Part shown: one piece after another, positions 1-64,000 of the stretch
How the letters are laid out: each line of letters begins with the position of its first letter
Position numbering within the stretch: position 1 is the first letter of the stretch
Assembly (NCBI GenBank): GCA_025964775.1
Contig: JAOPYE010000010.1
Span: 186,001-250,000 of the forward strand
From: Marmoricola sp.
GTDB lineage: Bacteria > Actinomycetota > Actinomycetes > Propionibacteriales > Nocardioidaceae
DNA length: 64,000 nt
Direction of reading: 5' to 3'
The notes under the pieces: model-generated
Database searches by the model: none
What the model was told of the DNA's origin: nothing
Seen by the model: only the letters and a program-made list of their open reading frames with translations
Program-made: the position numbers and the translations under genes

Positions 1-423
1 CGCGCCGTGCTCGGGGCGCAGGTCGAGCAGCGCGGCGGACCCGACGACGACCGTCGTACCGACGGCCATGCCGTGCAGGGCTCGCGCCACGATCAGCGCG
101 GCCACCCCGTTGGCCAGCATGAAGATCGCCAGCCCGGCGATCATCGCGACCATCGCGCCGACCAGCAGCGGCTTGCGTCCGAAGCGGTCCGAGACCACGC
201 CCGCCACGAGGACCGCGGCCAGGGCGCCGAACGCGTAGACCGAGAAGATCACCGTGGTCGTGATCGGTGCGAGGTGCCACTTCTGCTGGTAGATGCCGTA
301 GAGCGGGGCGGGGGCACCGGACACCCCGAGCGCGACGGCCATCAGCGTGATCAGGAGTGGGTACGCCGGGATCGACCGGCGAGGTGTCGAGGTCTGAACG
401 GCGGTCGGGAAGGTTGTGCTCAT
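1..423 (-). CDS. MFS transporter, N-terminal part (runs off window)
   Basis: The frame reads from an ATG at 423 to the window edge without a stop, giving 141 residues of a major facilitator superfamily protein. A short polar start is followed by about four hydrophobic helices. The loop between helices 2 and 3 carries the MFS motif A, seen here as VVSDRFGRKPLL (about residues 75-86). The gene is divergent from an ArsR-type regulator, with two operator-like dyads between them, so it is probably repressed by that regulator and induced by an exported compound. Substrate cannot be read from this fragment; drug or metabolite:proton antiport is typical of the family. The C-terminal two thirds lie outside the window. 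Confidence 0.85.
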   Translation of the reverse strand, partial: MSTTFPTAVQTSTPRRSIPAYPLLITLMAVALGVSGAPAPLYGIYQQKWHLAPITTTVIFSVYAFGALAAVLVAGVVSDRFGRKPLLVGAMVAMIAGLAIFMLANGVAALIVARALHGMAVGTTVVVGSAALLDLRPEHGA

Positions 424-446
424 CGCGGTTGTTCTCCTCGTGCTAG

Positions 447-503
447 GTTCGATCAACGTCGAACACGCTGACAGTACCTACAAGTTCGATGGATATCGAA
501 CTT
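447..503. promoter_or_regulatory. Two operator-like dyads GTTCGA-N6-TCGAAC
   Basis: In the divergent MFS/ArsR intergenic region the same interrupted palindrome occurs twice: GTTCGA at 447-452 with TCGAAC at 459-464, and GTTCGA at 484-489 with TCGAAC at 496-501. The second extends to 9-bp arms (482-490 and 495-503). The 37-bp spacing is about 3.5 helical turns. This is seen directly; binding by the adjacent ArsR-type protein is inferred from position. Confidence 0.65.
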
Positions 504-529
504 ATTCCGATCGCGGTGAGGAGATGCAG

Positions 530-847
530 ATGGAAGCCGATCTGAGCAAGTCCAGCGAGCTGATCCCGGTCGGCCCGTTGCAGCAGGTTCTCGCAGCCCT
601 GGCGGACCCGGTACGCCTCGAGATGGTGCGGCGACTGGCCGACGCCGAGGACAGCACGGCAGCCTGCTCCCTGCTGTACGACGGCATCGGCAAGTCGACC
701 GCGAGCCACCACTTCAAGACACTGCGCGAAGCCGGCGTCACCCAGCGCCTCGTCGAGGAAGGCCAGACTCACCAGAGACTGCGCACCGACGACGTCGAAG
801 GGGCGTACCCGGGCGTCCTGACCTCGATCCTCAGTTCGCCACGGTGA
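530..847 (+). CDS. ArsR-family winged-helix transcriptional regulator
   Basis: A 105-residue protein with an ArsR/SmtB-type winged helix: the ALADPVRLEMVRRL helix (about residues 24-37) is followed by a recognition helix containing KSTASHHFKTLREAG. No Cys-rich metal site of the SmtB or ArsR type is obvious, so the ligand is probably not a classical thiophilic metal. The start was chosen at 530 because GAGGAG at 518-523 then has six-base spacing; an in-frame ATG at 524 would abut the Shine-Dalgarno. It is divergent from the MFS gene and its last 17 bases overlap the convergent oxidoreductase gene. Autoregulation through the two dyads upstream is likely. Confidence 0.85.
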   Translation: MEADLSKSSELIPVGPLQQVLAALADPVRLEMVRRLADAEDSTAACSLLYDGIGKSTASHHFKTLREAGVTQRLVEEGQTHQRLRTDDVEGAYPGVLTSILSSPR

Positions 848-1418
848 AGCGCGCGCGCACGTGCTCCCGGTTCTCGATCTCGTCGACCAGCGCCACCGCG
901 TAGTCCTCGATGCTGATCTGGTCGCCGACCGGCGACTCGTCGCCGACCAGGTAGGAACCGGTCCGCTGGCCCGGAAGGATCACCGGTGCCGGGGAGAGAT
1001 AGGTCCAGTCGACGCTTTCGTGCGCAGCGCGCAGGATCTCCAGTGACGCCGCGCCTTTGAGTGCCTCGGCCTTGTAGATCTCCGGGAACTCGGGGGTGTC
1101 GACCAGTCGGACCCCGCCGACGGTGAGGCTGCCCGCACCACCGACCACGACCAAGCGGCGGTCGCCGAGGGTCGCTGCCAGGTTGGCGATCGTGTCGGGG
1201 AACCTGGTGCCGTCGTCACTGGTACGGCTCGGGCCGAGCGCGGAGACGACCACCTCGTGCTGAGCTGAGACGCCGGCGCTGAAGGTCGGGTCGAACGCGT
1301 CCCCGGTGAGGTCGCTGCCACTACGGCTGATCCCGGTGACCTCGTGTCCGCGCGAGCGGGCTTCGGTGACGATGGTGCTTCCGATGGCGCCGGTGGCGCC
1401 GTACACGGCGATCTTCAT
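831..1418 (-). CDS. NAD(P)-binding oxidoreductase (atypical SDR/NmrA-like)
   Basis: A 195-residue single-domain Rossmann protein. It opens with MKIAVYGATGAIGSTIV, the GxxGxxG dinucleotide motif at residues 7-13, followed by the expected loop after strand 2 (GISRSG). Length and motif fit the small YwnB/NAD(P)H-binding family of atypical short-chain reductases, which often lie beside HxlR regulators that sense quinones or electrophiles. The start at 1418 is preceded by AAGGAG at good spacing; a longer frame upstream has no ribosome site and would overlap the regulator's operator. Substrate is unknown. Confidence 0.8.
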   Translation of the reverse strand: MKIAVYGATGAIGSTIVTEARSRGHEVTGISRSGSDLTGDAFDPTFSAGVSAQHEVVVSALGPSRTSDDGTRFPDTIANLAATLGDRRLVVVGGAGSLTVGGVRLVDTPEFPEIYKAEALKGAASLEILRAAHESVDWTYLSPAPVILPGQRTGSYLVGDESPVGDQISIEDYAVALVDEIENREHVRARFTVAN

Positions 1419-1449
1419 GACTGCTCCTTGATCGGTCTGGAGCATCGAC

Positions 1450-1491
1450 AGTATCTATTTGATACTGGGTACTTCAACGTGCTATAGATAC
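1450..1491. promoter_or_regulatory. HxlR-type operator dyads between divergent genes
   Basis: AGTATC at 1450-1455 and GATACT at 1461-1466 form a perfect dyad with a 5-bp spacer. A further half-site pair, GTATCTA at 1451-1457 and TAGATAC at 1485-1491, brackets the regulator promoter. HxlR regulators commonly bind GTAC/GTATC-like dyads between divergent genes. The assignment rests on position and symmetry. Confidence 0.6.
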
Positions 1492-1503
1492 CTTGTGGAA
1501 ACC

Positions 1504-1860
1504 ATGGATCTCGCACCGGATGCGTTCGCCCGCGAGTGCGCCTCGCGGGTCGTCCTGGACCGGATCGGCGACCGCTGGACCGTCCTCGTCGTCGCCGCCC
1601 TCAAGGACGGCAGGCTGCGGTTCTCGCAGCTCCGCAACCGGATCGAGGGTGTGACGCCGAAGGTCCTGACCCAGACGCTGCGCGCCCTCGAACGCGACGG
1701 CGTGCTGACCCGTGAGGTCTTCGCCGAGGTACCCCCGCGCGTCGAGTACGAGCTCACCGAGCTCGGCCGGAACCTACTCACCCCGATCGAGGCCATCCGG
1801 GTCTGGGCCGAGCAACACGCGGCGACGATCGTGGAGAACCGCGCCAGCTTCGACGCCTGA
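1504..1860 (+). CDS. HxlR-family winged-helix transcriptional regulator
   Basis: A roughly 118-residue HxlR (DUF24) regulator. Diagnostic features are a single Cys near the N-terminus (ARECASRVVL), the DRIGDRWTVLVVAAL core helix, and RFSQLRNRIEGVTPKVLTQT as the helix-turn-helix, followed by the wing VEYELTELG. The lone Cys is the usual redox or electrophile sensor in this family. No Shine-Dalgarno is visible. The ATG at 1504 is used here; a GTG at 1495 in the same frame is equally possible, and a leaderless transcript is plausible because TATAGATA lies just upstream. It probably represses itself and the divergent oxidoreductase. Confidence 0.85.
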   Translation: MDLAPDAFARECASRVVLDRIGDRWTVLVVAALKDGRLRFSQLRNRIEGVTPKVLTQTLRALERDGVLTREVFAEVPPRVEYELTELGRNLLTPIEAIRVWAEQHAATIVENRASFDA

Positions 1861-1877
1861 CCTCTACGGTGGCGGGC

Positions 1878-2909
1878 ATGAGTCTTCCGCCGCCGCCAGA
1901 CGCCGAGATCGTCGGACCCGCCAAGACCCCACGACAGCTGACGCTGTCGATCAGCATCGACCGCGCCGCCCTGCCGAGCGCGGCGACAGCTCTCGGCGTC
2001 GCCCTGGTCTCGGCCGCCGTGGTGACCTCCGCGATCTACTCGCGCCATTCGGGCAGCCTCGACATGTCGAACTACCTGATGGGAGTGCTCGGCACGGTCG
2101 GGCTGCTAGGCATCGCGATCGGCGCGCACGTCAGGGCACCAGCCTCGGAGCGCAGCGCCACTCTGGTGTCCTGGCCCGGCGCTGCCGGGATCGTCGGAGC
2201 AGGTGCCATGCTCGCGGTCGCCATCAACGACGACCCCGGCTCTGTCTACGAGCTCGGCGGGGCTGTCCTGGTGCTCTCGGCGGGTGCGTTCCTGGTGACC
2301 CGGGCTGCGCCGTTCACGCTCACGGCGATCGCCGGGGCAGCCCTGCTCTACATCCAGGGGTTCAGCGACGTGATCGGCACCGGGAGCAGCGATATCGGCA
2401 GTGGCAGCGACACCTCGTTCATCCGGATCGGCGCCGCCATCCTGGTCTTCGTCGCAGTGGTCACGGCACTCGGCTGGGTCCTGCCCGAGACGCGAGTGCT
2501 CACCGGCGTCGTGACCGGGGTCGGCGGCCTTGTCGCGATGACGTCCCTGTATGTGGGTCTCGTGCTCGCCGGCTCGTTTGCAAGCGTCGCCTCAGGCTTC
2601 TCCAGCACTGGCGGCCCGGACGGGTCTGGGCAGGTGGTGGCTTTCCACAACCCGTTCACCCACGACATCTGGACCGTGCTGGGCTACAGCGCTGCCCTCG
2701 TTCTCTTCTGGCTGGCGTGCTCCGCGGTCACTGGCCACGTCGGCTTCCGGGTTCTGGCGGTCGTGCTCACGCTGATCGCGGTTCCGGCCACCACGTTCGC
2801 GCTCAGCGCACGGCACCCGACGTGGTGGGAGGTCGTCACCTGCGGACTGGGCGGGTTCGTCCTGGTCTGGGTGGCGTTCAGGTCGACGGGCAGGGCGGAA
2901 GCTCAGTAG
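1878..2909 (+). CDS. Polytopic membrane protein of unknown function
   Basis: About 343 residues beginning MSLPPPPDAEIVGPAK, with a proline-rich cytosolic head and then about nine to ten hydrophobic segments spaced along the whole length. One extracytoplasmic Gly/Ser-rich loop lies between helices (GTGSSDIGSGSD, about residues 171-182). I recognise no transporter, enzyme or sensor motif. It lies 17 bp after the HxlR gene but has no clear functional link to it, and its last seven bases overlap the convergent end of the large secreted protein gene. A GTG nine bases upstream is an alternative start. Confidence 0.7.
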   Translation: MSLPPPPDAEIVGPAKTPRQLTLSISIDRAALPSAATALGVALVSAAVVTSAIYSRHSGSLDMSNYLMGVLGTVGLLGIAIGAHVRAPASERSATLVSWPGAAGIVGAGAMLAVAINDDPGSVYELGGAVLVLSAGAFLVTRAAPFTLTAIAGAALLYIQGFSDVIGTGSSDIGSGSDTSFIRIGAAILVFVAVVTALGWVLPETRVLTGVVTGVGGLVAMTSLYVGLVLAGSFASVASGFSSTGGPDGSGQVVAFHNPFTHDIWTVLGYSAALVLFWLACSAVTGHVGFRVLAVVLTLIAVPATTFALSARHPTWWEVVTCGLGGFVLVWVAFRSTGRAEAQ

Positions 2910-5900
2910 GGATGAACCTTCAGCAGGTGCATCGTGCGACCGACCAGGATGCCCAGGTTCCAGTAGCGGTAGCGACTCATTCCGCGCTCGAAGTACACCG
3001 ACAGCGTGAACCGATGCAGGCCTGCCTGACGGCCCGCCGGGTTCATCAGGTTGTCCGCCGGACGCGGCCTCTGCGGCACTGGCGCTGCGTCGTAGATGCG
3101 CGGTCGACCTGAACCCGGCGTGAGCGCGACCACGGTGTAGCGGCTCCCCTGGTGCACGTTGAAGGCACCGTTCGAGTACGACGCACCAAGCACGTAGAAC
3201 TGCAGCAGGTGGTAGGAGACCCGAGCCGAACGCTGGTTACCGGCACGGTCGGTGGCCGTGGCGGTCACGACGACGGTGAGGCCGTGCGTGCTCCTGGTCA
3301 GCACGCAGGTCGCGATCCCGGACAGGGAATCCCTTCCGACGCACCTGATCGTCGGCGGCGTACCGAAGTACGAGCCACCATTGCGAACACCGGACACGAA
3401 GACCGTGGGCGCAACGGTGTCGAGGTTGATGCCGGCTACCACCACGGTCGCGGCGCCACCGTCGACGGCGCCGATCGTCCGGGCAACCGATTGTCCGGCG
3501 CCATCGTGGCTGAGCGTGACCGGCGAGGGACAGGGCGCGGTCAGAGCTGCACCGTTGATCGAACATTGGAAGGTGATCGTCGCCGGCGACCGGTACCAGC
3601 CGTACGACGTCTTGGTATGAGCGCTGGACAGCGTCGCGGTGATCAACGGATCGTTGCGCACGGTCGAGGCCGACGAAGCCGTGAAGTCACCGTCGCCGCT
3701 GTAGACCGCAGACACGTTGTGCGTGTGGCCCGCTGGCACGGTGTAGGTCAACGTTGCGCTACCCGACACAACCGGTGCGCTCCCCACCGGCGAACCGTCC
3801 ACCGAGAACTGAACAGTGCCAGTGGGGGTGCCGGCGCCTGGAGTCGATACCGCCACCGTCGCCGTGAGGCTCGCCTGATGCACGGTGAGCTGGGTGCTCG
3901 TCGCCGCCTTCGTCACAGCGATCGACTGGGTGGCTGACCCGGGCGCGTACTGGGCGTTGCCAGCCTGGTTGGCATCGACGACACACAGGCCGGGATGATC
4001 GACGGTCACCGTCGACCCCGCCAACGAGCAGAACGCTGTGGCACCGGGATCGATCGAGAGCACGACCGGGTTCCCCGACCCGCCACCGGTCGCGACCGCC
4101 GAATAGGTACTGCCAACCACAGCACCAGTCGGCGCTGTCGAGGTGAAGGTGACCGTCTGCGGTGCGGTGCTGACGGTGAGCGTGAATGCCTGTGTCGCCG
4201 CGCTGCCGATCCCGTTGGTGGCGGTCACCGTAATCGGATAGGTGCCAGCGCTGCCCTGAGCCGGAGTCCCGGAGAGCGTCGCGGTGCCGTCGCCGTTGTC
4301 GTGCAGCTGGACGCCGCTCGGCAACGCTCCGCTCTCAGCGATGGCGGCAGCGGGAAAGCCGCCGGCGGTCACCGTGAAGGTGCTCGCGACGCCCGAACCG
4401 AACGTCGTGTGATCCGCGCTGGTGAGGCTAGGAGCCTCGTTGACGGTGAGCGCGAAGGACTGCGTCGCGTCAGGCGTCACGCCGTTGGCAGCGGTGATGC
4501 TCAAGGCGTAGGAGCCACCGGTTCCGGCCGACGGCGTCCCCGAGATCGTTGCGGTGCCATCGCCGTCGTCGACGAAAGTCAGGCCGGCTGGCACGGCTGG
4601 GCTCACGGACAGAGCCGGCACGCCGAACCCGGTGGTGGTGACGGTGAACGTCCCCGGCGTGCCGGCCAGCAGCGTGGTCTGGTTGGCAGACGTGATCTGA
4701 GGCGCCTGGTCGACGTTGAGCGTGAACGCCTGGTCGACGTGTCCTGCTGAGTTGGTCGCCGTGAGCGTGATCGGGTAGCTGCCACCGGTCGCGGCCAGTG
4801 GGCTGCCTGCGAGCGTGGCTGTCCCGTCACCGTTGTCGACGAACGTGATCCCCGAGGGCAAGGCCCCGGACTCGGTCAGGACGGTGGCTGCTGGGTAGCC
4901 GGGCGAGGTGGTCACCGTGAAGGTCCCGCTGGCGCCCACGACGAACGACGTGGAGTCGGAGCTGGTGATCGTCGGTGTGGCGGTGATCGTCAACGTGAAG
5001 CTCTGGGTCGTTCCGACACCGACTCCGTTGTCGGCGGTGATCACGATCGGGAAGGTCCCGTCACTCCCGGGCGCCGGGGTTCCGGAGAGCGCTGCGGTGC
5101 CGTCGCCGTTGTCGACGAAGGTGACCCCGGACGGCAACGCTCCGGACTCGCTCAAAGTCGTGGCTGCCGGGTAGCCGCCGCTGGTGGTCACGGCGAAGGC
5201 TCCGGGGCTGCCGACTGCGAACGTGGTGTGGTCGGCACTGGTGATCGTCCGAGGCTCATGCACGGTGATCGTGAAGGCCTGGACATCTGCAGAACCGATG
5301 CCGTTGTCGGCGGTGATGTGGACCGTGTACGTCCCGCCGGTCCCCGCTGCGGGCGTGCCCGACAGCGTTGCGGTGCCATCGCCGTTGTCCACGAACGTCA
5401 GGCCGCTCGGCAGTGCCTCCGCCTCGGAGAAGGCCGGTGTCGGGTTGCCGCGATCGGCGCTGAGGAGGAACGAGCTTGCGCTGCCGGCAGTGAAGGTGGC
5501 GCTGTTCGCGGTACTGATGTGCGGTGGTTCGTCGACCGTCAACGTCAACGTCTGGGCCGCGTCGGGTACCACGCCGTTGCTGGCCTTCAACGCGATGCTC
5601 ACGGTCCCGCCCGACCCGGTCGGCGGCGTACCTGCGAGGGTCGCCGTTCCGTCCCCGTTGTCGGTCAGCGTCAGCCAGCCGGGCAGCACGGTGGTGGTGC
5701 TGATCGTCGCGTTCGGGTGGCCGGACGAGGTCACCAGGAAACTGCCTGGCGACGCCGCCGTGAAGACCGTGCTGTTGACGCTGGTGACTCCCGGCACCTG
5801 CGTGACGGTGAGCGTGGCCGGGGTCGTCGTCGCAGTGCTCACCGAGTTGGTGAAGACCGCCCGGTACTCGTTGCCGTCCGAGGCGACCGCGGCTGTCAGG

Positions 5901-8080
5901 CTCAGCGTGGTGTTCGTGGCGCCGCCGATGTCGGAGAAGGACGCGCCGCCATCGGTGGAGGTCTGCCATTGCACGGTCGGGGCGGGGAAACCCGAAGTAG
6001 CCGCCGTGAAGGTCACCGGTGCGCCGGAGGCGGCGGTCACGTCCGAGGGGTTCGTGACGATCGCCGGCGCCTCGTCGATCGTGATCGTCAAGGTCTGGGC
6101 CGCGTCGGGAGCAACCCCGTTGGTGGCATCCAGATCCACCGATGACACGCCACCGGTTCCGGCCGACGGAGTGCCTGCGACGGTGGCCGTGCCGTCGCCG
6201 TTGTCGGTGAAGGTCAGACCATCGGGAAGTGTCCCGGTCTTGGTGATTGCGGAGACGCCCGGCAGCCCGGTCGTGGTGACGTCGAACGATCCCGAAGCAC
6301 CGACGAGGAACGTCGCAGCCGCGCTGCTGGTGAAGCTCGGCGCTTGGTGGACCGTCAGCGTGGCGGCGTTCGTCGTGGCGCTGCCCACTGAATTGGTGAA
6401 GACGGCGCGGTACTGCGAACCGTTGTCACCGGCAGCTGCCGTGAAGGTCAGGGAGGCACTCGTCGCGCTCGGGATGTCGGTGAAGGTGCTGCCCCCGTTC
6501 GTTGACTTCTGCCACTGAACCGTTGGCACTGGATATCCGTCGGCGGCAGCACTGAACGTCACCGATCCGGGGGACACCGTCTGCGTCGCCGGCTGGAGGG
6601 TGATGCTCGGCGCCTTGGTCACCGCGAAGCTGATCGTGATGCTCTGGTTGTCGACGTGTGCGATCACCTGGCCAGGGCCTGATCCGCCGTTGGCCGCGAA
6701 GGAGCAGCTGCCGGCGGCGGTGGCGCCAGAGAGCGTGACCGGCGTCGGACCACACGTGGCTGGGCTCGGAGCCGGGCTTGAGAAAGCCATCGAAACCCCG
6801 TCAAGACCGGTCTCGACCGAACCGAGACTGGCACCCGCGGAGTCATGGTCGATGTCGGCCGAAATGGTGGCGCCGCCGGTCGATGCGATCGGCCCGACGA
6901 AGCTGGAGCCCAGGACAAGGCGTGGGTTGGTGGTCACCGCGCCGCTGGAGCTGTCGCAACCCGAGTTGCCCGGCCCCGCGTTGCAGCCCCACCAGTTGTC
7001 CTTGGCGGTGGCTGTGCCACCGGACCGGTCGATGCCTCCGCCGGACGTGGCGCTGTTGCCGACGATCCGGTTGTTCGCGACCGTCGCGGTGCCGCCGGCC
7101 ACCTCGATGGCACCACCGGCTGATCCGGTGCCGGACACCGAGTTGTTGGTGAACGACGATCCGGTGACCGACAGGGCGCCGTTCTGCAGCCTCAGGGCAG
7201 CGCCGCGGGCCGGGCCCGCCGTACCGGTCATCGTGTTGCTGGCGAAGGTCGACTGGGAAATCGACATCGAAGTCCCGGACGGACCTGCCAGGTCGACGGC
7301 TCCACCGTTGGCGACGCTCGGCCCGGACGAGTTGGTCCCGGTGTTGCTCGTGACCGTGGCGCCCGTCATGGAGAAGCTCTCAGTACCCAGGCCCTGTGCC
7401 TGGTAGGCGACTGCCGACCCTGGACTGCTCGCAGCACTGTTGTTACTGAACAGCGTGTTGGTGATGGTCAGGACGCCGCCGATGAACTGCACGCCGCCGC
7501 CGGGCTGGTTCGTGGCGTTCGGGGTGGTTCCGTTCGCGTGGTTGCCATCGATCTTGGCGTTGGCGATCGTCAGCTGGTCTCCCGCGGACACGCCAGCGCC
7601 TCCGGCGATGATGCCGGCGCCGCCGAAGCCGCTGTCCGCGCCTCCCGTGACCTCGAGGTTCTGTACCGAAGCCGTGATCGAGCCGACAAGGTTGGGGTCA
7701 ACGTTGAGCACGCGCGAGTTGCCCTGGGCGTCGATCGTCGTCGTACCTGACCCGGTGCCGTTGAGCGTGACGTTCTGGCCGATCTGCGTGCCAATGTCGA
7801 GTTCGCCGCTGCTGAGGTCGTAGGTGCCGCTCTGCAGGTTGATGACGTACGAGCCGCCACCGTTGTTGGCGATGCAGACGGCTTCGCGCAGGCTCAGGGT
7901 CGCCGGGACCGTCGTACTCGTGTTGCCACAGTCACCCGACGTCGCACCGATATCGGTGAAGCTGTTGACGTTCAACGTCGTCGCAGCGGAGGCCGCTGGT
8001 GCCAGGGCGACCAACGCGGTGGTCACCATGAGTCCCACCACGGTCGCGCTGGCAACCGTCGATCGCCCGAGATGTCTCAT
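2903..8080 (-). CDS. Giant secreted CSLREA/beta-helix, Ig-like and He_PIG repeat protein
   Basis: A 1725-residue exported protein. Residues 1-33 are a Sec signal peptide ending ASAA. A CSLREA-like segment follows (ATLSLREAVCIANN, about 61-74), then a Gly/Asn/Thr-rich region to about 370 with the periodic hydrophobics of a right-handed beta-helix. Two Ig-like domains (about 490-580 and 675-760) are interleaved with seven repeats of about 85-90 residues, each closing with an LPxGLTFxDNGDGTATLxGTP-type signature; these resemble He_PIG putative Ig modules. A further Ig-like module and a basic C-terminal tail without an LPXTG motif end the protein. It is probably surface-associated or released, acting in adhesion or glycan binding. 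It is the last gene after three tail-collar genes on the same strand, 58 bp away, so co-expression is likely. Confidence 0.85.
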   Translation of the reverse strand: MRHLGRSTVASATVVGLMVTTALVALAPAASAATTLNVNSFTDIGATSGDCGNTSTTVPATLSLREAVCIANNGGGSYVINLQSGTYDLSSGELDIGTQIGQNVTLNGTGSGTTTIDAQGNSRVLNVDPNLVGSITASVQNLEVTGGADSGFGGAGIIAGGAGVSAGDQLTIANAKIDGNHANGTTPNATNQPGGGVQFIGGVLTITNTLFSNNSAASSPGSAVAYQAQGLGTESFSMTGATVTSNTGTNSSGPSVANGGAVDLAGPSGTSMSISQSTFASNTMTGTAGPARGAALRLQNGALSVTGSSFTNNSVSGTGSAGGAIEVAGGTATVANNRIVGNSATSGGGIDRSGGTATAKDNWWGCNAGPGNSGCDSSSGAVTTNPRLVLGSSFVGPIASTGGATISADIDHDSAGASLGSVETGLDGVSMAFSSPAPSPATCGPTPVTLSGATAAGSCSFAANGGSGPGQVIAHVDNQSITISFAVTKAPSITLQPATQTVSPGSVTFSAAADGYPVPTVQWQKSTNGGSTFTDIPSATSASLTFTAAAGDNGSQYRAVFTNSVGSATTNAATLTVHQAPSFTSSAAATFLVGASGSFDVTTTGLPGVSAITKTGTLPDGLTFTDNGDGTATVAGTPSAGTGGVSSVDLDATNGVAPDAAQTLTITIDEAPAIVTNPSDVTAASGAPVTFTAATSGFPAPTVQWQTSTDGGASFSDIGGATNTTLSLTAAVASDGNEYRAVFTNSVSTATTTPATLTVTQVPGVTSVNSTVFTAASPGSFLVTSSGHPNATISTTTVLPGWLTLTDNGDGTATLAGTPPTGSGGTVSIALKASNGVVPDAAQTLTLTVDEPPHISTANSATFTAGSASSFLLSADRGNPTPAFSEAEALPSGLTFVDNGDGTATLSGTPAAGTGGTYTVHITADNGIGSADVQAFTITVHEPRTITSADHTTFAVGSPGAFAVTTSGGYPAATTLSESGALPSGVTFVDNGDGTAALSGTPAPGSDGTFPIVITADNGVGVGTTQSFTLTITATPTITSSDSTSFVVGASGTFTVTTSPGYPAATVLTESGALPSGITFVDNGDGTATLAGSPLAATGGSYPITLTATNSAGHVDQAFTLNVDQAPQITSANQTTLLAGTPGTFTVTTTGFGVPALSVSPAVPAGLTFVDDGDGTATISGTPSAGTGGSYALSITAANGVTPDATQSFALTVNEAPSLTSADHTTFGSGVASTFTVTAGGFPAAAIAESGALPSGVQLHDNGDGTATLSGTPAQGSAGTYPITVTATNGIGSAATQAFTLTVSTAPQTVTFTSTAPTGAVVGSTYSAVATGGGSGNPVVLSIDPGATAFCSLAGSTVTVDHPGLCVVDANQAGNAQYAPGSATQSIAVTKAATSTQLTVHQASLTATVAVSTPGAGTPTGTVQFSVDGSPVGSAPVVSGSATLTYTVPAGHTHNVSAVYSGDGDFTASSASTVRNDPLITATLSSAHTKTSYGWYRSPATITFQCSINGAALTAPCPSPVTLSHDGAGQSVARTIGAVDGGAATVVVAGINLDTVAPTVFVSGVRNGGSYFGTPPTIRCVGRDSLSGIATCVLTRSTHGLTVVVTATATDRAGNQRSARVSYHLLQFYVLGASYSNGAFNVHQGSRYTVVALTPGSGRPRIYDAAPVPQRPRPADNLMNPAGRQAGLHRFTLSVYFERGMSRYRYWNLGILVGRTMHLLKVHPY

Positions 8081-8138
8081 CTGCTGGAACCGTCCTTCAG
8101 GAGCGTTGTCGGATGGGGTGGCGAGGTTGCCAGAGCTG

Positions 8139-8669
8139 CTAGCTGCGCGGCGGGAAGATGCCCTGCATCGCGATGATGAAGTTGAGCGTCAGGTACGGCG
8201 ACATGTTGTTGTGCGGCTGGCTGCTCCCGGCAAGGGCCACGGCGCTGGGAGACATCGTCACCGACGGCGAGCTGGTGGAATATTGCCGGTCGAGGGCACG
8301 GCCGTAGTGAGCCTCGGCCCAGATCGTGGATTGCGGCGACGCCTGGTCACCGGGGCCGGTCACGCCGGCAGGGACGTGGCTGTGGCTCGGCATCTCCGAC
8401 GCGAGGAGGGCCACGGCGTGGACTCCGCCCTGCTCGCCGGTGACCACATCGGACAGTCCGGGGCCCTGGCCCGTTCCCACACAGAAGGAGCCCTGCAGAT
8501 TGGGCAGCGCGAAGGTGCTCTTGCCGTCGCCGCCGTAGAACGTGCCCAGCAGCGAGAAGAGTGCCGTGTTCTGCGAGATCGGTATCAACTGACCGTTGCA
8601 GAGGGCCCACCCTCTCGGGGCGAAATTGAAGCCGACGGCACGGATCTCGCCGAGAAAGGGATTGCTCAT
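8139..8669 (-). CDS. Tail-collar domain protein (Mdp-like), copy 3
   Basis: A 176-residue protein that opens FLGEIRAVGFNFAPRGWALC and continues with NGQLIP, LFSLLGTFYGGDG and TFALPNLQG, the defining motifs of the phage tail-collar (Mdp, microcystin-dependent protein) family. C-terminal motifs are MPSHSH, SSQPHNNMSPYLTLNFIIAMQGIFP. The start at 8669 aligns with the two paralogues upstream. It is the third collar gene in the row and the most divergent, with an inserted loop rich in Ser (about 120-140). Collar domains form trimers at receptor-binding tail tips in phages; the role of free-standing bacterial copies is not established. Confidence 0.88.
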   Translation of the reverse strand: MSNPFLGEIRAVGFNFAPRGWALCNGQLIPISQNTALFSLLGTFYGGDGKSTFALPNLQGSFCVGTGQGPGLSDVVTGEQGGVHAVALLASEMPSHSHVPAGVTGPGDQASPQSTIWAEAHYGRALDRQYSTSSPSVTMSPSAVALAGSSQPHNNMSPYLTLNFIIAMQGIFPPRS

Positions 8670-8680
8670 CGTGCTTCCGA

Positions 8681-9190
8681 TCAGTTCTGGGAGGGAAAGA
8701 TGCCCTGCAGGGCGATGATGTGGTTCACGACCAGGTATGGCTGCCTGTTCTCGTGCGGCTGACTTCCGCCGGTGCTCGACAACGCGTTCGGCGCCATCGC
8801 GGTGTTGGGCAAGGCGGCATAGGCGGGTTTGGTCCCGGCAGCCCACACGGCGCCCTGTGGTGAGCCGGTGGTGCCCGCGGCAGCGGCCGAGGCCGGGTGG
8901 GTGTGGGCAGGGAGCTCGGCGACCGTCAGCGTGTGGGTCGCCTCGCCGCCGCGCTGGCCGATCACGTACGACGCGCCAGCGGGGTCCTGGCCCATGTGGA
9001 GTGGGGTCTGCCCCTGCAGGTTGGGCAGTGCGAAGGTGGTCCTGCCGTCGCCGCCGTACTGCGTTCCGAGCAAGGAGAACAAGGCCTGGTTCTGGTTGAT
9101 CGGCAGGACCTGACCGTTGCAGAGCGCCCAGCCCTTGGGCGGGAAGCCGAATGACGCGGCACGGATCTCGCCAATGAAGGGTTCGGACAT
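8681..9190 (-). CDS. Tail-collar domain protein (Mdp-like), copy 2
   Basis: A 169-residue tail-collar protein: FIGEIRAASFGFPPKGWALC, NGQVLPINQNQALFSLLG, TQYGGDGRTTFALPNLQG, then LPAHTH and the C-terminal HENRQPYLVVNHIIALQGIFP. It has no signal peptide and no transmembrane segment. Eleven bases separate it from copy 3 and nine from copy 1, all on the same strand, consistent with one polycistronic message. The three copies are clearly paralogous but well diverged, suggesting retained distinct roles, perhaps as a heterotrimer; that is inference. Confidence 0.9.
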   Translation of the reverse strand: MSEPFIGEIRAASFGFPPKGWALCNGQVLPINQNQALFSLLGTQYGGDGRTTFALPNLQGQTPLHMGQDPAGASYVIGQRGGEATHTLTVAELPAHTHPASAAAAGTTGSPQGAVWAAGTKPAYAALPNTAMAPNALSSTGGSQPHENRQPYLVVNHIIALQGIFPSQN

Positions 9191-9199
9191 GTCAGGGCC

Positions 9200-9700
9200 T
9201 CAATTCTGGGTGGGGAAGATGCCGAAGGCGCTGATGATGAAGCTGATCCCGACGTAGGGCGCCCGATTCTCGTGCGGCTGACTACCGCCGTTCGAACCGA
9301 CCGCGCCTGGGGCGAGCGTCGTATTCGCTGACTGGTCCGAGTACTGGGCGTCGCTGAAACTCGCCCACACGTTGCCCTGCGGGTTCGGATCCGTCGCAGG
9401 ACTGTTCGACGCTTGCGGCAGATGCGTGTGCCCGGGCATCGTCTGCGTCGTGAGGGTCACGGTCTCCGCCCCGCCCTGCTCACCAAGGACATAGCCGTTG
9501 CCCTGGTGCATGGACATCCGACTCCGCAGGTCCGGCAAGGCGAAGGTGCTCTGGCCGTCGCCGCCAAAGGTGGTCCCGATCAGGTTGAACAGGGTCTCGT
9601 ACTCCGAGATGGCCTGGAGCGAACCGTCGCAGAAGAACCAACCCGCGGGAGCAAAGTTGCCGGCGAACATTCGGATCTCGCCAACGTACGGGTCGCTCAT
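9200..9700 (-). CDS. Tail-collar domain protein (Mdp-like), copy 1
   Basis: A 166-residue tail-collar protein: YVGEIRMFAGNFAPAGWFFC, DGSLQAISEYETLFNLIG, TTFGGDGQSTFALPDLRSR, MPGHTH, and the C-terminal HENRAPYVGISFIISAFGIFP. The ATG at 9700 overlaps the TGA of the acetyltransferase gene (ATGA), so translation is probably coupled and this start is preferred over a GTG nine bases upstream. It is the first of the three collar genes. A GNAT enzyme co-translated with a collar protein suggests possible acetylation of a collar subunit, which is speculative. Confidence 0.9.
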   Translation of the reverse strand: MSDPYVGEIRMFAGNFAPAGWFFCDGSLQAISEYETLFNLIGTTFGGDGQSTFALPDLRSRMSMHQGNGYVLGEQGGAETVTLTTQTMPGHTHLPQASNSPATDPNPQGNVWASFSDAQYSDQSANTTLAPGAVGSNGGSQPHENRAPYVGISFIISAFGIFPTQN

Positions 9701-10158
9701 GTCGCACACCTCGTCGTCATCGTGATGTACCCCATCTCATCGTTGGACGGCTCGAAGCCGAGACCCGCATAGAGGGCGCAGGCGGCTTCATTGGCGGACC
9801 AGACCTGCAAGGTCGTCGCCCGGGGAGAATTTCGCGAGATCACCTGGCCCAGTACGGCGGTTGCTATCCCGCGTCGGCGATACTCCCGACCGACAGTGAT
9901 GTCGACGACGTGGCAGCCAGCCAGCATGAGCCGACCGACGTCGCGGCCTTCGACGACCAGGATCTCGTTCGACGCGTGGGGATGAGTCACCAACTGCTGC
10001 GCGCGCTGTGCGACGAACTGCATGTCGATGAGCTGTTCGCGCGCATCAGGGGGCAGGAGCGCGAGATCGTCACGCGACTCGGCAAACAGCGCACGCAGGC
10101 AAGGCTCGTCTGCGGCCGTTGCCGGCCGGCGTGCGACGTCCGAGACTGCGGCGATCAT
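9697..10158 (-). CDS. GNAT-family N-acetyltransferase
   Basis: A 153-residue single-domain GNAT protein. The acetyl-CoA pyrophosphate-binding motif A is present as ITVGREYRRRGIATAVL (R-x-x-G-x-A type, about residues 88-104), followed by LQVWSANEAACALYAGLGFE (motif B, with the conserved Ala-x-x-x-Tyr-x-x-x-Gly-Phe). The start overlaps the stop of the DUF6916-like gene by ATGA, and its own stop overlaps the first collar gene. GNAT genes embedded with collar-protein triplets may modify an operon product or an unrelated small molecule; the sequence does not decide. Confidence 0.88.
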   Translation of the reverse strand: MIAAVSDVARRPATAADEPCLRALFAESRDDLALLPPDAREQLIDMQFVAQRAQQLVTHPHASNEILVVEGRDVGRLMLAGCHVVDITVGREYRRRGIATAVLGQVISRNSPRATTLQVWSANEAACALYAGLGFEPSNDEMGYITMTTRCAT

Positions 10159-10547
10159 CGCGTGCGATTGACCAGGGCCTGCATCGCCCGGTGACTGCCG
10201 ATGCCCGACAGGAACAGGGGGTGGACCCGGACATGACTGCTTCGGAGCACGTAGACGCCATCCGGAACGTGCGCCGACCCGATCGGGACGAAGACCAGGT
10301 TGAAGGAGTGTTGCCGCTGCGCCGCCGTCGTGTGGGCGAGGTCGTGGATGTGCTCGAGCCGAAGCCGGTAGCTGTGCCTGCCGTGCCGCGCCGTGAACAC
10401 CTTGCCGACAGCACGTCGGTAGTCTGACCGAGCCAGCGCTGTGCTCGCACCGGCAGGTTCGGCCAGGCCGACGTCGACGCCGAGCGCCATGAAACCTGCA
10501 GCGCCCACGCCAGCGGTAAGCAAAGCGCGTCGCGAAACGTCAGTCAT
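10155..10547 (-). CDS. Tat-exported DUF6916-like protein
   Basis: A 130-residue protein whose N-terminus is a twin-arginine leader (SRRALLTAGVGAAGFMALGV, residues 5-24) ending near EPAGAS. The mature part has the pattern of the DUF6916 fold: LEHIHDL, then FNLVFVPIG, then GVYVLRSS and HPLFLSGIG. I recognise this pattern from proteins that accompany tail-collar genes. It is the first gene of the five- or six-gene minus-strand cluster and overlaps the GNAT gene by ATGA. Function is unknown; export contrasts with the leaderless collar proteins. Confidence 0.65.
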   Translation of the reverse strand: MTDVSRRALLTAGVGAAGFMALGVDVGLAEPAGASTALARSDYRRAVGKVFTARHGRHSYRLRLEHIHDLAHTTAAQRQHSFNLVFVPIGSAHVPDGVYVLRSSHVRVHPLFLSGIGSHRAMQALVNRTR

Positions 10548-10661
10548 CCGAGATCACCCGAGACATCCCCTGTACGGCTGTGTGGAACTACCAGCAGAAC
10601 TCCCGATGCACACGCTAGCCGTCAACACCGCCCAAGAACAGGCGTTTCGACATAGTCGGTA

Positions 10662-10803
10662 CTCAGTAGCACCAGGGGAACCGCGGCGCGCTCAGCGGGC
10701 ATCGACGGTCATGGTTGGCATTGTGCCCCTGACCTGCATAAACGCGTTGGCGGGCGTTAGTCGCGGACGGTCGTCGTTGGTCGTCCTGCCACGCATTTGC
10801 CAC
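10662..10803. repeat. att-like repeat R1 (left boundary of menB island)
   Basis: The core variant CTCAGTAGCACCAGGG (10662-10677) differs by one base from the menB 3' end at 47703-47718. To its right lie GACCTGC at 10731 (59 bp after the CCAGGG block) and a TGCCAC-N5-TGCCAC direct repeat at 10787-10803 (115 bp after it), the same geometry as R2 and R3. To its left neither the -30 nor the -70 element found at other copies is present, so R1 looks like the outer left junction with chromosomal DNA. The 114 bp between R1 and the DUF6916-like gene hold no recognisable gene. Confidence 0.75.
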
Positions 10804-10825
10804 CCATTCCAGCGACGAGCACCAA

Positions 10826-10981
10826 CTACTGCGACGACTCAGCGTCAGGCTCGGATCCGACCGCCGCGCCTGAATCAGCGACGGCCTCAAGCGACTCGAG
10901 CAGACGCATGCCGAGCCGCCACCGCGACTCCGCCGGTAGCTTCATCGCGCCCTCGAGGAACTCCTGTGCGCTTGTCGTCAC
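10826..10981 (-). CDS. Small antitoxin-like protein (addiction-module type)
   Basis: A 51-residue frame from GTG at 10981 to TAG at 10826. The central LEGAMKLPAESRWRLGMRLL followed by ESLE (about residues 9-32) has the A-x-x-LPxxxRxxLxxxLLxSL pattern of the unstable RelB-like antitoxin family PF09720. The tail is short, acidic and disordered. No RelE/ParE partner follows it. It is divergent from the Fic gene in segment A, about 135 bp away, so it could be an orphan antitoxin or a remnant of a lost pair. The Shine-Dalgarno is weak and the GTG start is a choice of convenience. Coding status is moderately supported by the protein pattern only. Confidence 0.45.
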   Translation of the reverse strand: MTTSAQEFLEGAMKLPAESRWRLGMRLLESLEAVADSGAAVGSEPDAESSQ

Positions 10982-11053
10982 GATGTCAACGTAACGCGGG
11001 TCGTACGACGGACGCTGCCCCGAACGTGAAGGGTCAGGGTGACGCTATGTCTC

Positions 11054-11109
11054 TTAATAAGTGACAGATGGGCGGCGCTCAACGTATCCTTGGCACTTAA
11101 TAAAGGACA
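11054..11109. promoter_or_regulatory. Direct repeats upstream of the Fic gene
   Basis: TTAATAAGTGACA at 11054-11066 recurs as TTAATAAAGGACA at 11097-11109, ending eight bases before the Fic start. The first copy is centred on the dyad CTTA-A-TAAG. They are the most AT-rich elements nearby and could be operator sites for the Fic protein's own C-terminal winged helix; the role is inferred. Confidence 0.45.
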
Positions 11110-11116
11110 TACAGAC

Positions 11117-12274
11117 ATGACTCAACTCTTCGTCATCCCAGACCCAGACCTTGAGGACCAGCGGGTCATCACCGAGATCCACAGCATCCGTGCTTCGCTC
11201 GCGGACTTCCTACGCGCGCCCAAACGCTGGAACGGACTTCTTCGCCGTACCTCGACAGCTCGGGCGATTCAGGGCTCGAACACTATCGAGGGATACACAG
11301 TCAGTGAGGAGGACGCGGTCGCCGCCGTCGACGACGAGCCCCCACTGAGCGCGGACGAAGCGACCTGGTTGGAGATCCTCGCCTATCGCCGGGTCCTGAC
11401 CTACGTCCTCAACGTGGCGACCGAACCGGACTTCGTGATCGACGAGGCAGTCATTCGCTCAATGCACTTCATGCTTCTCGACCACGACCTCTCGAAGATG
11501 CCGGGCCGGTATCGCACCAACGAGATCTTCGTCCGCGACGACAAGCGCGGAATCAATGTCTACGAAGGCCCGGACGGCCACATTGTTCCCGATCTGATGC
11601 GCGAGCTCTCCGCGTCCCTCGCCAGCACCACATCGGATGATCCACTTGTTCGTGGAGCGATGGCACATCTCAACCTGGTGATGATTCATCCGTTCCGGGA
11701 TGGCAACGGCCGCATGGCTCGCGCCCTGCAGACGATAGTGCTCGCACAGGACCAGGTCGTCGAGCCGACCTTCTCCAGCATCGAGGAATGGCTTGGCAAC
11801 AACACGCAGGACTACTACGACGTGCTCGCCGCCACGGGACGCGGGTCCTGGAATCCTGGCAACGACGCCACGCTGTGGGTGAAATTTAACCTGCGCGCTC
11901 ACCACATGCAGGCCCAGACCATGCGGCGCCGTTTCGACGAAGCCGAGACCCAGTGGCGCAAACTCGACGAACTCCTTGCCGACTCCAAGCTGAACGACAG
12001 GGTCGGAGCGGCTCTCTTCGATGCCCTCATCGGACTTCGAGTCACCCGGCCTTCCTATGTGAAACTCACGGAGCTCGACGAACGGACCGCCACCCGCGAT
12101 CTGGTGAGCGCTGCCGAGGTCGGCCTGCTGGACGCGCGCGGCGAGCGACGCGGCCGGCACTACGTTGCCGGCGAGCCCCTGCGGCGGGTCCAGGAGCAGA
12201 TCCGCTCCGGGAGAGCTCCGCTCGCAGATCCCTATCCCACTCTCGTCGGCGAGATCCGACGAGCACTTCCGTAG
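11117..12274 (+). CDS. Fic-family AMP-transferase-type protein with C-terminal winged helix
   Basis: A 385-residue Fic protein. The catalytic motif HPFRDGNGRMAR (about residues 199-210) is complete, including the His, the Asp/Gly anion-hole residues and the terminal Arg. Near the N-terminus AIQGSNTIEGYTVS contains SNTIEG, matching the inhibitory-helix motif [S/T]xxxE[G/N], which marks a class II, self-inhibited Fic enzyme. Residues from about 300 on form a winged-helix segment (RPSYVKLTELDERTATRDLV). Class II Fic proteins transfer AMP to protein hydroxyls or reverse it; the target here is unknown. ATG 11117 was chosen because it aligns with the MTQLF family start and follows AAAGGA. It is the only large gene of segment A, between att-like repeats R1 and R2. 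Confidence 0.9.
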   Translation: MTQLFVIPDPDLEDQRVITEIHSIRASLADFLRAPKRWNGLLRRTSTARAIQGSNTIEGYTVSEEDAVAAVDDEPPLSADEATWLEILAYRRVLTYVLNVATEPDFVIDEAVIRSMHFMLLDHDLSKMPGRYRTNEIFVRDDKRGINVYEGPDGHIVPDLMRELSASLASTTSDDPLVRGAMAHLNLVMIHPFRDGNGRMARALQTIVLAQDQVVEPTFSSIEEWLGNNTQDYYDVLAATGRGSWNPGNDATLWVKFNLRAHHMQAQTMRRRFDEAETQWRKLDELLADSKLNDRVGAALFDALIGLRVTRPSYVKLTELDERTATRDLVSAAEVGLLDARGERRGRHYVAGEPLRRVQEQIRSGRAPLADPYPTLVGEIRRALP

Positions 12275-12289
12275 CACATTTGGCCGCCT

Positions 12290-12461
12290 GAACTGCAGGC
12301 ATACGGGATTCAGTAGTTGCCTAGTAGTACCAGGGGAACCGCGGCACGCTCAGCGGCCGTAGACGGTCATCGTCGGCATTGTGCTGCTGACCTGCACGAA
12401 CGCGTTGAGCGTCGTTGATCGACGCCGGTCGCGGCTGGTCGTCCTGCCACATATTTGCCAC
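12290..12461. repeat. att-like repeat R2
   Basis: The core CTAGTAGTACCAGGG is at 12321-12335, preceded by a partial CAGTAG duplicate at 12311-12316. GAACTGC lies to the left at 12290, GACCTGC to the right at 12389 (+59) and TGCCAC-N5-TGCCAC at 12445-12461 (+115). It separates segment A from segment B. No integrase remnant lies to its left. From 12462 to 12679 I see no gene, only the downstream region of the CoA-transferase operon. Confidence 0.75.
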
Positions 12462-12679
12462 ACACGAATGCGTCCGTCATTGGCTCACCTTCCGATCGCC
12501 CGGCTCCTCGGCGAGCGACGCCTCCCAGCCCGGGCCCACATCGAAGATGCCGAGGATGTTTACCAAGACCCGAAGACACAGCCGGTACGACAACCAAACG
12601 AGGCTACCGCCACAAAACACGGCTTGGAAGGGAACCGAAGCGCGACAATGCGCTGGCAGGAGGTTGCGGCAAAAGTTCC

Positions 12680-13306
12680 TCAGTGCATCGGCGGTTCTGT
12701 TTTCGTGCGGACTTCGTCTTCGGTGACGTCGGGGGCGAGTTCGACAAGGTGGAGGCCGCCAGGTCGGATGTCGATGACGGCGAGGTCGGTGATGATGCGT
12801 TGTACGACGGCCCTGCCGGTGTAGGGCAGCGTGCAGTCGTTGACGATCTTGAACTCGCCGTCCTTGGAGAGGTGTTCCATCAACACGATCACCCGTTTTG
12901 CACCATGGACCAGGTCCATCGCACCGCCCATGCCCTTGACCATTTTCCCGGGGATCATCCAGTTCGCGATGTCCCCACCAGACGAGACCTGCATGGCGCC
13001 GAGGATGGCGGCGTCGATCTTGCCGCCCCGGATCATCCCAAAGCTGGCGGCCGAGTCGAAGACCGAGGCGCCGCGTCGCAGAGTGACGGTCTCCTTGCCG
13101 GCGTTGATGAGGTCCGCGTCGACGTCTTCGTCATAGGGGTATGGCCCGACGCCGAGGATCCCGTTCTCGGACTGCAGCACCAGCTCCACGTCATCCGGGA
13201 CGTAGTTCGGCACCAGAGTGGGCAACCCGATCCCGAGGTTCACGTAGCTGCCGTCGACCAGCTCACTCGCTGCTCGGGCTGCCATCTGCTCACGAGTCCA
13301 GCTCAT
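12680..13306 (-). CDS. scoB: 3-oxoacid CoA-transferase, beta subunit
   Basis: A 208-residue class I CoA-transferase small subunit. The catalytic glutamate lies in the family motif SENGILG (about residues 46-52), preceded by [22 protein letters not shown]-type metal/CoA loop equivalents are seen as [19 protein letters not shown] and [10 protein letters not shown]. Together with the alpha subunit it moves CoA from succinyl- or acetyl-CoA to a 3-oxo acid, a usual end step of beta-ketoadipate-like or ketone degradation. Its ATG overlaps the alpha stop by four bases. Succinyl-CoA:3-oxoacid, acetoacetate and 3-oxoadipate specificities cannot be separated here. Confidence 0.9.
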
Positions 13307-14061
13307 CGTGGGCTCACCGTCCGCTTCTCGATCCGTTTGTCCGCGGCCTGCTCTGGGGTCAACGCCACGACCCTCTGCACGAACACTCCGGGAGTGTGGA
13401 TGTCGTTGGGGTCCAGCTCGCCTGGTTCAACGAGGTGCTCGACCTCTGCGATCGTTAGCCGACCGCACATTGCGGCCAGCGGGTTGAAGTTGCGGGCGGA
13501 GTCGCGGTAGATCAGGTTCCCGTGCCGGTCGCCCTTCCAGGCCCGGACCAGTCCGAAGTCCGCGACGATCGCCTCCTCCAACACGAACTCACGCCCATCA
13601 AATAAACGGGTCTCCTTCGGTGGCGACGCCGTGATCACCTTGCCTGCATCGTCGTACTTCCACGGCAACCCACCTTCGGCAACCTGGGTGCCGCCACCGG
13701 TTGCCGTGAAGAACGCCGCAATCCCCGAACCACCCGCACGCATCCGCTCGGCCAACGTGCCCTGCGGTGTCAGCTCGACCTCGAGCTCACCTGAAAGGTA
13801 CTGCCGTGCGAACTCCTTGTTCTCCCCCACATATGAGGCGACCATTCGTCGGATGCGGCCGGCGGCCAGGAGCAGGCCCAGCCCCCAGTCGTCGACGCCG
13901 CAATTGTTCGACGCAGCTTCGAGATCTGAGGCACCAGACGCGAGAATCGCGTCGATCAGCACCGACGGGACGCCGCAGAGTCCGAAGCCCCCGACGGCGA
14001 GTGAGGCTCCGTTCGGGATGTCCGCAACTGCTTCTGCTGCGGAGTAGACAACCTTGTCCAT
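13303..14061 (-). CDS. scoA: 3-oxoacid CoA-transferase, alpha subunit
   Basis: A 252-residue class I CoA-transferase large subunit. The CoA-binding glycine loop appears as [19 protein letters not shown] (about residues 20-38), followed by [18 protein letters not shown] and [20 protein letters not shown]. The C-terminal [21 protein letters not shown] motif is typical of subunit A. It is co-transcribed with the beta subunit (ATGA overlap) and follows an MBL-fold hydrolase gene by nine bases, under a divergent GntR regulator. In this setting it probably activates a short-chain oxoacid product of the pathway in segment B. Confidence 0.92.
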
Positions 14062-14070
14062 GCGGTGTCC

Positions 14071-15006
14071 TCAGGCGTAGCACGACAGCGGTTTGCCGCC
14101 GTTGTAGGTGATCATGTCGCCCAGCGCAGCAATGAGATCAAGCTGGTCGCCGGTCCCGTCGAGGTCGCGGTAGGCGCGGTGCAGGTTGCCGACGATTCGC
14201 TCGCTGTCGAGCCAACCGGCGTACTCGCCGAGGTCGACGTCGCGCGCCACCTCGAGCGGAGTCAGCCCGGCGGCACGACCAGCCTCCGCGGTCGCCAACA
14301 CGAACTCCAGGTAGCCGACCATCGTGGTGATCAGCGCACGATCCGACGGGGCACCATGTCCGGAGACGATCGTCTTTGCCGGGATCGGCGCAACAACATT
14401 GGTGAGTACGTCGATGGCGCCGACGACTGAACCCATCAGCACGAAGGGTGTGCCGCCGTTGAAGAGGAGATCTCCACAGAACAGGACCTCCTGCTCAGGC
14501 AGCCAGACGAGGGCATCGTTCGTGGTGTGCGCGGCCTGCCCGACGTACGACACCTCGATCGGGGTCTCGCCCGACCACAACGTCAGGCGCTCGCCGAACG
14601 TGATCGTCGGCGGGGCGAGCTCGACATTGCCCCACTCGACCGGGTCCCAGATGCCGCGGTTGGCGGGCAGGCCCGACTTGATCACCTCGGTGCGGCAGTT
14701 CTCGTGACCGACGATCGTTGCCGCGCCGACCACCGAGTTGCCGTAGGTGTGGTCACCGTGATGATGGGTGTTCACCAGGGTCGAGATCGATGCAGTGCTC
14801 ACCGAAGCGATCTGGTCGCGGAACGCGCGAGTGCGCCGTTCGGTCGAGCACGCATCGATGCAGATGATCGAGGAGTCGCCGACGACGAAACCGGCATTGT
14901 TGATCCACCAGGAGCCGTCGGGCTGGAGGTAGGCGAACACGCGATCGGCGACCTCGACGAGGCTCGGCGGACCGAGCTCGGGATGGTCGTGACTGCTCGA
15001 GCTCAC
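14071..15006 (-). CDS. MBL-fold metallohydrolase
   Basis: A 311-residue metallo-beta-lactamase-fold protein. The zinc motif HHHGDH is at about residues 101-106 (VNTHHHGDHTYGN), with further ligands suggested by AAHTTNDALVWLPEQEVLFCGDLLF and SGHGAPSD. It resembles the hydrolases and cyclases of aromatic and polyketide metabolism rather than beta-lactamases or glyoxalase II. No signal peptide is present, so it is cytosolic. Its ATG overlaps the GntR gene stop (ATGA), and the CoA-transferase genes follow. It may hydrolyse a lactone or a thioester intermediate; that is inference from context. Confidence 0.82.
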   Translation of the reverse strand: MSSSSHDHPELGPPSLVEVADRVFAYLQPDGSWWINNAGFVVGDSSIICIDACSTERRTRAFRDQIASVSTASISTLVNTHHHGDHTYGNSVVGAATIVGHENCRTEVIKSGLPANRGIWDPVEWGNVELAPPTITFGERLTLWSGETPIEVSYVGQAAHTTNDALVWLPEQEVLFCGDLLFNGGTPFVLMGSVVGAIDVLTNVVAPIPAKTIVSGHGAPSDRALITTMVGYLEFVLATAEAGRAAGLTPLEVARDVDLGEYAGWLDSERIVGNLHRAYRDLDGTGDQLDLIAALGDMITYNGGKPLSCYA

Positions 15007-15722
15007 GGCTGCACACCGTTCAATGCCGCCACCTCTACCGGGTGGGTTTCGACATAGCCGGCAAGCAGTTCGGTGGTCTTGTTGATGTGGTCACCGATCA
15101 GCTTCTCGGCCAGGTCGGACCTCCGGTCGAGTGCCGCCTGCATCAACGCCTCGTGTTCGGCCGGGATGTCCCGCTCCGGCTGGTCAACCGCGAGAGTGCC
15201 TGACCAGCGCCGGTAGAGCTCGGCGGTGTCACGCAGCCCTTCGGCGAGCTCGCGCAGCCGGGGGCTCGTCGACGCGCTCAACAGCGCGCTGTGGAACTGG
15301 GCGTGCGCGGTCGACCATTCCTCGCTGACCGTGTGGGTTTCCTCATCGGACCAGATCGGGGTGCGCACCAGCCGGTGATGGGCCGCCAACACTCGAGTCT
15401 CGTACTCGATGTCGGCGTGCTCGATCGCGTCCTTGAACGCGGCACCCTCGATGACGATCCGCACCTTGGAGATGTCACGTACGTCTTCAAGGTCGAGGCT
15501 CACCACCGAGAAGCCCAGCTGGGGCGCGGCGTTGACCAGGCCCTGCTCGGCCAGCCGGGTCAATGCCTCGCGGACCACCGAGAGGCTGACGTCGGACTTG
15601 GTGGCGATGGCCCGCGGGCTCAGTTTGGAACCTGGCGGGTAGACGCCGGCCAGGATCTCGGCGCGTACGTCGGCGAACACCGCGCGCGACAGGCTGCGGG
15701 CGCCAGCTGCTTGCTCTCGCAT
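15003..15722 (-). CDS. GntR-family (FadR/FCD) transcriptional regulator
   Basis: A 239-residue FadR-subfamily regulator. The N-terminal winged helix is seen as LSRAVFADVRAEILAGVYPPGSKLSPRAIA and SLSVVREALTRLAEQGLVN (about residues 10-63). The C-terminal all-helical FCD domain follows, with HAQFHSALLSASTSPRL carrying the expected His. Start 15722 has GAGGAG five bases upstream. It lies at the head of the MBL/CoA-transferase operon and is divergent from a sugar-type ABC transporter, so it probably controls both directions and senses a carboxylic-acid intermediate through the FCD pocket. Confidence 0.9.
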   Translation of the reverse strand: MREQAAGARSLSRAVFADVRAEILAGVYPPGSKLSPRAIATKSDVSLSVVREALTRLAEQGLVNAAPQLGFSVVSLDLEDVRDISKVRIVIEGAAFKDAIEHADIEYETRVLAAHHRLVRTPIWSDEETHTVSEEWSTAHAQFHSALLSASTSPRLRELAEGLRDTAELYRRWSGTLAVDQPERDIPAEHEALMQAALDRRSDLAEKLIGDHINKTTELLAGYVETHPVEVAALNGVQP

Positions 15723-15834
15723 CAACGCTCCTCGAGACGTGGAATTCCAGAATGCCGACCGTAGCACGACACAAACGATTAAGACCATGGATACCGCCTT
15801 TTTGAAGAGAAATCGATTTTGTTGTGGAAAATCC

Positions 15835-15863
15835 TTGACACCGGTTCTGTGATTTCACACACT
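15835..15863 (+). promoter_or_regulatory. Promoter and operator-like dyad upstream of ABC transporter
   Basis: TTGACA at 15835-15840 matches the -35 consensus. Seventeen bases on, CACACT is a weak -10. Within the spacer lies a perfect dyad TGTGA-TT-TCACA (15848-15859), where a bound GntR regulator would block polymerase. Assignment to the divergent GntR protein is inferred. Confidence 0.5.
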
Positions 15864-15944
15864 CGTTGCAACGAACCCGGGATGACCAAACCGAATCGCG
15901 GGTGCCCACCACTCACCCCACCACTCACAGGGAGGCGTTCCCCG

Positions 15945-17132
15945 ATGACGCATCAGTCCCGCACCTCAAGAAGCCCGTTTCGACCGCTGCTCGTCGTCGC
16001 CCTGGCGGTGACGAGCTTCGCCGTCACCGCGTGTGGCAGCAGCGGTTCGACGACCAACGCCAACGTCTCGGACGCCGGCGCAACGACGAGCAATGCAGTC
16101 GCTGCCGCCCAGACCGACCTCGCGAAGTTCACCGGCGAGGTGAGCAGCTACGCCGCCCTCAAGCCGGTCTCCGGGCTGAGCGCCCTGAAGGGCAAGACCG
16201 TCTGGTACGTGCCGATCGGGTCCGCCGTACCGATCCTTAACTCCTTCGGCGTCGGCATGAAGGGCGCCCTGGACAAGCTCGGCATCACACTCCACGTCTG
16301 CGACGGCAAGTTTCTGCCGACCACGATCGCCTCCTGCCTGAACCAGGCCGCGACCCAAGGCGCCGACGGTGTCGTGACCGGGTACGTCGACTACAAGCTG
16401 GTGCCGACCGCCTTCGAGAACCTGGTCTCCCACCACATCCCCGTGCTGGTCGCCGGCGAGGCCTCCGACAGCGGCAAGCCCGACTCCCCCGAACTCGCCT
16501 TCGACGACACCACCCCGTCGATCGAGGTGCTGCAGCGGCTGGCCGCCGAGTCGGTGATCACCGACAGCAACGGCAAGGCCAAGGTTCTCTTCGTCGGCGT
16601 CACCGACTCACCGCAGACCCTCGCTGGGGCGGCGTACGCCAAGAAGTTCTTTGCCGAGAACTGCCCGGGCTGCACCTTCAACGAGATCGACTACAACACC
16701 GCGAGCTTGAACAAGGTGCCTTCCCAGGTCAGCGCGGCGCTGATCTCGCACTCGGACACGACCCATGTCCTGGTCGAGCTCGATGCCGCGGCGGCCAGCG
16801 CGGTCTCGGGAATCCAGACGGCCGGTTTCTCCAACAAGGTCAAGCTCGTCTCGACCAACGGTGGCCTCGACTCGCTGCAGCGCATCAAGGCCGGTCAGGT
16901 GCAGGTCGCCGACATCGGCCTCAGTGCGACGTACCTCGGCTGGCAGTTCACCGATGGCATCGCCCGGATGATGGTGGGCCAGCTGCCGGTCAACGGTCTG
17001 GGCACCTTCCGGGTCTTCAACAAGTCCAACGTCGGTGACCTGACGCTGACGCCCGATGTCTATGCCAGCAACGCCTGGTACGGCTCGGATGACTTCCAGC
17101 AGAGCTTCCTGACCGCCTGGGGAGTTGCATAA
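15945..17132 (+). CDS. ABC transporter substrate-binding lipoprotein (periplasmic-binding type 1)
   Basis: A 395-residue lipoprotein. The leader contains LLVVALAVTSFAVTACGSSG with the lipobox VTAC, Cys at about residue 29, followed by a Ser/Thr-rich linker. The mature part has the type 1 (ribose/xylose) fold: KTVWYVPIGSAVPILNSFGV, GVVTGYVDYKLVPTAFENLV, and IQTAGFSNKVKLVSTNGGLD. GGGAGG nine bases upstream supports ATG 15945. It is the first gene of a four-gene plus-strand operon with a two-domain ATPase, a permease and a fumarylacetoacetase-family enzyme. The ligand need not be a sugar; relatives bind aromatic or nucleoside-like compounds. Confidence 0.9.
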   Translation: MTHQSRTSRSPFRPLLVVALAVTSFAVTACGSSGSTTNANVSDAGATTSNAVAAAQTDLAKFTGEVSSYAALKPVSGLSALKGKTVWYVPIGSAVPILNSFGVGMKGALDKLGITLHVCDGKFLPTTIASCLNQAATQGADGVVTGYVDYKLVPTAFENLVSHHIPVLVAGEASDSGKPDSPELAFDDTTPSIEVLQRLAAESVITDSNGKAKVLFVGVTDSPQTLAGAAYAKKFFAENCPGCTFNEIDYNTASLNKVPSQVSAALISHSDTTHVLVELDAAAASAVSGIQTAGFSNKVKLVSTNGGLDSLQRIKAGQVQVADIGLSATYLGWQFTDGIARMMVGQLPVNGLGTFRVFNKSNVGDLTLTPDVYASNAWYGSDDFQQSFLTAWGVA

Positions 17133-17134
17133 CA

Positions 17135-18679
17135 ATGTCGTCCACCGCCGCTCGACTCCAGGTGCGCTCGCTGAACAAGACCTTCGGGTCGGTCCAGGTG
17201 CTCACCGACGTTGAGCTCACCGTTCTGGCCGGCGAGATCCACGGTCTCGCGGGCCAGAACGGGTCGGGCAAGTCGACGCTGATCAAGATCCTGACCGGCC
17301 TCTACACGCCCGATCCGGGTGCGGACTACCAGGTGAACGGGCAGCCCATCCGGCTCCCGGTCCGCTGGCAGCAGGTCAGGGCCGCCGGCATCTCGGTGGT
17401 CCATCAGGATCTTGGTCTGCTCGACCAGCTCACCGTTGCGGAGAACATCTGCGTCGGCGGGTTCCCCACTTCACGCGTGACCGGACGCATCGACCGGCAC
17501 AAGCGCGACCAGCTCGCGGCTCGCACGCTGGACCGCCTTGTGGTCGAGCTCGAGCCGACCCGATTGGTCGGAACACTGAGCGCTCCGGAACGGGCCGAGA
17601 TCGCGATCGCCCGGGCGATGCGCGACCACGCCAAGGGAGCCGGACTGATCATCCTCGACGAGTCGACCCGCGCGCTCAGCGGCGACGACCTCACCCGCGT
17701 GCACACGATGCTCCGGCGGATCACCGCCGACGGCAGTGCCGCAGTGATAATCAGCCACAACCTCACCGAGCTGATGGACGTCACCGACCGGATGACGATC
17801 TTGCGCGACGGCAAACTCGCGGGCTCCGGCCTGGCGACTGCCGAGCTGAGCGAGGAAGAAATCGCTCGCCGGATGCTCGGCAGCAACCTGGCCCAGACGG
17901 TGGCCCGACCGCCGGTACCGGCCACCCCGAAGGCACCCACGATCACGGTGACCGGTCTGGCCGGCAAGCGCGTCCACGACGTCGAGTTTTCCCTTGCTGG
18001 TGGCGAGATCCTCGGCATCACCGGCCTGCCCGGCAACGGTTACGAGGAGATCCCCTACCTACTCACCGGCGCCCAGTCGGCTAGGTCGGGCACGATCAGC
18101 ACCTCCGACACGACCGTCGATCTGACCAGAGCCGGTGTCATCGGCTGCCTGCGCGCCGGGGTTGTCCTGGTACCCGAGCGTCGTGACCGCGACGGGCTCG
18201 CCTTCGAGCTGAGCATGCGAGACAACATCAGCCTGCCGGGACTGCGCACGCGCGGACGCCGGTGGTATGTCGGACACAAGTGGCAACGCGAAGACGCCGA
18301 CTCTGCTGTCGACACCCTCGACATCCGGCCGCGGACTCCGTCGACATTGGTGAAGCAGCTCAGCGGCGGAAACCAGCAGAAAGTCCTGCTCGCCAAGTGG
18401 CTCACGATGGGACCGACCGTATTGGTCCTCCATGAGCCGACGCAGGCCGTCGACGTCGGCGCGCGACTGGACATCCTGCATACGCTCCGACGGGCTGCCG
18501 AGAACGGCATGGCCGTGATCCTCGTCAGCAGCGAGACCGAAGACCTTGCCGCCGCGTGCGACCGGGTCCTGATCTATCGCGCCTCAACCGGCGCAATCGA
18601 GACCGCCGTACGAACGCCCGACGGTCTCATCAACCAGATCTACGCGGTAGAGCACCAATCCGCAGGGAGCACATCATGA
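17135..18679 (+). CDS. Sugar-type ABC transporter ATP-binding protein (two ABC domains)
   Basis: A 514-residue RbsA/MglA-like protein with two ATPase domains. The N-terminal half has a good Walker A (GQNGSGKST, about residues 43-51) and Walker B (LIILDES) but a degenerate signature (LSAPER in place of LSGGQ). The C-terminal half is the reverse: Walker A is degenerate (LPGNGYEE) while LSGGNQQKVLLAKW is canonical. This complementary degeneration is normal for the family and leaves one working ATP site. The gene follows the binding protein by two bases and overlaps the permease start by ATGA. Confidence 0.92.
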   Translation: MSSTAARLQVRSLNKTFGSVQVLTDVELTVLAGEIHGLAGQNGSGKSTLIKILTGLYTPDPGADYQVNGQPIRLPVRWQQVRAAGISVVHQDLGLLDQLTVAENICVGGFPTSRVTGRIDRHKRDQLAARTLDRLVVELEPTRLVGTLSAPERAEIAIARAMRDHAKGAGLIILDESTRALSGDDLTRVHTMLRRITADGSAAVIISHNLTELMDVTDRMTILRDGKLAGSGLATAELSEEEIARRMLGSNLAQTVARPPVPATPKAPTITVTGLAGKRVHDVEFSLAGGEILGITGLPGNGYEEIPYLLTGAQSARSGTISTSDTTVDLTRAGVIGCLRAGVVLVPERRDRDGLAFELSMRDNISLPGLRTRGRRWYVGHKWQREDADSAVDTLDIRPRTPSTLVKQLSGGNQQKVLLAKWLTMGPTVLVLHEPTQAVDVGARLDILHTLRRAAENGMAVILVSSETEDLAAACDRVLIYRASTGAIETAVRTPDGLINQIYAVEHQSAGSTS

Positions 18680-19788
18680 CGCTGTCCGATCAGAGCAACC
18701 ACACCCAGACCCGGGAGTACGCCGTGAACGGACTCGACTCACCCGAACCGATCCCGACAATCCCACCCGACCAGCGAGCCGATCCAGCACCGGCCACGGC
18801 CACACCAACTGCCCGACGTACTCCGACAGCGACGCTGCGCGAGCAGCTCGGCTCGCTCGGATCGCGCTATGCGCTGATCGGCGTCTGGCTCGTGATGGCC
18901 GGGTTCTACGGCGTGATCATGCCGGACAAGTTCCTCAGCGTCTCGACTGCGCAGGCGATTTTCGGCTCGCAGTCGGCACTGTTGTTCCTCGCCGTCGCTG
19001 CCCTGTGCACGTTCGTCGTCGGCGAGTTCGACCTCTCCTTCGCCAGCGTGATGGGGCTCTCGGCGACGATCGTCCCGGTGCTCACGGCGCTCCACCACGT
19101 CCCCCTGGCTGCGTCCTGCGGGATCGCGCTGCTGGCGGCACTGGGCTGCGGCGGGATCAACGCGTTCTTCATCGTCAAGCTCGGAGTGCCGTCCCTTGTG
19201 GTCACCCTGGGTACGGCGAGTCTCTTCCTCGGTCTCGCCGAGCTGATCTCGTCCTCGACGATCGTCTCGGTGTCGAACCCGACGTTCTCCAACCTCGCGT
19301 TGCGCAACTTCCTCGGGTTGCCTCTGTCCTTCTACTACGGGCTGATCCTCTGCGCCGGCTTCGCCTATGTCCTCACCTGGATGCCGATCGGGCGTCACAT
19401 CGTCTTCGTCGGCGCGAACCGCGAGGTTGCCCGGCTGGCCGGGATCAGCGTCGACCGGATCCGCGCCGGCAGCTACGTCGCTGCGAGCCTTGTTGCCGGC
19501 ATGGCGGGACTGCTCCTGGTCGCGACCGTCGGTGGCTTCGACCCCACCGCGTCCTCGAGTTACCTCCTGCCGGCGCTTGCAGCCGTCTTCCTCGGCACCG
19601 CGATCGTGAGCCCAGGTCAGTTCAACCCCATGGGGACGTTCCTGGGCATCTACTTCCTTGAGACCGGAATCCTCGGCCTTCAGCTCCTCGGCTACACCGG
19701 CTGGGTCCAGGACGCCTTCTACGGCGCCGGCCTCGTCGTGGCTGTCACGGTCGCGTCCGTCGTACGCAGCAGAACCCAACGCGCCTAG
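18676..19788 (+). CDS. Sugar-type ABC transporter permease
   Basis: A 370-residue BPD_transp_2-family permease (RbsC-like). A cytosolic Pro/Thr-rich N-terminus of about 60 residues is followed by roughly nine hydrophobic segments. Family motifs include EFDLSFASVMGLSATIVPVL, KLGVPSLVVTLGTASLFLGL, and VGANREVARLAGISVDRIRAGSYV, the cytosolic coupling loop. It has an ATGA overlap with the ATPase gene and completes the importer. The long disordered head is unusual for RbsC homologues; an internal start would shorten it, but the overlap favours 18676. Confidence 0.9.
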   Translation: MTLSDQSNHTQTREYAVNGLDSPEPIPTIPPDQRADPAPATATPTARRTPTATLREQLGSLGSRYALIGVWLVMAGFYGVIMPDKFLSVSTAQAIFGSQSALLFLAVAALCTFVVGEFDLSFASVMGLSATIVPVLTALHHVPLAASCGIALLAALGCGGINAFFIVKLGVPSLVVTLGTASLFLGLAELISSSTIVSVSNPTFSNLALRNFLGLPLSFYYGLILCAGFAYVLTWMPIGRHIVFVGANREVARLAGISVDRIRAGSYVAASLVAGMAGLLLVATVGGFDPTASSSYLLPALAAVFLGTAIVSPGQFNPMGTFLGIYFLETGILGLQLLGYTGWVQDAFYGAGLVVAVTVASVVRSRTQRA

Positions 19789-19843
19789 CCCACTCTCCCT
19801 CGCAACCAGACGTTCCAACCCAACCCACTCCCCTGGAGGAATC

Positions 19844-20809
19844 ATGCGTTTCGTCAAGGCACAAACGGCAACCGGGCACCGGATCGGCGTCCTGCGCGCC
19901 GACGACATCGTCGAACTCGCGGCTGAAGAGACCACACTCGAAGCCCACTTCGGCGACGACGGCGAGGCCCTCAACCAGCTCGGTGAAGCGATCCACGCCA
20001 ACCCCGCCGGCGAGCACCAGCTGGAAAGCCTGCAACTGCTCAAGCCGGTCGAGCCCGTCGCCATGCGGGACTTCATGATCTTCGAAGAGCACGTGCTGCC
20101 GGCCTGGCAGATGCAGGGCATGAAGCGCGGACCTGACGTCTGGTACGAACAGCCGATCGGCTACTTCAGCAATGCCGCCACCATTCGCGGCCCACGCGAC
20201 ACGATCGAGATCCCGGGCGGCTGTATCAACATGGACTTCGAGCTCGAGGTCGCCGCGGTCATCGGGCGCGACGCCGTGTCGGTGAGACCCGAGCAGGCGG
20301 CCGGTCACATCGCTGGCTTCGTCGTACTCAGCGACTGGTCCGCGCGCGACCTCCAGTTCCGCGAGATGGACGGACGCCTCGGCCCGTTCAAGGGCAAGGA
20401 CTTCGGCTCTTCGCTCGGGCCGATCTTCGTCACCCCCGACGAGATCGAGGGTCGCCGCCACGGAAACGGCTACGAGCTCGAAATGACCTCAACGGTCAAC
20501 GGTCAACGGTACGGCGGAGACCGCTGGACGTCGGCGTACTGGTCGATGGAAGAGCTGATCTCCTACTCCTCCTGGAGCTCGCGCGTCGAGGCCGGCTCGA
20601 TCGTCGGTAGCGGGACGTGCCAGGGCGGCTGCATCCTCGAGCTGTCGATCCGGCATGGGCAGGACAAGTACCCCTGGCTCGTCGCAGGCGACGAGGTGAC
20701 CCTCGGCGTCGAGACTATGGGCGAGATCCGCGCGACCGTCGCGGCGTCCGCGCAAGGCGTGTGGCCTGGCAAGAAGGTCATTGAATTCGCCGAGGACGTC
20801 CCCGCCTGA
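19844..20809 (+). CDS. Fumarylacetoacetate hydrolase-family protein (first copy)
   Basis: A 321-residue FAH-superfamily enzyme. The metal-binding acidic residues are seen in NMDFELEVAAVIG (E-x-E) and a downstream Asp (SDWSARDLQ), with GKDFGSSLGP and GSGTCQGGCILEL lining the active site. Family members hydrolyse, decarboxylate or isomerise acylpyruvate-like products of ring cleavage. GGAGG six bases before ATG 19844 supports the start. It is 55 bp after the permease gene and is followed by a hairpin, so it closes the transporter operon. It is only distantly similar to the second FAH-type enzyme at 25.6 kb. Confidence 0.9.
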   Translation: MRFVKAQTATGHRIGVLRADDIVELAAEETTLEAHFGDDGEALNQLGEAIHANPAGEHQLESLQLLKPVEPVAMRDFMIFEEHVLPAWQMQGMKRGPDVWYEQPIGYFSNAATIRGPRDTIEIPGGCINMDFELEVAAVIGRDAVSVRPEQAAGHIAGFVVLSDWSARDLQFREMDGRLGPFKGKDFGSSLGPIFVTPDEIEGRRHGNGYELEMTSTVNGQRYGGDRWTSAYWSMEELISYSSWSSRVEAGSIVGSGTCQGGCILELSIRHGQDKYPWLVAGDEVTLGVETMGEIRATVAASAQGVWPGKKVIEFAEDVPA

Positions 20810-20834
20810 GCCAGTTGACCAGGCCAGCACGCCA

Positions 20835-20870
20835 GCGGCCCCTGTCCCGCCGAACCGGGTCAGGGGTCGC
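20835..20870 (+). terminator. Hairpin terminator after the FAH gene
   Basis: GCGGCCCCTG (20835-20844) pairs with CAGGGGTCGC (20861-20870) with one mismatch, and CCC/GGG extends the stem inward. The position 26 bp after the operon stop suits termination. There is no strong T tract, which is common in high-GC actinomycetes. Confidence 0.6.
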
Positions 20871-20899
20871 TCCTGCGTTCGCGATCGTCGAGCAAAATG

Positions 20900-20922
20900 C
20901 TAGTATTAAACACTAGTATTAG
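20900..20922. promoter_or_regulatory. Operator-like repeats before the second GntR gene
   Basis: CTAGTATTA occurs twice in tandem, at about 20900-20908 and 20913-20921, and the two form an imperfect dyad TAGTATTAAACACTA (20901-20915). The cluster is AT-rich within GC-rich surroundings and sits 26 bp before the GntR start, a typical autoregulatory position. Confidence 0.55.
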
Positions 20923-20947
20923 AAGGCCCTACGTCGTGAGGAACAGC

Positions 20948-21679
20948 ATGTCCGCAACGTCTTTCGAGATGCCCCGACGGGCGTCACGTGCTGATGGGGT
21001 CGCACGCGCTGTCGAGCAGCGAATCACCGAGGACGACCTGGCGCCGGGTTTCCGCCTGGGCACCCGGGCTGAGCTCGTCGCTTCCCTCGGAGTCGCGCCC
21101 TCGACGGTCAGTGAAGCCATCAAGCTCCTTGAAGACCGCGGGCGAGTCACCACCAAAACCGGTCCTGGCGGCGGGGTCTTTGTCGCGGAGCCGGGAGTCA
21201 CGATCCGCCTCGCGCGCAGCATCATGTCGGTCACGGGATCGGCGAGCGAGGTTGCCGACGCCCTGGAGGTGCGCAACGTTCTCGAGCCAGCGGTCATCAT
21301 CAACGCGGCCGAGACGACGCACTCAGGGAAGGATCTCGAAGGTCTCATTCACGCAATGAGCGCCTTGCGCGCTGCGGCGAACACAGCCGAGTTCTTTCGG
21401 ACCAACCTCGAGTTTCATGGCGAGGTCGCCCAGTTGTGCAGCAACGACGTACTCCGCAAGATGTACACCGCGCTCCTTGAGATCGTGCAGTCTCACGAGC
21501 CCCGACTTGCGTTCCGCTCCGACCAGGATCAGGCAATGGTGAATGCGCGCCGGGTCCAGGTGCACCAGGACATTGCGGACGCCATCGCAACTGGCGACGT
21601 ACCTGCTGCACGCAAGGCTGCCCAGGTCCATGGCAAGCAGCTCGTTCCTCACGGGCAAGGCACCAGCCGGCCTGCTTGA
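20948..21679 (+). CDS. GntR-family (FadR/FCD) transcriptional regulator, second
   Basis: A 243-residue FCD-type GntR protein. The winged helix is visible as GVARAVEQRITEDDLAPGFRLGTRAELVASLGVAPSTVSEAIKLLEDRGRVTT, here divided over about residues 17-70, followed by the FCD domain with NLEFHGEVAQLCSN (conserved Asn/His metal or ligand residues). GAGGAA precedes ATG 20948. It ends seven bases before the convergent hydroxylase gene and is the likely regulator of the ten-gene minus-strand catabolic operon. Confidence 0.88.
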   Translation: MSATSFEMPRRASRADGVARAVEQRITEDDLAPGFRLGTRAELVASLGVAPSTVSEAIKLLEDRGRVTTKTGPGGGVFVAEPGVTIRLARSIMSVTGSASEVADALEVRNVLEPAVIINAAETTHSGKDLEGLIHAMSALRAAANTAEFFRTNLEFHGEVAQLCSNDVLRKMYTALLEIVQSHEPRLAFRSDQDQAMVNARRVQVHQDIADAIATGDVPAARKAAQVHGKQLVPHGQGTSRPA

Positions 21680-21686
21680 GGATTCG

Positions 21687-23234
21687 TCAGCTCCGCGAAG
21701 GAAAGTAGCGAGCAGCCGCCAGCAGCAACGCCTCTGCTTCGCTCACCGACGCAGCGGTGCCGTGCACGTACCGGTCCGGCCGGATCACCGCGACCTGGGC
21801 CGCGTGGCGATCAAACCATTCACTGAGCTGCGGGTCGCGTATGACGGCATCGAACGACGGCATCTCGACGTCGGAATCAGTCGGATCGAGGACTCCCACG
21901 ACCGGTACTCCAAGTTTGGCCGCGAACGCCTTGATGTCGGGGACGATCGAATGGTGAGCCGCCACAACGACCTGATGTTCGAACGCATCATCGAACAGCG
22001 AACCACGACGACCTCGCTGGTTGACGATCGGCTGCTGGAACAGCTCGCCGGCGCCAGGCGTGTCACTGAAGAGTCCACCGCGCAGCGGCGGCATCCCCTG
22101 AAATGTGGTCGACGGTAGCTTCCCCCTCGCCGCGGCTCGACGCATCCTCCGGTCCCGATCGACGGCAGCGACCGGGTCCAGCAGGCAGATCTCGCGACCG
22201 GACGTGACAGCCATGTGGATGATCTGCTCGACGTGTGGGCGGCGCTCCGTCTCATAGCTGTTCAGGAGCTCGTCGGGTGGTCCGCCGGAGAACACGGCCA
22301 GAACCTTCGCGACCACGTTCTGTACATCGCGGATGCCGTGACACATTCCCTGGCCGAGAAACGGAGGAGTCTGGTGTGCGGCGTCGCCGGCGAGGAAGAC
22401 ACGGCGATCGCGCCAGCTCGCGGCGACGAGCGAGTGGAATCGGTAGACCGAGGCGCGGAGCACCGTCACCTCGTCCATCGAGACCCACGGGGCGAGCAGC
22501 TCTTCGATCGACTCGGGTCGCTGGATCTGCTCGGCCGTTTCGCCCGGAAGCAGCATGAACTCCCAGCGATGATGGTTTCCCGGTCCGGGCACCCGCGTTG
22601 AGGGTCGCCGCGGATCGCAGAACATCTCGGACTCGTTCGGTCGACCGATCTGTTGCTCGCAGATGACGTCGACGACCAACCAGGGTTCGTCGAACGCCCC
22701 GTCGATGAGTTCGATCCCTGCGTTCCTCCGGACAGAGCTCGACGCCCCATCTGCCCCGACGACGAACCTGGCTTCGACCTGTCGGGTATCGCTGGTGCCG
22801 ATGTCACGAACGGTCACCGACACGTGGTCCTGGTGCTGGGACAAGCCGACGAGTTCCGTGCTCAGTGCGACGTCGACGTTGTCCAGCCGGCTGAGACCAC
22901 CACGCAGGATCCGCTCAAGAGTCGGTTGGTAGAACAGGTAGTGCGCTTTCCATCCGAAGAGATCAGTCTTGGGCCACTCGTGGACCCGGATGGGCTTGGA
23001 GTCGGCCCCGTAGAAGGTGCTGCTTCTCCACTCCCGGACGTTGGGCAACACCTCATCGGCCAGTCCCGCCTGCTGCAGGATCCGCATGATGTGCGCGTCG
23101 AAGTGGATGGCTCGCGGCAGGGAATACACCTCTGGCGACCGATCCAGCACGAGTGTCGTGAGACCAGCTCGCCCGGCAAGATTTCCCGCGACCGCGCCCA
23201 CTGGGCCGCACCCGACCACGACCAGATCGAGCAT
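21687..23234 (-). CDS. FAD-dependent aromatic hydroxylase (MhpA/PheA-like)
   Basis: A 515-residue class A flavoprotein monooxygenase. It opens LDLVVVGCGPVGAVAGNLAG with the GxGxxG FAD motif at residues 8-13. The DG motif is seen as FVVGADGASSSVR and the second FAD-binding GD motif as VFLAGDAAHQTPPFLGQGM. A thioredoxin-like C-terminal domain follows, as in 3-(3-hydroxyphenyl)propionate and phenol hydroxylases. It uses NAD(P)H and O2 to ortho-hydroxylate a phenolic ring. It is the last gene of the operon, five bases after a SnoaL-like gene. Substrate is not deducible. Confidence 0.9.
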   Translation of the reverse strand: MLDLVVVGCGPVGAVAGNLAGRAGLTTLVLDRSPEVYSLPRAIHFDAHIMRILQQAGLADEVLPNVREWRSSTFYGADSKPIRVHEWPKTDLFGWKAHYLFYQPTLERILRGGLSRLDNVDVALSTELVGLSQHQDHVSVTVRDIGTSDTRQVEARFVVGADGASSSVRRNAGIELIDGAFDEPWLVVDVICEQQIGRPNESEMFCDPRRPSTRVPGPGNHHRWEFMLLPGETAEQIQRPESIEELLAPWVSMDEVTVLRASVYRFHSLVAASWRDRRVFLAGDAAHQTPPFLGQGMCHGIRDVQNVVAKVLAVFSGGPPDELLNSYETERRPHVEQIIHMAVTSGREICLLDPVAAVDRDRRMRRAAARGKLPSTTFQGMPPLRGGLFSDTPGAGELFQQPIVNQRGRRGSLFDDAFEHQVVVAAHHSIVPDIKAFAAKLGVPVVGVLDPTDSDVEMPSFDAVIRDPQLSEWFDRHAAQVAVIRPDRYVHGTAASVSEAEALLLAAARYFPSRS

Positions 23235-23239
23235 CGGCC

Positions 23240-23821
23240 CTAGCCCCGCGTCACAGGCGTCTGGGTGTAGAGCGGGTCGTCGTCACCGAAACGACCGCGC
23301 AGCAGCTTGGACTCGTCGAGACCAACCAGCTCCCAGTACGGCGTGCTTGCGGGATCGCTGCGGCTCCAGTCGAAGACCACCGTGCGATGCATGATTGCCC
23401 ACCGTCCATCCAGGTGCGCCATGGTGTCGAGGTAGCGGCCACCGATCCAGGACTGAACGTCCCCGTCGTCGCCCCGACGCTCGACGAGCGCGATGTGGTA
23501 GCTCTCGACCTCGGCCTGGTCGCCGTGCAGATCGATCAGGACGTTCGAGATGAAGTGCCACAGCCCCTGGACAGGTGCGGTCGAGTCGGGCGAGATCATC
23601 GAGACGTTGCGGATGAAGTCCGCGGCGCTGCCGGTGAAACCTTCGTGATCCTCGGTGGCTCCGGGGTGATAGCACCGCAGCGCCAGATCGACATCACGGC
23701 GGTCTGCTGCGCGAGCCCGTTGATAGAGGACCTCGGTAATCTGCTGCTTGGCCAACAGCTCTGCCAACACCTCGTGCTCGCCAACAGGTTCGTCGAGGCG
23801 GGTTCCCTCATTGATGCTCAT
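23240..23821 (-). CDS. SnoaL-like (NTF2-fold) protein 1
   Basis: A 193-residue SnoaL_4/NTF2-fold protein: LLAKQQITEVLYQRARAADRRDVDLALRCYHPGATEDHEGF is the usual N-terminal helix-turn of the fold, here split for reading, and VESYHIALVERR, IGGRYLDTMAHLDGRWAIMHRTVVFDWS form the sheet. Family members are cyclases, dehydratases or ring-hydroxylating small subunits. It shares the RYxD...GxWxIxxRxVxxDWSRS signature with the next gene upstream, so the pair arose by duplication. Stop TAG lies five bases before the hydroxylase start; its ATG overlaps the second SnoaL stop. Confidence 0.8.
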   Translation of the reverse strand: MSINEGTRLDEPVGEHEVLAELLAKQQITEVLYQRARAADRRDVDLALRCYHPGATEDHEGFTGSAADFIRNVSMISPDSTAPVQGLWHFISNVLIDLHGDQAEVESYHIALVERRGDDGDVQSWIGGRYLDTMAHLDGRWAIMHRTVVFDWSRSDPASTPYWELVGLDESKLLRGRFGDDDPLYTQTPVTRG

Positions 23822-24306
23822 CGGTGTCCAGCCCTTTCGTCGTCTGGTGTCCGCGGGTCGACCGGCCAGGATCGCGACCAGTCATAGATGACGGAGCGTT
23901 CTGCGATCAGCCATTTGCCCGTCTGTTTCTCGCAGACATCGAAGTAGCGCCCGCCAATCTGTACGTCGAAGTTCTGCCCATCCAGAACCAGCCGGTGGTA
24001 GGCCAAGTGGTACGACTCGACGCGAGCGCGCAGTGGACCGTCGAACTCGATGACGGCATTCGAAATCGTGTGCCGCTGGGTTCCGTACCGGCCGTTGCTG
24101 TAGTGGTTCTGGCGTAGGTACTCGGCGAACTCCTCGATCGTTCCGTCGAAGATTCCGTGCGTGTCGCGGGACCCGGGCACGTGAAGGGTGACGATCGCGT
24201 CGGCGTCCTTTGCATCGGCAGCTCTACCGCGCTCGATGAGCAGCTGCTCGAGCTGCCGTCGGGCGAGAAGGGCCTCGGTCGGTGTCACCTGGTCGTCTAC
24301 TCCCAT
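23818..24306 (-). CDS. SnoaL-like (NTF2-fold) protein 2
   Basis: A 162-residue SnoaL_4-like protein: LEQLLIERGRAADAKDADAI, VESYHLAYHRLVLDG, QIGGRYFDVCEKQTGKWLIA and ERSVIYDWSRSWP. It is homologous to the adjacent SnoaL-like protein and ends by ATGA into it. The ATG at 24306 lies ten bases inside the end of the VOC gene, so translation is probably coupled; longer frames upstream are antisense-composition artefacts inside the VOC gene. Two tandem NTF2-fold proteins may form a heteromer with a shared active site; that is inference. Confidence 0.8.
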   Translation of the reverse strand: MGVDDQVTPTEALLARRQLEQLLIERGRAADAKDADAIVTLHVPGSRDTHGIFDGTIEEFAEYLRQNHYSNGRYGTQRHTISNAVIEFDGPLRARVESYHLAYHRLVLDGQNFDVQIGGRYFDVCEKQTGKWLIAERSVIYDWSRSWPVDPRTPDDERAGHR

Positions 24307-25550
24307 GGTCCGAGGAACACCTGCCCACCGAAGACGTCTGGCGGTGCGTCGATGACGTCGGGCCACGAGTGCGCGGCACCCGCGACGGCCGGGGGTACCG
24401 GCCCGTCCGGGGCGACCTGGCGCTGGTAGTAGTACAGTTGGACAAGGTTGCCGTCGGGATCGCTCAGGTGGGCGACGTAGTCGAAGCCAGGAACGAGCTC
24501 CGGTGCCACGGACACCTCCTTTGCGCCACGGGCAACCATGTGCGCGACTGCGGCGCGCAGTTGGCGGTAGTTGGCGAGCCGGAAGCCGAGCGCCATCGAG
24601 TCGCAACGGGCGGCCATCCCCAGTGCGTCGCGCAAGCTGTCCTCGTAGAGGGCAAGGGCGTGGTGGTCAGTCCCGCAGCTGAGCAGTACGCCACGGTGGC
24701 CGGCCCATTCGACCTCACGACGCACGTCGAAGCCCAGGACCTCGGTGTAGAAGCGTCGAGCATCGTCCAGCTCAGCAACGAACAGGCTAACCGGGCCGAT
24801 GCCGACGATCTTGAAAGGCCGTTCCATCGTGACGCCGTCGACGTCGTACGACTTCTGGGCCACCCGGTGAGGACGATGTCCCGAGGAGACGTCGACGCCG
24901 GCCGCTTGGGCGTGGGCCACCTCCGTCGCCTCCGATGGCTGCGGCAGTGAGGGCCGCTCGTTGAGGACCCCCGACCACATTTCCCGGGGCTTGCTCAGCC
25001 CGTCCCAGCCGATCTGTTCCATGCCGTAGAACAGCTCGTTGATGTGGCCCTCGGGGTCGAAGAGGTAGGTGTGCCAGTTGGATCCGGGCATGTCCCGGCC
25101 GGACCGCAGGATCCGTTCGCCCTGGCCCCAGATCCACGCGGCCCCATCGACCACCTCGGCCAGGCTTCCGACCTGCCAGGTGACCTGGTTGATCGACGCT
25201 CCTGCCGAGCCGTTGCTCTGCCCCACCCAGTCCCACACCTTCGAACTGATGAACACCAGCTGGTGGTGCTCGCTGCCGAACCGGGTGAAGTGCAGGAGTC
25301 TCTCGTTGGGCGTCAACTGGTCCTGCTCTTCGGCGGGTAGCCGGGCCGGCATGGTGCCCGACTGGTCGGAGATGATGAGCCCGAGGCCCTCGACGTAGAA
25401 GTCGAGGACGTCGTCGAGGTTAACCGCGTTGTAGCCGAAGTGGCCCAGACGGCGGATCTTGAACGGCCGGGCCAGCATGACACCGCCGACATCGTGGAGT
25501 GCGCTGCTCGCATCCTGTTTCGCAGGTTGGCGCTCGTAGGTGTCGGTCAT
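24297..25550 (-). CDS. Two-domain VOC (glyoxalase/extradiol-like) protein
   Basis: A 417-residue protein with two vicinal-oxygen-chelate halves (about residues 30-180 and 245-380). The first keeps candidate metal ligands H37 (RLGHFGYN), H95/H96 (SEHHQLVF) and E172 (GHINELFY). The second has SCGTDHHALALY but lacks the first His (GIGPVSLFV) and the closing Glu (GNLVQLYYY), so it is probably structural. Extradiol ring-cleavage dioxygenases normally use the C-terminal half, so either this enzyme is inverted or it catalyses another VOC reaction. Context with a ring hydroxylase and an FAH enzyme favours ring cleavage. Confidence 0.82.
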   Translation of the reverse strand: MTDTYERQPAKQDASSALHDVGGVMLARPFKIRRLGHFGYNAVNLDDVLDFYVEGLGLIISDQSGTMPARLPAEEQDQLTPNERLLHFTRFGSEHHQLVFISSKVWDWVGQSNGSAGASINQVTWQVGSLAEVVDGAAWIWGQGERILRSGRDMPGSNWHTYLFDPEGHINELFYGMEQIGWDGLSKPREMWSGVLNERPSLPQPSEATEVAHAQAAGVDVSSGHRPHRVAQKSYDVDGVTMERPFKIVGIGPVSLFVAELDDARRFYTEVLGFDVRREVEWAGHRGVLLSCGTDHHALALYEDSLRDALGMAARCDSMALGFRLANYRQLRAAVAHMVARGAKEVSVAPELVPGFDYVAHLSDPDGNLVQLYYYQRQVAPDGPVPPAVAGAAHSWPDVIDAPPDVFGGQVFLGPWE

Positions 25551-25554
25551 GGGC

Positions 25555-26418
25555 TCAGTCCTCCTCGAGAACGATGGGATTGGTGAGTCGGCCGACGCCC
25601 TCGATCACCACTTCAATGACGTCGCCTTGGCCAAGGAACACTGGCGGGTCATGGCGGATACCGACGCCACCGGGCGTGCCAGTGACGACTACATCGCCTG
25701 GCATCAACTCCACCATGGTCGACAGGTAGTTGATCAGCTTGGGGATGCCGAAGATCATCTCCCCGATCTTTGCCTGCTGCATGATCTTGCCGTTGAGCAA
25801 TGTCGAGAGTTCGGAGGACTCGATGTCCGGAACCTCGTCCTTTGTCGTGAGCCATGGACCAAAGGGGCCCGTCTGCGCGAAGTTCTTTCCGGAAGTGATC
25901 TGCGTCGTATGGCGTTGCCAGTCCCTGACTGATCCGTCGTTGAAGCAGGCATATCCCGCGATGACGTCGTAGGCATCCTCTTCGGCCACGTGGCGTGCCC
26001 GCTGTCCGATCACGATGGCCAGTTCGCCTTCGTAGTCCAGCCGATCAGAGACGGTCGGGAGAACCATCGGCGCGAGATGGCCACAAAGGCTGGCGCCGAC
26101 GCGAAGGAAGAACGGCGGCCACGACGGGCGCTGCCAGTTGCCTTCGTCGATGTGGGTGTTGTAGTTCAGCGCCGCGCACCACAGCGCGTGCGGATCAGGA
26201 ACGAGCGGAAGGAAGGCCACGGTCGCCGGGTCGAGCCGCTCGGTGATCCCCGCGCTGCGCGTCTGGACTTCGGCCAGGGCCTCGGGCCCGAGCTCAAGGA
26301 GCTGACGCATCCCTCGCGGGAAGTCGTCGCCGAGGTGGCACAAGTCGATGATCGAGCCGTCGTCGTCCAGGAGTCCGAGTGATGGTCCATCGCCAGGATC
26401 GATTGAGGCGATCTTCAT
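25555..26418 (-). CDS. Fumarylacetoacetate hydrolase-family protein (second copy)
   Basis: A 287-residue FAH-superfamily enzyme. Metal ligands are apparent in LDYEGELAIVIG (E-x-E, about residues 127-131) and FNDGSVRDWQR (Asp about 160). GKNFAQTGPFGPWLTT and VVTGTPGGVG are the conserved substrate loops. The shape fits 2-keto-4-pentenoate hydratase/acylpyruvase-like members, which act directly after ring cleavage. It lies between the importer genes and the VOC gene, four bases before the latter. Confidence 0.9.
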   Translation of the reverse strand: MKIASIDPGDGPSLGLLDDDGSIIDLCHLGDDFPRGMRQLLELGPEALAEVQTRSAGITERLDPATVAFLPLVPDPHALWCAALNYNTHIDEGNWQRPSWPPFFLRVGASLCGHLAPMVLPTVSDRLDYEGELAIVIGQRARHVAEEDAYDVIAGYACFNDGSVRDWQRHTTQITSGKNFAQTGPFGPWLTTKDEVPDIESSELSTLLNGKIMQQAKIGEMIFGIPKLINYLSTMVELMPGDVVVTGTPGGVGIRHDPPVFLGQGDVIEVVIEGVGRLTNPIVLEED

Positions 26419-26470
26419 TGCGAATGGCCTTTCTGAGGTTGGTTGGGAGGGTTGGCGTCGATAGGTCCGG

Positions 26471-27607
26471 TCATGGCATCGACGCCGATGCCGGCGCGGA
26501 ATCGGGTGCGGGTACGCGTACTGGCAAGGTCGTGCTGATGCCAGGTTCTCGCGCGTCCGTCATCCGAGCCAGCAGGTTGGCCCCGATGAGGTCCGTGCTT
26601 CCCTGAGTCACGTGGCAAGCCACTCCATGTCCGGCCGCGTCGATCAGGAGCGGCGGCTTCTCGCGGGCGCAGATCGGCTCGGCCAACGGGCAGCGTGGAT
26701 GGAAGGTGCATCCGGACGGGGGGTCGACAGGCGACGGCGGATCGCCGCTCAGGACGATTCGACGACGGACGCGTTGAGCGCGAGGATCGGGCGCAGGTAC
26801 GGCCGAGACGAGCGATGCAGTGTAGGGGTGTCGGAACTCGCGCGCCACCGTCTCGGCGTTGCCGATCTCGACAACCGAGCCGAGGTACATCACGGCGATC
26901 CGGTCGCTGACCGACTCCACGATGCCGAGGTCGTGTGAGACGAAGAGATAGGTAAGGCCGAGGTCGCGCTGCAGGTCCTCGAGCAAGCCGATGACCTGGG
27001 CGCGGGTCGACACGTCGAGCGCCGACACGGGTTCGTCGCAGAACACCAGCCTCGGCCTCGTGATCAGGGCCCGCGCAATGACGATGCGTTGGCGCTGTCC
27101 TCCGGAGAAGGCGGCCGGCCGCCGATGCATCGCATCAGCGTCGAGGCCGACCCGTGCGAGCATGTCCACCACTGCGGAGTGGGTCTCCTCGCGCGTCGAC
27201 GACCCGTTGATTCTCAAGGGCTCTGCAATGCTCCGGCCGACTGTCCACCGGGGATTCAACGCCGAGTAGGGATCCTGGAAGATCATCGTCATCTGCGGGC
27301 GAAGCTGTCGGAGGTCCTTCGGCGACAGGCGCCTCAGATCTTCGCCGGAGAAGTCGATTTCTCCTGCGTCCGACTCGATCATCCGAAGTGCGAGCCGTCC
27401 GAGTGTCGACTTGCCCGATCCGGATTCCCCGACGATCCCCAATGTCGTACCCGGTTCGACGTCGATGCTCACGTTGTCGACGGCACACACCGACTGTTGA
27501 ACACGACCCAAGAAGTCCCGGCCGGTGACGAACCTGCGGCTCACGTTCCGAAGTGTCAGCAACGGAGCGCTGCCGGCATGCTTTGTCACTCCGTTGACGC
27601 CACTCAT
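26471..27607 (-). CDS. Oligopeptide-type ABC transporter ATPase (OppF/DppF-like)
   Basis: A 378-residue ATPase: Walker A GESGSGKST (about residues 60-68), Q loop MIFQDPYSALNPRW, signature FSGGQRQRIVIARAL, Walker B LVFCDEPVSALD and switch His in FVSHDLG. The C-terminal Opp/Dpp region has the CTFHPRCPLAEPIC cysteine motif typical of OppF/OppD, which can carry an iron-sulfur cluster. A Pro/Ala-rich tail follows. Its ATG overlaps the OppD-like stop. Transporters of this type also take up nickel, opines and aromatic conjugates, so peptide uptake is not implied. Confidence 0.92.
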   Translation of the reverse strand: MSGVNGVTKHAGSAPLLTLRNVSRRFVTGRDFLGRVQQSVCAVDNVSIDVEPGTTLGIVGESGSGKSTLGRLALRMIESDAGEIDFSGEDLRRLSPKDLRQLRPQMTMIFQDPYSALNPRWTVGRSIAEPLRINGSSTREETHSAVVDMLARVGLDADAMHRRPAAFSGGQRQRIVIARALITRPRLVFCDEPVSALDVSTRAQVIGLLEDLQRDLGLTYLFVSHDLGIVESVSDRIAVMYLGSVVEIGNAETVAREFRHPYTASLVSAVPAPDPRAQRVRRRIVLSGDPPSPVDPPSGCTFHPRCPLAEPICAREKPPLLIDAAGHGVACHVTQGSTDLIGANLLARMTDAREPGISTTLPVRVPAPDSAPASASMP

Positions 27608-28605
27608 GCGCCGACTCCCGTTAACTCAAGCTCTGCTTCGCGCAGGCATCGTGCAGCGTGGTCGGTCTGGACTCGCGTCAGTTCGGGGTCGTCGGCGGAG
27701 CACCCGGGCCGGGCATACGGGCAACGCGGAGCGAACCGGCAGCCCTGGGGGAACCGGCCCGAGCGCGGCGGCTGGCCAGGGATCCCTTGCAACCGCCCGG
27801 CCCGAACGCCAGGAAGGGACTGCAGCAAGCGCTCGGTGTAGGGGTGCTTCGGCCGGTAGAAGAGCTCGTCGGTGGTTGCGCACTCGACGATCTGGCCGGC
27901 GTACATCACCGCGACCCGGTCGCAGACGTCAGCGACAACACCCAGGTCGTGCGTCGTGATCACGGTCGCCATCTCCATGGTGGTTGCCAACGAGGCGATC
28001 AGCTCAAGGATCTGCGCTTGGGTCGTCGCGTCCAGGGCGGTGGTCGGTTCGTCTGCGATGAGGACCTTCGGCTCGCAGGCGATGGCCATCGCGATCATTA
28101 CCCTCTGCCGGGTGCCGCCGCTGAGCTGGTGCGGGTACTGGTCCACTCGTCGACGTGGGTCTCCGATGCCGACGAGGCCAAGGAGTTCGAGGACCCGGTT
28201 TCGTGCTGCGGCGCGAGTGAGATCGGTGTGCCAGCGAAGTCCGCAGTTGAGCTGGTAGCCGATCGTGAACGCGGGGTCGAGAGAGGTCATGGGGTCCTGG
28301 AAGATGATTCCGATCTCCTTGCCTCGGACCCGACGCATCTCGGCTTCGGGAAGGGTGAGGAGCTCCTTGCCGAAGAGCTTCACGGAGCCGGCGGTGGTGC
28401 GCACCACCCGAGGGTCGAGAAGTCTGGTGGCAGCGAGGCTGGTCAGCGACTTCCCTGAACCGGACTCGCCAACAAGGCCGAGGACTTCCTTCTTGTTGAC
28501 CGAGAGGTTGACACCGGTGACGACCGGCACGGGCCGGCCGCCCTGCACCAACGAGATCTCCAGTCCACCGATCGAGAGCGCTGCGACGTCGGCTGTCCGA
28601 TTCAT
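27604..28605 (-). CDS. Oligopeptide-type ABC transporter ATPase (OppD/DppD-like)
   Basis: A 333-residue ATPase: Walker A GESGSGKSL (about residues 44-52), IIFQDPMTSLDPAF, signature LSGGTRQRVMIAMAI, Walker B VLIADEPTTALD and switch TTHDLG. The signature has Thr in place of the usual Gln/Met at position 5, a minor change. The C-terminus has CRFAPRCPYARPGC, the OppD cysteine motif. ATG 28605 overlaps the stop of the upstream permease gene. It pairs with the OppF-like subunit to drive the importer. Confidence 0.92.
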   Translation of the reverse strand: MNRTADVAALSIGGLEISLVQGGRPVPVVTGVNLSVNKKEVLGLVGESGSGKSLTSLAATRLLDPRVVRTTAGSVKLFGKELLTLPEAEMRRVRGKEIGIIFQDPMTSLDPAFTIGYQLNCGLRWHTDLTRAAARNRVLELLGLVGIGDPRRRVDQYPHQLSGGTRQRVMIAMAIACEPKVLIADEPTTALDATTQAQILELIASLATTMEMATVITTHDLGVVADVCDRVAVMYAGQIVECATTDELFYRPKHPYTERLLQSLPGVRAGRLQGIPGQPPRSGRFPQGCRFAPRCPYARPGCSADDPELTRVQTDHAARCLREAELELTGVGA

Positions 28606-29504
28606 CGCACACCGACTTCGTCTGAGGTCAGGTACTCCAGCGCGTTGCTGACCTGGGAAACGCATAGCGCGAGAAGGATGATCACCAAGCCGGGCAGCAG
28701 GGTCAGCTGCGGCGACGTGTTGAGCAGGATCGCGGCGCTCGTGAGCATGCTGCCCAGGCTCGCGGCTGGAGGTTGTACGCCTAGGCCCAGGTAGCTCAGC
28801 GCCGCCTCAGCCAGGATCCCGAACGCGAACGTCGTGGAGATCTGCACAATCAGTGTCGAGGCGACGTTTCCGATGATGTGGGAGAAGACGATGCGGGTTG
28901 TCCGCTGGCCCATCGAACGGCTGGCTTCAACATAGGTCTCCCGCGAGACCGTGGACGCGGCGGCGCGTGAGACGCGATAGAACGTCGGAGAGAATGCGAC
29001 CCCGACTGCGACCATCGCGGGGGTCAGTTGCCGGCCGAAGACAGCGACACTGGCGATGGCCAGCATCAGGGCCGGCATGCTCTGCACCGCGTCGAACAAC
29101 CGGCTCACGACCCCGTCGAGGCGGCCGCCGAGAAGGCCGGTTGTCAAGCCAATCGGTACACCGAGGGCGACTCCGACGACTGTTGCCTGGAGCGCCGCCC
29201 ACAGCGATATCCGGGTAGCCGCCAACAGCCGCGCCAGCTCGTCGCGACCGAGCTCGTCGGTGCCCAGCCAGTGGTGCCAGGTCGGACCCTGAAGCCGGTC
29301 GATCAGGACCTGGGCGTTCGGATCCGCCAACGGCAGGAGTGGTGCCAAGAGCGTCGCCGCGACGATGAACACAAAAACGATCAATGCGACCAGGCCGAGG
29401 CGTTGCCTAGCGAACGAGCGCCAGGTTCCGACCCCTGCGGACGTCAGGACTTCGGCATCCGTCCCCAGACCTGGGTGCAGCCGGAGCGGCAATTCCGAGC
29501 TCAT
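28602..29504 (-). CDS. Oligopeptide-type ABC transporter permease (OppC/DppC-like)
   Basis: A 300-residue permease. Residues 36-58 are the first transmembrane helix, followed by the OppC-type extracytoplasmic segment HHWLGTDELGRDELARLLAA and five further helices. The EAA coupling loop is seen as YVEASRSMGQRTTRIVFSHI, and LSYLGLGVQPPAASLGSML is the family's C-terminal signature. It overlaps both neighbours by four bases, so all permease and ATPase genes are translationally coupled. Confidence 0.92.
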   Translation of the reverse strand: MSSELPLRLHPGLGTDAEVLTSAGVGTWRSFARQRLGLVALIVFVFIVAATLLAPLLPLADPNAQVLIDRLQGPTWHHWLGTDELGRDELARLLAATRISLWAALQATVVGVALGVPIGLTTGLLGGRLDGVVSRLFDAVQSMPALMLAIASVAVFGRQLTPAMVAVGVAFSPTFYRVSRAAASTVSRETYVEASRSMGQRTTRIVFSHIIGNVASTLIVQISTTFAFGILAEAALSYLGLGVQPPAASLGSMLTSAAILLNTSPQLTLLPGLVIILLALCVSQVSNALEYLTSDEVGVR

Positions 29505-30550
29505 GAGTTTCGCGCCTTCGGAGCGAGGTAGTACGTTGCGATGTCCGTCAGGAGGTTTGCGGCCATGACGACGGCGGCGGTCACCAGTACGACACCGAGC
29601 ACCACGGGTAGATCAGAGGTGAGTGCGGCCTGGACTGCAATCGAGCCGATTCCGTGCAATCCGTAGACTGATTCGACCACGGCTGCAATGCCGATCATCC
29701 TTCCGAGTTGAAGGCCGAGCAGGGTGACCGGCGCGACCAGTGCATTTTTGGCAACCCGGGTGCGCAGCAGCGACCACTCTGAGATCCCGCCGGCACGCGC
29801 AGTTCGCACGTAGTCCTGCTGAGCCACGATTGCGGCCGAAGCCCTGGTCTGCCGATAGAGCGCGCAGATCTGTGGCAAGGCAATCGCGACCACCGGGATG
29901 ATCAGGTGCCGGGCGGCCTGCCACGGGTCTCCAGACAGGGTCAGGGCGCCCGTGCCGGGCAGCACCCTCAGCTTCACCGAAAGCAGCAGGATCAGGACCA
30001 GCGCCACCCAGAACTCGGGCATCGCCAGGCCGATCGCGGCCAGCGAGTTCGCGATCGTGTCGACCTTGCCGCCGCGACGCATACCGGCGTACAGGCCGAG
30101 CGGAATGCCGACGACGGCAGTGAGGATCATGGCCGCGAGCACCAACGAGATCGTGGTCGGCAAGCCCTGGGAGATCTTGGTGAGAACGGGGATGTTGCCG
30201 TACCACGAGTTGCCCAGGCCGCCGTGCGCCACACCAGACAACCAGTCCCAATACCGGTGCAGGAAGGACTGATCCAGGCCGAGCTGATGGCGCAGCTGCG
30301 CCACGGACTGAGGAGTGGCTCCCTCTCCTAGGATTGCCCGCGCCGGATCGGCAGTGGAGATCGATGAGATCGCAAACACCGAGAAGCTCACCAGGACCAA
30401 CAGCGGTACGGCGATCCCGACCCGGCGCGCCACCATCCGCAGCAGCGGCGCCGCCTTCTGGACGAACCGATTCGCAGGCTTCGCGCCGCGACCGGCGGTG
30501 GCTCCCCCGACGAGAGCCACCACCGGACCGCGACCTGAGATGCCGCTCAT
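29501..30550 (-). CDS. Oligopeptide-type ABC transporter permease (OppB/DppB-like)
   Basis: A 349-residue permease with an unusually long basic/Gly-rich cytosolic head of about 35 residues. The first helix (VGIAVPLLVLVSFSVFAISS) and HQLGLDQSFLHRYWDWL mark OppB. The EAA loop is DYVRTARAGGISEWSLLRTR, followed by NALVAPVTLLGLQLG and the VVESVYGLHGIGSIAVQA signature. It is between the binding-protein gene and the OppC-like gene, with four-base overlaps on both sides. Confidence 0.92.
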   Translation of the reverse strand: MSGISGRGPVVALVGGATAGRGAKPANRFVQKAAPLLRMVARRVGIAVPLLVLVSFSVFAISSISTADPARAILGEGATPQSVAQLRHQLGLDQSFLHRYWDWLSGVAHGGLGNSWYGNIPVLTKISQGLPTTISLVLAAMILTAVVGIPLGLYAGMRRGGKVDTIANSLAAIGLAMPEFWVALVLILLLSVKLRVLPGTGALTLSGDPWQAARHLIIPVVAIALPQICALYRQTRASAAIVAQQDYVRTARAGGISEWSLLRTRVAKNALVAPVTLLGLQLGRMIGIAAVVESVYGLHGIGSIAVQAALTSDLPVVLGVVLVTAAVVMAANLLTDIATYYLAPKARNS

Positions 30551-32067
30551 CGCACGGACACGCCGCGGGCGTCGAGGATGAGCGGGTCGTGTGGCGTGAC
30601 GCCCGAGACGCCCTTTGCGGTCGCATACTGCAGCTTCTGGTTGAGGATGCTGACGTTGAACACCGACTCCTGGTAGGCAGCCGAGACCTTCTTGTAGGCT
30701 GCCGCCCGCTCCTCCTGAGTCGAAGCGCTGGTAGCGGCGGCCAACGCCGGCATCAGGGTCGGGTCCGTGTACGGACCCGGGTTGTACGCCGGTGCAACCA
30801 GGCTCGCGAGCTGGATGGCCGGGTCTGCTCCTCCGGTAGTGACGGAGTAGTAGGCCTGGGCCGCGCCACTGTCGAAAGTCGGTACGAGTTGCGTGACAGG
30901 CATAGGCGAGGTCGACATCTTGATGTTCACCTTCGCGAGCATTTGCTGGATCGCAGAGAGCTCCGTCTGCAACTGCGTGCCCGTTGAAGAGACGATGGCC
31001 TTGAACGAGAACCCGTTCGGGTGGCCTGACGCGATCAGCAGCGCTTTCGCCTGAGCGATGTTCTGCTCCGGGGCGGCAAGCGAGGAGTCGTACGCCCAGG
31101 AGTCAGGCCGTAGTGGCTGGCCAGTCACCGTGCAGGCGCCGGCCAGCAAGGACGTGCAGATCGCGTTCCGATCGATCGCAAGAGAAACGGCCGCGCGAAC
31201 CCTGGGGTCTGCGAAGACACCGGACTTGTTGAGGTAGAGCAGATGGAGGTAACTGATCCCAGTTCCGGCGACCGGCAGACCGGCATCCGTCAGGGTCTTC
31301 GCATCAGTCGCCGCACCGGTCAACATCACAGCCTGCGCGCTGTTGCCGACCAGGCTGGGAATGAACGTCGACTCCGTTCCGATTCGCACGTGCACAGTGT
31401 CGACCTTCTGGACCGACGGGTCCCAGTAGCCCGGGAACGCCGTGTACACCATGTCGCTGCCGGGCGTTGACTTGTCCGACACCTCCCACGGACCGGTCCC
31501 GATCGGGTGCGTCGCGAAGTCAGCGTTGGCCCATGCCTTGGGGCTGGCCATCATTCCCGCCGGACCCGCGAGGAAGCCGAGGAGCGAGCCGCTCGGCTCC
31601 TTGAGGTGCAGGGTGACCGTGTCCGGACTCGTCGCGTCGACCGAACCGACCGCCGCAAACTGGCCGACAATCACGGACTTCGGATCGGTCTGACCGCGGA
31701 CGATGTTCTTCTTCACTGCGTCGGCGTCAAACGCGGACCCGTCCTGGAACTTCACGCCCTTTCGCAGCGTGAGCGTCAAGGTCAGCTTGTCCGGCGAGAG
31801 AGTCCATGCGGTTGCCAGGCCGGCCGAGATGCTGCCGTCCGCCGCCTCGTTCACCAGGGTGTCAAAGACCGGCATCCGGAACTCGCCGCTTGAGGGGGCG
31901 GCATTGGTCTGCGGGTCGTAGTTCAAGCCGCCATCCCCGGCGACAAGGATCGTGAACGAACCTTTGCCGTTCTGCCCGGCACCGGACGACGTGGAATCAG
32001 TGGCCCCGCACCCACTGATCAGCAGAGCCGAGACAGCCACTGCTGTAACCGCGAGTTGGGTCCTCAT
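30547..32067 (-). CDS. ABC transporter family 5 substrate-binding lipoprotein
   Basis: A 506-residue solute-binding protein of family 5. The leader TAVAVSALLISGCGATDS carries the lipobox ISGC (Cys about residue 20). Family motifs include TLTLTLRKGVKFQDGSAFDADAV, GTGPWEVSD and DPRVRAAVSLAIDRNAI. AGGGAG before ATG 32067 supports the start over a longer frame. It heads the ten-gene minus-strand operon. Family 5 proteins bind peptides but also sugars, nickel chelates and hydrophobic acids; the catabolic setting suggests an organic-acid or aromatic ligand. An AGCATG direct repeat 60-70 bp upstream (about 32128-32143) may be regulatory. Confidence 0.9.
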   Translation of the reverse strand: MRTQLAVTAVAVSALLISGCGATDSTSSGAGQNGKGSFTILVAGDGGLNYDPQTNAAPSSGEFRMPVFDTLVNEAADGSISAGLATAWTLSPDKLTLTLTLRKGVKFQDGSAFDADAVKKNIVRGQTDPKSVIVGQFAAVGSVDATSPDTVTLHLKEPSGSLLGFLAGPAGMMASPKAWANADFATHPIGTGPWEVSDKSTPGSDMVYTAFPGYWDPSVQKVDTVHVRIGTESTFIPSLVGNSAQAVMLTGAATDAKTLTDAGLPVAGTGISYLHLLYLNKSGVFADPRVRAAVSLAIDRNAICTSLLAGACTVTGQPLRPDSWAYDSSLAAPEQNIAQAKALLIASGHPNGFSFKAIVSSTGTQLQTELSAIQQMLAKVNIKMSTSPMPVTQLVPTFDSGAAQAYYSVTTGGADPAIQLASLVAPAYNPGPYTDPTLMPALAAATSASTQEERAAAYKKVSAAYQESVFNVSILNQKLQYATAKGVSGVTPHDPLILDARGVSVR

Positions 32068-32222
32068 CGACAAACTCCCTGTGATTGAGGTCACGACGAC
32101 GGATCGAGGTGACCGCTGATGGCTTCTAAGCATGTTTAGCATGCGTAATTAATAACCCGCAAGACCCCACGGCAATTTTTCGAACTGCCTATGCAACTGC
32201 CCAGGCGACCTGCAGATCGATC

Positions 32223-32505
32223 TACGACAACGCGGTGACGTGGCGGTGGAGGGCCACTCGCAGTGGTGCTGACCTCCCTGCGGTCAAGTTGCACGACCTT
32301 CGCCACTTCTTCACTTCCGGGCTGATCGCAGCCCGGATGTGACGTCGTGGCCGTCCAGAAGGCGCTTGGTCATGCCTCGGCGACCACCACGTTGAACACC
32401 TACGCCCACCTCTGGCCGACCGCCGAGGACCGCACCCGGAAGGCAGCTGCTGCCCTGGTGCGCGAATCTCTTGCGGACTGTGTGCGGACTGAGGAGGTCG
32501 TCTAA
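32223..32505 (+). pseudogene. Tyrosine integrase remnant (C-terminal part, frameshifted)
   Basis: The strand encodes the C-terminal catalytic half of an integrase like the intact one at 38.4-39.5 kb. It begins near TWRWRATRSGADLP and continues KLHDLRHFFTSGLIAA; an extra C in the run at about 32332-32334 shifts the frame. The second frame resumes with GCDVVAVQKALGHASATTTLNTYAHLWP and ends at TAA 32503-32505, the motif here being given in pieces of one frame. H, R, H and Y of the active site survive but the N-terminal half and first Arg are missing. It ends just left of att-like repeat R3 and marks the right end of segment B. Confidence 0.85.
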
Positions 32506-32510
32506 GCCCT

Positions 32511-32672
32511 GAACTGCGTAAACGTGTCGACTCAGTAGTACCAGGGAAACCGCGGCACGCTCAGCGGCTGTCAATGGTCATCGTTGGCATTGTGGGGCTG
32601 ACCTGCGCAAACGCGTTAATGAGCGTTGGACGCGGGCGGTCGCCGTCGGCTCTCCTGCCACGTTTTTGCCAC
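32511..32672. repeat. att-like repeat R3
   Basis: The core CTCAGTAGTACCAGGG (32531-32546) is identical to that at the menB 3' end, and 28 bases around it match R5. GAACTGC is at 32511 (-30 from CCAGGG), GACCTGC at 32600 (+59) and TGCCAC-N5-TGCCAC at 32656-32672 (+115). On the integrase-remnant side TGCGGAC repeats at 32472 and 32483 with the same 11-bp period, 69 bp before CCAGGG. R3 separates segments B and C. Confidence 0.8.
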
Positions 32673-32731
32673 GCACGAACGGGTCACAATCTTGTCTCCG
32701 ACGCGCCGACGTTGTCACCTGCCTTTGCGAG

Positions 32732-33436
32732 TCACCCAACCTTGAGCTGACCAATCACCTCGGTACTGGCGCCATCAGGCAGCGTGCTGTTCGTGGAGTT
32801 CGTCTGACCGCAAATGGACGGCATCGGCCAGTACGATACGGCGACCAGGCTATAAGTCCCGGGCGCCAACGAGCTCGGCAACTGCATCTGGGCTGTGACC
32901 GCGACCCCTGAACCCGGCGACTTAACGCTTGCCGTGGCCAGTTCGTTCTCCGAGCTCAGCGGCTGGGCCAGGTTGTTGTCGGCTGACAGCGCTGTTGGCG
33001 CGACCAAGGCAAGCTGGACATTTGTCAGTTGGCGGTCCGCCTGCGCCTTGGCGATGGTGAGCGGCACAGTCACGGTCTGGCCCGCCTTGGCCTGAAGCAC
33101 AGAGTTGACCGCGCCTTGAGCGACTGCCGTCCGCACGTCGAGTCTGGCTCCGGGTGGTGGACACGCAGGTGCGAAGCTGTGACCCAGGTCAGAGCCTGTC
33201 CGATGCGAAACACCTACCTGGTGACTCGCCGCCGGTGAGCCGCCGCTCGTCCAGGGGTGCGTTCCGAGAAGGGTTGCGCAGGCGACTGCGCCGACTCCCA
33301 GTCCGACTGTCATCTGCCGCCGGCGACTGACCCTCGCTCGCGCAGTGCGCGCAATAGCGGACGCGCTGAACATGCTGCTTGGCTGGGTGTCTGAACCGAG
33401 GTTACGCAGGCGACCTTCGACGTCGTTGTCATTCAT
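32732..33436 (-). CDS. Single-pass membrane protein, putative anti-sigma factor
   Basis: A 234-residue protein. A short cytosolic head of about 40 residues (MNDNDVEGRLRNLGSD, basic ARTARARVSRRRQ) is followed by one transmembrane segment (MTVGLGVGAVACATLLG) and a Ser/Thr/Ala-rich outer domain with two or three Cys. It overlaps the sigma-factor gene by ATGA, the usual arrangement for a cognate membrane anti-sigma. No zinc-associated HxxxCxxC motif is seen, so this would be a non-ZAS type, and the anti-sigma role is inferred from position and topology. ATG 33436 follows AAAGGA. Confidence 0.6.
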   Translation of the reverse strand: MNDNDVEGRLRNLGSDTQPSSMFSASAIARTARARVSRRRQMTVGLGVGAVACATLLGTHPWTSGGSPAASHQVGVSHRTGSDLGHSFAPACPPPGARLDVRTAVAQGAVNSVLQAKAGQTVTVPLTIAKAQADRQLTNVQLALVAPTALSADNNLAQPLSSENELATASVKSPGSGVAVTAQMQLPSSLAPGTYSLVAVSYWPMPSICGQTNSTNSTLPDGASTEVIGQLKVG

Positions 33437-33930
33437 TGTGAAATCCTTTCGGAGCGTAGGCGCGGATGTTGACGCAGTGTTGCTAGTCCTTTTGACGTTT
33501 GACTCTTGACCGTTCCGGTCGTGCAACCGAGCAGTTGCCCGACCTCTTCAACAGACAGGTCGACGACAAAACGTAGGACAACGGTTGCGCGTTGACGCGG
33601 GGGGAGGTCACGAAGCGCGGCAGCTAAGTCTGGGTCTTGATTGGACCCCTGAGGTTGCTCACCAACTTCGTGGTCGGTAATCCATGTCGGTATCTCCGAA
33701 CTAGAGCGACGACGAGCACTGCGTAGATGGTGTCTGACCAATGTCTTCCGGGCGTAAGCCAGCCGCGCGCTAGGATGCACACGGCCCCAAGCCAGATAGA
33801 GCCGGACAAGGCTTTCCTGGACTAGGTCGTCGCTCAAGTTTCGGTCGCCGGTGAGCCCGTACGCGGTGCGCACAAGACTGCTGGCCGAACCTGTCACGAA
33901 TGAGTCAAAGTCCTCGGGGTCTGTCACCAT
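33433..33930 (-). CDS. SigE-family ECF RNA polymerase sigma factor
   Basis: A 165-residue ECF sigma-70 factor. Region 2 is seen as LVRTAYGLTGDRNLSDDLVQESLVRLYLAWGRV, here about residues 19-51, and region 4 as LRDLPPRQRATVVLRFVVDLSVEEVGQLLGCTTGTVKSQTSKGLATLR, a clear helix-turn-helix, quoted in family order. The SigE subfamily (short, actinobacterial) fits. GGAGG is four bases from ATG 33930. It lies in segment C with lower-GC codons than the catabolic genes, consistent with a foreign origin. Confidence 0.9.
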   Translation of the reverse strand: MVTDPEDFDSFVTGSASSLVRTAYGLTGDRNLSDDLVQESLVRLYLAWGRVHPSARLAYARKTLVRHHLRSARRRSSSEIPTWITDHEVGEQPQGSNQDPDLAAALRDLPPRQRATVVLRFVVDLSVEEVGQLLGCTTGTVKSQTSKGLATLRQHPRLRSERISQ

Positions 33931-34005
33931 TTCACCTCCCTCGGTGTCTCTCACCTAGTAAGAGGCATCGAGGCCCGTCTCAGGTTGCCCAGCATGAACG
34001 TCAAT

Positions 34006-34713
34006 CTACGGACCACCACCGATTGCAAGGTCCGTGGCGATGTCGCCATTACTGACACTCGAGAAGCCCGAGTTGGCAAACTTGGTCGTGTCCCAGTAGT
34101 TCCACGTGTTCGTCACCGGATTCAGGTACTCGAGGGTCCGCTTTGGCGAATTGGCGTGCGATGCCAGGGCCAACATCGTCACGCACTGTAGGTCGACCTC
34201 GCCGTTGAATCCCGGAATACCTATGCTGTGCAGCGACTGGGACGAGGCGACCAGGCTGCCTTGGAGGTAGACGCTGTAGACGCCCGTAGAACTGGTCTTC
34301 TTGATTTCGAAGACGTAGTAGGTGTTCCAGCTCAACGCCGTTCCAGTATGCAACTGTTCGCCACCAGGCTGGTTCTCGCCCCAAATCAATCGGGGAGTGC
34401 TGGAGTACGGGAAATAGCTTCCGTCGGTTGCGCCTTCGTTGCCTCCCAGGTACCACCCAAGTTGCACAAAGCCACCACCGCCATTGGCGAGATAGACGTC
34501 GCCAAGGGAAGCGTCGTAGTGACTGGTGCCCAGGATGTATGAAGCACTAGGCGGAGTTCTGAGGACTCCGAGGACTCCGTCAGCGATAGTGATGTCCTGA
34601 GAGAACTGGCCCGCACGCCATTGGGCGCTGCTGCATGGATATGCATCGCTAGAAGCCGGCACTGCGACGACGTACACCGCGATTAGCCCAAAGATGACAA
34701 GAAGTCTCCGCAT
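34006..34713 (-). CDS. Secreted protein of unknown function
   Basis: A 235-residue exported protein: residues 1-24 are a signal peptide (LLVIFGLIAVYVVAVPASSDA), followed by a Gly/Tyr/Trp-rich all-beta-looking mature domain (GGFVQLGWYLGGNEG, NTYYVFEIKKTSSTGVYSVYLQG). Two Cys, one just after the signal and one in DLQCVTM, could form a disulfide. I do not recognise the family. It lies 75 bp before the sigma factor gene on the same strand, upstream in transcription, and could be a cell-surface partner of the sigma/anti-sigma pair. Codon use is lower in GC than its neighbours. A start 21 bases upstream (34734) is possible. Confidence 0.65.
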   Translation of the reverse strand: MRRLLVIFGLIAVYVVAVPASSDAYPCSSAQWRAGQFSQDITIADGVLGVLRTPPSASYILGTSHYDASLGDVYLANGGGGFVQLGWYLGGNEGATDGSYFPYSSTPRLIWGENQPGGEQLHTGTALSWNTYYVFEIKKTSSTGVYSVYLQGSLVASSQSLHSIGIPGFNGEVDLQCVTMLALASHANSPKRTLEYLNPVTNTWNYWDTTKFANSGFSSVSNGDIATDLAIGGGP

Positions 34714-35121
34714 GTCGTGACAATGGCCCGCCATTACGGATATGACAAGTCTTGCGCCGGGCACTAGTGGGTGGTCCAATGCGCCGATGATTCGCAAAGG
34801 GTCAGGATGGCACTCGCTCGGCCGGTGCAATCGGGCGCTTCGCCGCTCATGCTCGCCCACTCCCAGGAGGACCTGAGTGGATTCGAACCCGAATGCCGGC
34901 GTACCCCCGCGCCGCGATCGCGCCGTGATCGCCCTGGCCGATTTGCACCGCGAACGCTTTAGGTTGGCGGCGCCCGATTCGCCTCTCTTGAACTGCTCGA
35001 ACGCCCCCAACCATTGACCGACGTTGATCGTCGACGCCACCAAGAATCTCGTCGAGATGGGCCTTCGAATACGCCCGATCGACCTTTAGAACTGTCGGCA
35101 CGCATGCTACGAATGAAGGAG
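34714..35121. other. Gene-free stretch before the relaxase
   Basis: About 400 bp with no coding frame I can support on either strand. It probably carries the promoters of the secreted-protein gene and, with the hairpin that follows, non-coding sequence upstream of the relaxase gene. A GGATTCGAACCC string at 34879-34890 looks like a tRNA T-loop but has no matching stems. Confidence 0.5.
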
Positions 35122-35149
35122 ATGGGCCGCCCCTGGTGAGGCGGCCCAT
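35122..35149. repeat. Perfect inverted repeat upstream of the relaxase (candidate oriT hairpin)
   Basis: ATGGGCCGCC (35122-35131) and GGCGGCCCAT (35140-35149) are perfect 10-bp arms around an 8-nt loop, followed by ATCGATTTTC and a GTTGTTGG direct repeat near 35166-35183. It is 90 bp upstream of a MobF relaxase, where such proteins commonly have their nick-site hairpin. A Rho-independent terminator is the alternative reading, but no plus-strand gene ends here. Confidence 0.5.
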
Positions 35150-35238
35150 GATCGATTTTCAGGGTAGTTGTTGGACGTTGTTGGCAGTTGCTGTCGCCTC
35201 GTCCGGGCCGGATTCGAGGTGGTCGTGTGCGTGGCGGG

Positions 35239-37932
35239 ATGAAGTTCTACCGCGGCTCCGCAGCCGCTGCGCGCGCCTACGTCGAGGCCGATCACTCTCG
35301 GGCTGACGACTACTACCTGACCGAAGGCTCCGGCGTCGCCAGCCGCTTCGTCGTCGGTGTGAGGCACTTGGTGAGCCCGAATGTGAGCCAGGCTGCAGAC
35401 CTCGACGGCGAGACCTACGAGCAGTGGGTCACCGGGTACGACATCGACACCGGCCGAGCCAAGGGCCGGCTGCGAGACGACGGCAACGCGTTGCGGTTCG
35501 TCGAGGTCACTATCAACGGGCCAAAGACTTGGTCGCTCGCGGCAGCACTACATCCGGCGATCTCCTCGGCGTTGGATAGTGCCCAGGATCGCGCTGCGGA
35601 ACAGATCATCAGCTGGGTTGCTCAGCACGCGACCACGCGCGTGGGTCCGCGTGGCCGTCAGGTCCAGGTACCCGTCGAACAGATCGAGGCGGCTGCAATC
35701 CGGCACTACACCTCGCGCGCTGGTAACCCGCACCGACATCTGCATCTCCAGATCAACGCCAGAGTCTTCGCCGACAACGCATGGCGCGGTATCCACTCGG
35801 TGGGAATGCGGGACTCGCTGGAAGCGATCAACGGCATCGGCCATGCGGCGGTCGCGACCGACCTAGGCTTCCGTGCGGCGCTCGCCCAGCATGGGTTCAC
35901 TTTCGATCCAGCGACGGGCGAGATCGCCGAGCTCGCACCCTTCGCGGCTCGGTTCAGCGCTCGGTCGGCACAGATCGGCCGAAACGTCGACCGCTACGAG
36001 GCCGAGTGGCGTGCTGAGCATCCCGGTGAGGAGCCCGGACCGCGGCTACGGCAGGTATGGGATCGGCGGGCATGGTCGGAGGCTAGGCCGGACAAGGTCG
36101 TCCCGACCGACGGCGCGGCGATGGTCGCTGCGTGGAACGAGGAGTTGCGCCAGCTCGGCTTCCGTGGTCCGAGCGCGCAGGCATCCCTGTCGACACCCAC
36201 GATCGGTGGATTGGAACGTGACGCGGCCGCGGACCTGGTGTTGTCCCGACTGGGAGCGAAGCGGTCGGCGTGGAACTCAGCCGACATTCGTGGGCAGGTC
36301 GAGCAGTGGCTCGCACAGACCGGAATCGCCACTGAGGCTGCCGTGCGGGTCGAGTTGGCCGAGGACCTGACCGCTCGGGCGCTAGCGGCCAGCACTCCGC
36401 TCCTGGCTCGTGGCGATGTGCCAGAGCACATCCGCGCTCTCTCCTCTCCTCGAGTGATCGGAGTCGAAGACCGGATCGCACGGCTGCTGGGACTCCAGGC
36501 CTACATCGGCGGCGATCACGCCGCCCTCGACGCGAGGATTGCCCAGGGTCTTGACTCTGCACAACAGACGGCAGTCTCCGCACTTGCCGGGACGAAGTAT
36601 CTCCTGGTCGTCGAGGGCGCGGCCGGCGCCGGCAAGACGACCACACTGGCCGCGACGAAAGCCAAACTCGCGAAACAGGGCCGGCAGATGATGGTCGTGA
36701 CGCCGACGCTGAAGGCAGCCGAGGTCGCGGCCACAGAGATCACCGCGCCAGCGTTTTCAGCCGCCTGGCTGGCCCACCAGTGGGGCTGGCGCTGGGACGA
36801 CGACGGACACTGGACCTGTACCGGAGACCTCCCCACCGACCCTTCCGCGATGCTCACTCGCGGCGACCTGCTCGTCGTCGACGAGGCCGGGATGCTCGAT
36901 CAGGACACGGCTCGTGCCCTGTTGGAGATCGCACGAGGGTGTGAGGCATGGGTGGCGCTCCTGGGTGACCGCCACCAGCTCCCTGCTGTCGGCCGCGGCG
37001 GAGTCCTCGACCTTGCCGCGCAGCAGACCGGACCCGACGCGTCCGTCTCCCTCGACGTGGTGCACCGGTTCGCGGACCCGGCCTACGCAAAGCTGAGTGT
37101 CGCGATGCGCTCCGGCGAATCGGTCTTCGCCGAGCTGCTGGACCGGGGTCAGATCAGGCTGCACGCCAGCGAACCCGAACGTATCCAGGCACTAGCCACC
37201 GAGGCTGCCGATGCGTTCCTCGCGGGACACCACAGCAGGGCGCTGATAGCCGACAGTCGCGAGCAGGTCGCCGCCCTCAACGCTGCCATCAGAGATCGAT
37301 TGGTCACGGCCGGCCTGGTCGAGCACGACCGCGTCGTCGTGAACGAGACCGGGGAACGTCTCAGCGTCGGCGACCGCGTCGCCACTCGCCGAAACGACTG
37401 GCAGCTCGGTGTCGCGAACCGGCAGGCGTGGACCATCACCGACCTCAGCGATCAAGCGCTTACCCTTCGCAACGATCATGGGCTCACCCGCGAGGTCCCC
37501 AGCTGGTACGCCCTGGGCTGGGTCGAGCTCGCCTACGCGACGACCGTGTACGGCGCCCAGGGCGAAACCACGACGACCGGGCATCTGGTCATGGGCGAGA
37601 CCACCTCGGCCGCATCGGCGTACGTCGGCATGACCCGCGGCCGACACGACAATGTGGCCCATCTCGTCGCTGACAACGCCGAGCAGGCCCAGGCGACCTG
37701 GGAGGCAGCCTTCTCACGCGATCGCGCAGACCTCGGGGTCGCTCACGCCCGTCTCCAGGCCGTCGACGACATCGACCGCTACGGCCCCAACGCTCCCGCC
37801 CGAACTCGTGCCCAAGAGCGGGCCGGGCAGCTCCATCCACGGAACCAGCGGAAGCAGACGGAGCCCTCGCGAGCAAGCACTCCCGAACTGCCGCGACCGC
37901 CAAGGCGGGCTGGCTCGGGCATTCGCTTCTGA
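35239..37932 (+). CDS. MobF-family relaxase/helicase (TrwC/TraI-like)
   Basis: An 897-residue protein. The N-terminal relaxase domain has tandem catalytic tyrosines (DDYYL, Y25-Y26) and the HxH metal motif HRHLH (about residues 165-169) in GNPHRHLHLQIN. The C-terminal half is a RecD-like helicase with Walker A GAAGAGKTTT (about 458-467), Walker B LLVVDEAGMLD (about 541-551), LLGDRHQLPAVG and YVGMTRGRH. This single-protein nickase-helicase starts conjugative DNA transfer. No type IV secretion genes are in the window, so segment C is mobilisable rather than self-transmissible as far as seen. The start was set at the family MKFYRGS; the ribosome site is weak. Confidence 0.92.
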   Translation: MKFYRGSAAAARAYVEADHSRADDYYLTEGSGVASRFVVGVRHLVSPNVSQAADLDGETYEQWVTGYDIDTGRAKGRLRDDGNALRFVEVTINGPKTWSLAAALHPAISSALDSAQDRAAEQIISWVAQHATTRVGPRGRQVQVPVEQIEAAAIRHYTSRAGNPHRHLHLQINARVFADNAWRGIHSVGMRDSLEAINGIGHAAVATDLGFRAALAQHGFTFDPATGEIAELAPFAARFSARSAQIGRNVDRYEAEWRAEHPGEEPGPRLRQVWDRRAWSEARPDKVVPTDGAAMVAAWNEELRQLGFRGPSAQASLSTPTIGGLERDAAADLVLSRLGAKRSAWNSADIRGQVEQWLAQTGIATEAAVRVELAEDLTARALAASTPLLARGDVPEHIRALSSPRVIGVEDRIARLLGLQAYIGGDHAALDARIAQGLDSAQQTAVSALAGTKYLLVVEGAAGAGKTTTLAATKAKLAKQGRQMMVVTPTLKAAEVAATEITAPAFSAAWLAHQWGWRWDDDGHWTCTGDLPTDPSAMLTRGDLLVVDEAGMLDQDTARALLEIARGCEAWVALLGDRHQLPAVGRGGVLDLAAQQTGPDASVSLDVVHRFADPAYAKLSVAMRSGESVFAELLDRGQIRLHASEPERIQALATEAADAFLAGHHSRALIADSREQVAALNAAIRDRLVTAGLVEHDRVVVNETGERLSVGDRVATRRNDWQLGVANRQAWTITDLSDQALTLRNDHGLTREVPSWYALGWVELAYATTVYGAQGETTTTGHLVMGETTSAASAYVGMTRGRHDNVAHLVADNAEQAQATWEAAFSRDRADLGVAHARLQAVDDIDRYGPNAPARTRAQERAGQLHPRNQRKQTEPSRASTPELPRPPRRAGSGIRF

Positions 37933-38041
37933 GTACGCACTGGATCACCACGGACGCAATTTGGTGCGCCAGCTGTCCACTCGCACGCCGATCGGTGGCT
38001 TGAAGTACCAGCACCATCCATCCGCTACCGCAGGAGAAGCG

Positions 38042-38368
38042 ATGTCGATTCACACAGATTCCCAAGCACTCGACCCCGACGAGTACACGCGGCGCGTGAA
38101 GGCTGGAGACGAAATCCTCTACCTCAAAGAAGCGGCTGCCCTCGTCCGCAAGCCCGAGAGCATCATGCGCTACTACCGGCATCTCGGTATCGGCCCCCGC
38201 AGCTTCCGGCACGGCCGCAACGTCGCGTACTGGAAGACCGACCTCATCCTCTGGATCGCCGAGGAGAGTCGTCAGCCGGGCGGCCGCGACAGCGGCGCCC
38301 ACACGAACGCCCGTCCACAGGTAGGACGGTCGCGCACCCCACAGCGTCGTAACGGCAAGGCATCATGA
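38042..38368 (+). CDS. Excisionase-like helix-turn-helix protein
   Basis: A 108-residue protein with an MerR/AlpA-type helix-turn-helix: ILYLKEAAALVRKPESIMRYYRHLGIGPRSFRHGRNVAY, seen here from about residue 25 to 63, followed by WKTDLILWIAEE. A basic, disordered tail follows. AGGAGA precedes ATG 38042. It lies three bases upstream of the intact integrase gene on the same strand, the usual place for the recombination directionality factor of actinobacterial integrative elements. Confidence 0.8.
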   Translation: MSIHTDSQALDPDEYTRRVKAGDEILYLKEAAALVRKPESIMRYYRHLGIGPRSFRHGRNVAYWKTDLILWIAEESRQPGGRDSGAHTNARPQVGRSRTPQRRNGKAS

Positions 38369-38371
38369 GAT

Positions 38372-39541
38372 ATGGGCTGGATATTGAAGGACCGTCAATC
38401 TTGGCGAGGCGCGTATCGCGACGAGAGCGGCAGGCAGCACACCAAGTCCTTCAAGCGACAGATTGACGCGAAGCGGTGGGTCGCCACCGAGGAGTCGAGG
38501 GTCGTGCGTGGCGACTGGATCGACCCTTCGGCTGGGAAGGTCACCTTCGCGACCTTCTACGCCGACTGGGTGCCCCGTCAGGTGTGGGTGTCGTCGACGC
38601 GGGAGAACGCAGACCTCGCTGTGGCCGGAGCGACCTTCAGTGACCTTCCGCTTCGGTCGATCCGACGCTCACACGTCGAGGCATGGGTGAAGCACATGAC
38701 TGCCACGCTTGCGTCGACCACGATCGACACCCGGTTCACGATCGTGCGGGGCGTCTTCCGTGCATCGGTCGCGGACCGCCTGATCGCCCGCGACCCGTCT
38801 GTCGGCGTCGTGCTGCCCCGAAAGCGCAAGGCCGAGGCAGCCATGAGCATCCCCACCAACACAGACGTAGCAAAGGTCCTGGACGCAGCTGAGCCGGAGA
38901 AGAGGCCGAAGTCACGACCCGGTTTCACGGCCTACGTCGCCCTGTGTGCCTTCGCCGGCCTACGCCGCGGCGAGGCGCTCGGCGTGCAGGTCGGTGACAT
39001 CGACTTCCTGGCCCGCACCCTTCGGGTCACCCGCCAGCTGCAACGAGCTAAGTCCGCCGACATTGAGGCGGACAAGGATCTCGTCGATGCGACCGCTGGG
39101 ATCACGGTCATGGTCCGGCCACCGAAGTACGAGTCAGAGCGCACGATCTACCTGCCCGACGAACTCGTCACGATTCTCTCTGAGCACGTCCGCCAGCACA
39201 CCCCAACAGGCGAGTCCTCCCGGTGGCTGTTCGATGAGGGCGGCAAACCTTGGCACGACAACCTCGTCGATTACCGCTGGCGGTCAACCCGCACCGACGC
39301 AGGGGTTTCGTACAAGCTCCACGAGCTTCGGCACTACTACGCCAGTGGACTCATCGCCGCCGGATGCGACGTTGTGACTGTCCAGCGGGCCATGGGCCAC
39401 ACCTCTGCAACGACCACGTTAAGTACGTACGCGCACCTGTGGCCCACGGTCGAGGACAAGACCAGAACAGCTGCATCCGAAATGGCGGCGACAGTTCTTG
39501 CGACGCGTCTGCCACGCAACAAGGCCAAAGTGGGCCTCTGA
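38372..39541 (+). CDS. Tyrosine site-specific integrase (intact)
   Basis: A 389-residue phage-type integrase. An N-terminal arm-binding domain (GAYRDESGRQHTKSFKR) is followed by a SAM-like core-binding domain and the catalytic domain with R198 (GLRRGEALG), K252, H317-x-x-R320 (LHELRHYYASG), H343 (MGHTSATTTL) and nucleophile Y353 (STYAHLW). All catalytic residues are present. The 3' end of the gene contains arm-site-like TGCGAC-N5-TGCCAC, and the gene ends 20 bp before att-like repeat R4. It is the only complete integrase of the island and could act on all the repeats. Confidence 0.95.
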   Translation: MGWILKDRQSWRGAYRDESGRQHTKSFKRQIDAKRWVATEESRVVRGDWIDPSAGKVTFATFYADWVPRQVWVSSTRENADLAVAGATFSDLPLRSIRRSHVEAWVKHMTATLASTTIDTRFTIVRGVFRASVADRLIARDPSVGVVLPRKRKAEAAMSIPTNTDVAKVLDAAEPEKRPKSRPGFTAYVALCAFAGLRRGEALGVQVGDIDFLARTLRVTRQLQRAKSADIEADKDLVDATAGITVMVRPPKYESERTIYLPDELVTILSEHVRQHTPTGESSRWLFDEGGKPWHDNLVDYRWRSTRTDAGVSYKLHELRHYYASGLIAAGCDVVTVQRAMGHTSATTTLSTYAHLWPTVEDKTRTAASEMAATVLATRLPRNKAKVGL

Positions 39542-39694
39542 ACTGCGCAAACGCACCAAATCCGTAGTACCACGGCTACCACGCTCAGCGAGTATTGCTG
39601 GCCGTTGTTGGCACTGTGTCCTGACCTGCTAAGACGCGCTGCGGTCGTTGGCCGCGATCGGTCACTGCTGGCAGTCCTGCCACATTCTTGCCAC
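39540..39694. repeat. att-like repeat R4
   Basis: A degenerate core TCCGTAGTACCACGG (39561-39575). GAACTGC begins at 39540 (-30 from CCACGG), GACCTGC at 39623 (+53) and TGCCAC-N5-TGCCAC at 39678-39694 (+108); the integrase 3' end provides TGCGAC-N5-TGCCAC at 39499-39515 (-71). R4 separates segments C and D. From 39695 to 39812 I see no gene. Confidence 0.75.
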
Positions 39695-39812
39695 ACCACC
39701 GCGCTCCTCAGAAAGGCGGAAAGGAGGGCTGTAGCCCGACCGGCACGCCCTTTCGTACTGCGGCCGAGAAGCGCGTGTGCGCTGCAGCCATACGCTGCGC
39801 CCAAGCTCTCTG

Positions 39813-40997
39813 CTACGAATCCTTGATCAACTCGCTGAACCTGTTGGTCAGGCTCTCTGGGTCATCGAGCTCGAGGTCGAGGTCTGCCTTGAGCGCGGTC
39901 CGCAAGTCCGGTAAGTCGGGTCCGGCGTACGCCGGCTGATCCATGAAGCTGGCAACCTCGCGGATCGCGGCATCCCACCACGTCTGAGTGCCACGCTCAC
40001 GGCGCTGCCCTTTGCGGTCGCTAAGCAAGTCCTGCCAAACCCGCAGCTCCCAACTATTCCGAGCTGCGTCGAGCGAGACATCGCCCCCGAGCAGCTCGCG
40101 GAGCCGGTGCTCCAGGTTCGCTGCTCGCTTGGATGTGTGCTCCCAGGTGTCCGTGGTGAAGTTCCACCAGACCTTCCGACGCAGCCGGAGGACTCGGAAG
40201 GCTAGGTTCTGCAGTGAGTCCTCTTGCAGTTCCTCGACAACCTCCCGCAGATCTCGGACCAGACGCTGGACGTGTTCGACCTCGGACTGGACCGAGTCAG
40301 CAGAGGCAGCAGCGGAGTCTGCCGAGGACGACGCGGACGACGCTGCGGCGGCAGCCTCCTCGGTCGTCCCGATCAATCGATGGATCGGCTCGGCAATGTG
40401 TTTCTCGATACCCTCTGCGATCTGATCAACCTGACTCCCCACGGCCCCAACTGCCGCCCGAAGGTCTTCGCTCGTTTGACGGAAGCGAGCAGCGAAACTA
40501 CCCGCCTCGCGGTCGAGATATATCCGCAGCAGCTCATCGTCCGTCAAGGCACGGGTCGACCGACCTTGCCGTGTTTGGCGGCGACCTTGGTCATCAAAGT
40601 GTGGTGGCATGCTGGGTCTCACCTCGACCCGAACGAACGGAGTAGCTTCGGCAACGCCTTCCTCCACGATGAAGACATCGACTGGGACAGGCCTCGTCTT
40701 GCTAGCCAAGTCCTGTATTCGGGACACCGTCCTGTCGAGCCCCTTCGGCAGTCCGAACGGCACGCCCGAGACCAGGCCGGTGGTCTTGTCCTCAACCTCA
40801 TCCACACCGACGAGCAGATGGGCAACATCGCGCTCTGGGTTGACGGCCACCCAGTTGGCAAGGGCAGCCAGGAGCCCCGCCGTGACGGCCTCGGCGTCCC
40901 GTTTGAACTCATACCGTCCCGACTCACCGAGCGCCAGCATGGCCTGTGCGGCCTTGCTGACCACCTGAAATCTCGATGGGTGAACCTGGTCCGTCAC
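39813..40997 (-). CDS. AlbA_2/Schlafen-like domain and coiled-coil protein
   Basis: A 394-residue protein. The N-terminus has ESGRYEFKRD and LLAALANWVAV, then HLLVGVDEVE, the hallmarks of the AlbA_2 (Schlafen-AlbA, putative ATP- or nucleic-acid-binding) domain, about residues 24-150. A helical region of heptads rich in Ala/Ser/Glu (about 170-265) predicts a coiled coil, and the C-terminal 130 residues are helical and charged without a known motif. Schlafen-type AlbA proteins occur in several defence loci. It is in segment D, transcribed away from the rest of the defence-like genes. Function is not established. Confidence 0.65.
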   Translation of the reverse strand: MTDQVHPSRFQVVSKAAQAMLALGESGRYEFKRDAEAVTAGLLAALANWVAVNPERDVAHLLVGVDEVEDKTTGLVSGVPFGLPKGLDRTVSRIQDLASKTRPVPVDVFIVEEGVAEATPFVRVEVRPSMPPHFDDQGRRQTRQGRSTRALTDDELLRIYLDREAGSFAARFRQTSEDLRAAVGAVGSQVDQIAEGIEKHIAEPIHRLIGTTEEAAAAASSASSSADSAAASADSVQSEVEHVQRLVRDLREVVEELQEDSLQNLAFRVLRLRRKVWWNFTTDTWEHTSKRAANLEHRLRELLGGDVSLDAARNSWELRVWQDLLSDRKGQRRERGTQTWWDAAIREVASFMDQPAYAGPDLPDLRTALKADLDLELDDPESLTNRFSELIKDS

Positions 40998-41047
40998 AGA
41001 CCAGTTCTAGCAGCGAGCACCGACGAATTCGGGCACCTTGAACGGTG

Positions 41048-41698
41048 CTACAGATCCCAATGTCGTGGCGATTCGGCACCGCCAATGGTGGTCGTGTCGT
41101 ACGCGTCGAGGATTTTCACCAAACGCTCCACGCTCGACTCGTACTTCGACTGTCGGACGTAGGCCAAGACGAGGTCCCGATCGTAGGCGCCGAGCGCGGC
41201 AAGGTCATCGAGGAAGCTACGAACTAGTCGATCCGAAATGCTGTCGGTCCAGCCTTTGTAGCCCTCGAAGACGATGCGTTCGAGGATTTCCACAGCCTCG
41301 TCGTTGAGTCCGGCCCCCATGATCTCGCCGGTCACGACGTTGTATGCCTTCTTAAGCTTCGCCCAGGCTTCCATCTCGCCCGGAACCCACTCGACCAGCA
41401 CAACAACACTCTTCTCCAGGTGCTGCAGCTTCTCCATCGTTTTGTGCCGTGGACACCACGCAAGGACGACGCCACCGTCAGGCACCGATCCGCTGCGCTC
41501 CGTCACAATGGCCTGCTTGGCCAACTCGGAGTGGAAAATGGCACCGCTCTTCTGGACGGATAACACGGTCAGCCGGGCACGGCGCTCCCGTGCGACCGCC
41601 AGGCCGAGCATCTTGCCAAGCTGAAGGGTGTCCTTCTCAGTGCCCCGCGGCACGTAGACGTACTGATATTTGAGCGACTCGGTCAGTCGGTCGGCCAT
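41048..41698 (-). CDS. Hypothetical protein, possible Rossmann-like fold
   Basis: A 216-residue cytosolic protein, no signal or membrane segment. An alternation of hydrophobic strands and helices (YQYVYVPRG, LTVLSVQKSG, GVVLAWCPRH, SVVVLVEWVPG) in the first 120 residues suggests a Rossmann-like alpha/beta domain; the rest is helical. No catalytic motif recognised. GGAGGA five bases before ATG 41698 fixes the start, replacing a frame extending four codons upstream. It precedes the AlbA_2 gene by 50 bp on the same strand, so the two are probably co-expressed. Confidence 0.6.
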   Translation of the reverse strand: MADRLTESLKYQYVYVPRGTEKDTLQLGKMLGLAVARERRARLTVLSVQKSGAIFHSELAKQAIVTERSGSVPDGGVVLAWCPRHKTMEKLQHLEKSVVVLVEWVPGEMEAWAKLKKAYNVVTGEIMGAGLNDEAVEILERIVFEGYKGWTDSISDRLVRSFLDDLAALGAYDRDLVLAYVRQSKYESSVERLVKILDAYDTTTIGGAESPRHWDL

Positions 41699-42002
41699 GT
41701 CTTCCTCCAAGGTCGATCCCTTGACAGGAGATTAGGAGGGGCCTCCGACAAATGCCGACGTCCGCCTCGTTCTCGACCTCCGGCCGCCCCATCAGTCTGC
41801 GAAGTAGTGATCTGGAAGCGCACCTCATAGCAAGAAGGCGGCCCGAGATCGGTCACGTAGTCGACAAGGCTCAGCGAGCAGCGAGCCCGTACAGCGGGGG
41901 CCAGCAACTGATCAGAGAGATGCAGGGGTGGTGCTCTATCAAGCCACGTCGTCGCACCGCGATTACAGGTGAGGTGTCGGTGGGTGGAGCGACAATCAAG
42001 AC
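41699..42002. other. Divergent intergenic region
   Basis: About 300 bp between the 216-residue minus-strand gene and the SinR-like plus-strand gene. I see no supported coding frame. It must hold both promoters. A GGAGG-GG-CCTCC palindrome near 41734-41745 is the only obvious symmetric element. Confidence 0.4.
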
Positions 42003-42272
42003 ATGAACACCTACGTAGTCAGTTACGACCTCCATCAGCCGGGGCAGGACTACGCAACGTTGAGCGAGTTCTTGAAGTCTCAGTCAAATTGGTGGCATCA
42101 CCTCGGGAGCACCTGGGTGATTGTCACCAACCTTTCCGCCGTGCAGTTGCGCGACGGGATCAAGGAGCACACCGATGCCAACGACAAGGTATTGGTGGTG
42201 AAGTCCTCAGGCGTCGCCGCATGGAAGGGCTTCAACGAGAAGGGAAGCGCCTGGCTTAAGGAACACCTGTGA
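42003..42272 (+). CDS. SinR-like (Cas2-fold) small protein
   Basis: An 89-residue protein: YVVSYDLHQPGQDYATLSEF, WWHHLGSTWVIVT and VLVVKSSGVAAWKGF. The YxISYDL...pgqdY...StW pattern is that of the SinR family, which shares the ferredoxin-like fold of Cas2 and VapD nucleases. No CRISPR array or cas1 is present, so it is not an adaptation factor here. Related small proteins occur in mobile elements and defence loci. No ribosome site is obvious; a leaderless message is possible. Confidence 0.7.
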   Translation: MNTYVVSYDLHQPGQDYATLSEFLKSQSNWWHHLGSTWVIVTNLSAVQLRDGIKEHTDANDKVLVVKSSGVAAWKGFNEKGSAWLKEHL

Positions 42273-42314
42273 GCCTCGGACCACCGATTGGAGGTGACCG
42301 GACCGATGGGCCCT

Positions 42315-42884
42315 CTAAGGCTCAAGTGCGGCAAGCCCTTCGAAAGCGCTGGTCCGGGCGCGCTCGAGGCGCTCGATGGCACGGGCAACATGGTGCGGAA
42401 TATCAGCCGGGTCCGCGTCCTGACGTGAGGCCGTCTGTAGTGCGCCGAGCGTCAGCCCCACTTCGTGGAGCAGCGACACCAAGAGGTTGTCGGCCCAATC
42501 AACTGGGGCGGGCTGAGGTTGACCTCCGGCCGACGCGCTTGTCAAAGGGGCGGGCGTAGATGCGGTCTGAGCCTTCTGCGGCGGGGACTGTGACCGGGTA
42601 CCACTCTTGACAGCGCTTTCGACTTGAAGGGCTACCGACCATTCGTAGCGTTCCGCGATATCGACCGCCTCAGCGAGCTGGCGTTTCGCCCTCTTCCGCT
42701 CGGCCTGATAGGTGAGCTGACAGTTGCCCGGCCCAGAGCAGAAGTCGGTCGGCCTGCCGGCCCGGTCTCGCTCGGCGAGGTTGCTGCAGGTGGGCCGTTT
42801 ACACGGCAGCCCCAACTCCTGGTTCGGCTTGGGTACGTCCGGGACGAGGATGAGGCGGGTAACGCTTGCGTCGGACTCGGCCAT
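42315..42884 (-). CDS. Hypothetical protein with N-terminal Cys-rich motif
   Basis: A 189-residue protein. The N-terminal part has CKRPTCSNLAERDRAGRPTDFCSGPGNC (two CxxxxC-type pairs, about residues 26-53, here shortened), a zinc-finger-like motif with AGRP and CS typical of small actinobacterial element proteins, followed by basic ERKRAKRQL. The middle is Pro/Ala/Ser-rich and disordered, and the C-terminus is a helical segment. AGGAGG eight bases before ATG 42884 fixes the start. It overlaps no gene and is divergent from the SOS-box operon; possible nucleic-acid binding. Confidence 0.6.
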   Translation of the reverse strand: MAESDASVTRLILVPDVPKPNQELGLPCKRPTCSNLAERDRAGRPTDFCSGPGNCQLTYQAERKRAKRQLAEAVDIAERYEWSVALQVESAVKSGTRSQSPPQKAQTASTPAPLTSASAGGQPQPAPVDWADNLLVSLLHEVGLTLGALQTASRQDADPADIPHHVARAIERLERARTSAFEGLAALEP

Positions 42885-43104
42885 GAGCGTCACCTCCTGT
42901 TAACGGAATCGATCTCGTGCGGCACTAGATTCCGCACTGCCTTAAGGGCCAGTCCCAATGAGCGTGCATTCGTGCGGCATGAAACCAACATGAATATCCG
43001 ACCTAATCCGGCGTGCCTAAGCGTAGAACAAGGGACCTGATCGGCACTATGGAACGAGGCAACGCGTAGTACCAGGAACAGAACTGGCATGACACGGCAT
43101 CTGT

Positions 43105-43120
43105 TCGAACATATGTTCGA
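43105..43120. promoter_or_regulatory. LexA-type SOS box
   Basis: TCGAACATATGTTCGA is a perfect 16-bp palindrome matching the actinobacterial LexA consensus TCGAAC-N4-GTTCGA. It lies 70 bp before the first gene of the four-gene segment D operon (start 43191) and 220 bp from the divergent Cys-rich gene. It is the only such site I found in the island. LexA binding would make the operon DNA-damage-inducible. Confidence 0.8.
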
Positions 43121-43190
43121 CAAATGAAGAACTTCGGGTCACCATAAGACTGGGTGACGCGGGACTCGAACAGCGAGAGGATCAACGCGT

Positions 43191-43706
43191 GTGGCGACGA
43201 GGGAGCAGGTGAAGATGGAAGCGGAGGTTCTCCGTCCCGGACCGGTCGTAGGCACAGGCCAGCGTGCGCTGGCCCTGCAGACCGCCACTTTGGCCACGCG
43301 TCTGAGCAGTTATGTATCCGTGGCGTCGGCTCTGTTCCACGGCCTCTCGCGAGAAGGCGTCGACCCCGAACGGCTCCAGGGCCAGCGCCGGCGGGCGCGC
43401 GAACTGGCCATGCTCATCCGGGAGATCGAGCATGCCGACGTAACGAGCTTGTACGAAACGAGCCAGCTGGTTCCCCGAAGGCTGTGGAGCGACGTGCGCG
43501 GAGCCTTGAACATTCCAGAGGACCTCGACGCGACCCTCTTGAAGCTCCTGAAGAAGATCGACGATCGGACGTTTGATACTGCCGAGATGGCTGCGCAAGC
43601 AGCCACTATGAAGCGCCTCGCGCAGCGCCTCCAAGAGGCTGGACGGGGCGAAATCAGCGCCGCGCTGGAAGACTCCCACGAGGTCCTGACAACACCAAGC
43701 GTGTAG
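43191..43706 (+). CDS. Helical protein, first gene of SOS-linked operon
   Basis: A 171-residue, largely alpha-helical, charged protein (LATRLSSYVSVASALFHGLS, LQGQRRRARELAMLIREIEH, LDATLLKLLKKIDDRTF). No membrane segment, no catalytic motif recognised. The GTG start at 43191 has an AGAGG about ten bases upstream. It is separated from the metallopeptidase-like gene by 76 bp that include a dyad (43731-43748), so it may be a separately tuned member, such as a sensor or an antitoxin-like inhibitor of the downstream genes; this is inference. Confidence 0.65.
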   Translation: MATREQVKMEAEVLRPGPVVGTGQRALALQTATLATRLSSYVSVASALFHGLSREGVDPERLQGQRRRARELAMLIREIEHADVTSLYETSQLVPRRLWSDVRGALNIPEDLDATLLKLLKKIDDRTFDTAEMAAQAATMKRLAQRLQEAGRGEISAALEDSHEVLTTPSV

Positions 43707-43730
43707 GTCCCACCATTTGGGCTGACCGCA

Positions 43731-43748
43731 GGCAACATTGTGGTTGCC
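43731..43748. promoter_or_regulatory. Inverted repeat GGCAAC-N6-GTTGCC
   Basis: GGCAAC (43731-43736) and GTTGCC (43743-43748) lie 35 bp before the metallopeptidase-like start, in the only sizeable gap inside the operon. It could be an operator for a secondary promoter or a mild hairpin attenuating the downstream genes. Confidence 0.4.
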
Positions 43749-43782
43749 AACCTGCTAGTCATCACACCTTGGGACCCCATAC

Positions 43783-45195
43783 ATGTTCGAGCAGCTCCTC
43801 GTGCTTTCCAGCGCGGCTGACGTGCGTGAGCGCTTCTTGCGCATGCTCGCCGGCCTCGATGAGGCGAGCGCTGCGGCCGACGCAGGCACGAGGACAGTGC
43901 TCCAGACCTACCGAGGTCGCGTCAGCGAACTCCTCGTCGAGCAGCAGGGAATCCTGGCTGATCACATCGAGGGCCTTCGAGCCGGGTTCGGCGACCAGCC
44001 CAGCGAGTGGCCTCCAGGCGAGCTCGGGGAGATGAGTGCAGCGACCGTCGCCATGTTCGACCTGCTGTCCATCCAGCACTACGAGGTGGCCACACACTTG
44101 CCAGGGCGATCGGCCGCCCGCGAAGACCTCCTGTACCTGCTCATGCGCTCGATGCGATTCTCGTTGATGAGTCGCGAACACACCCGACTCCTCAGCGTCC
44201 AGGAGTCGCGGATGCTGACATGGGAGGCGACGCGCTTCACTCAGCTACAAGCAGACGGCCCCAGCGCCGCGGCGATCGCCGTCCCCTGGTTGGAGACCCT
44301 CACCCCTCTACGTTGGCCCTTGGCAGTCCACGAGCTCGGCCACTACTTCCTGCCTGACGCGGCGCTTGTGTACCCGAACGTCCTCCGCATCGCCCAGGAC
44401 CACGGATGGCGCGAGGCCGACTTGACGAGCTTCAAGGAGATCGTCGCGGACGCGATCGCTCAAGGTGCACTCGGTGATGCGTACGCGTACGCGCTGGCTC
44501 GCGAGGGCTACCTGCTTTCGTACAAGACCCACCAGGGTGGGGGTGTCTCCGTGGCGGACCGCCTCCGGCTCCTCGGCGGCCCGATCGCCCTTATCGACAA
44601 CTTGCCGTCCGTCTGGCGTCTGGACGAACGCTCGCCTGTGCCTACTTCAGGGTCCAAGCCGCCCGCACCTCCCCCAGACCCGACGGAGGAGGACGAGCGC
44701 GCCAAGATGCGTGCCGAGGCGCTCAAGCTCGTCGGCGAGCCATCGACCAACGATCCCGAACGGGTTGCTGAGGCCCGCCAGTTGATATCCCGCGGTGAGC
44801 CACCGACCGCCGTATTGAGTTCGCGCGCTCGTAGTGTCGACGGTCTCATGGGTCTCGTCGAAGCGCTCGACGAAGCTCACCAGTCGCCGGTCTCGCGCCT
44901 TACGCCTGAGCAGGTTGGTGACCTTACTAACCTGGCCGTGCACCGCCCGCTAACTGACGGGGAGATCCTTGAGGCTGCCTGGCTGGAAGACTGTGAGCGC
45001 GATCCGACGCAGTTGTTGGACAGCCTGTGTGGCGCTCTGGACGACAAGACCATCCACGAGGCGATGCGCGACGTCGTCGAACGTGACACCTGGCTCGCTC
45101 GTGCGCTCCAGTCTGCCGCCGTTCACCGGTGGGTCGACGATGGCGAGCGCCTCGATGCACAGCAGCGCGTGGCCGTCGGTCAGGAGTTGGCATGA
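43783..45195 (+). CDS. HELGH zinc-metallopeptidase-like protein
   Basis: A 470-residue cytosolic protein. The zincin motif HELGH is at residues 183-187 (WPLAVHELGHYFLPD), with a likely third ligand E219 in FKEIVADAIAQGAL, 32 residues downstream, the gluzincin spacing, and D223. A helical N-terminal domain (1-170) and a charged, partly disordered segment (about 285-330, APPPDPTEEDERAK) followed by a helical C-terminus flank it. No signal peptide. Its stop overlaps the dCTP-deaminase-family start by ATGA, so the proteins are made in fixed ratio. Proteolysis of a host or phage target triggered by nucleotide signalling is plausible but unproven. Confidence 0.7.
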   Translation: MFEQLLVLSSAADVRERFLRMLAGLDEASAAADAGTRTVLQTYRGRVSELLVEQQGILADHIEGLRAGFGDQPSEWPPGELGEMSAATVAMFDLLSIQHYEVATHLPGRSAAREDLLYLLMRSMRFSLMSREHTRLLSVQESRMLTWEATRFTQLQADGPSAAAIAVPWLETLTPLRWPLAVHELGHYFLPDAALVYPNVLRIAQDHGWREADLTSFKEIVADAIAQGALGDAYAYALAREGYLLSYKTHQGGGVSVADRLRLLGGPIALIDNLPSVWRLDERSPVPTSGSKPPAPPPDPTEEDERAKMRAEALKLVGEPSTNDPERVAEARQLISRGEPPTAVLSSRARSVDGLMGLVEALDEAHQSPVSRLTPEQVGDLTNLAVHRPLTDGEILEAAWLEDCERDPTQLLDSLCGALDDKTIHEAMRDVVERDTWLARALQSAAVHRWVDDGERLDAQQRVAVGQELA

Positions 45196-46163
45196 CGACG
45201 ACCATGGGGCCGGTGGAGCCGGTGGAGCCGGCCGAGGACCCAGGGTTGGCAGAGGCTCAAGAACGGCTCGCGGCCGGCCACGACCACGCGCTGGAAAGCA
45301 GCCCGCTCGGCAGCCTTGCCTTGATACGGCGGATGCTGCTCCCACCTGAGCACCCGAGTCGGCTGGTCATCAGCCCGATCGTAAACGATCGCCAGATCGG
45401 GACGAGTAGTATCGACGTACGCTTGGGGACCGAGTGGGAGGCCATGCGTCCCTACCGGTTCGGCGCTATGGATCCGGGCGAGAACCCAGAGTCGGCTGCT
45501 GAACTGTTGAGGAACGGTGTCGAGGAGTTTCGGCTCACCGCCGGCCAGCGCCACGGGGTGGTGCTGCACCCCGATGAGTTACTGCTGGCACTGACCCTTG
45601 AGTTTATGCACCTACCCGGCGATCTGTGCGGCCGGCTCGAGGGGCGCAGTACCTGGGCTCGTCAGGGCCTCCAGGTACACGCGACGGCGGGGATGGTCGA
45701 TGCCGGTTTCAAGGGCTACCTCACTCTTGAACTACAGAACACGGGCCGCGTGCCACTCGTGTTGTACCCCGGCCTTCGAGTCGCCCAGATGGCCTTCCAC
45801 CCGGTGACGATGACTGCCTACTCCTACCAGGCGAAGCCTCACGCCGGATACAGCGGTCAGTCGCGTGCACGGTCGCGCTTCGTTTACGAGCCCGAGCACA
45901 GGTTCCGCTACGCATACATGGAGCACGAAAAGCAGGCCGAGCGTGAGCGCCTCGAGGCCCGGCATCAGATCGCGCCCGCGGGCGACGATGAACAGACTGC
46001 GGTGCTGGCTGAGTCAGCAAACTCACCTGCGGCAGGGGCGGTTCCACCCGAAGGGGGCAGGCAGGTGCTCCTAAGAGCGTCGGACCCGGGGGCCACCCCT
46101 GCAACTGACAGCGACCCTGGCGAGGGTCACAAGGACGGCGACAAGGCCGGCGATGTCGGATAG
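45192..46163 (+). CDS. dCTP deaminase/dUTPase-family protein with C-terminal extension
   Basis: A 323-residue protein of the trimeric dCTP-deaminase fold. SPIVNDRQIGTSSIDVRLG (61-79) is the family N-terminal strand; GRSTWARQGL (151-160) carries the conserved Ser and Arg; VDAGFKG (169-175) has the conserved Asp; LTLELQNTG (177-185) has the catalytic-type E180. The C-terminal HAGYSGQSRARSRF matches the nucleotide-phosphate lid. N-terminal 40 residues and C-terminal about 80 acidic residues are extensions absent from housekeeping Dcd. dCTP deaminases can protect bacteria by depleting dCTP. It is translationally coupled to the metallopeptidase-like gene upstream and overlaps the DAC-like gene by 11 bases. 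Confidence 0.8.
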   Translation: MTTTMGPVEPVEPAEDPGLAEAQERLAAGHDHALESSPLGSLALIRRMLLPPEHPSRLVISPIVNDRQIGTSSIDVRLGTEWEAMRPYRFGAMDPGENPESAAELLRNGVEEFRLTAGQRHGVVLHPDELLLALTLEFMHLPGDLCGRLEGRSTWARQGLQVHATAGMVDAGFKGYLTLELQNTGRVPLVLYPGLRVAQMAFHPVTMTAYSYQAKPHAGYSGQSRARSRFVYEPEHRFRYAYMEHEKQAERERLEARHQIAPAGDDEQTAVLAESANSPAAGAVPPEGGRQVLLRASDPGATPATDSDPGEGHKDGDKAGDVG

Positions 46164-47427
46164 GAACGACGTCGCTCAGCGGTTCGCCGAACGACTGGAA
46201 CATCGCCGTGAGCGCATGCGGGCAGAACTCGAGCAGGAGGACGTCCCCATCCTCGGGGGCGCGCGATACCCCGACAAACTCGCCGGCGAGGCGGTAGCTG
46301 TGGACGCGATGCTGCTGGAAGAGATCGTCTACGCGCGGCACGCGCCTGTCCATGAGGGATTGCGCCCACGGTACGGGTGTGTGCTTGTCGCGGACCTGGG
46401 TGAACTTGGCGCCGATGAGAAGTCGGCCCTACGCGAGATCGTCGATCACGATGTGTGGAGTATGCGTCCAATGGTGGACGGCTCCTCGACGATGCTGGTG
46501 CGCGACCTGACCGGCGGTCTCGGGATCATCCCCGTCGAGGTCGAGGACGAGTTGGCACTCGTCGACTTCCTGTCCCGAATGCGAGGTGTCTCCGTTCAAC
46601 GGCTCGCCGATGGGCGGCTCCGCCTCGGCACTCGCGCGGGCATCGCGTTGAACGACGGCGGCGACTGGTCGCTCCGCCCGGCGACGGGATCGGTCATCCG
46701 CAGCCTGACAGGCGAGCTTGCACTGCCCGATGGCTCGGCCTCGCGATTGGAGCGGATGCGCGAGATCGGGCGTCTGCTCGAGCTCTGCTACCACGGCCTT
46801 AGCCCCAACGGGATCGGCGCGACGATTATCGTCAACCTGAACGGAGAGGCTGCAGACCTGTACGGGGGAATCTCGGACAAGGGCGCTGTGCCAGCAATGG
46901 CATTGAACGTCTTTCGACGTGAGGACCAGGTCTTGCTGCGGAACATGCTCGCCTACGAGGACGGAGCGTGTCTGGTCGATGCCGATGGCGGGCTGGCGCA
47001 CTATGCCTCAAAGCTCAAGTTCAGCGACAAAGCCGTCGACGTAGCTTCCGAACACGGCGGGTCTCGACACACGTCAGCCAAGCGGTTCAGCTTCGACCAC
47101 CCGGGGGCGCTCGCAGTGGTCGTCTCCGCCGACGGACCCATCACGCTGTTCTGCGGCGGCAGTGCGCTGGCCCGCATCGACACCTCGTCTGCACGCCCTT
47201 CCTGGCTGTCGACGTCGCCCGCGGACGTCCGAATGCGCGTTGAGAACGCCAACGAGGCGGTGATTTGCGCACGGTGCGGCACCTCGTATCGGGTCTCCCT
47301 GGTTCTCGACGAAGAAACGGGTACCAGGATCGAGGTGACATGTGTGGTCTGCAACGAGGTCGTCTTTTCCCGGGATGGAGTACTGGACTGCAGGCCCCGG
47401 GTCGTGCGTCCCTGGGAGGAAGAGTGA
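46153..47427 (+). CDS. DAC (DisA/CdaA-like) nucleotide domain protein with zinc ribbon
   Basis: A 424-residue protein. An N-terminal domain (1-200) of unknown fold is followed by a DAC-like domain (about 215-345): GIGATIIVNLNGEA, then EDGACLVDADGGL with the DGA motif (270-272), then GGSRHTSAKRF with RH (305-306), then GALAVVVSADGPITLFCGG, corresponding to DGA, GTRHRAA and VVSEE of diadenylate cyclases. The third Arg of RHR is Thr, so synthase activity is uncertain and a sensor role is possible. The C-terminus is a zinc ribbon (C372-x2-C375 and C397-x2-C400). It is the last gene of the operon and ends ten bases before the truncated integrase. Confidence 0.7.
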   Translation: MSDRNDVAQRFAERLEHRRERMRAELEQEDVPILGGARYPDKLAGEAVAVDAMLLEEIVYARHAPVHEGLRPRYGCVLVADLGELGADEKSALREIVDHDVWSMRPMVDGSSTMLVRDLTGGLGIIPVEVEDELALVDFLSRMRGVSVQRLADGRLRLGTRAGIALNDGGDWSLRPATGSVIRSLTGELALPDGSASRLERMREIGRLLELCYHGLSPNGIGATIIVNLNGEAADLYGGISDKGAVPAMALNVFRREDQVLLRNMLAYEDGACLVDADGGLAHYASKLKFSDKAVDVASEHGGSRHTSAKRFSFDHPGALAVVVSADGPITLFCGGSALARIDTSSARPSWLSTSPADVRMRVENANEAVICARCGTSYRVSLVLDEETGTRIEVTCVVCNEVVFSRDGVLDCRPRVVRPWEEE

Positions 47428-47436
47428 GCATCGCAC

Positions 47437-47676
47437 GCTGTACTGGAGCTGGCGGCACTAACTCCACGAGCTTCGGCACTACTACGCCAGTGGACTGATC
47501 GCGGCCGGATGCGACGTCGTGACAGTCCAACGGCCATGGGCCACGCATCGGCTACAACCACGCTGAACACGTACGCGCACCTATGGCCCAAGGTCGAGGA
47601 CAAGACGAGAGCAGCCGCGTTGGAAATGGCGGCGGCAGTTCTTGCCACGCGTCTGCCACGCGTCCGGGCCGACTAG
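47437..47676 (+). pseudogene. Tyrosine integrase remnant (truncated, frameshifted)
   Basis: Closely similar to the end of the intact integrase (39328-39541), continuing LHELRHYYASGLIAA to a TAG at 47674-47676 before R5. One G is missing near 47533 (CAACGG-CCATGGG compared with CAGCGGGCCATGGG), shifting the frame, and about 330 codons are gone at the 5' side, with a small deletion after TGGCGG. His/Arg, GH and Tyr codons survive across the two frames. It marks the right end of segment D. Confidence 0.88.
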
Positions 47677-47718
47677 GCCTCTGACCTGCACAAACGTGTC
47701 GACTCAGTAGTACCAGGG
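47643..47718. repeat. att-like repeat R5 (right boundary at menB 3' end)
   Basis: The core CTCAGTAGTACCAGGG (47703-47718) covers the menB stop and last codons (Pro-Trp-Tyr-Tyr-stop). TGCCAC-N5-TGCCAC is at 47643-47659 (-70) inside the integrase remnant and GACCTGC at 47683 (-30). On the menB side neither the +59 nor the +115 element occurs, so this is the outer right junction with the chromosome. Confidence 0.85.
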
Positions 47719-48639
47719 ATACGGCGACCAGTCCGGGTCGCGCTTCTCCAGGAACTGGTCGCGCCCTTCCTGGGCCTCGTCGGTCATGTACGCCAGCCGG
47801 GTGGTCTCACCGGCGAAGAGCTGCTGGCCGACCAGGCCGTCGTCGATGAGGTTGAACGAGTACTTGAGCATCCGCTGGGCCGTCGGGCTCTTGCCGTTGA
47901 TGACCCGGCCCCACTCGAGGCCGGTCTTCTCCAGCTCGGCGTGCGGGACCGCTCGGTTGACCGTGCCCATCCGGACGCCGTCGTCGGCCGAGTACTCGGC
48001 GCCCAGGAAGAAGATCTCGCGGGCGATCTTCTGACCGACCTGGCGTGCCAGGTAGGCCGATCCGAAACCCCCGTCGAACGAACCCACGTCGGCGTCGGTC
48101 TGCTTGAAGCGCCCGTGCTCGGCGCTCGCCAGGGTCAGGTCGCTGACCACGTGCAGCGAGTGGCCGCCTCCAGCCGCCCAGCCGTTGACCAGGCTGATCA
48201 CGACCTTCGGCATGAAGCGGATGATGCGCTGGCACTCGAGGATGTGCAGCCGTGCCATCTTCGCCTTGTCGATCGGGTTGGGGGGCGCTCCCGCGTCGAC
48301 ATGACCGTCGAGCTCGTACTGGTACCCGGCCTTGCCGCGGATGCGCTGGTCGCCTCCGGTGCAGAACGCGTGCTTGCCGTTCTTCACGCTGGGACCGTTG
48401 CCGGTGAGCAGGACACAGCCCACGTCGCCCCAGGTGCGCGCGTGCTCCAGGGCGCGCAGCAGCTCGTCGACGGTGTGCGGCCTGAAGGCGTTGAGCACGT
48501 CGGGCCGGTCGAACGCGATCCGGACCGTGCCGTGCGCTTTCGCACGGTGGTACGTCAGGTCGGTCAGGTCCTCGAACCCGCCGACGTCGTCCCAGTCGGC
48601 CGGGTCGAAGATGTCCGAGACTCCGTCGAGTGCGCTCAT
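47704..48639 (-). CDS. menB: 1,4-dihydroxy-2-naphthoyl-CoA synthase
   Basis: A 311-residue crotonase-fold enzyme. The oxyanion-hole segments are KHAFCTGGDQRIRG and NGWAAGGGHSLHVVSDLTLA, with the MenB-specific QTDADVGSFDGGFGSAYLAR and C-terminal FLEKRDPDWSPYPWYY. It closes the second ring of menaquinone from o-succinylbenzoyl-CoA. The gene is intact, but its 3' end is the integration site used by the island elements: the att core spans the last codons and stop, and is restored by each insertion. It is divergent from a deazaflavin-type reductase gene. Confidence 0.95.
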   Translation of the reverse strand: MSALDGVSDIFDPADWDDVGGFEDLTDLTYHRAKAHGTVRIAFDRPDVLNAFRPHTVDELLRALEHARTWGDVGCVLLTGNGPSVKNGKHAFCTGGDQRIRGKAGYQYELDGHVDAGAPPNPIDKAKMARLHILECQRIIRFMPKVVISLVNGWAAGGGHSLHVVSDLTLASAEHGRFKQTDADVGSFDGGFGSAYLARQVGQKIAREIFFLGAEYSADDGVRMGTVNRAVPHAELEKTGLEWGRVINGKSPTAQRMLKYSFNLIDDGLVGQQLFAGETTRLAYMTDEAQEGRDQFLEKRDPDWSPYPWYY

Positions 48640-48742
48640 GCGGGCAATCTATCGGGGGGTTTCGAGACAGGCGCTGCGCGCCTTCCTCAACCACCGTGGT
48701 GGGGGCTGGAATCGGTGTGGCCTGCCCGTTGTTGTGGCTGAC

Positions 48743-49186
48743 ATGACGCTTCAAGGAACGTATGTCCCCAGCAAGGCGGCCTGGGTCCGCGAGCAGGTCG
48801 AGGCCTTCGAGGCCTCGAACGGCAGCGAAGCGAACACGCTGCGCGACAGCGGCGACCCGATCGTCGTGATCACCTCGGTCGGCGCCCACTCCGGCAACCT
48901 GCGCAAGAACCCGGTGATGCGGGTCGAGCGCGGCGGCCAGTACGTCGCGATCGCCTCCAAGGGCGGCGCGCCCGAGCAGCCCGAGTGGTACTACAACTTC
49001 ATCGCCCATCCCGAGGTCGACCTCCAGGACGGCGCGCTCCGGAAGACCTACAGCGTCCGGATCCTCGACGGTGACGAACGGGCCGACTGGTGGCAGCACG
49101 CCGTGGACACCTGGCCGACCTACGCGTCGTACCAGCTGAAGACCGACCGCGAGATCCCGGTCTTCCTGCTCACGCCGATCGACTGA
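48743..49186 (+). CDS. F420/deazaflavin-dependent nitroreductase-family protein (Ddn-like)
   Basis: A 147-residue split-barrel protein. IVVITSVGAHSGNLRKNPVMRV is the Ddn-family signature (GxxSGxxRxxPxM), followed by YVAIASKGGAPEQPEWYYNF and the IPVFLLTPID end. Such proteins use reduced F420 to reduce quinones or nitroaromatics. It is divergent from menB, so a role in menaquinone handling is possible. It ends one base before the convergent recD gene. Confidence 0.88.
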   Translation: MTLQGTYVPSKAAWVREQVEAFEASNGSEANTLRDSGDPIVVITSVGAHSGNLRKNPVMRVERGGQYVAIASKGGAPEQPEWYYNFIAHPEVDLQDGALRKTYSVRILDGDERADWWQHAVDTWPTYASYQLKTDREIPVFLLTPID

Positions 49187-50926
49187 TCAGCGAGCCAGGC
49201 GGTCGGCAAGTCCCGAGGCCCGCTGGGCCGGACGTCCGATCGCGGCACGCCAGGACTCCTCGGTCCCGACGACCCGTACGACGTTGCGCGCCCGCGTGAT
49301 CGCCGTGTAGAGCAGCTCCCGGGTCAGGATCAGCGAATCCGGATCGGGCAGCAGGACCGTGGCCTCGGTGAACTGGCTGCCCTGGCTGCGATGCACGGTG
49401 ATCGCGTGCGCGGTGCCGACATCGGCGAGCCGGGACAGCGCGATCGCGCGCTCCGTGCCGCCGGCGTCGAAGACCGCGACCCGGTCCCCCTCATCGACGC
49501 CCACCACGACGCCCGTGTCGCCGTTCCAGAGGCGCAGTCCGTAGTCGTTGCTGTTCACGATCAACGGCTGGCCCGCGTAGTGCAGGCCGAACCAGTCCCG
49601 GCCGTCGTGCTCCTGGAGCCAGCGTTCGATCCGGTCGTTCCAGCGAGCGACACCGAAGGGGCCGTGCCGGTGGGCGCAGAGCAGCCGGTGCGACTCCAGG
49701 GCGTCCAGGGCACCGCGGGCGTCTCCGGCGCGGGCGCACTCCCGCGCCCGGATCGCGGGTCCCGCCAGCAGCTCCTTGATCCGCGTCTCGTCGGCCGGAT
49801 CGATCAGCTCGATGTTCTCCGAGCCCGTCGAGAGGAGGTGCCAGGCGACGTCGGACTCGTCGTCGCGAACGGCGGCAGCCAGGGCACCGATCCGGTCGCC
49901 GAACCGGTGGGACGTGACCAGGTGGCTGACCGGCGAGGGTGACCGTTCGGCGAACCCGCGAACAACGTCCTGCAGCACGGCACCGGCTTCGACCGACGCG
50001 AGCTGGTCGGCGTCGCCGACCAGGATCAGCCGGGCATCGGGCCGGACCGCTTCGACGAGTCGGGCCATCAGCGTCAGCGACACCATCGAGGTCTCGTCCA
50101 CGACCACGACATCGTGCGGCAAGCGGTTTCCCCGGTGGTGGCGGAACCGGGTCGCGTTGTCCGCGCGGGTACCGAGCAACCGGTGCAGCGTCGATGCCTC
50201 GAGCCCCTCGATCGCCACGCGATCGGTGAGTGGGAAGTCCTCCGCCCGGGTCGCTTCGACCAGGGCCTGGGTCATCCGGGCCGCGGCCTTGCCGGTCGGC
50301 GCAGCCAGGGCGATCCGCAACGGGCCGTCGGCCAGGTCGACGAGGACGGCGAGCAGTCGTGCCAGCGTCGTGGTCTTGCCGGTACCCGGTCCCCCGGTGA
50401 TCACCGAGGTCCACCGGTGGGCCGAATCGAAGGCTGCCGCCCGCTGTTCGGCGTACGAGTCCCCGGCGAAGAGCCGGGCCAGTCCCGCCTCGAGGCTGGC
50501 CTCGTCGATCACCGGAGCAGTGCGGCCGACGCGGGCCAGCAAGTCCTCGACGACGTCTCCCTCCTGGTGCCAGTACCGGTCCAGGTAGAGCAGACCCGCC
50601 TCGATCCGCAGCGCCGTGCCACAGAGCGGACTCGCGGCGAGTGCGGCCAGCCACGCGCCCGTCTCGGGCCAGGTCCGCTCCGGATCCAGCTCGGCGACCC
50701 GTGCCAGATCCAGGCAGACCGAGCCCTGCCGTACCGCACGGACCAGCAGTGCGATGGCGAGGACCACCTGCGGATCCGTCTCTCCGCCGAGCCGGGCGAC
50801 CCGCGTCGCGACGTGCACGTCGGCCGCGGTCAGGACTCCGGCGCGATTGAGGTCGGCCAGGTCACCGGTGGCGCCGAGCGCGAGGCGGTGGTCGAGCGCG
50901 TCGAGGGGTTCGAACAGCTCGGTCAT
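49187..50926 (-). CDS. recD: Exodeoxyribonuclease V, RecD subunit
   Basis: A 579-residue SF1B helicase. Walker A is GGPGTGKTTT (178-187) in WTSVITGGPGTGKTTTLARL, motif II VVVDETSMVS, motif III LVGDADQLASVEAG and motif VI YTAITRARNVV. The N-terminal domain (1-160) binds RecC. It works 5' to 3' in the RecBCD complex for double-strand break processing. It is last in the recC-recB-recD order and its ATG overlaps the recB stop. Confidence 0.95.
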   Translation of the reverse strand: MTELFEPLDALDHRLALGATGDLADLNRAGVLTAADVHVATRVARLGGETDPQVVLAIALLVRAVRQGSVCLDLARVAELDPERTWPETGAWLAALAASPLCGTALRIEAGLLYLDRYWHQEGDVVEDLLARVGRTAPVIDEASLEAGLARLFAGDSYAEQRAAAFDSAHRWTSVITGGPGTGKTTTLARLLAVLVDLADGPLRIALAAPTGKAAARMTQALVEATRAEDFPLTDRVAIEGLEASTLHRLLGTRADNATRFRHHRGNRLPHDVVVVDETSMVSLTLMARLVEAVRPDARLILVGDADQLASVEAGAVLQDVVRGFAERSPSPVSHLVTSHRFGDRIGALAAAVRDDESDVAWHLLSTGSENIELIDPADETRIKELLAGPAIRARECARAGDARGALDALESHRLLCAHRHGPFGVARWNDRIERWLQEHDGRDWFGLHYAGQPLIVNSNDYGLRLWNGDTGVVVGVDEGDRVAVFDAGGTERAIALSRLADVGTAHAITVHRSQGSQFTEATVLLPDPDSLILTRELLYTAITRARNVVRVVGTEESWRAAIGRPAQRASGLADRLAR

Positions 50927-53900
50927 GCTGCGTCCACCTCACCGTCGAGGAGGTCGGAGAGCGCGAGCACCAGGGCCACCGGCGGGCGCCACGAGAACAC
51001 CCCGCACGGGTGCCCGCCCTCGCCACGATGGGTGAGCAACGGAGTCTGCGGCCCGCACATCCCGCGGACGTAGAGATAGAGGACACCGCCGATGTGCGTC
51101 TCCGGGTCGTAGTCCGGCACTCGCCAGCGCAGGTACCGGTGCAGCACGGCCGCGTACAGCAACGCCTGGAGCGGGTAGTCCGAGTGGCTCATCGCACCGT
51201 CCAGGGCAGTCGGGGTATAGGAGAGGGCGGTCAGCTCGTCCTCGCGCGGGCCGAGCCAGTTGGTCTTGTAGTCCACGACCAGGAACCGGCCGCCGACCCG
51301 CAGGACCACGTCGATCGAGCCGGTCAGGTAACCCAACAGCCGTTGACCGCCCAGCTCCGGATCGGTCAGCGCCTCGGCGTACCCGCGGACCGGGTCGTCG
51401 TGGGGAAGGTGGCGACGCAGCAACGGAGCGAGGTCGGCCAAGGTGGCACCGGCCGTCCGGTCATGGGTCAGGTCACCGCCTGCCAGCGGCATCTCGAAGT
51501 CCAGTTCACAGAGCCGGTCGGTACGGGCGATCGTGTGCAGCGTGGCATCGCCCACCAGTGGCCCGAGCGGGCTGTCGAAGACAGCGACCAGCGCGTCGGC
51601 GAGGACCTCGGTGTCGACCTCCTGCGGCCAGAACTGCAGCTGCTCGATCACCTGCGCCACGATCTCTGCCCGCAGGTCGCCGCCGTGCTGCGGAGCCGCG
51701 GGATCGGTGTGTTCCAGGACCGCGTGGACCAGCGACCCGAACGTGGCGCCCACGGGCAGGTCAGCCATCGGTGAGGGGACCACGTCGGCGTCCGGTTCAC
51801 TGATCGGCACGGCTTCCGGGCCGACCTGCTCGTCGTCGCGCGGGACGGTCTCTGGCTCGCTGCCGACGCCCGGCTCGGCGCGCGTGCCGGCCGACAGCGA
51901 CGAGTACGACGTGCGGCGCCACACGGTGTCGACCACCCGGTCGAACGTCCTGACCTCGAGCAGCCGATCGTCGAGGCGGAGCGGCGCCGGGTCGACCGGG
52001 ACCGGGGAGGCCTGCACGATCACCGGGCCGCCACGCCCCTCCCAGGCACGCATCCACCGGATGACCTCGGCGTCGGGTGGCGGCTCGACCGTGCTCGGCG
52101 TCGGCCCCTCACCGGGACGGCGGCCGAGCAGCACCCGGTTCAACGGAGATGCCGTTGCGTTGTTGCCGGCGGCCCACCAGGCGATCACCCTCGACCGGGC
52201 ACGCGTCATCGCGACGTACAGCAGGCGCAGCGACTCGCCGTCGTCCTCGGCGCGGGCCCGTCGATCGAGCTGAGCAGGCCTCACGTCGGCTCCGCCGACG
52301 TGGACCACCCGATCCCCGGAGTCGTCGTGGTAGCGGAGGACCGGTGCCTTGCGTCCGGGGAACCGGTCCGAGACGAACGGCAGCAGCACGACGGGATACT
52401 CCAGCCCCTTGCTGCCGTGCACCGTCACGAGCTGGACCGCGTGCGCGTCGCTGTCGAGCCGACGGGTCCGCTCGGTGGCGATCTGGCTGGTGTCGGCCGA
52501 CATCTGTTCACGCGCCCAGGCCAGCAGTGCGACCAGGCCCAGGTGCTCGCGACTGGCGACGTCGTGCAGCGATTCGGCGACGTGCCGCAGGTCGGTCAGG
52601 TGACGCTCGCCTCCGACCAGTCCGAGGACCCGCGCCACCAGTCCGTCCCGGGCGATCGCGGTCTCGAAGACCGCCGCCACTCCGCGCTCGGACAGCAACG
52701 CCGCGGCGTCGCGGATGGTGTCGGACAACGTCTCGGTGAGCGTCTCGCCGCCAGCCACGAGGTCGGCGACCGAGTATCCGAAGAACGAGGTCAGCGCGGC
52801 CGCACGCACCCGGCCGGACCGGTGCGGCTGCTCCATGGCTTCGAGGAACGTCCGCCACTCGGCAGCAGCTGCCGTGGCGAACACGCTCCCGCCACCCGCG
52901 ATCACCGCCGGTACGCCGACCTCGGCCAGGGCATCGCGGACCAGGTCCAGGTGGGACCGCTTGTGCGCCAGGACGGCGATGTCGCCGGCTGTCAGGTCGC
53001 GATGCTCGCCGGCGTCGGCGAGGGTGGCGCCGGAGGTGAGGAGCATCTTGACCTGGGCCGCGACATCGGCCGCGATCCGTGCATTCACTCCGGCGACCTT
53101 GACCAGCTTGTCGGGCGGACCGTCGAGGTCGGCACGGGTCAGCACCCGCACACTGAAATCCGGCCCCGGGGCCGTCAGGCGCGAACCCGGCTGACTTGCC
53201 TGCACGGGGAGCACCACGATCTCGGCACTGCCGAGCTCGGCGCCTTCGAGAACGACCTGCATCGCTGCCAGCAGGCCGGCGTCACTGCGCCGGTTGACCG
53301 CCAGGGTCTGGTGCAGGTCAGCAGCCTGCTTGGCCGCCAGGTACGTGAAGACATCACCGCCCCTGAAGGCATAGATCGCCTGCTTGGGATCACCGATGAG
53401 CACCATCGTCGCCTCGCCGGTGAAGGCACGGTCGAAGACCTGCCACTGCACCGGGTCGGTGTCCTGGAACTCGTCGACCAGGACCACCGACCAGCGCTGC
53501 CGCATCCGGAGCCGGGCCGGCGCGGACGGGGTCTCGAGGGCGTCGGCGAGCTGGCCGAGCAGGTCGTCGTAGGAGAGCACGCCGAGACGCCGCTTGCGCA
53601 GGTCGAACTCCCCGCGTACGGCGTCGCAGAACCGGACCCGGACACCCGCCGGCGTCTCCGGACCTGCGTCGCCCGGCTCGAGCCGGGCCCGCGGATCGCG
53701 GACCGCCTCACGCCCGAGGGCCAGCGCCTCGCGCCGGGGGAACGAATGTGCCGAGGCGGCGTCGGCATGGTCGCGCAGGTACAGGTCGTCGACGACCTCG
53801 ACCAGCAGGTCGTCGAGGTCCTCGACCAAGGTCGCGCAGGCATCGGTGTCACCAGCGATGCCGAGGCCCTTGAGCACCATGTGGCAGAACTGGTGGATCG

Positions 53901-54270
53901 TGACGATCGCGGCCGAGTCGAAGGCTGTCAGGGCATCGCGCACCCGGCCCCGGCGGGCCAGCAGCTCCTCGGGCCCGACGTCGACCAGGAAGTCGACCAG
54001 GTCGTCGCGGTCCCTGGTCGTCGTACCGGTCAGGACCAGGTCGGCCAGGATGGCTTCGAGTGCGACCAGGCGTTCGCGGACACGTTCGCGCAGCTCCTGG
54101 CTGGCTGCGCGTCCGAAGGTGACCACCAGGAGCTGGTCGAGACTCGCCACGCCCTCGGCGACGTACCGGGCGACCAGGGCGGCGATGGTCCAGGTCTTGC
54201 CGGTCCCGGCGCTCGCCTCGAGCAGCACGGTCCCGGTGGGCAGCGCGGCGGTGATCGAGAACCCCTCCAC
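50923..54270 (-). CDS. recB: Exodeoxyribonuclease V, RecB subunit (helicase-nuclease)
   Basis: About 1115 residues. Walker A is ASAGTGKT (19-26) in LLEASAGTGKTWTIAALVARY, motif II WSVVLVDEFQDTDPVQ, motif VI LYVAMTRARSRV, and near residue 1000 the nuclease motif FLVVDYKTNWLG with the Asp and Lys. It is the 3' to 5' motor and the nuclease of RecBCD. The start is a GTG at 54270 one base after the recC stop (TGA-G-GTG); a longer frame runs antisense-coded into recC and is not used. Confidence 0.93.
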   Translation of the reverse strand: MEGFSITAALPTGTVLLEASAGTGKTWTIAALVARYVAEGVASLDQLLVVTFGRAASQELRERVRERLVALEAILADLVLTGTTTRDRDDLVDFLVDVGPEELLARRGRVRDALTAFDSAAIVTIHQFCHMVLKGLGIAGDTDACATLVEDLDDLLVEVVDDLYLRDHADAASAHSFPRREALALGREAVRDPRARLEPGDAGPETPAGVRVRFCDAVRGEFDLRKRRLGVLSYDDLLGQLADALETPSAPARLRMRQRWSVVLVDEFQDTDPVQWQVFDRAFTGEATMVLIGDPKQAIYAFRGGDVFTYLAAKQAADLHQTLAVNRRSDAGLLAAMQVVLEGAELGSAEIVVLPVQASQPGSRLTAPGPDFSVRVLTRADLDGPPDKLVKVAGVNARIAADVAAQVKMLLTSGATLADAGEHRDLTAGDIAVLAHKRSHLDLVRDALAEVGVPAVIAGGGSVFATAAAAEWRTFLEAMEQPHRSGRVRAAALTSFFGYSVADLVAGGETLTETLSDTIRDAAALLSERGVAAVFETAIARDGLVARVLGLVGGERHLTDLRHVAESLHDVASREHLGLVALLAWAREQMSADTSQIATERTRRLDSDAHAVQLVTVHGSKGLEYPVVLLPFVSDRFPGRKAPVLRYHDDSGDRVVHVGGADVRPAQLDRRARAEDDGESLRLLYVAMTRARSRVIAWWAAGNNATASPLNRVLLGRRPGEGPTPSTVEPPPDAEVIRWMRAWEGRGGPVIVQASPVPVDPAPLRLDDRLLEVRTFDRVVDTVWRRTSYSSLSAGTRAEPGVGSEPETVPRDDEQVGPEAVPISEPDADVVPSPMADLPVGATFGSLVHAVLEHTDPAAPQHGGDLRAEIVAQVIEQLQFWPQEVDTEVLADALVAVFDSPLGPLVGDATLHTIARTDRLCELDFEMPLAGGDLTHDRTAGATLADLAPLLRRHLPHDDPVRGYAEALTDPELGGQRLLGYLTGSIDVVLRVGGRFLVVDYKTNWLGPREDELTALSYTPTALDGAMSHSDYPLQALLYAAVLHRYLRWRVPDYDPETHIGGVLYLYVRGMCGPQTPLLTHRGEGGHPCGVFSWRPPVALVLALSDLLDGEVDAA

Positions 54271-54271
54271 C

Positions 54272-57200
54272 TCACCACCCGCGTTCGTGGGGCAGCAGCG
54301 GAGTCCAGACGGCGGTGGCGATCGAGCCGAGGCCGACCAGCTCCTCCAGCGGTGCACGCTCACCGAGAAGACGGACGAACGCGACGTCGTGGTCGTCTCC
54401 GGGGACCGGCGAGGACTCGGTCGTCCGCCAGGCATCGCCCGCCTGCCATGCCGCCTTGCGCGGACTGTTCTGCTGGCCGGTCGCCCAGGCCCGCCCGGTC
54501 GCGAGAGGCAGCGGGGCCAGCTCGGTCAGGCCCCGGTCGCGGATCTCGACGAGCCTTCGCAGGTGCGTGCGGGCGAACTCGGCGTCGACCGGGCCGACCT
54601 GCGCCTGGCCGCGCTGGTTGCGGTTGCCCTTGCCGAAGGCGTGCCCGGTCAGGACCCGGTCCGGCGCGCAGGCCTGGGCGGCGAGCAGGTCGAGCCAGAG
54701 CCCGAGCGCCGGCTTGGCGCGCAGGGACGAGTAGGTCAGCCGGACCACGGCGTCGCCGTAGACGCCGGGTACCGAACCGATCAGGCGCCGACCTGCGCCC
54801 AGGTCGAGGAGGACCTCGATCGAGGCAGGCTCACCGTCGCGCAGGGACGCGCTCGCGTTGAGGACCTCCTGGGCGACCCGCAGGATGTCGGCCAGCTTCT
54901 CGGGCGCGAGCTCGCCGGGCGGCAGCGACCCACGGCTGAGCTCGGCGTCGACGCAAACCTGCGGATCGGCACCCGAGACCAGTGCCGAGATGATCCGGTC
55001 GCCCACCGACCAGGTCTCCAGGCTGTCGAGGTCGATCGGGATCGCGTCGCGGATCTCGTCGGCGTCGTAGGTGGTCGCGACGTCCAGCCGGCGCAACAGC
55101 TCGCGCGCCGGGTTGCGGTAGAAGGCGAGCAGCTCGGCCAGGGTGACGTCATCGGGGGTGACCGGCGGCAGCGGTTCGGTGAGGAACGGCGGCACGGCGA
55201 CCGGGCGGCGCGCGGCCAGGGCACCGGCCCGCGCCGCAGCGTCGAAGCTGAAAGGCCCCGCGGTACCGAGCTCGCCCGGCACCAGGTTACGCGGATCGAA
55301 GGACTGCAACGGGTGCGCGACGAGGACCTGGTGCCGGGTCGGCTCCGGCGTGGTCCGGTCCAGGGCGTCGAGCAGCTCCCCGACCGGGACGGCCGGCGGA
55401 CGCGGTTGGCCGGTGTGCTCGCTGGCACCCGCGTAGGTGATCACCAGCGTCTGGGTCGTCGCGAGGATCGCGTCGAGCAGCAGCTGCCGGTCCTCGCTGC
55501 GCTGGTCGCGCTCCCCGGTCAGCGGCTCACGAGCCAGGACGTCGTCGCCGTCGGCGGTCAGCATCCTCGGGAACACTCCGTCGTCGAGGCCGAGCAGGCA
55601 CACGACCCGATGGGGCACCGACCTCATCGGCACCAGGGTGGCGACCGTCAGGCTGCCCGTCCGGAAGTTCGACCGGGTCGGTCGGCCAGCGAGCCGGTGG
55701 CCCAGCAACGACCTGACGTCGGCCAACCGCAGCTCGACCTCACCGTCGCCCCCGACACTGATCCCGGCGAGCTCACGCTCGAACTGCACGGTCTGCCAGG
55801 CGTCGTCGCGTTCCAGTGAGGTCAGCGACGTGACGGCGTCAGCCAGTGCGGTGACCCAGTCGTCGACCTTCCTGGCCGCCTGGAGCGCGTCGACCCCGCG
55901 CTCCATCCTGTCGAGCGCCTCGGCCAACCGCCCGGCCAGGTCGATCGCACCGGAGGCGACATCATCCAGCGGCAGGGTGGTCCCCAGCAGGTCCTGGTCC
56001 TCGGCCATCGCAACGCCGAGCAGGATGCGGTCGAGGCCGGCACGCCAGGTGTTCTGCGCCAGCGCACCGAGGTGGTACGGCGTCCGGTGCTCCTGGCTCA
56101 GACCCCACCGGATCCCGGACTCGGCGACCCAGCGGGTCAGCTGGGCGAGGTCGTCGTCGTCGAGCCCGAAGCGCCGACGTACCGGTTCCTCGGCGAGCAG
56201 GTCGAGCACCTCACTGGCCCTGGCACGCCCCTCGACGAGGTCGACGAGCTGGCCGGCGACCGACAGGAGGGCGTTCGTGTTCGCCAGGCCGCGGTCGGCC
56301 AGTCGCACCCTGAGCCGGTGAGCGGGGTGACCGCCGTCGGCGACCTCGCCGAGACCGAAGCCCGACTCGATCAGCGGCGCGAACGTCTCGACGTCCGGAC
56401 ACATCACCAGGATGTCGCGCGGCTCGAGCGTCGGGTCGTCCTCGAGCAGGCCGACCAGCACCTCGCGCAGGACGTCGACCTGGCGGGCCGCACCGTGGCA
56501 CGCATGCACCTGGACCGAGCGGTCCTCGACCGTCAGGCCGCGGGTGGCGAGGACGCCTGCGTCGGGGACCGCGTTGGCACGCAGGTCGTGCTGGAGCCAG
56601 CCGAGCAGGGTGGCTGCCTCGGGGCGGTGATCCTCGTGGGTGGTCACGGTGAGCTGCCCGGCGCCGGCGAAGGCGCGCTGCAGTTCACGGGTGTCCCGGC
56701 CGAGCGAGGCGAGCAGCGGGTGCCCGACGACGCGCGCCGAGCGGTCATCGGTTCGGGGAACGGGGCCGCCGGCGACCACCTCGCTCAGCGCCTCGGCCAG
56801 CGGGGCCGAGACCTGCGGCAGCCACAGGTGGACGTCGCGATGGTGACCCAGCGCCGCGAGGAGCTGGATCTCGGTGACCGGAAGGCGGGTGTGACCGAAC
56901 ATCGACACCCGTCCCGGCAGCTCAAGGGTCTCACCGGCCAGCAGCGCGGCCACGGTCTCGGCGTGCCGTACGTCGGGCGCAGGGGCGTCCACCCGGTCGA
57001 CGAGCCGGCGCCAGAGCTCGGGCTGCCAGGCGAGATCGCCGGCGACCGGGTGGCCGAACCCGTTCTCGTCGCGCCCTTCGCGCCAGGCCGTCACCAACGA
57101 CGGTCGCTGGACGGCGTACCCCGCGAACAGGCCGGCCAGCCGGCGCGCGACCGAGTACCGGCGGCCCCTCCGCAGCTCGGCCTCGACCCCGGTCTCCTCA

Positions 57201-57559
57201 CGACCGAGGTGGCGGGCCAGGGTCGCGCACCAGTCCTCCTCCAGGCTCGCGTCGATCACCTCGAGCAGCGGCCAGACCAGTCGATCGGGATCCCAGGGGT
57301 CGGTGCGTTCGGTGCCGGTCAGCAGGGCGACCAGCGACCGCGGCGACACGAACCGCACGCCGGCACACACCCCGTCCTGACCACGCTGGCCAGCGCCCAG
57401 CCGGTGGGCGAGCCGCTGGGCCAGCCAACGCTCGACGCCCTTGGCCGGGACGACCACGACCTCCTGCTCGAACGGGTCGGCAAGCGGCACCGCGAGCACC
57501 TGCGCCAGAGCCCCCGCAAGCACGTCCGTGCTGTCGGCGCGGTGCAGGTGCAGGGTCAC
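54272..57559 (-). CDS. recC: Exodeoxyribonuclease V, RecC subunit
   Basis: A 1095-residue RecC: EQEVVVVPAKGVERWLAQRLAHRLGAG is the N-terminal helicase-like signature, with VRFVSPRSLVALL, RVSMFGHTRLPVTEIQLLAALG and RVVCLLGLDDGVFPRM further on. It recognises Chi-like sequences and holds RecB and RecD. Walker motifs are degenerate, as expected. It leads the operon and its stop is followed by the recB start after one base. Confidence 0.93.
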   Translation of the reverse strand: MTLHLHRADSTDVLAGALAQVLAVPLADPFEQEVVVVPAKGVERWLAQRLAHRLGAGQRGQDGVCAGVRFVSPRSLVALLTGTERTDPWDPDRLVWPLLEVIDASLEEDWCATLARHLGREETGVEAELRRGRRYSVARRLAGLFAGYAVQRPSLVTAWREGRDENGFGHPVAGDLAWQPELWRRLVDRVDAPAPDVRHAETVAALLAGETLELPGRVSMFGHTRLPVTEIQLLAALGHHRDVHLWLPQVSAPLAEALSEVVAGGPVPRTDDRSARVVGHPLLASLGRDTRELQRAFAGAGQLTVTTHEDHRPEAATLLGWLQHDLRANAVPDAGVLATRGLTVEDRSVQVHACHGAARQVDVLREVLVGLLEDDPTLEPRDILVMCPDVETFAPLIESGFGLGEVADGGHPAHRLRVRLADRGLANTNALLSVAGQLVDLVEGRARASEVLDLLAEEPVRRRFGLDDDDLAQLTRWVAESGIRWGLSQEHRTPYHLGALAQNTWRAGLDRILLGVAMAEDQDLLGTTLPLDDVASGAIDLAGRLAEALDRMERGVDALQAARKVDDWVTALADAVTSLTSLERDDAWQTVQFERELAGISVGGDGEVELRLADVRSLLGHRLAGRPTRSNFRTGSLTVATLVPMRSVPHRVVCLLGLDDGVFPRMLTADGDDVLAREPLTGERDQRSEDRQLLLDAILATTQTLVITYAGASEHTGQPRPPAVPVGELLDALDRTTPEPTRHQVLVAHPLQSFDPRNLVPGELGTAGPFSFDAAARAGALAARRPVAVPPFLTEPLPPVTPDDVTLAELLAFYRNPARELLRRLDVATTYDADEIRDAIPIDLDSLETWSVGDRIISALVSGADPQVCVDAELSRGSLPPGELAPEKLADILRVAQEVLNASASLRDGEPASIEVLLDLGAGRRLIGSVPGVYGDAVVRLTYSSLRAKPALGLWLDLLAAQACAPDRVLTGHAFGKGNRNQRGQAQVGPVDAEFARTHLRRLVEIRDRGLTELAPLPLATGRAWATGQQNSPRKAAWQAGDAWRTTESSPVPGDDHDVAFVRLLGERAPLEELVGLGSIATAVWTPLLPHERGW

Positions 57560-57597
57560 CTCGGCAGGCTAGCGGTGCCCGCCGACGCGCACGGCGC

Positions 57598-58233
57598 TCA
57601 GGCGTTCCTTCGGAGCGAGGCGGCCATGGCGACCAGGTGCGCGAGCCGGGCGATCTCGGAGTCGAGGAACACCGGGCCCCCGCGACGACCGACCACGACG
57701 AGCTCGTCGGCGTTCAGCGGTGAGGCCGCCACCACCAGCTCGGACCATTCGTCGACCTCGATCACCTGGGCCTTCTCCAGGTTCTCCGGCCAGCGCACCC
57801 CGGTCGGCACCTCGGTGGGGGCGGACACGGTGCCGTGCACGATCGCCGCACCGTCGCCGCTGCGGACCATGTGCATGCCCCAGTCCACCCGGAACACGTC
57901 CGGCACGGCGTCGACGAGCGTCTCGACGGCGGTCGTCGGATCCTGGGTCATCGACTCGACGGCCTCGAGGTCGAGGAACAGGTTGCCGCCTGCGGCGTAG
58001 CGCGAGATCCACAGCACGCTGACCCCGTCCAGCGCCGTACAGGCCGAGACGATGCTGTCCGGCATGATCCCGTCGGCGGCGATGAACACGTCGTCGATGG
58101 CGAAGCCGCCGGCCGGGTCCTTGGCAACGATCTCGATCGCCTCGATGTTGGCGCCGGCCTCACCGATCGCGCTCGCCAGTCGACCGAGCGAACCAGGAAC
58201 GTCCGGCAGTTCGACGCGCAACAGGTACGACAT
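57598..58233 (-). CDS. ACT-domain protein
   Basis: A 211-residue protein. The N-terminus has LLRVELPDVPGSLGRLASAIGEAGANIEAIEIV (residues 4-36), the ligand-binding ACT fold with its conserved Gly. The rest is a single alpha/beta domain (VVAASPLNADELVVVGRRG) with a hydrophobic helix at the end. ACT domains bind amino acids and regulate enzymes or transcription. It is on the recC strand, 38 bp away, but does not belong to recombination. Amino-acid-responsive regulator is the best guess. Confidence 0.8.
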   Translation of the reverse strand: MSYLLRVELPDVPGSLGRLASAIGEAGANIEAIEIVAKDPAGGFAIDDVFIAADGIMPDSIVSACTALDGVSVLWISRYAAGGNLFLDLEAVESMTQDPTTAVETLVDAVPDVFRVDWGMHMVRSGDGAAIVHGTVSAPTEVPTGVRWPENLEKAQVIEVDEWSELVVAASPLNADELVVVGRRGGPVFLDSEIARLAHLVAMAASLRRNA

Positions 58234-58277
58234 GTCCTCGACCTTACTGAACTGGCGTTTCGGGATCGTTTCCCATC

Positions 58278-58901
58278 TCAGCGGACCAATTTGAGGTTGA
58301 AATCAGCCGTTCCGAGCGCGCCCATCAACCGCACCCAGAGCGGCAGCCACATCTCCAGTCCGCGGGCGGCGTCCAGCGCCGGGAACTCCACGATGTCGCT
58401 CCAGCCGAGCTCGACGAGCAGGTCGTGCACGACCTGGCGGGCTCCGGCATCGTCGCCGGCGACGAAGATCGTGGTGGGTTCGCCCAACCGGGTCGGGTCC
58501 ACCATCACGGCTCCGTTGACCGTGTTCAGCGCCTTGACGACCCGGGCCTCGGGATGGGCGCGCTGGATCTGCTCGGCCAGGCTGTCGGTGTCCTTGACGC
58601 TCAGCGTCGGTGGGAACCCGTGCGAGAAGTCCAGCGGGTTCGCGACGTCCAGCAGCACCTTGCCGTCCAGGTCCACCTCGGCCAGGGCAGCCAGGCTGAC
58701 CTGGCCGCCGGTCGCGTTGACGACCAGGTCGGCACCGGTGGCCGCGTCCGCGTAGGCCGCCAGCGCGCTGTCACGCCATTCGTCCCGCTGCCTGGTCGTG
58801 TCCGGGTCACGCGTGCCGTTGACCACGTCGTGGCCGATCAGGCTGAAGCCGTCCGCGAGTGTCCGACCGACCGGTCCCGTTCCGATGATGGCGATCCTCA
58901 T
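58278..58901 (-). CDS. NADPH-dependent F420 reductase-like protein
   Basis: A 207-residue Rossmann protein of the F420_oxidored (Fno/NAD-binding) family: MRIAIIGTGPVGRTLADGF with GxGxxG at residues 7-12, then GTRDPDTTRQ as the NADP-phosphate loop, DLVVNATGG and VVKALNTVNGAVMV. The GTRDP Arg favours NADP. It lies 44 bp after the ACT gene's start in transcription order and is separated from the acyl-CoA dehydrogenase by a hairpin. Confidence 0.85.
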   Translation of the reverse strand: MRIAIIGTGPVGRTLADGFSLIGHDVVNGTRDPDTTRQRDEWRDSALAAYADAATGADLVVNATGGQVSLAALAEVDLDGKVLLDVANPLDFSHGFPPTLSVKDTDSLAEQIQRAHPEARVVKALNTVNGAVMVDPTRLGEPTTIFVAGDDAGARQVVHDLLVELGWSDIVEFPALDAARGLEMWLPLWVRLMGALGTADFNLKLVR

Positions 58902-58917
58902 GGGATCGACCCTAGGG

Positions 58918-58968
58918 CGTATCTGCTTGTCCGGGGCCGCGCAGCAGGCCCCGGGATAAGCAGACGCG
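58918..58968 (-). terminator. Long inverted repeat, terminator of acyl-CoA dehydrogenase gene
   Basis: CGTATCTGCTTGTCCGGGG continuing to 58938 pairs with 58947-58968 with about three mismatches, an 8-nt loop between. It lies 15 bp downstream of the acyl-CoA dehydrogenase stop on the minus strand. The mirrored CAGA/TCTG tips and length (about 21 bp) recall dispersed palindromes of actinomycete genomes; a terminator is the simplest role. Confidence 0.6.
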
Positions 58969-58982
58969 TCCTAGCCCCGGAA

Positions 58983-60128
58983 TCAGAAGCCGAGATCGCG
59001 GCCGATGAGCTCCTTCATGATCTCGTTCGACCCGGCCCAGATCTTGGTGACCCGGGCGTCACGCCAGGCCCGGGCCACGCGGTACTCGTTCATGTAGCCG
59101 TAGCCACCGTGCAGCTGGACGCAGTGGTCGAGCACGTCGTTCTGGACCTGCGAGGTCCACCACTTCGCCTTGGCGGCGTCGACCGGGGTGAGCTTGCCCT
59201 TGGTGTGCGCGAGCACACACTGGTCGAGGTAGGACTCGGTGACCTCGATCTTCGTGACGAGCTCGGCGATCAGGAACTTGTTCCACTGGAAGTTGCCCAC
59301 GGACTGGCCGAACGCCTTGCGGTCGTGGGCGTACTGGATCGTCTCGAGCAGGATCTGCTTGGCGTGGGCGATGTTCGCGATCGAGCAGTTCAGCCGCTCC
59401 TGCGGCAGGAACTGCATCATCGAGATGAAGCCGGTGTCCAGCGGCCCGATGAGGTCGTCGTTGCTGACCCTGACGTCGGTGAACGCCAGCTCGGCGGTGT
59501 CGGACTCGGGCTGGCCGACCTTGTCGAGCTTGCGGCCCAGCGAGAAGCCGGGCTTGGTGGTCTCGACGCCGAAGAGCGAGATGCCCTTGGCCTTCTTCTC
59601 CGGAGTGGTGCGGGCCGCCACGACCACCAGGTCGGCGCTGAAGCCGTTGGTGATGAAGGTCTTGGACCCGTTGATCACCCAGTCGTCGCCGTCACGGACG
59701 GCGGTCGTCGTGAGGTTGGCGAGGTCGGAGCCGACGCTGGGCTCGGTCATGCCGATCGCACCGAGCAGCTCGCCGCTGGCGTAGCCGGGGAGCCAGCGCT
59801 TGCGCTGCTCGTCGTTCGTCAGGTGGACCAGGTACGGCGCCACGATGTCGGCGTGGATGCCGACGCAGCTCGCGAGGGCCATGTTGACCTTCGCCATCTC
59901 CTCGGTCAGGACGGCGTTGAACCGGTAGTCGCCGGCCTCCGAGCCCCCGAACTCCTCGGGGATCTCCAGACCGAGGAAGCCCTGCTTGCCTGCCGAGAGC
60001 CAGAAGTCGCGGGGAATGGCGTGAGCCTCGGCGTAACCCTCGACGTCGGGCAGCACCTCGCGGTCGAGGAACTCCTTCACCGACGAGCGGAAGGCTTCGT
60101 GGTCGTCTTCGTAGATCGTGCGCTCCAT
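58983..60128 (-). CDS. Acyl-CoA dehydrogenase
   Basis: A 381-residue flavoprotein of the acyl-CoA dehydrogenase family. GAIGMTEPSVGSDLANLTTTA and ITNGFSADLVVVAART are the conserved FAD/substrate segments; QLHGGYGYMNEYRVARAWRDARV and KIWAGSNEIMKELIGRDLG are C-terminal signatures. The ATG at 60128 is preferred to a frame 12 codons longer. It probably oxidises medium-chain or branched acyl-CoA. It is divergent from the BBE-like gene. Confidence 0.92.
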   Translation of the reverse strand: MERTIYEDDHEAFRSSVKEFLDREVLPDVEGYAEAHAIPRDFWLSAGKQGFLGLEIPEEFGGSEAGDYRFNAVLTEEMAKVNMALASCVGIHADIVAPYLVHLTNDEQRKRWLPGYASGELLGAIGMTEPSVGSDLANLTTTAVRDGDDWVINGSKTFITNGFSADLVVVAARTTPEKKAKGISLFGVETTKPGFSLGRKLDKVGQPESDTAELAFTDVRVSNDDLIGPLDTGFISMMQFLPQERLNCSIANIAHAKQILLETIQYAHDRKAFGQSVGNFQWNKFLIAELVTKIEVTESYLDQCVLAHTKGKLTPVDAAKAKWWTSQVQNDVLDHCVQLHGGYGYMNEYRVARAWRDARVTKIWAGSNEIMKELIGRDLGF

Positions 60129-60225
60129 GCGGGAATCGTAGTTCCACCCGGTCACGTTGGGCACTGGCCTCTGGCTACAGTCGAGGTGTGCGGATTCGTG
60201 TCCTGATCACAGTGCGAGCACCCGG

Positions 60226-61800
60226 ATGAGCCTGACCAGGCGCAACCTGCTCGTCCTCGGTGCAGGCGCCGTCGTCGCCGGGGGCTGCAGCAAGGCACCG
60301 GCTCCGGCTCCGAGCACCCCCACCACCTCGCCGGCGGCGCCGGTCACGCCGGCCGCGACGCGGACCGCCACCTCGAGTCCCGTTTCGCGCGGCGTGCCGT
60401 GGGCGGACCTGCGGCGACACGTCGGCGGCACTCTGCTCCAGTCGGGTCCGGCGTACGACGCTGCGCGGCTGACCGAGAACCCGCGCTACGACAACGCCCG
60501 GCCGCTCGCTGTCCTGACGGCATCCGGACCAGCCGACGTCGCGACGGCCCTCGCGTTCGCCCAGGACCATGCCGTGCCGCTCTCGATCCGGTCCGGTGGC
60601 CACAGCTATCCCGGCTGGTCGGCCGGTGGTGCTGCGGGCACCGGCGTGCCGCGATCGCTGGTCCTCGACCTGCGCCGGCTCGAAGACGTGACGTGGTCGG
60701 GAACCTCGGCGACGATCGGGACCGGGGCAGCGCTTGCTCCCGTCTACGCGGCGCTCGCCGGGCGCGGGCGTGCGATCGCCGGCGGCTCCTGCGCCACGGT
60801 CGGCCTCGGCGGCCTCACGCTGGGCGGTGGCGTCGGCGTCCTAACCCGGGCGCTCGGACTGACCTGCGATGCCGTGACCGCGATGCAGGTCGTCACGGCG
60901 GACGGACACCTGCGCTCGGTCACCGCCAGCCAGGACCCCGATCTCTTCTGGGCCCTGCGCGGCGGCGGCGGCGGTCACCTCGGAGTCGTCACGTCCTTCA
61001 CGTTCTCGACGACAGCGGCTCCCGCGCTGCACACCTTCTACGCGAGCTGGCCGATCCAGGCGGCCGCCCAGGTGATCCACGCGTGGCAGAGCTGGGCTCC
61101 CTCGGCCGATGCCCGACTGTGGTCCACGCTCAAGGTGCTCGGGGGTGCCAGCCATCCGTCCGGGCCGAGGATCCTGCTGTCCGGCACCTGGACCGGCTCG
61201 GGGTCGGCGCTGCCCGGTCAGCTCGCCGGTCTGTTCGGCCAGGTCCCGCCGCCGTCGGCCCGGTCGACGGCGAGCAGGACCTACGGCCAGGCGATGGCGT
61301 CGTACGCCGGCTGTGCGAACATCCCGACCAGTCGGTGCCACACCGGTCCCGGAGGCGCACTGGACCGCGAGGCCTTCGGCGCCACCTCGCACGTGGCCTA
61401 TGCCCCCCTGTCACCGGCCGGAATCTCGACCGTGCTGGACCAGGTGCACCGCGCCACCGGCAGCGGGTTGAAGGAAGCCGGCCTGTCGATGGATGCGCTG
61501 GGAGGACGGGTGCGCGATCTCGGTCCCGGTGACACCGCCTTCGTGCACCGGCTCGCCCTGATGACCGTGCAGTACACCGCGACCTTCGTCGGCGCCCGGG
61601 CTGCGGCAGGCGACAGCTTCGTGCGCGGGTTCCGGTCGGCGATGACGCCGTACTGGGGGAACCATGCCTATGTGAACTACGCCGACCCGACGTTGCCCGA
61701 CTACCGGTCGGCGTACTTCGGCGCCAACGCCGCGCGGCTCGCCGCGGTCAAGAAGACCTACGACCCGCACGGCTTCTTCGCCCAGCCCCAGGGGTACTGA
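60226..61800 (+). CDS. Exported FAD-linked (BBE-like) oxidoreductase
   Basis: A 524-residue protein. The leader MSLTRRNLLVLGAGAVVAGGC has a twin-arginine and a lipobox (AGGC), so a Tat-exported lipoprotein is likely, followed by a Pro/Thr linker of about 45 residues. The PCMH FAD domain has SIRSGGHSYPGWS (His for the 8-alpha-N link) and GGSCATVGLGG (Cys for a second covalent bond), giving bicovalent FAD as in berberine-bridge enzymes; the BBE tail is WGNHAYVNYADPTLPDYRSAYFG. It oxidises a sugar, alcohol or aromatic at the cell surface; substrate unknown. Confidence 0.88.
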   Translation: MSLTRRNLLVLGAGAVVAGGCSKAPAPAPSTPTTSPAAPVTPAATRTATSSPVSRGVPWADLRRHVGGTLLQSGPAYDAARLTENPRYDNARPLAVLTASGPADVATALAFAQDHAVPLSIRSGGHSYPGWSAGGAAGTGVPRSLVLDLRRLEDVTWSGTSATIGTGAALAPVYAALAGRGRAIAGGSCATVGLGGLTLGGGVGVLTRALGLTCDAVTAMQVVTADGHLRSVTASQDPDLFWALRGGGGGHLGVVTSFTFSTTAAPALHTFYASWPIQAAAQVIHAWQSWAPSADARLWSTLKVLGGASHPSGPRILLSGTWTGSGSALPGQLAGLFGQVPPPSARSTASRTYGQAMASYAGCANIPTSRCHTGPGGALDREAFGATSHVAYAPLSPAGISTVLDQVHRATGSGLKEAGLSMDALGGRVRDLGPGDTAFVHRLALMTVQYTATFVGARAAAGDSFVRGFRSAMTPYWGNHAYVNYADPTLPDYRSAYFGANAARLAAVKKTYDPHGFFAQPQGY

Positions 61801-61806
61801 GGGCGC

Positions 61807-62313
61807 TCAGGCGAACGGGTTGGGCGTGGCACCCGGCAGCTGCCGGAGAAGCTCCTGGGCTTGCGCGAGGAACTTGTGCTCGACCAGCACTTCGTAGCGC
61901 GTTGCGACGACCGCGGTCACCGAGGAGAAATCACGCTGTCCGCGCGTGGCCAGGTAGCCGACCAGTGCCCAGATCGAACCGAACACCGCACCGAGCAGTG
62001 CGGTCGAGGCGATCACGCCGAGCGCACTGCCGTTCTTCCCGAAGAAGGAGAAGATCAGCCCGACGAAGAGGCCGAGCCAGAGTCCGGACATGGCACCCAG
62101 GCCGGCGGCTCTGCCGTTGGTCAGTCGTCCGGTGATCCGTTCGACCTGCTTGAGCTCGGTCCCGACGATCATGCAATTCTGGACCGGAAAGTGGTTGTCG
62201 GACAGGAAGTCGACGGCCTTCTGAGCCGCGCCGTACTCGTCGTAGACCGCCAGCGACTGGGGAAAGTCCAGGCTCAGCAGGTTCATCGCACGGGGATTCT
62301 GGGAAGCGGGCAT
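61807..62313 (-). CDS. General-stress-protein-17M-like membrane protein
   Basis: A 168-residue protein. The N-terminal part (SLAVYDEYGAAQKAVDFLSD) has the YflT/GS17M fold, and two helices lie at about residues 75-125 (LWLGLFVGLIFSFFG, TALLGAVFGSIWALVGYL). The end returns to a YEVLV strand and helix. It lies seven bases after the convergent BBE-like stop. Function in the family is unknown; a stress-linked membrane role is suggested. Confidence 0.8.
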   Translation of the reverse strand: MPASQNPRAMNLLSLDFPQSLAVYDEYGAAQKAVDFLSDNHFPVQNCMIVGTELKQVERITGRLTNGRAAGLGAMSGLWLGLFVGLIFSFFGKNGSALGVIASTALLGAVFGSIWALVGYLATRGQRDFSSVTAVVATRYEVLVEHKFLAQAQELLRQLPGATPNPFA

Positions 62314-62343
62314 GGATCCATTGTGCTCCTGGGGGTGCAGCGC

Positions 62344-62949
62344 TCAACCGTTGAGCAGGTCCTCGAAGTCACCCATCGCGGCCAGGTCACGGTCGAATTG
62401 GTCGAGATGCCCGGCCCTCGCGCGCGCGAAGACCAGTGCTGCCAGCTCGCCGGCGGCGCGCTGGACCCGGCCCTGGAGCGAGGTGGAACCGAAGTCCTCG
62501 CTTGCGGCGAAGACAGCGGTCGGTACGACGACCGCGTGCAGGTAGGAGAAGAGCGGGCGCAACGCGTGCTCGAGGACCAGGCTGTGCCGGGGAGTGCCCG
62601 CCGTCGCGGCCACCAGCACCGGGGTCCCGTCGAGCGCGCCGTTCTCGAGCACGTCGAAGAAGGTCTTGAACAACCCGCTGTACGACGCGCTGAAGACCGG
62701 TGTCACGGCGATCACGCCGTCGGCCTCCGCGACGACCTTCAGCGCCGCCGCCAGGTCGCCCTTCGCGAAACCGGTGAGCAGGTGATCGGTGAGGGCGTGG
62801 GCGAGTGGCCGCAGCTCGACCACCTCGATCCGCACCTCCTGGCCGCGTTGGGCCAGCGCTGTCGCGGTGGCGTCGGACAGGAGGTCGGCGAGGAGTCGCG
62901 TGGACGAGGGGTCGCTGAGCCCTGCTGTGACGACGGCGATGGTCTTCAC
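62344..62949 (-). CDS. NADPH-dependent FMN reductase (CE1759-like)
   Basis: A 201-residue flavodoxin-fold reductase: IAVVTAGLSDPSSTRLLADLL with the FMN phosphate loop, VFSASYSGLFKTFFDVLEN and LVAATAGTPRHSLVLEHAL. It supplies reduced flavin to the LLM oxygenase encoded immediately upstream; the ATG overlaps the LLM stop (ATGA). The two-component pair is a known actinobacterial arrangement (CE1758/CE1759). Confidence 0.9.
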   Translation of the reverse strand: MKTIAVVTAGLSDPSSTRLLADLLSDATATALAQRGQEVRIEVVELRPLAHALTDHLLTGFAKGDLAAALKVVAEADGVIAVTPVFSASYSGLFKTFFDVLENGALDGTPVLVAATAGTPRHSLVLEHALRPLFSYLHAVVVPTAVFAASEDFGSTSLQGRVQRAAGELAALVFARARAGHLDQFDRDLAAMGDFEDLLNG

Positions 62950-63998
62950 AGCGAACTCCGTTCAGACGTCTCGGCAAGCTCGACGACCGGGGCGTCGTGG
63001 GTGCGCAGCTCGGCGACGACCTCACCGAGCAGGTCGAGCTGGTGCAGCACCGTGTCCAACGGCAGGCCTGAGTGGTCCACGAGGAACAGCTGACGCTGGT
63101 AGTTGCCGGCGTACTCCTTGAAGCCGAGCGTCTTCTCGACCACCTCGGCCGGCGATCCTACGGTCAACGGCGTCGTGGCCATGTACTCCTCGAGCGACGG
63201 GCCGTGCCCGTAGACGGGGGCGACGTCGAAGTAGGGGCGGAACTCGCGGATCGCGTCCTGGCTGTTCTTCGCCATGTAGACCTGTCCGCCGAGGCCGACG
63301 ATCGCGTCCTCGGCCCTGCCGTGGCCGTAGTGCTCGAACCGGCTGCGGTAGAGGTCGACCATCCTCGCGGTGTGCTCGGCCGGCCAGAAGATGTGGTTGG
63401 AGAAGAACCCGTCGCCGTAGTAGGCGGCCTGCTCCGCGATCTCCGGGCTGCGGATCGAGCCGTGCCAGACGAAGGGCGGGGTGCCGTCCAGCGGCCGCGG
63501 GGTGGAGGTGAAGCCCTGCAACGGCGTACGGAACTTTCCCTGCCAGTCGACGTTCTCCTCGCGCCACAACCGGTGCAGGAGCGCGTAGTTCTCGATCGCC
63601 AGGGCGATGCCCTCGCGGATGTCACGACCGAACCACGGGTAGACCGGCCCGGTGTTGCCGCGGCCGAGCATCAGGTCCATCCGACCGTCGGCCAGGTGCT
63701 GCAGGTAGGCGTAGTCCTCGGCGATCCGGACGGGGTCGTTGGTGGTGATCAACGTGGTCGAGGTGGAGAGCTTGATGCGGTCGGTCTTCGCAGCGATGTG
63801 CGCGAGCAGGACCGGCGGACTGGCCGGGGCGGCGAACGGCGGATTGTGGTGCTCGCCGGTCGCGAAGACGTCGAGCCCGACCTCTTCGGCCTTCATCGCG
63901 ATCGCCACTGTGTTCTTGATCCGCTCGTGCTCAGTCGGCGTGCGACCGGTCGTCGGATCCGTCGTGACATCACCCACGGTGAAGATCCCGTACTCCAT
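62946..63998 (-). CDS. LLM-class flavin-dependent oxidoreductase (CE1758-like)
   Basis: A 350-residue luciferase-like monooxygenase. The barrel motifs include GLDVFATGEHHNPPF, IKLSTSTTLITTNDPVRIAEDYA, GRMDLMLGRGNTGPVYPWFG and GTPPFVWHGSIRSPEIAEQAA. It uses reduced FMN from the partner reductase and O2 to oxygenate an unidentified substrate. The start ATG (63998-63996) is within the window; upstream sequence is not. It overlaps the reductase gene by four bases. Confidence 0.9.
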   Translation of the reverse strand: MEYGIFTVGDVTTDPTTGRTPTEHERIKNTVAIAMKAEEVGLDVFATGEHHNPPFAAPASPPVLLAHIAAKTDRIKLSTSTTLITTNDPVRIAEDYAYLQHLADGRMDLMLGRGNTGPVYPWFGRDIREGIALAIENYALLHRLWREENVDWQGKFRTPLQGFTSTPRPLDGTPPFVWHGSIRSPEIAEQAAYYGDGFFSNHIFWPAEHTARMVDLYRSRFEHYGHGRAEDAIVGLGGQVYMAKNSQDAIREFRPYFDVAPVYGHGPSLEEYMATTPLTVGSPAEVVEKTLGFKEYAGNYQRQLFLVDHSGLPLDTVLHQLDLLGEVVAELRTHDAPVVELAETSERSSL

Positions 63999-64000
63999 CA

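Follow-up and report, generated by a model that had tools for sequence, protein, structure and literature searches.

Encoded by single genes, dCTP deaminases and dGTPases reportedly act in phage defence. The locus considered here, P1–P4 in a 64,000-nucleotide stretch of Marmoricola sp. DNA (the window), resembles these systems in that one of its products, P3, is an accessory protein with the dCTP-deaminase (DCD) fold on mobile DNA; it differs from them in having a zincin next to it as well as a small helical protein. The Clover system combines the CloA dNTPase with a CloB nucleotide signal (PMC12265719) and offers a works-like analogy, namely a dNTP-handling protein beside a gene possibly making a regulatory nucleotide. 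The parts differ from those of Clover: here we find a DCD fold, a DAC fold and a zincin, and no Pfam domain of an HD-domain dNTPase or a Pol-beta-type NTase in P1–P4 at E up to 1. At the same threshold, neither Pfam nor PADLOC matched a CBASS CD-NTase or Cap effector in these proteins, and PADLOC 2.0.0 returned no family for any of the four. A sequence-only reading of the window knew of no named system with this gene set, and none was found in the model libraries and the literature accessible to the search. In that same literature, nothing relevant appeared on a dCTP deaminase with a zincin or metallopeptidase in defence.

The ORF list places four plus-strand genes at 43191–47427: P1, the small helical protein (43191–43706, +; 171 aa, GTG start); P2, the zincin (43783–45195, +; 470 aa), recognized by its HELGH and metal-site signature and by a match to the L100 fusion protein described below; P3, the DCD-fold protein (45192–46163, +; 323 aa from the ATG at 45192), with its Pfam DCD match; and P4 (46153–47427, +; 424 aa), with a DACNK sensor domain and a DAC domain by Pfam, and a C-terminal zinc ribbon. 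P1 and P2 are separated by 76 nt, P2 and P3 share 4 nt (ATGA), and P3 and P4 share 11 nt, so that the last three overlap as described earlier. An exact LexA/SOS-box-like palindrome, TCGAAC-N4-GTTCGA (TCGAACATATGTTCGA, 43105–43120), lies 70 nt before P1. Beyond P4 lies the remnant of a tyrosine-integrase 3′ end (47457–47670, +), identified by its likeness to an intact integrase ORF (38372–39541), whose 3′ part it matches at 91% over 77 nt and 83% over 139 nt. It is followed by an att-like repeat (47681–47726) overlapping the 3′ end of an enoyl-CoA hydratase family gene (47704–48639, −; Pfam ECH_1, 8.3e-47; menB in the sequence-only reading), the apparent insertion target. The repeat belongs to a family, D3, with copies at 32509 (the reference), 10640 (65%), 39538 (76%) and 47681 (89%). 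The copy at 39538–39583 forms the left side of an 8.1-kb operon-bearing segment, flanked by menB-end repeats and copies of the integrase 3′ end. The att-like repeats, the exact box and the integrase remnant support the earlier placement of the operon in a menB-inserted element, between an SOS box and a truncated integrase.

A zincin profile search across 84,980 species genomes gave 81 candidate stretches and 54 confirmed loci, with a constant gene order. First, a DCD gene adjoins the zincin in all 54, the nearest start codon lying no more than 20 nt from the zincin stop in 48 of them. Second, a small gene precedes the zincin in 52 loci (47 by BLAST and 5 by profile), and the two without it both end at contig ends. 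Third, zincin and DCD are fused as one protein in two genomes of the window's phylum (L100 and L101). The 54 syntenic loci and the two natural fusions show that the zincin–DCD pair, and hence P2 and P3, belong to one system. The module is spread over at least three phyla, and on rhizobial, enterobacterial and Bacteroidota plasmids its proteins carry no annotation beyond ‘dcd: dCTP deaminase’ and ‘hypothetical protein’. The recurrence looked for in the whole four-gene set held only in part: the small gene, zincin and DCD recur together, but the DAC gene lies outside the recurring unit, since none of 11 other DACNK loci (including L024, which is not in the P4 alignment) has a zincin or DCD nearby, and no P4 relative was found near the other zincin–DCD loci examined. 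The latter search used a profile built from P4 and DACNK–DAC proteins and thus detects related DACs only; in 43 of the 54 loci the sequence extends 3 kb or more beyond the pair on both sides, and a distant extra gene could escape in the others.

Several further matches were set aside. For the DCD matches in Azospirillum (L026), Nonomuraea (L028), an E. coli plasmid (L029), Streptomyces (L033) and Halobaculum (L034), the profile detected no zincin in the stretch examined. The Salmonella plasmid L039 has apparently decayed, as only pieces of zincin and DCD are present there, next to each other. The viral contig L099, outside the 54, carries the small gene and the beginning of a zincin, which runs on into phage terminase-type sequence; a DCD did not turn up on it, and at face value it is a zincin without a DCD. 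P2 and P4 had no match in plasmids or viral contigs, a P3-specific DNA pattern had none in viral contigs, and the E. coli zincin had none in phage records; profiles A6 and A7 gave candidates in viral contigs, of which none was confirmed. Profile A7, applied to 66 genomes from the class to which genome G484 belongs, found G484 alone.

P1 does not reach the cut-off of any Pfam or NCBIfam model and is matched by no PADLOC model even at E up to 1, and its homology to the approximately 100-aa small-protein family of the module is not detectable. Its QLVPRRLW resembles QLIPVRVW in the small gene of the L100 locus. We treat it as the place-equivalent of the module's small gene, the weakest of the gene calls because its basis is position, size and one short common motif. 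The approximately 100-aa family (43 of the 46 listed sequences were used for the model) is predicted to adopt a compact four-helix fold (pLDDT 88), for which a search of the PDB gave nothing below E 1 (best E 1.4). The one antitoxin among the matches, an epsilon chain (E 6.3), was dismissed as noise. A small helical partner in front, together with plasmid carriage of the module, might point to a toxin–antitoxin or addiction device of a mobile element, in which the zincin would be the toxin, the small protein the antitoxin, and DCD and DAC the regulators. However, a conserved nucleotide-enzyme fold would be unusual for an addiction module, and with the small protein itself having no significant structural match we consider such a device very unlikely.

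The peptidase shows a well-defined set of conserved residues. P2 carries H183-E184-L-G-H187, E219, D223, H250 and R260, and all of these are identical in 51 of 51 aligned sequences (P2 and 50 of the 54 zincins, leaving out L045 at a contig end and the short L067, L085 and L091). The HELGH at 183–187 and E219, singled out from the sequence at the start, are thus present and invariant. HExxH with a downstream ExxAD is likewise found in P2 and throughout the 51. THPxxxxR is a motif of M48-like metallopeptidases; P2 keeps its H250 and R260 but has Q251 for the proline that is present in 50 of 50 others. Of the 51, 26 match Pfam M48 with E values no higher than 0.1, the best being 2e-5, and 10 match another zincin domain family, PF07737 (best 6e-5). 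The expected assignment of the HELGH region to a known fold by profile did not materialize for P2, which has no Pfam match, M48 included, stays below the cut-off of every NCBIfam model, and is matched by no PADLOC model even at E up to 1. It aligns with the zincin half of the L100 fusion at 31% identity over 474 columns (E 6e-41), and directly with proteobacterial zincins only weakly (hhalign probability 21%); the link to the latter is made by the fusions, gene order and common motifs. Its structure model is poor (mean pLDDT 60) and has no Foldseek match below E 1. With this poor model, the best rows in VIA-align are helical proteins (Z up to 6.8), and the three entries of one zincin reach Z 3.2–3.7. 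Together, the motifs suggest that the module peptidase is an M48-like zinc metallopeptidase and that P2 is zincin-like. The module zincins share HExxH, ExxAD and THPxxxxR, in that order, with M48 (PF01435) and other zincins, and differ from them in their length of about 350–470 aa and their fixed operon, with P2 matching no Pfam model. L032, a zincin relative that lacks a DCD, is similar to a candidate-defence peptidase of PADLOC (4.4e-11).

The functional residues of dCTP deaminases comprise the catalytic E138, R115, S111, a base-binding HxTA loop and K178 near the C-terminus. P3 matches Pfam DCD (4.8e-33, 114.8 bits, cut-off 27) and NCBIfam dCTP_deam TIGR02274 (128.8 bits, cut-off 92.8), and its E180, R157 and S153 align with E138, R115 and S111 of E. 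coli Dcd (1xs1); the fold, the catalytic-type E180 and the long extensions described earlier are all borne out. PADLOC had no model for the four DCD proteins scanned (P3, L027, L030 and L031). A second DCD gene in the host genome scores higher than P3, which makes P3 an accessory copy. Over 218 columns P3 is 59% identical to its counterpart in the L100 fusion, the DCD half (E 2e-76), and both keep the base-binding loop (VHATAG) and the D128 equivalent; at the K178 position P3 has G and L100 has A, against K in 59 of 59 readable sequences among 61 module relatives. These 61 non-window-type loci (the 54 plus L030, L031, L035, L036, L037, L038 and L040; some near-identical) have a rebuilt base pocket. 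All lack the equivalents of E. coli T123-A124-H125, a three-residue deletion in the base-binding loop, and 57 have Q for D128, with S111 kept in 61, R115 in 60, E138 in 60 (one gap) and K178 in 59 (two gaps). The loop is also absent from the L101 fusion, and one of its residues is missing in the L027 DCD. Relative to Dcd (PF22769, TIGR02274, 1xs1), then, P3 shares the profile match, RSxxxR, the catalytic Glu and the HxTA loop, and differs in its extensions at both ends, its replaced K178 and its operon with a zincin; the DCDs of the 61 loci of the wider module are all loop-deleted, 57 of them with Q for D128, and in L100 and L101 the DCD is fused to a zincin.

A base pocket rebuilt around retained catalytic residues suggests that the DCD is rather a nucleotide sensor and the protease the effector. 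On the other hand, the intact loop and D128 of P3 and L100 mean that the deaminase could be active here and itself be the effector: it would deaminate dCTP or a related dNTP on infection and starve the phage, the zincin acting as activator or brake by clearing away an inhibitor, for instance the small helical protein. The retained loop and the R115 and E138 equivalents, the accessory status of P3 and the reported role of dCTP deaminases in phage defence would agree with this. Against it stand the loop deletion throughout the other loci, which is ill-suited to a dCTP deaminase, the missing loop of L101, the loop residue lost in L027, and the G at the K178 position of P3 itself, and we regard a deaminase effector as unlikely. 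The reading that we prefer, at somewhat less than an even chance, is that P1–P2–P3 belongs, as a divergent version, to a widespread and seemingly undescribed module in which a nucleotide-sensing DCD controls a protease effector.

The surroundings of the module include type I restriction, SIR2 and multiubiquitin/ThiF genes, conjugative plasmids and plasmids like the P1-type phage-plasmids. Defence-type neighbours of the sort anticipated by the sequence-only reading are therefore found near some loci, but many flanking proteins are of ordinary housekeeping types (98 of 190 chosen flanking ORFs were scanned, and no enrichment is claimed), and the large chain of ribonucleotide reductase lies directly upstream in L076 and L094. 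From this genomic context we infer a defence role for the operon.

The exact SOS-type box occurs at 10 places in the host genome compared to 2 for a reversed control. Among the eight other sites examined, one each precedes a DUF6504 gene, a 2OG-Fe(II) oxygenase gene, which we take to be AlkB-like, and a TetR-type gene; the rest lie within or next to genes of unclear type. The C29 and C35 copies among the 10 are apparently one duplicated stretch. With up to one mismatch allowed, the expectation per window is 0.29 sites and a site turns up in 26 of 100 shuffles, which is near chance level for 64 kb. When GAAC-N4-GTTC was sought in 58 stretches, those before the 54 module loci and four more, the L101 fusion operon alone had the box, an exact copy 56 nt before its small gene; the L100 fusion operon has no close match upstream. 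One Bradyrhizobium stretch among the 58 has an alpha-type match that is near chance. The window operon is predicted from its box to be LexA-repressed, and damage or phage attack would then induce it. Such boxes before two operons, together with the neighbouring ribonucleotide reductase and housekeeping genes, could also fit a role apart from defence, in which a unit induced through LexA would respond to damage by cutting back dNTP pools or by degrading a protein of replication or nucleotide metabolism. Its spread is too patchy to sit easily with this: among 197 relatives, and again among 394 genomes of the class, P2 was found in one genome, its own each time. Carriage on phage-plasmid-like and conjugative plasmids and the att-flanked setting in the window argue in the same direction, making a housekeeping role rather improbable in our estimate.

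P4 passes the cut-offs (27 bits) of Pfam DAC (30.4 bits, 3.2e-7) and DACNK (29.3 bits, 8.4e-7), and is the weaker-scoring of two DAC genes in the host genome. Its DGA (270–272), RH motif and zinc-ribbon cysteines (C372, C375, C397 and C400) are present as the sequence-only reading had it, although the cyclase motifs are only partly kept. DGACL (270–274) agrees with DGAhh as defined for diadenylate cyclases (PMC7288161); GSRHTSA departs from GxRHRxA in having Thr for the third Arg, as do 5 of 10 aligned relatives, and VSAD stands in place of (V/I)SEE, with SEE in 0 and SE in 9 of the 10. P4 is alignable with these ten DACNK–DAC proteins (PF21753 plus PF02457) at 27–33% identity. It differs from them in its zinc ribbon, its SAD (SE(D/S) in nine, SRD in L018) and, among those compared, its operon with a zincin and DCD. 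In 391 genomes of the order, P4 gave two weak further matches (E 2e-4 and 9e-4), which have no DAC, DCD or zincin nearby and which we judged to be chance. Coupling of P4 to the rest of the operon is seen in this one operon only. Because the DAC gene is not in the recurring unit, the proposal that it senses, with deaminase and peptidase as effectors, finds no comparative support, and the pocket changes favour the DCD as sensor.

These observations suggest an undescribed stress or phage-defence system with one extra gene of a c-di-AMP-enzyme family here. In the sensor–protease reading, the three-gene module would consist of a small helical protein, an M48-like zinc metallopeptidase and a DCD-fold protein. 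The DCD would bind a deoxynucleotide altered in phage infection or DNA damage and, by contact or fusion, switch on the peptidase, which would cut a host or phage protein and so stop growth or replication; the small helical protein may be a partner or inhibitor. P4 might be a second nucleotide arm, its DAC domain producing or detecting a signal like c-di-AMP and so tuning the zincin–DCD pair, much as the CloB signal tunes the dNTPase in Clover. More tentatively still, this could be a new class of immunity, a zinc protease gated by a dCTP-deaminase fold turned deoxynucleotide sensor, with an SOS-induced version bearing a DAC-type arm in the window. We know of no earlier protease effector controlled by the dNTP pool; if true, this would be the first. 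The ‘dcd’ and ‘hypothetical’ proteins on rhizobial, enterobacterial and Bacteroidota plasmids become one conserved unit. If that unit is a defence system, it would couple nucleotide-pool sensing to proteolysis, and the window operon would connect it with DAC-type nucleotide signalling.

Four plus-strand ORFs recovered by ORF calling at 43191-47427 make up the operon: P1, a small helical protein; P2, a zincin with an HELGH motif; P3, a protein with the dCTP-deaminase (DCD) fold; and P4, a DACNK-DAC protein. The P2 and P3 genes overlap by 4 nt and those of P3 and P4 by 11 nt, and translational coupling of both pairs is therefore likely. P3 matched the Pfam DCD family (E = 4.8e-33) and NCBIfam dCTP_deam (128.8 bits versus a cut-off of 92.8); among solved structures its best match is E. 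coli Dcd (1xs1), whose E138 aligns with E180 of P3. P4 scored above the Pfam cut-offs for both DACNK and DAC, and could be aligned over these domains to ten proteins from other genomes of the phylum, all of which, unlike P4, are devoid of a C-terminal zinc ribbon. For P1 and P2, no curated family from Pfam, NCBIfam or PADLOC exceeded its cut-off. P3 and P4 are accessory copies, since the same genome codes for better-scoring proteins of both kinds: a DCD protein with 163.7 bits (194-aa frame) and a DAC protein, probably DisA, with 94.7 bits (397-aa frame).

Searches of plasmids, viral contigs and genomes with P2 or P4 as the sole query returned nothing useful. A plasmid search with P3 recovered a Bradyrhizobium quebecense plasmid on which a 145-aa protein, an HEVGH protein of 462 aa and a DCD protein are encoded in the same order; this trio was found next in Shinella, Rhizobium, Agrobacterium, Bradyrhizobium japonicum, Emticicia and plasmids of E. 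coli and Salmonella. Among 5426 E. coli genomes, it was present in eight, always on plasmids of 90-109 kb and never on the chromosome. There, the small gene and zincin show full-length matches to phage families of unknown function (PHROGs), and neighbors such as Ref and Icd-like genes point to what we take to be P1-like phage-plasmids. A scan of 84,980 species genomes with a zincin alignment (A3) yielded 81 candidate stretches, of which 54 were confirmed; by record titles, these come from alpha-, beta- and gammaproteobacteria, from Geobacter and from many Bacteroidota. As the scan patterns were biased to one subfamily, the true spread may be wider. The DCD gene lies immediately 3' of the zincin in all 54 loci, with at most 20 nt from the zincin stop to the nearest start codon in 48. 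A homologous gene of about 100 aa precedes the zincin in 47 loci by BLAST and in five more by profile; the remaining two begin at a contig end. The sequence-only reading had asked whether all four genes recur together; the synteny of three of them held, and the linkage of the zincin and DCD genes is, on this genomic evidence, almost certain. Two loci outside this set lack the complete trio: L039 looks like a decayed copy, and L099 is a viral contig with an interrupted zincin. At L099:442-2563 the small gene and first part of the zincin continue into phage terminase-type sequence, which suggests either that this copy was interrupted or that the site is an insertion point. In L048 (7023-7638) and L053 (7067-7680), the DCD gene is broken into two overlapping ORFs and is therefore probably frameshifted, while the adjoining zincin frame is open.

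The window's divergent version is bridged to this family by fusions. A broad zincin profile including P2 (A5), run over 396 genomes of the phylum, recovered the window's own genome and two others, in which zincin and DCD form a single protein (L100, 683 aa; L101, 643 aa) with a 162- or 170-aa ORF 5' of the fusion gene. These fusions are independent evidence of the two proteins working together. The first half of the L100 fusion aligns with P2 at 31% identity across 474 columns (E = 6e-41), the second half with P3 at 59% across 218 columns (E = 2e-76); the DCD half of L101 matches the profile of the other loci at 1e-43. The direct link of P2 to the proteobacterial and Bacteroidota zincin profile is weak (hhalign, 21%). 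The zincin residues singled out earlier, H183-H187 and E219, are indeed conserved: H183, E184, L185, G186, H187, E219, D223, H250 and R260 are identical in all 51 aligned rows. These residues fall in the M48-type order HExxH, ExxAD, THPxxxxR, with H250 and R260 of the last motif kept, and M48 was matched by 26 of the 51 members when E values up to 0.1 were allowed, the best being 2e-5.

The DAC protein, previously proposed as a member of the unit, did not keep that place. DACNK occurs in eight of the 396 genomes, the window's own counted, and looking for relatives of the zincin, DCD and small gene in the stretches of 11-18 kb fetched around the 11 DACNK loci other than the window's gave none. 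In the other direction, the search for P4 relatives was negative in all 54 genome loci, in seven further trio loci and in the individual loci L027, L100, L101 and L032. Judged by these distributions, the DAC gene is an add-on. P4 keeps the DGA and RH motifs, with RHT instead of RHR as in five of its ten relatives, and has SAD where SEE is expected (SE in nine of ten, SEE in none); it is likely to bind nucleotide.

The operon's surroundings look mobile. Copies of a menB-type gene end flank it at 39538 and 47681, and the right side also holds the remnant of an integrase, which bears out its placement in a menB-inserted element with a truncated integrase. Further copies at 10640 and 32509 (four across window positions 9000-48700), together with an intact tyrosine integrase (38372-39541) and a TrwC-type relaxase-helicase (35188-37932), suggest serial integration and an array of integrated elements; the latter two genes point to a conjugative or mobilizable element adjoining the operon's segment. 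A repeat of 153 nt, with copies at 10654, 12312 and 32523, also overlaps this gene end. The operon's own att-flanked segment also codes for a 394-aa protein (39813-40997, minus strand) with weak matches to Schlafen AlbA_2 (E = 0.0043, below cut-off) and ZorA (E = 0.0016). The SOS-type box recognized earlier was recovered as an exact match, TCGAACATATGTTCGA, overlapping a promoter-like pair and ending 70 nt 5' of P1. Exact copies occur at 10 places in the genome, of which two are probably duplicates, whereas the reversed control gave two; of eight other sites examined, one each lies 5' of a DUF6504 gene, a 2OG-Fe(II) oxygenase gene (labeled AlkB type) and a TetR-type gene, the rest being of unclear kind. 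An exact box also lies 56 nt 5' of the small gene in L101; none was found 5' of that in L100.

Elsewhere, the module adjoins type I restriction genes (L038, L041) and SIR2 and VapC (L036), and a multiubiquitin/ThiF/DUF6527 cassette lies directly 5' of the trio in three Rhizobiaceae plasmids (L031, L036, L040). DUF6527 also precedes the trio in L043 (5178-5615). Among the 98 ORFs that most closely flank the 54 loci, a raw tally gave five matches to ThiF, five to DUF6527 and six to M78, many of the others being of ordinary housekeeping kinds. A ribonucleotide reductase large chain with an ATP-cone lies directly upstream of the trio in Adhaeribacter (L076:2998-5388) and Hymenobacter (L094:2994-5372). 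Separately, a Sinorhizobium terangae plasmid codes for a 462-aa HEVGH zincin relative without a DCD (L032:5674-7062), directly 3' of two genes, one large and ATP-binding and the other with a CHAT domain, and matching the PADLOC candidate peptidase_U41 (4.4e-11); such zincins may serve other sensors.

The DCD nucleotide site bears on which protein acts as effector. The equivalents of E. coli T123-A124-H125 are missing in all 61 module DCDs, and that of D128 is Q in 57, in what we take to be the base-binding loop. The presumed phosphate and catalytic site of Dcd structures is kept: S111 in 61, R115 in 60, E138 in 60 (one gap) and K178 in 59 (two gaps). A nucleotide site that is conserved although its base pocket has been rebuilt fits a dCTP deaminase less well than a sensor or an enzyme whose specificity is new. 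All three T123-A124-H125 equivalents are absent in L101 and one in L027. P3 and L100 retain VHATAG and D128, so deamination is possible in their branch; for this reason we keep the alternative that the DCD protein is itself the effector, which the loss of the triad across the 61 module DCDs renders rather unlikely.

In keeping with the earlier statement that no named system holds this set, the unit was not found described in PADLOC, NCBIfam, Pfam or the searchable literature, a coverage outside which key papers lie, and PHROGs holds only families of unknown function. From its context, the unit is likely a stress or defense system. As the best of several mechanisms, favored tentatively at somewhat under even odds, its protease would be gated by a nucleotide, with the DCD protein as the sensor.
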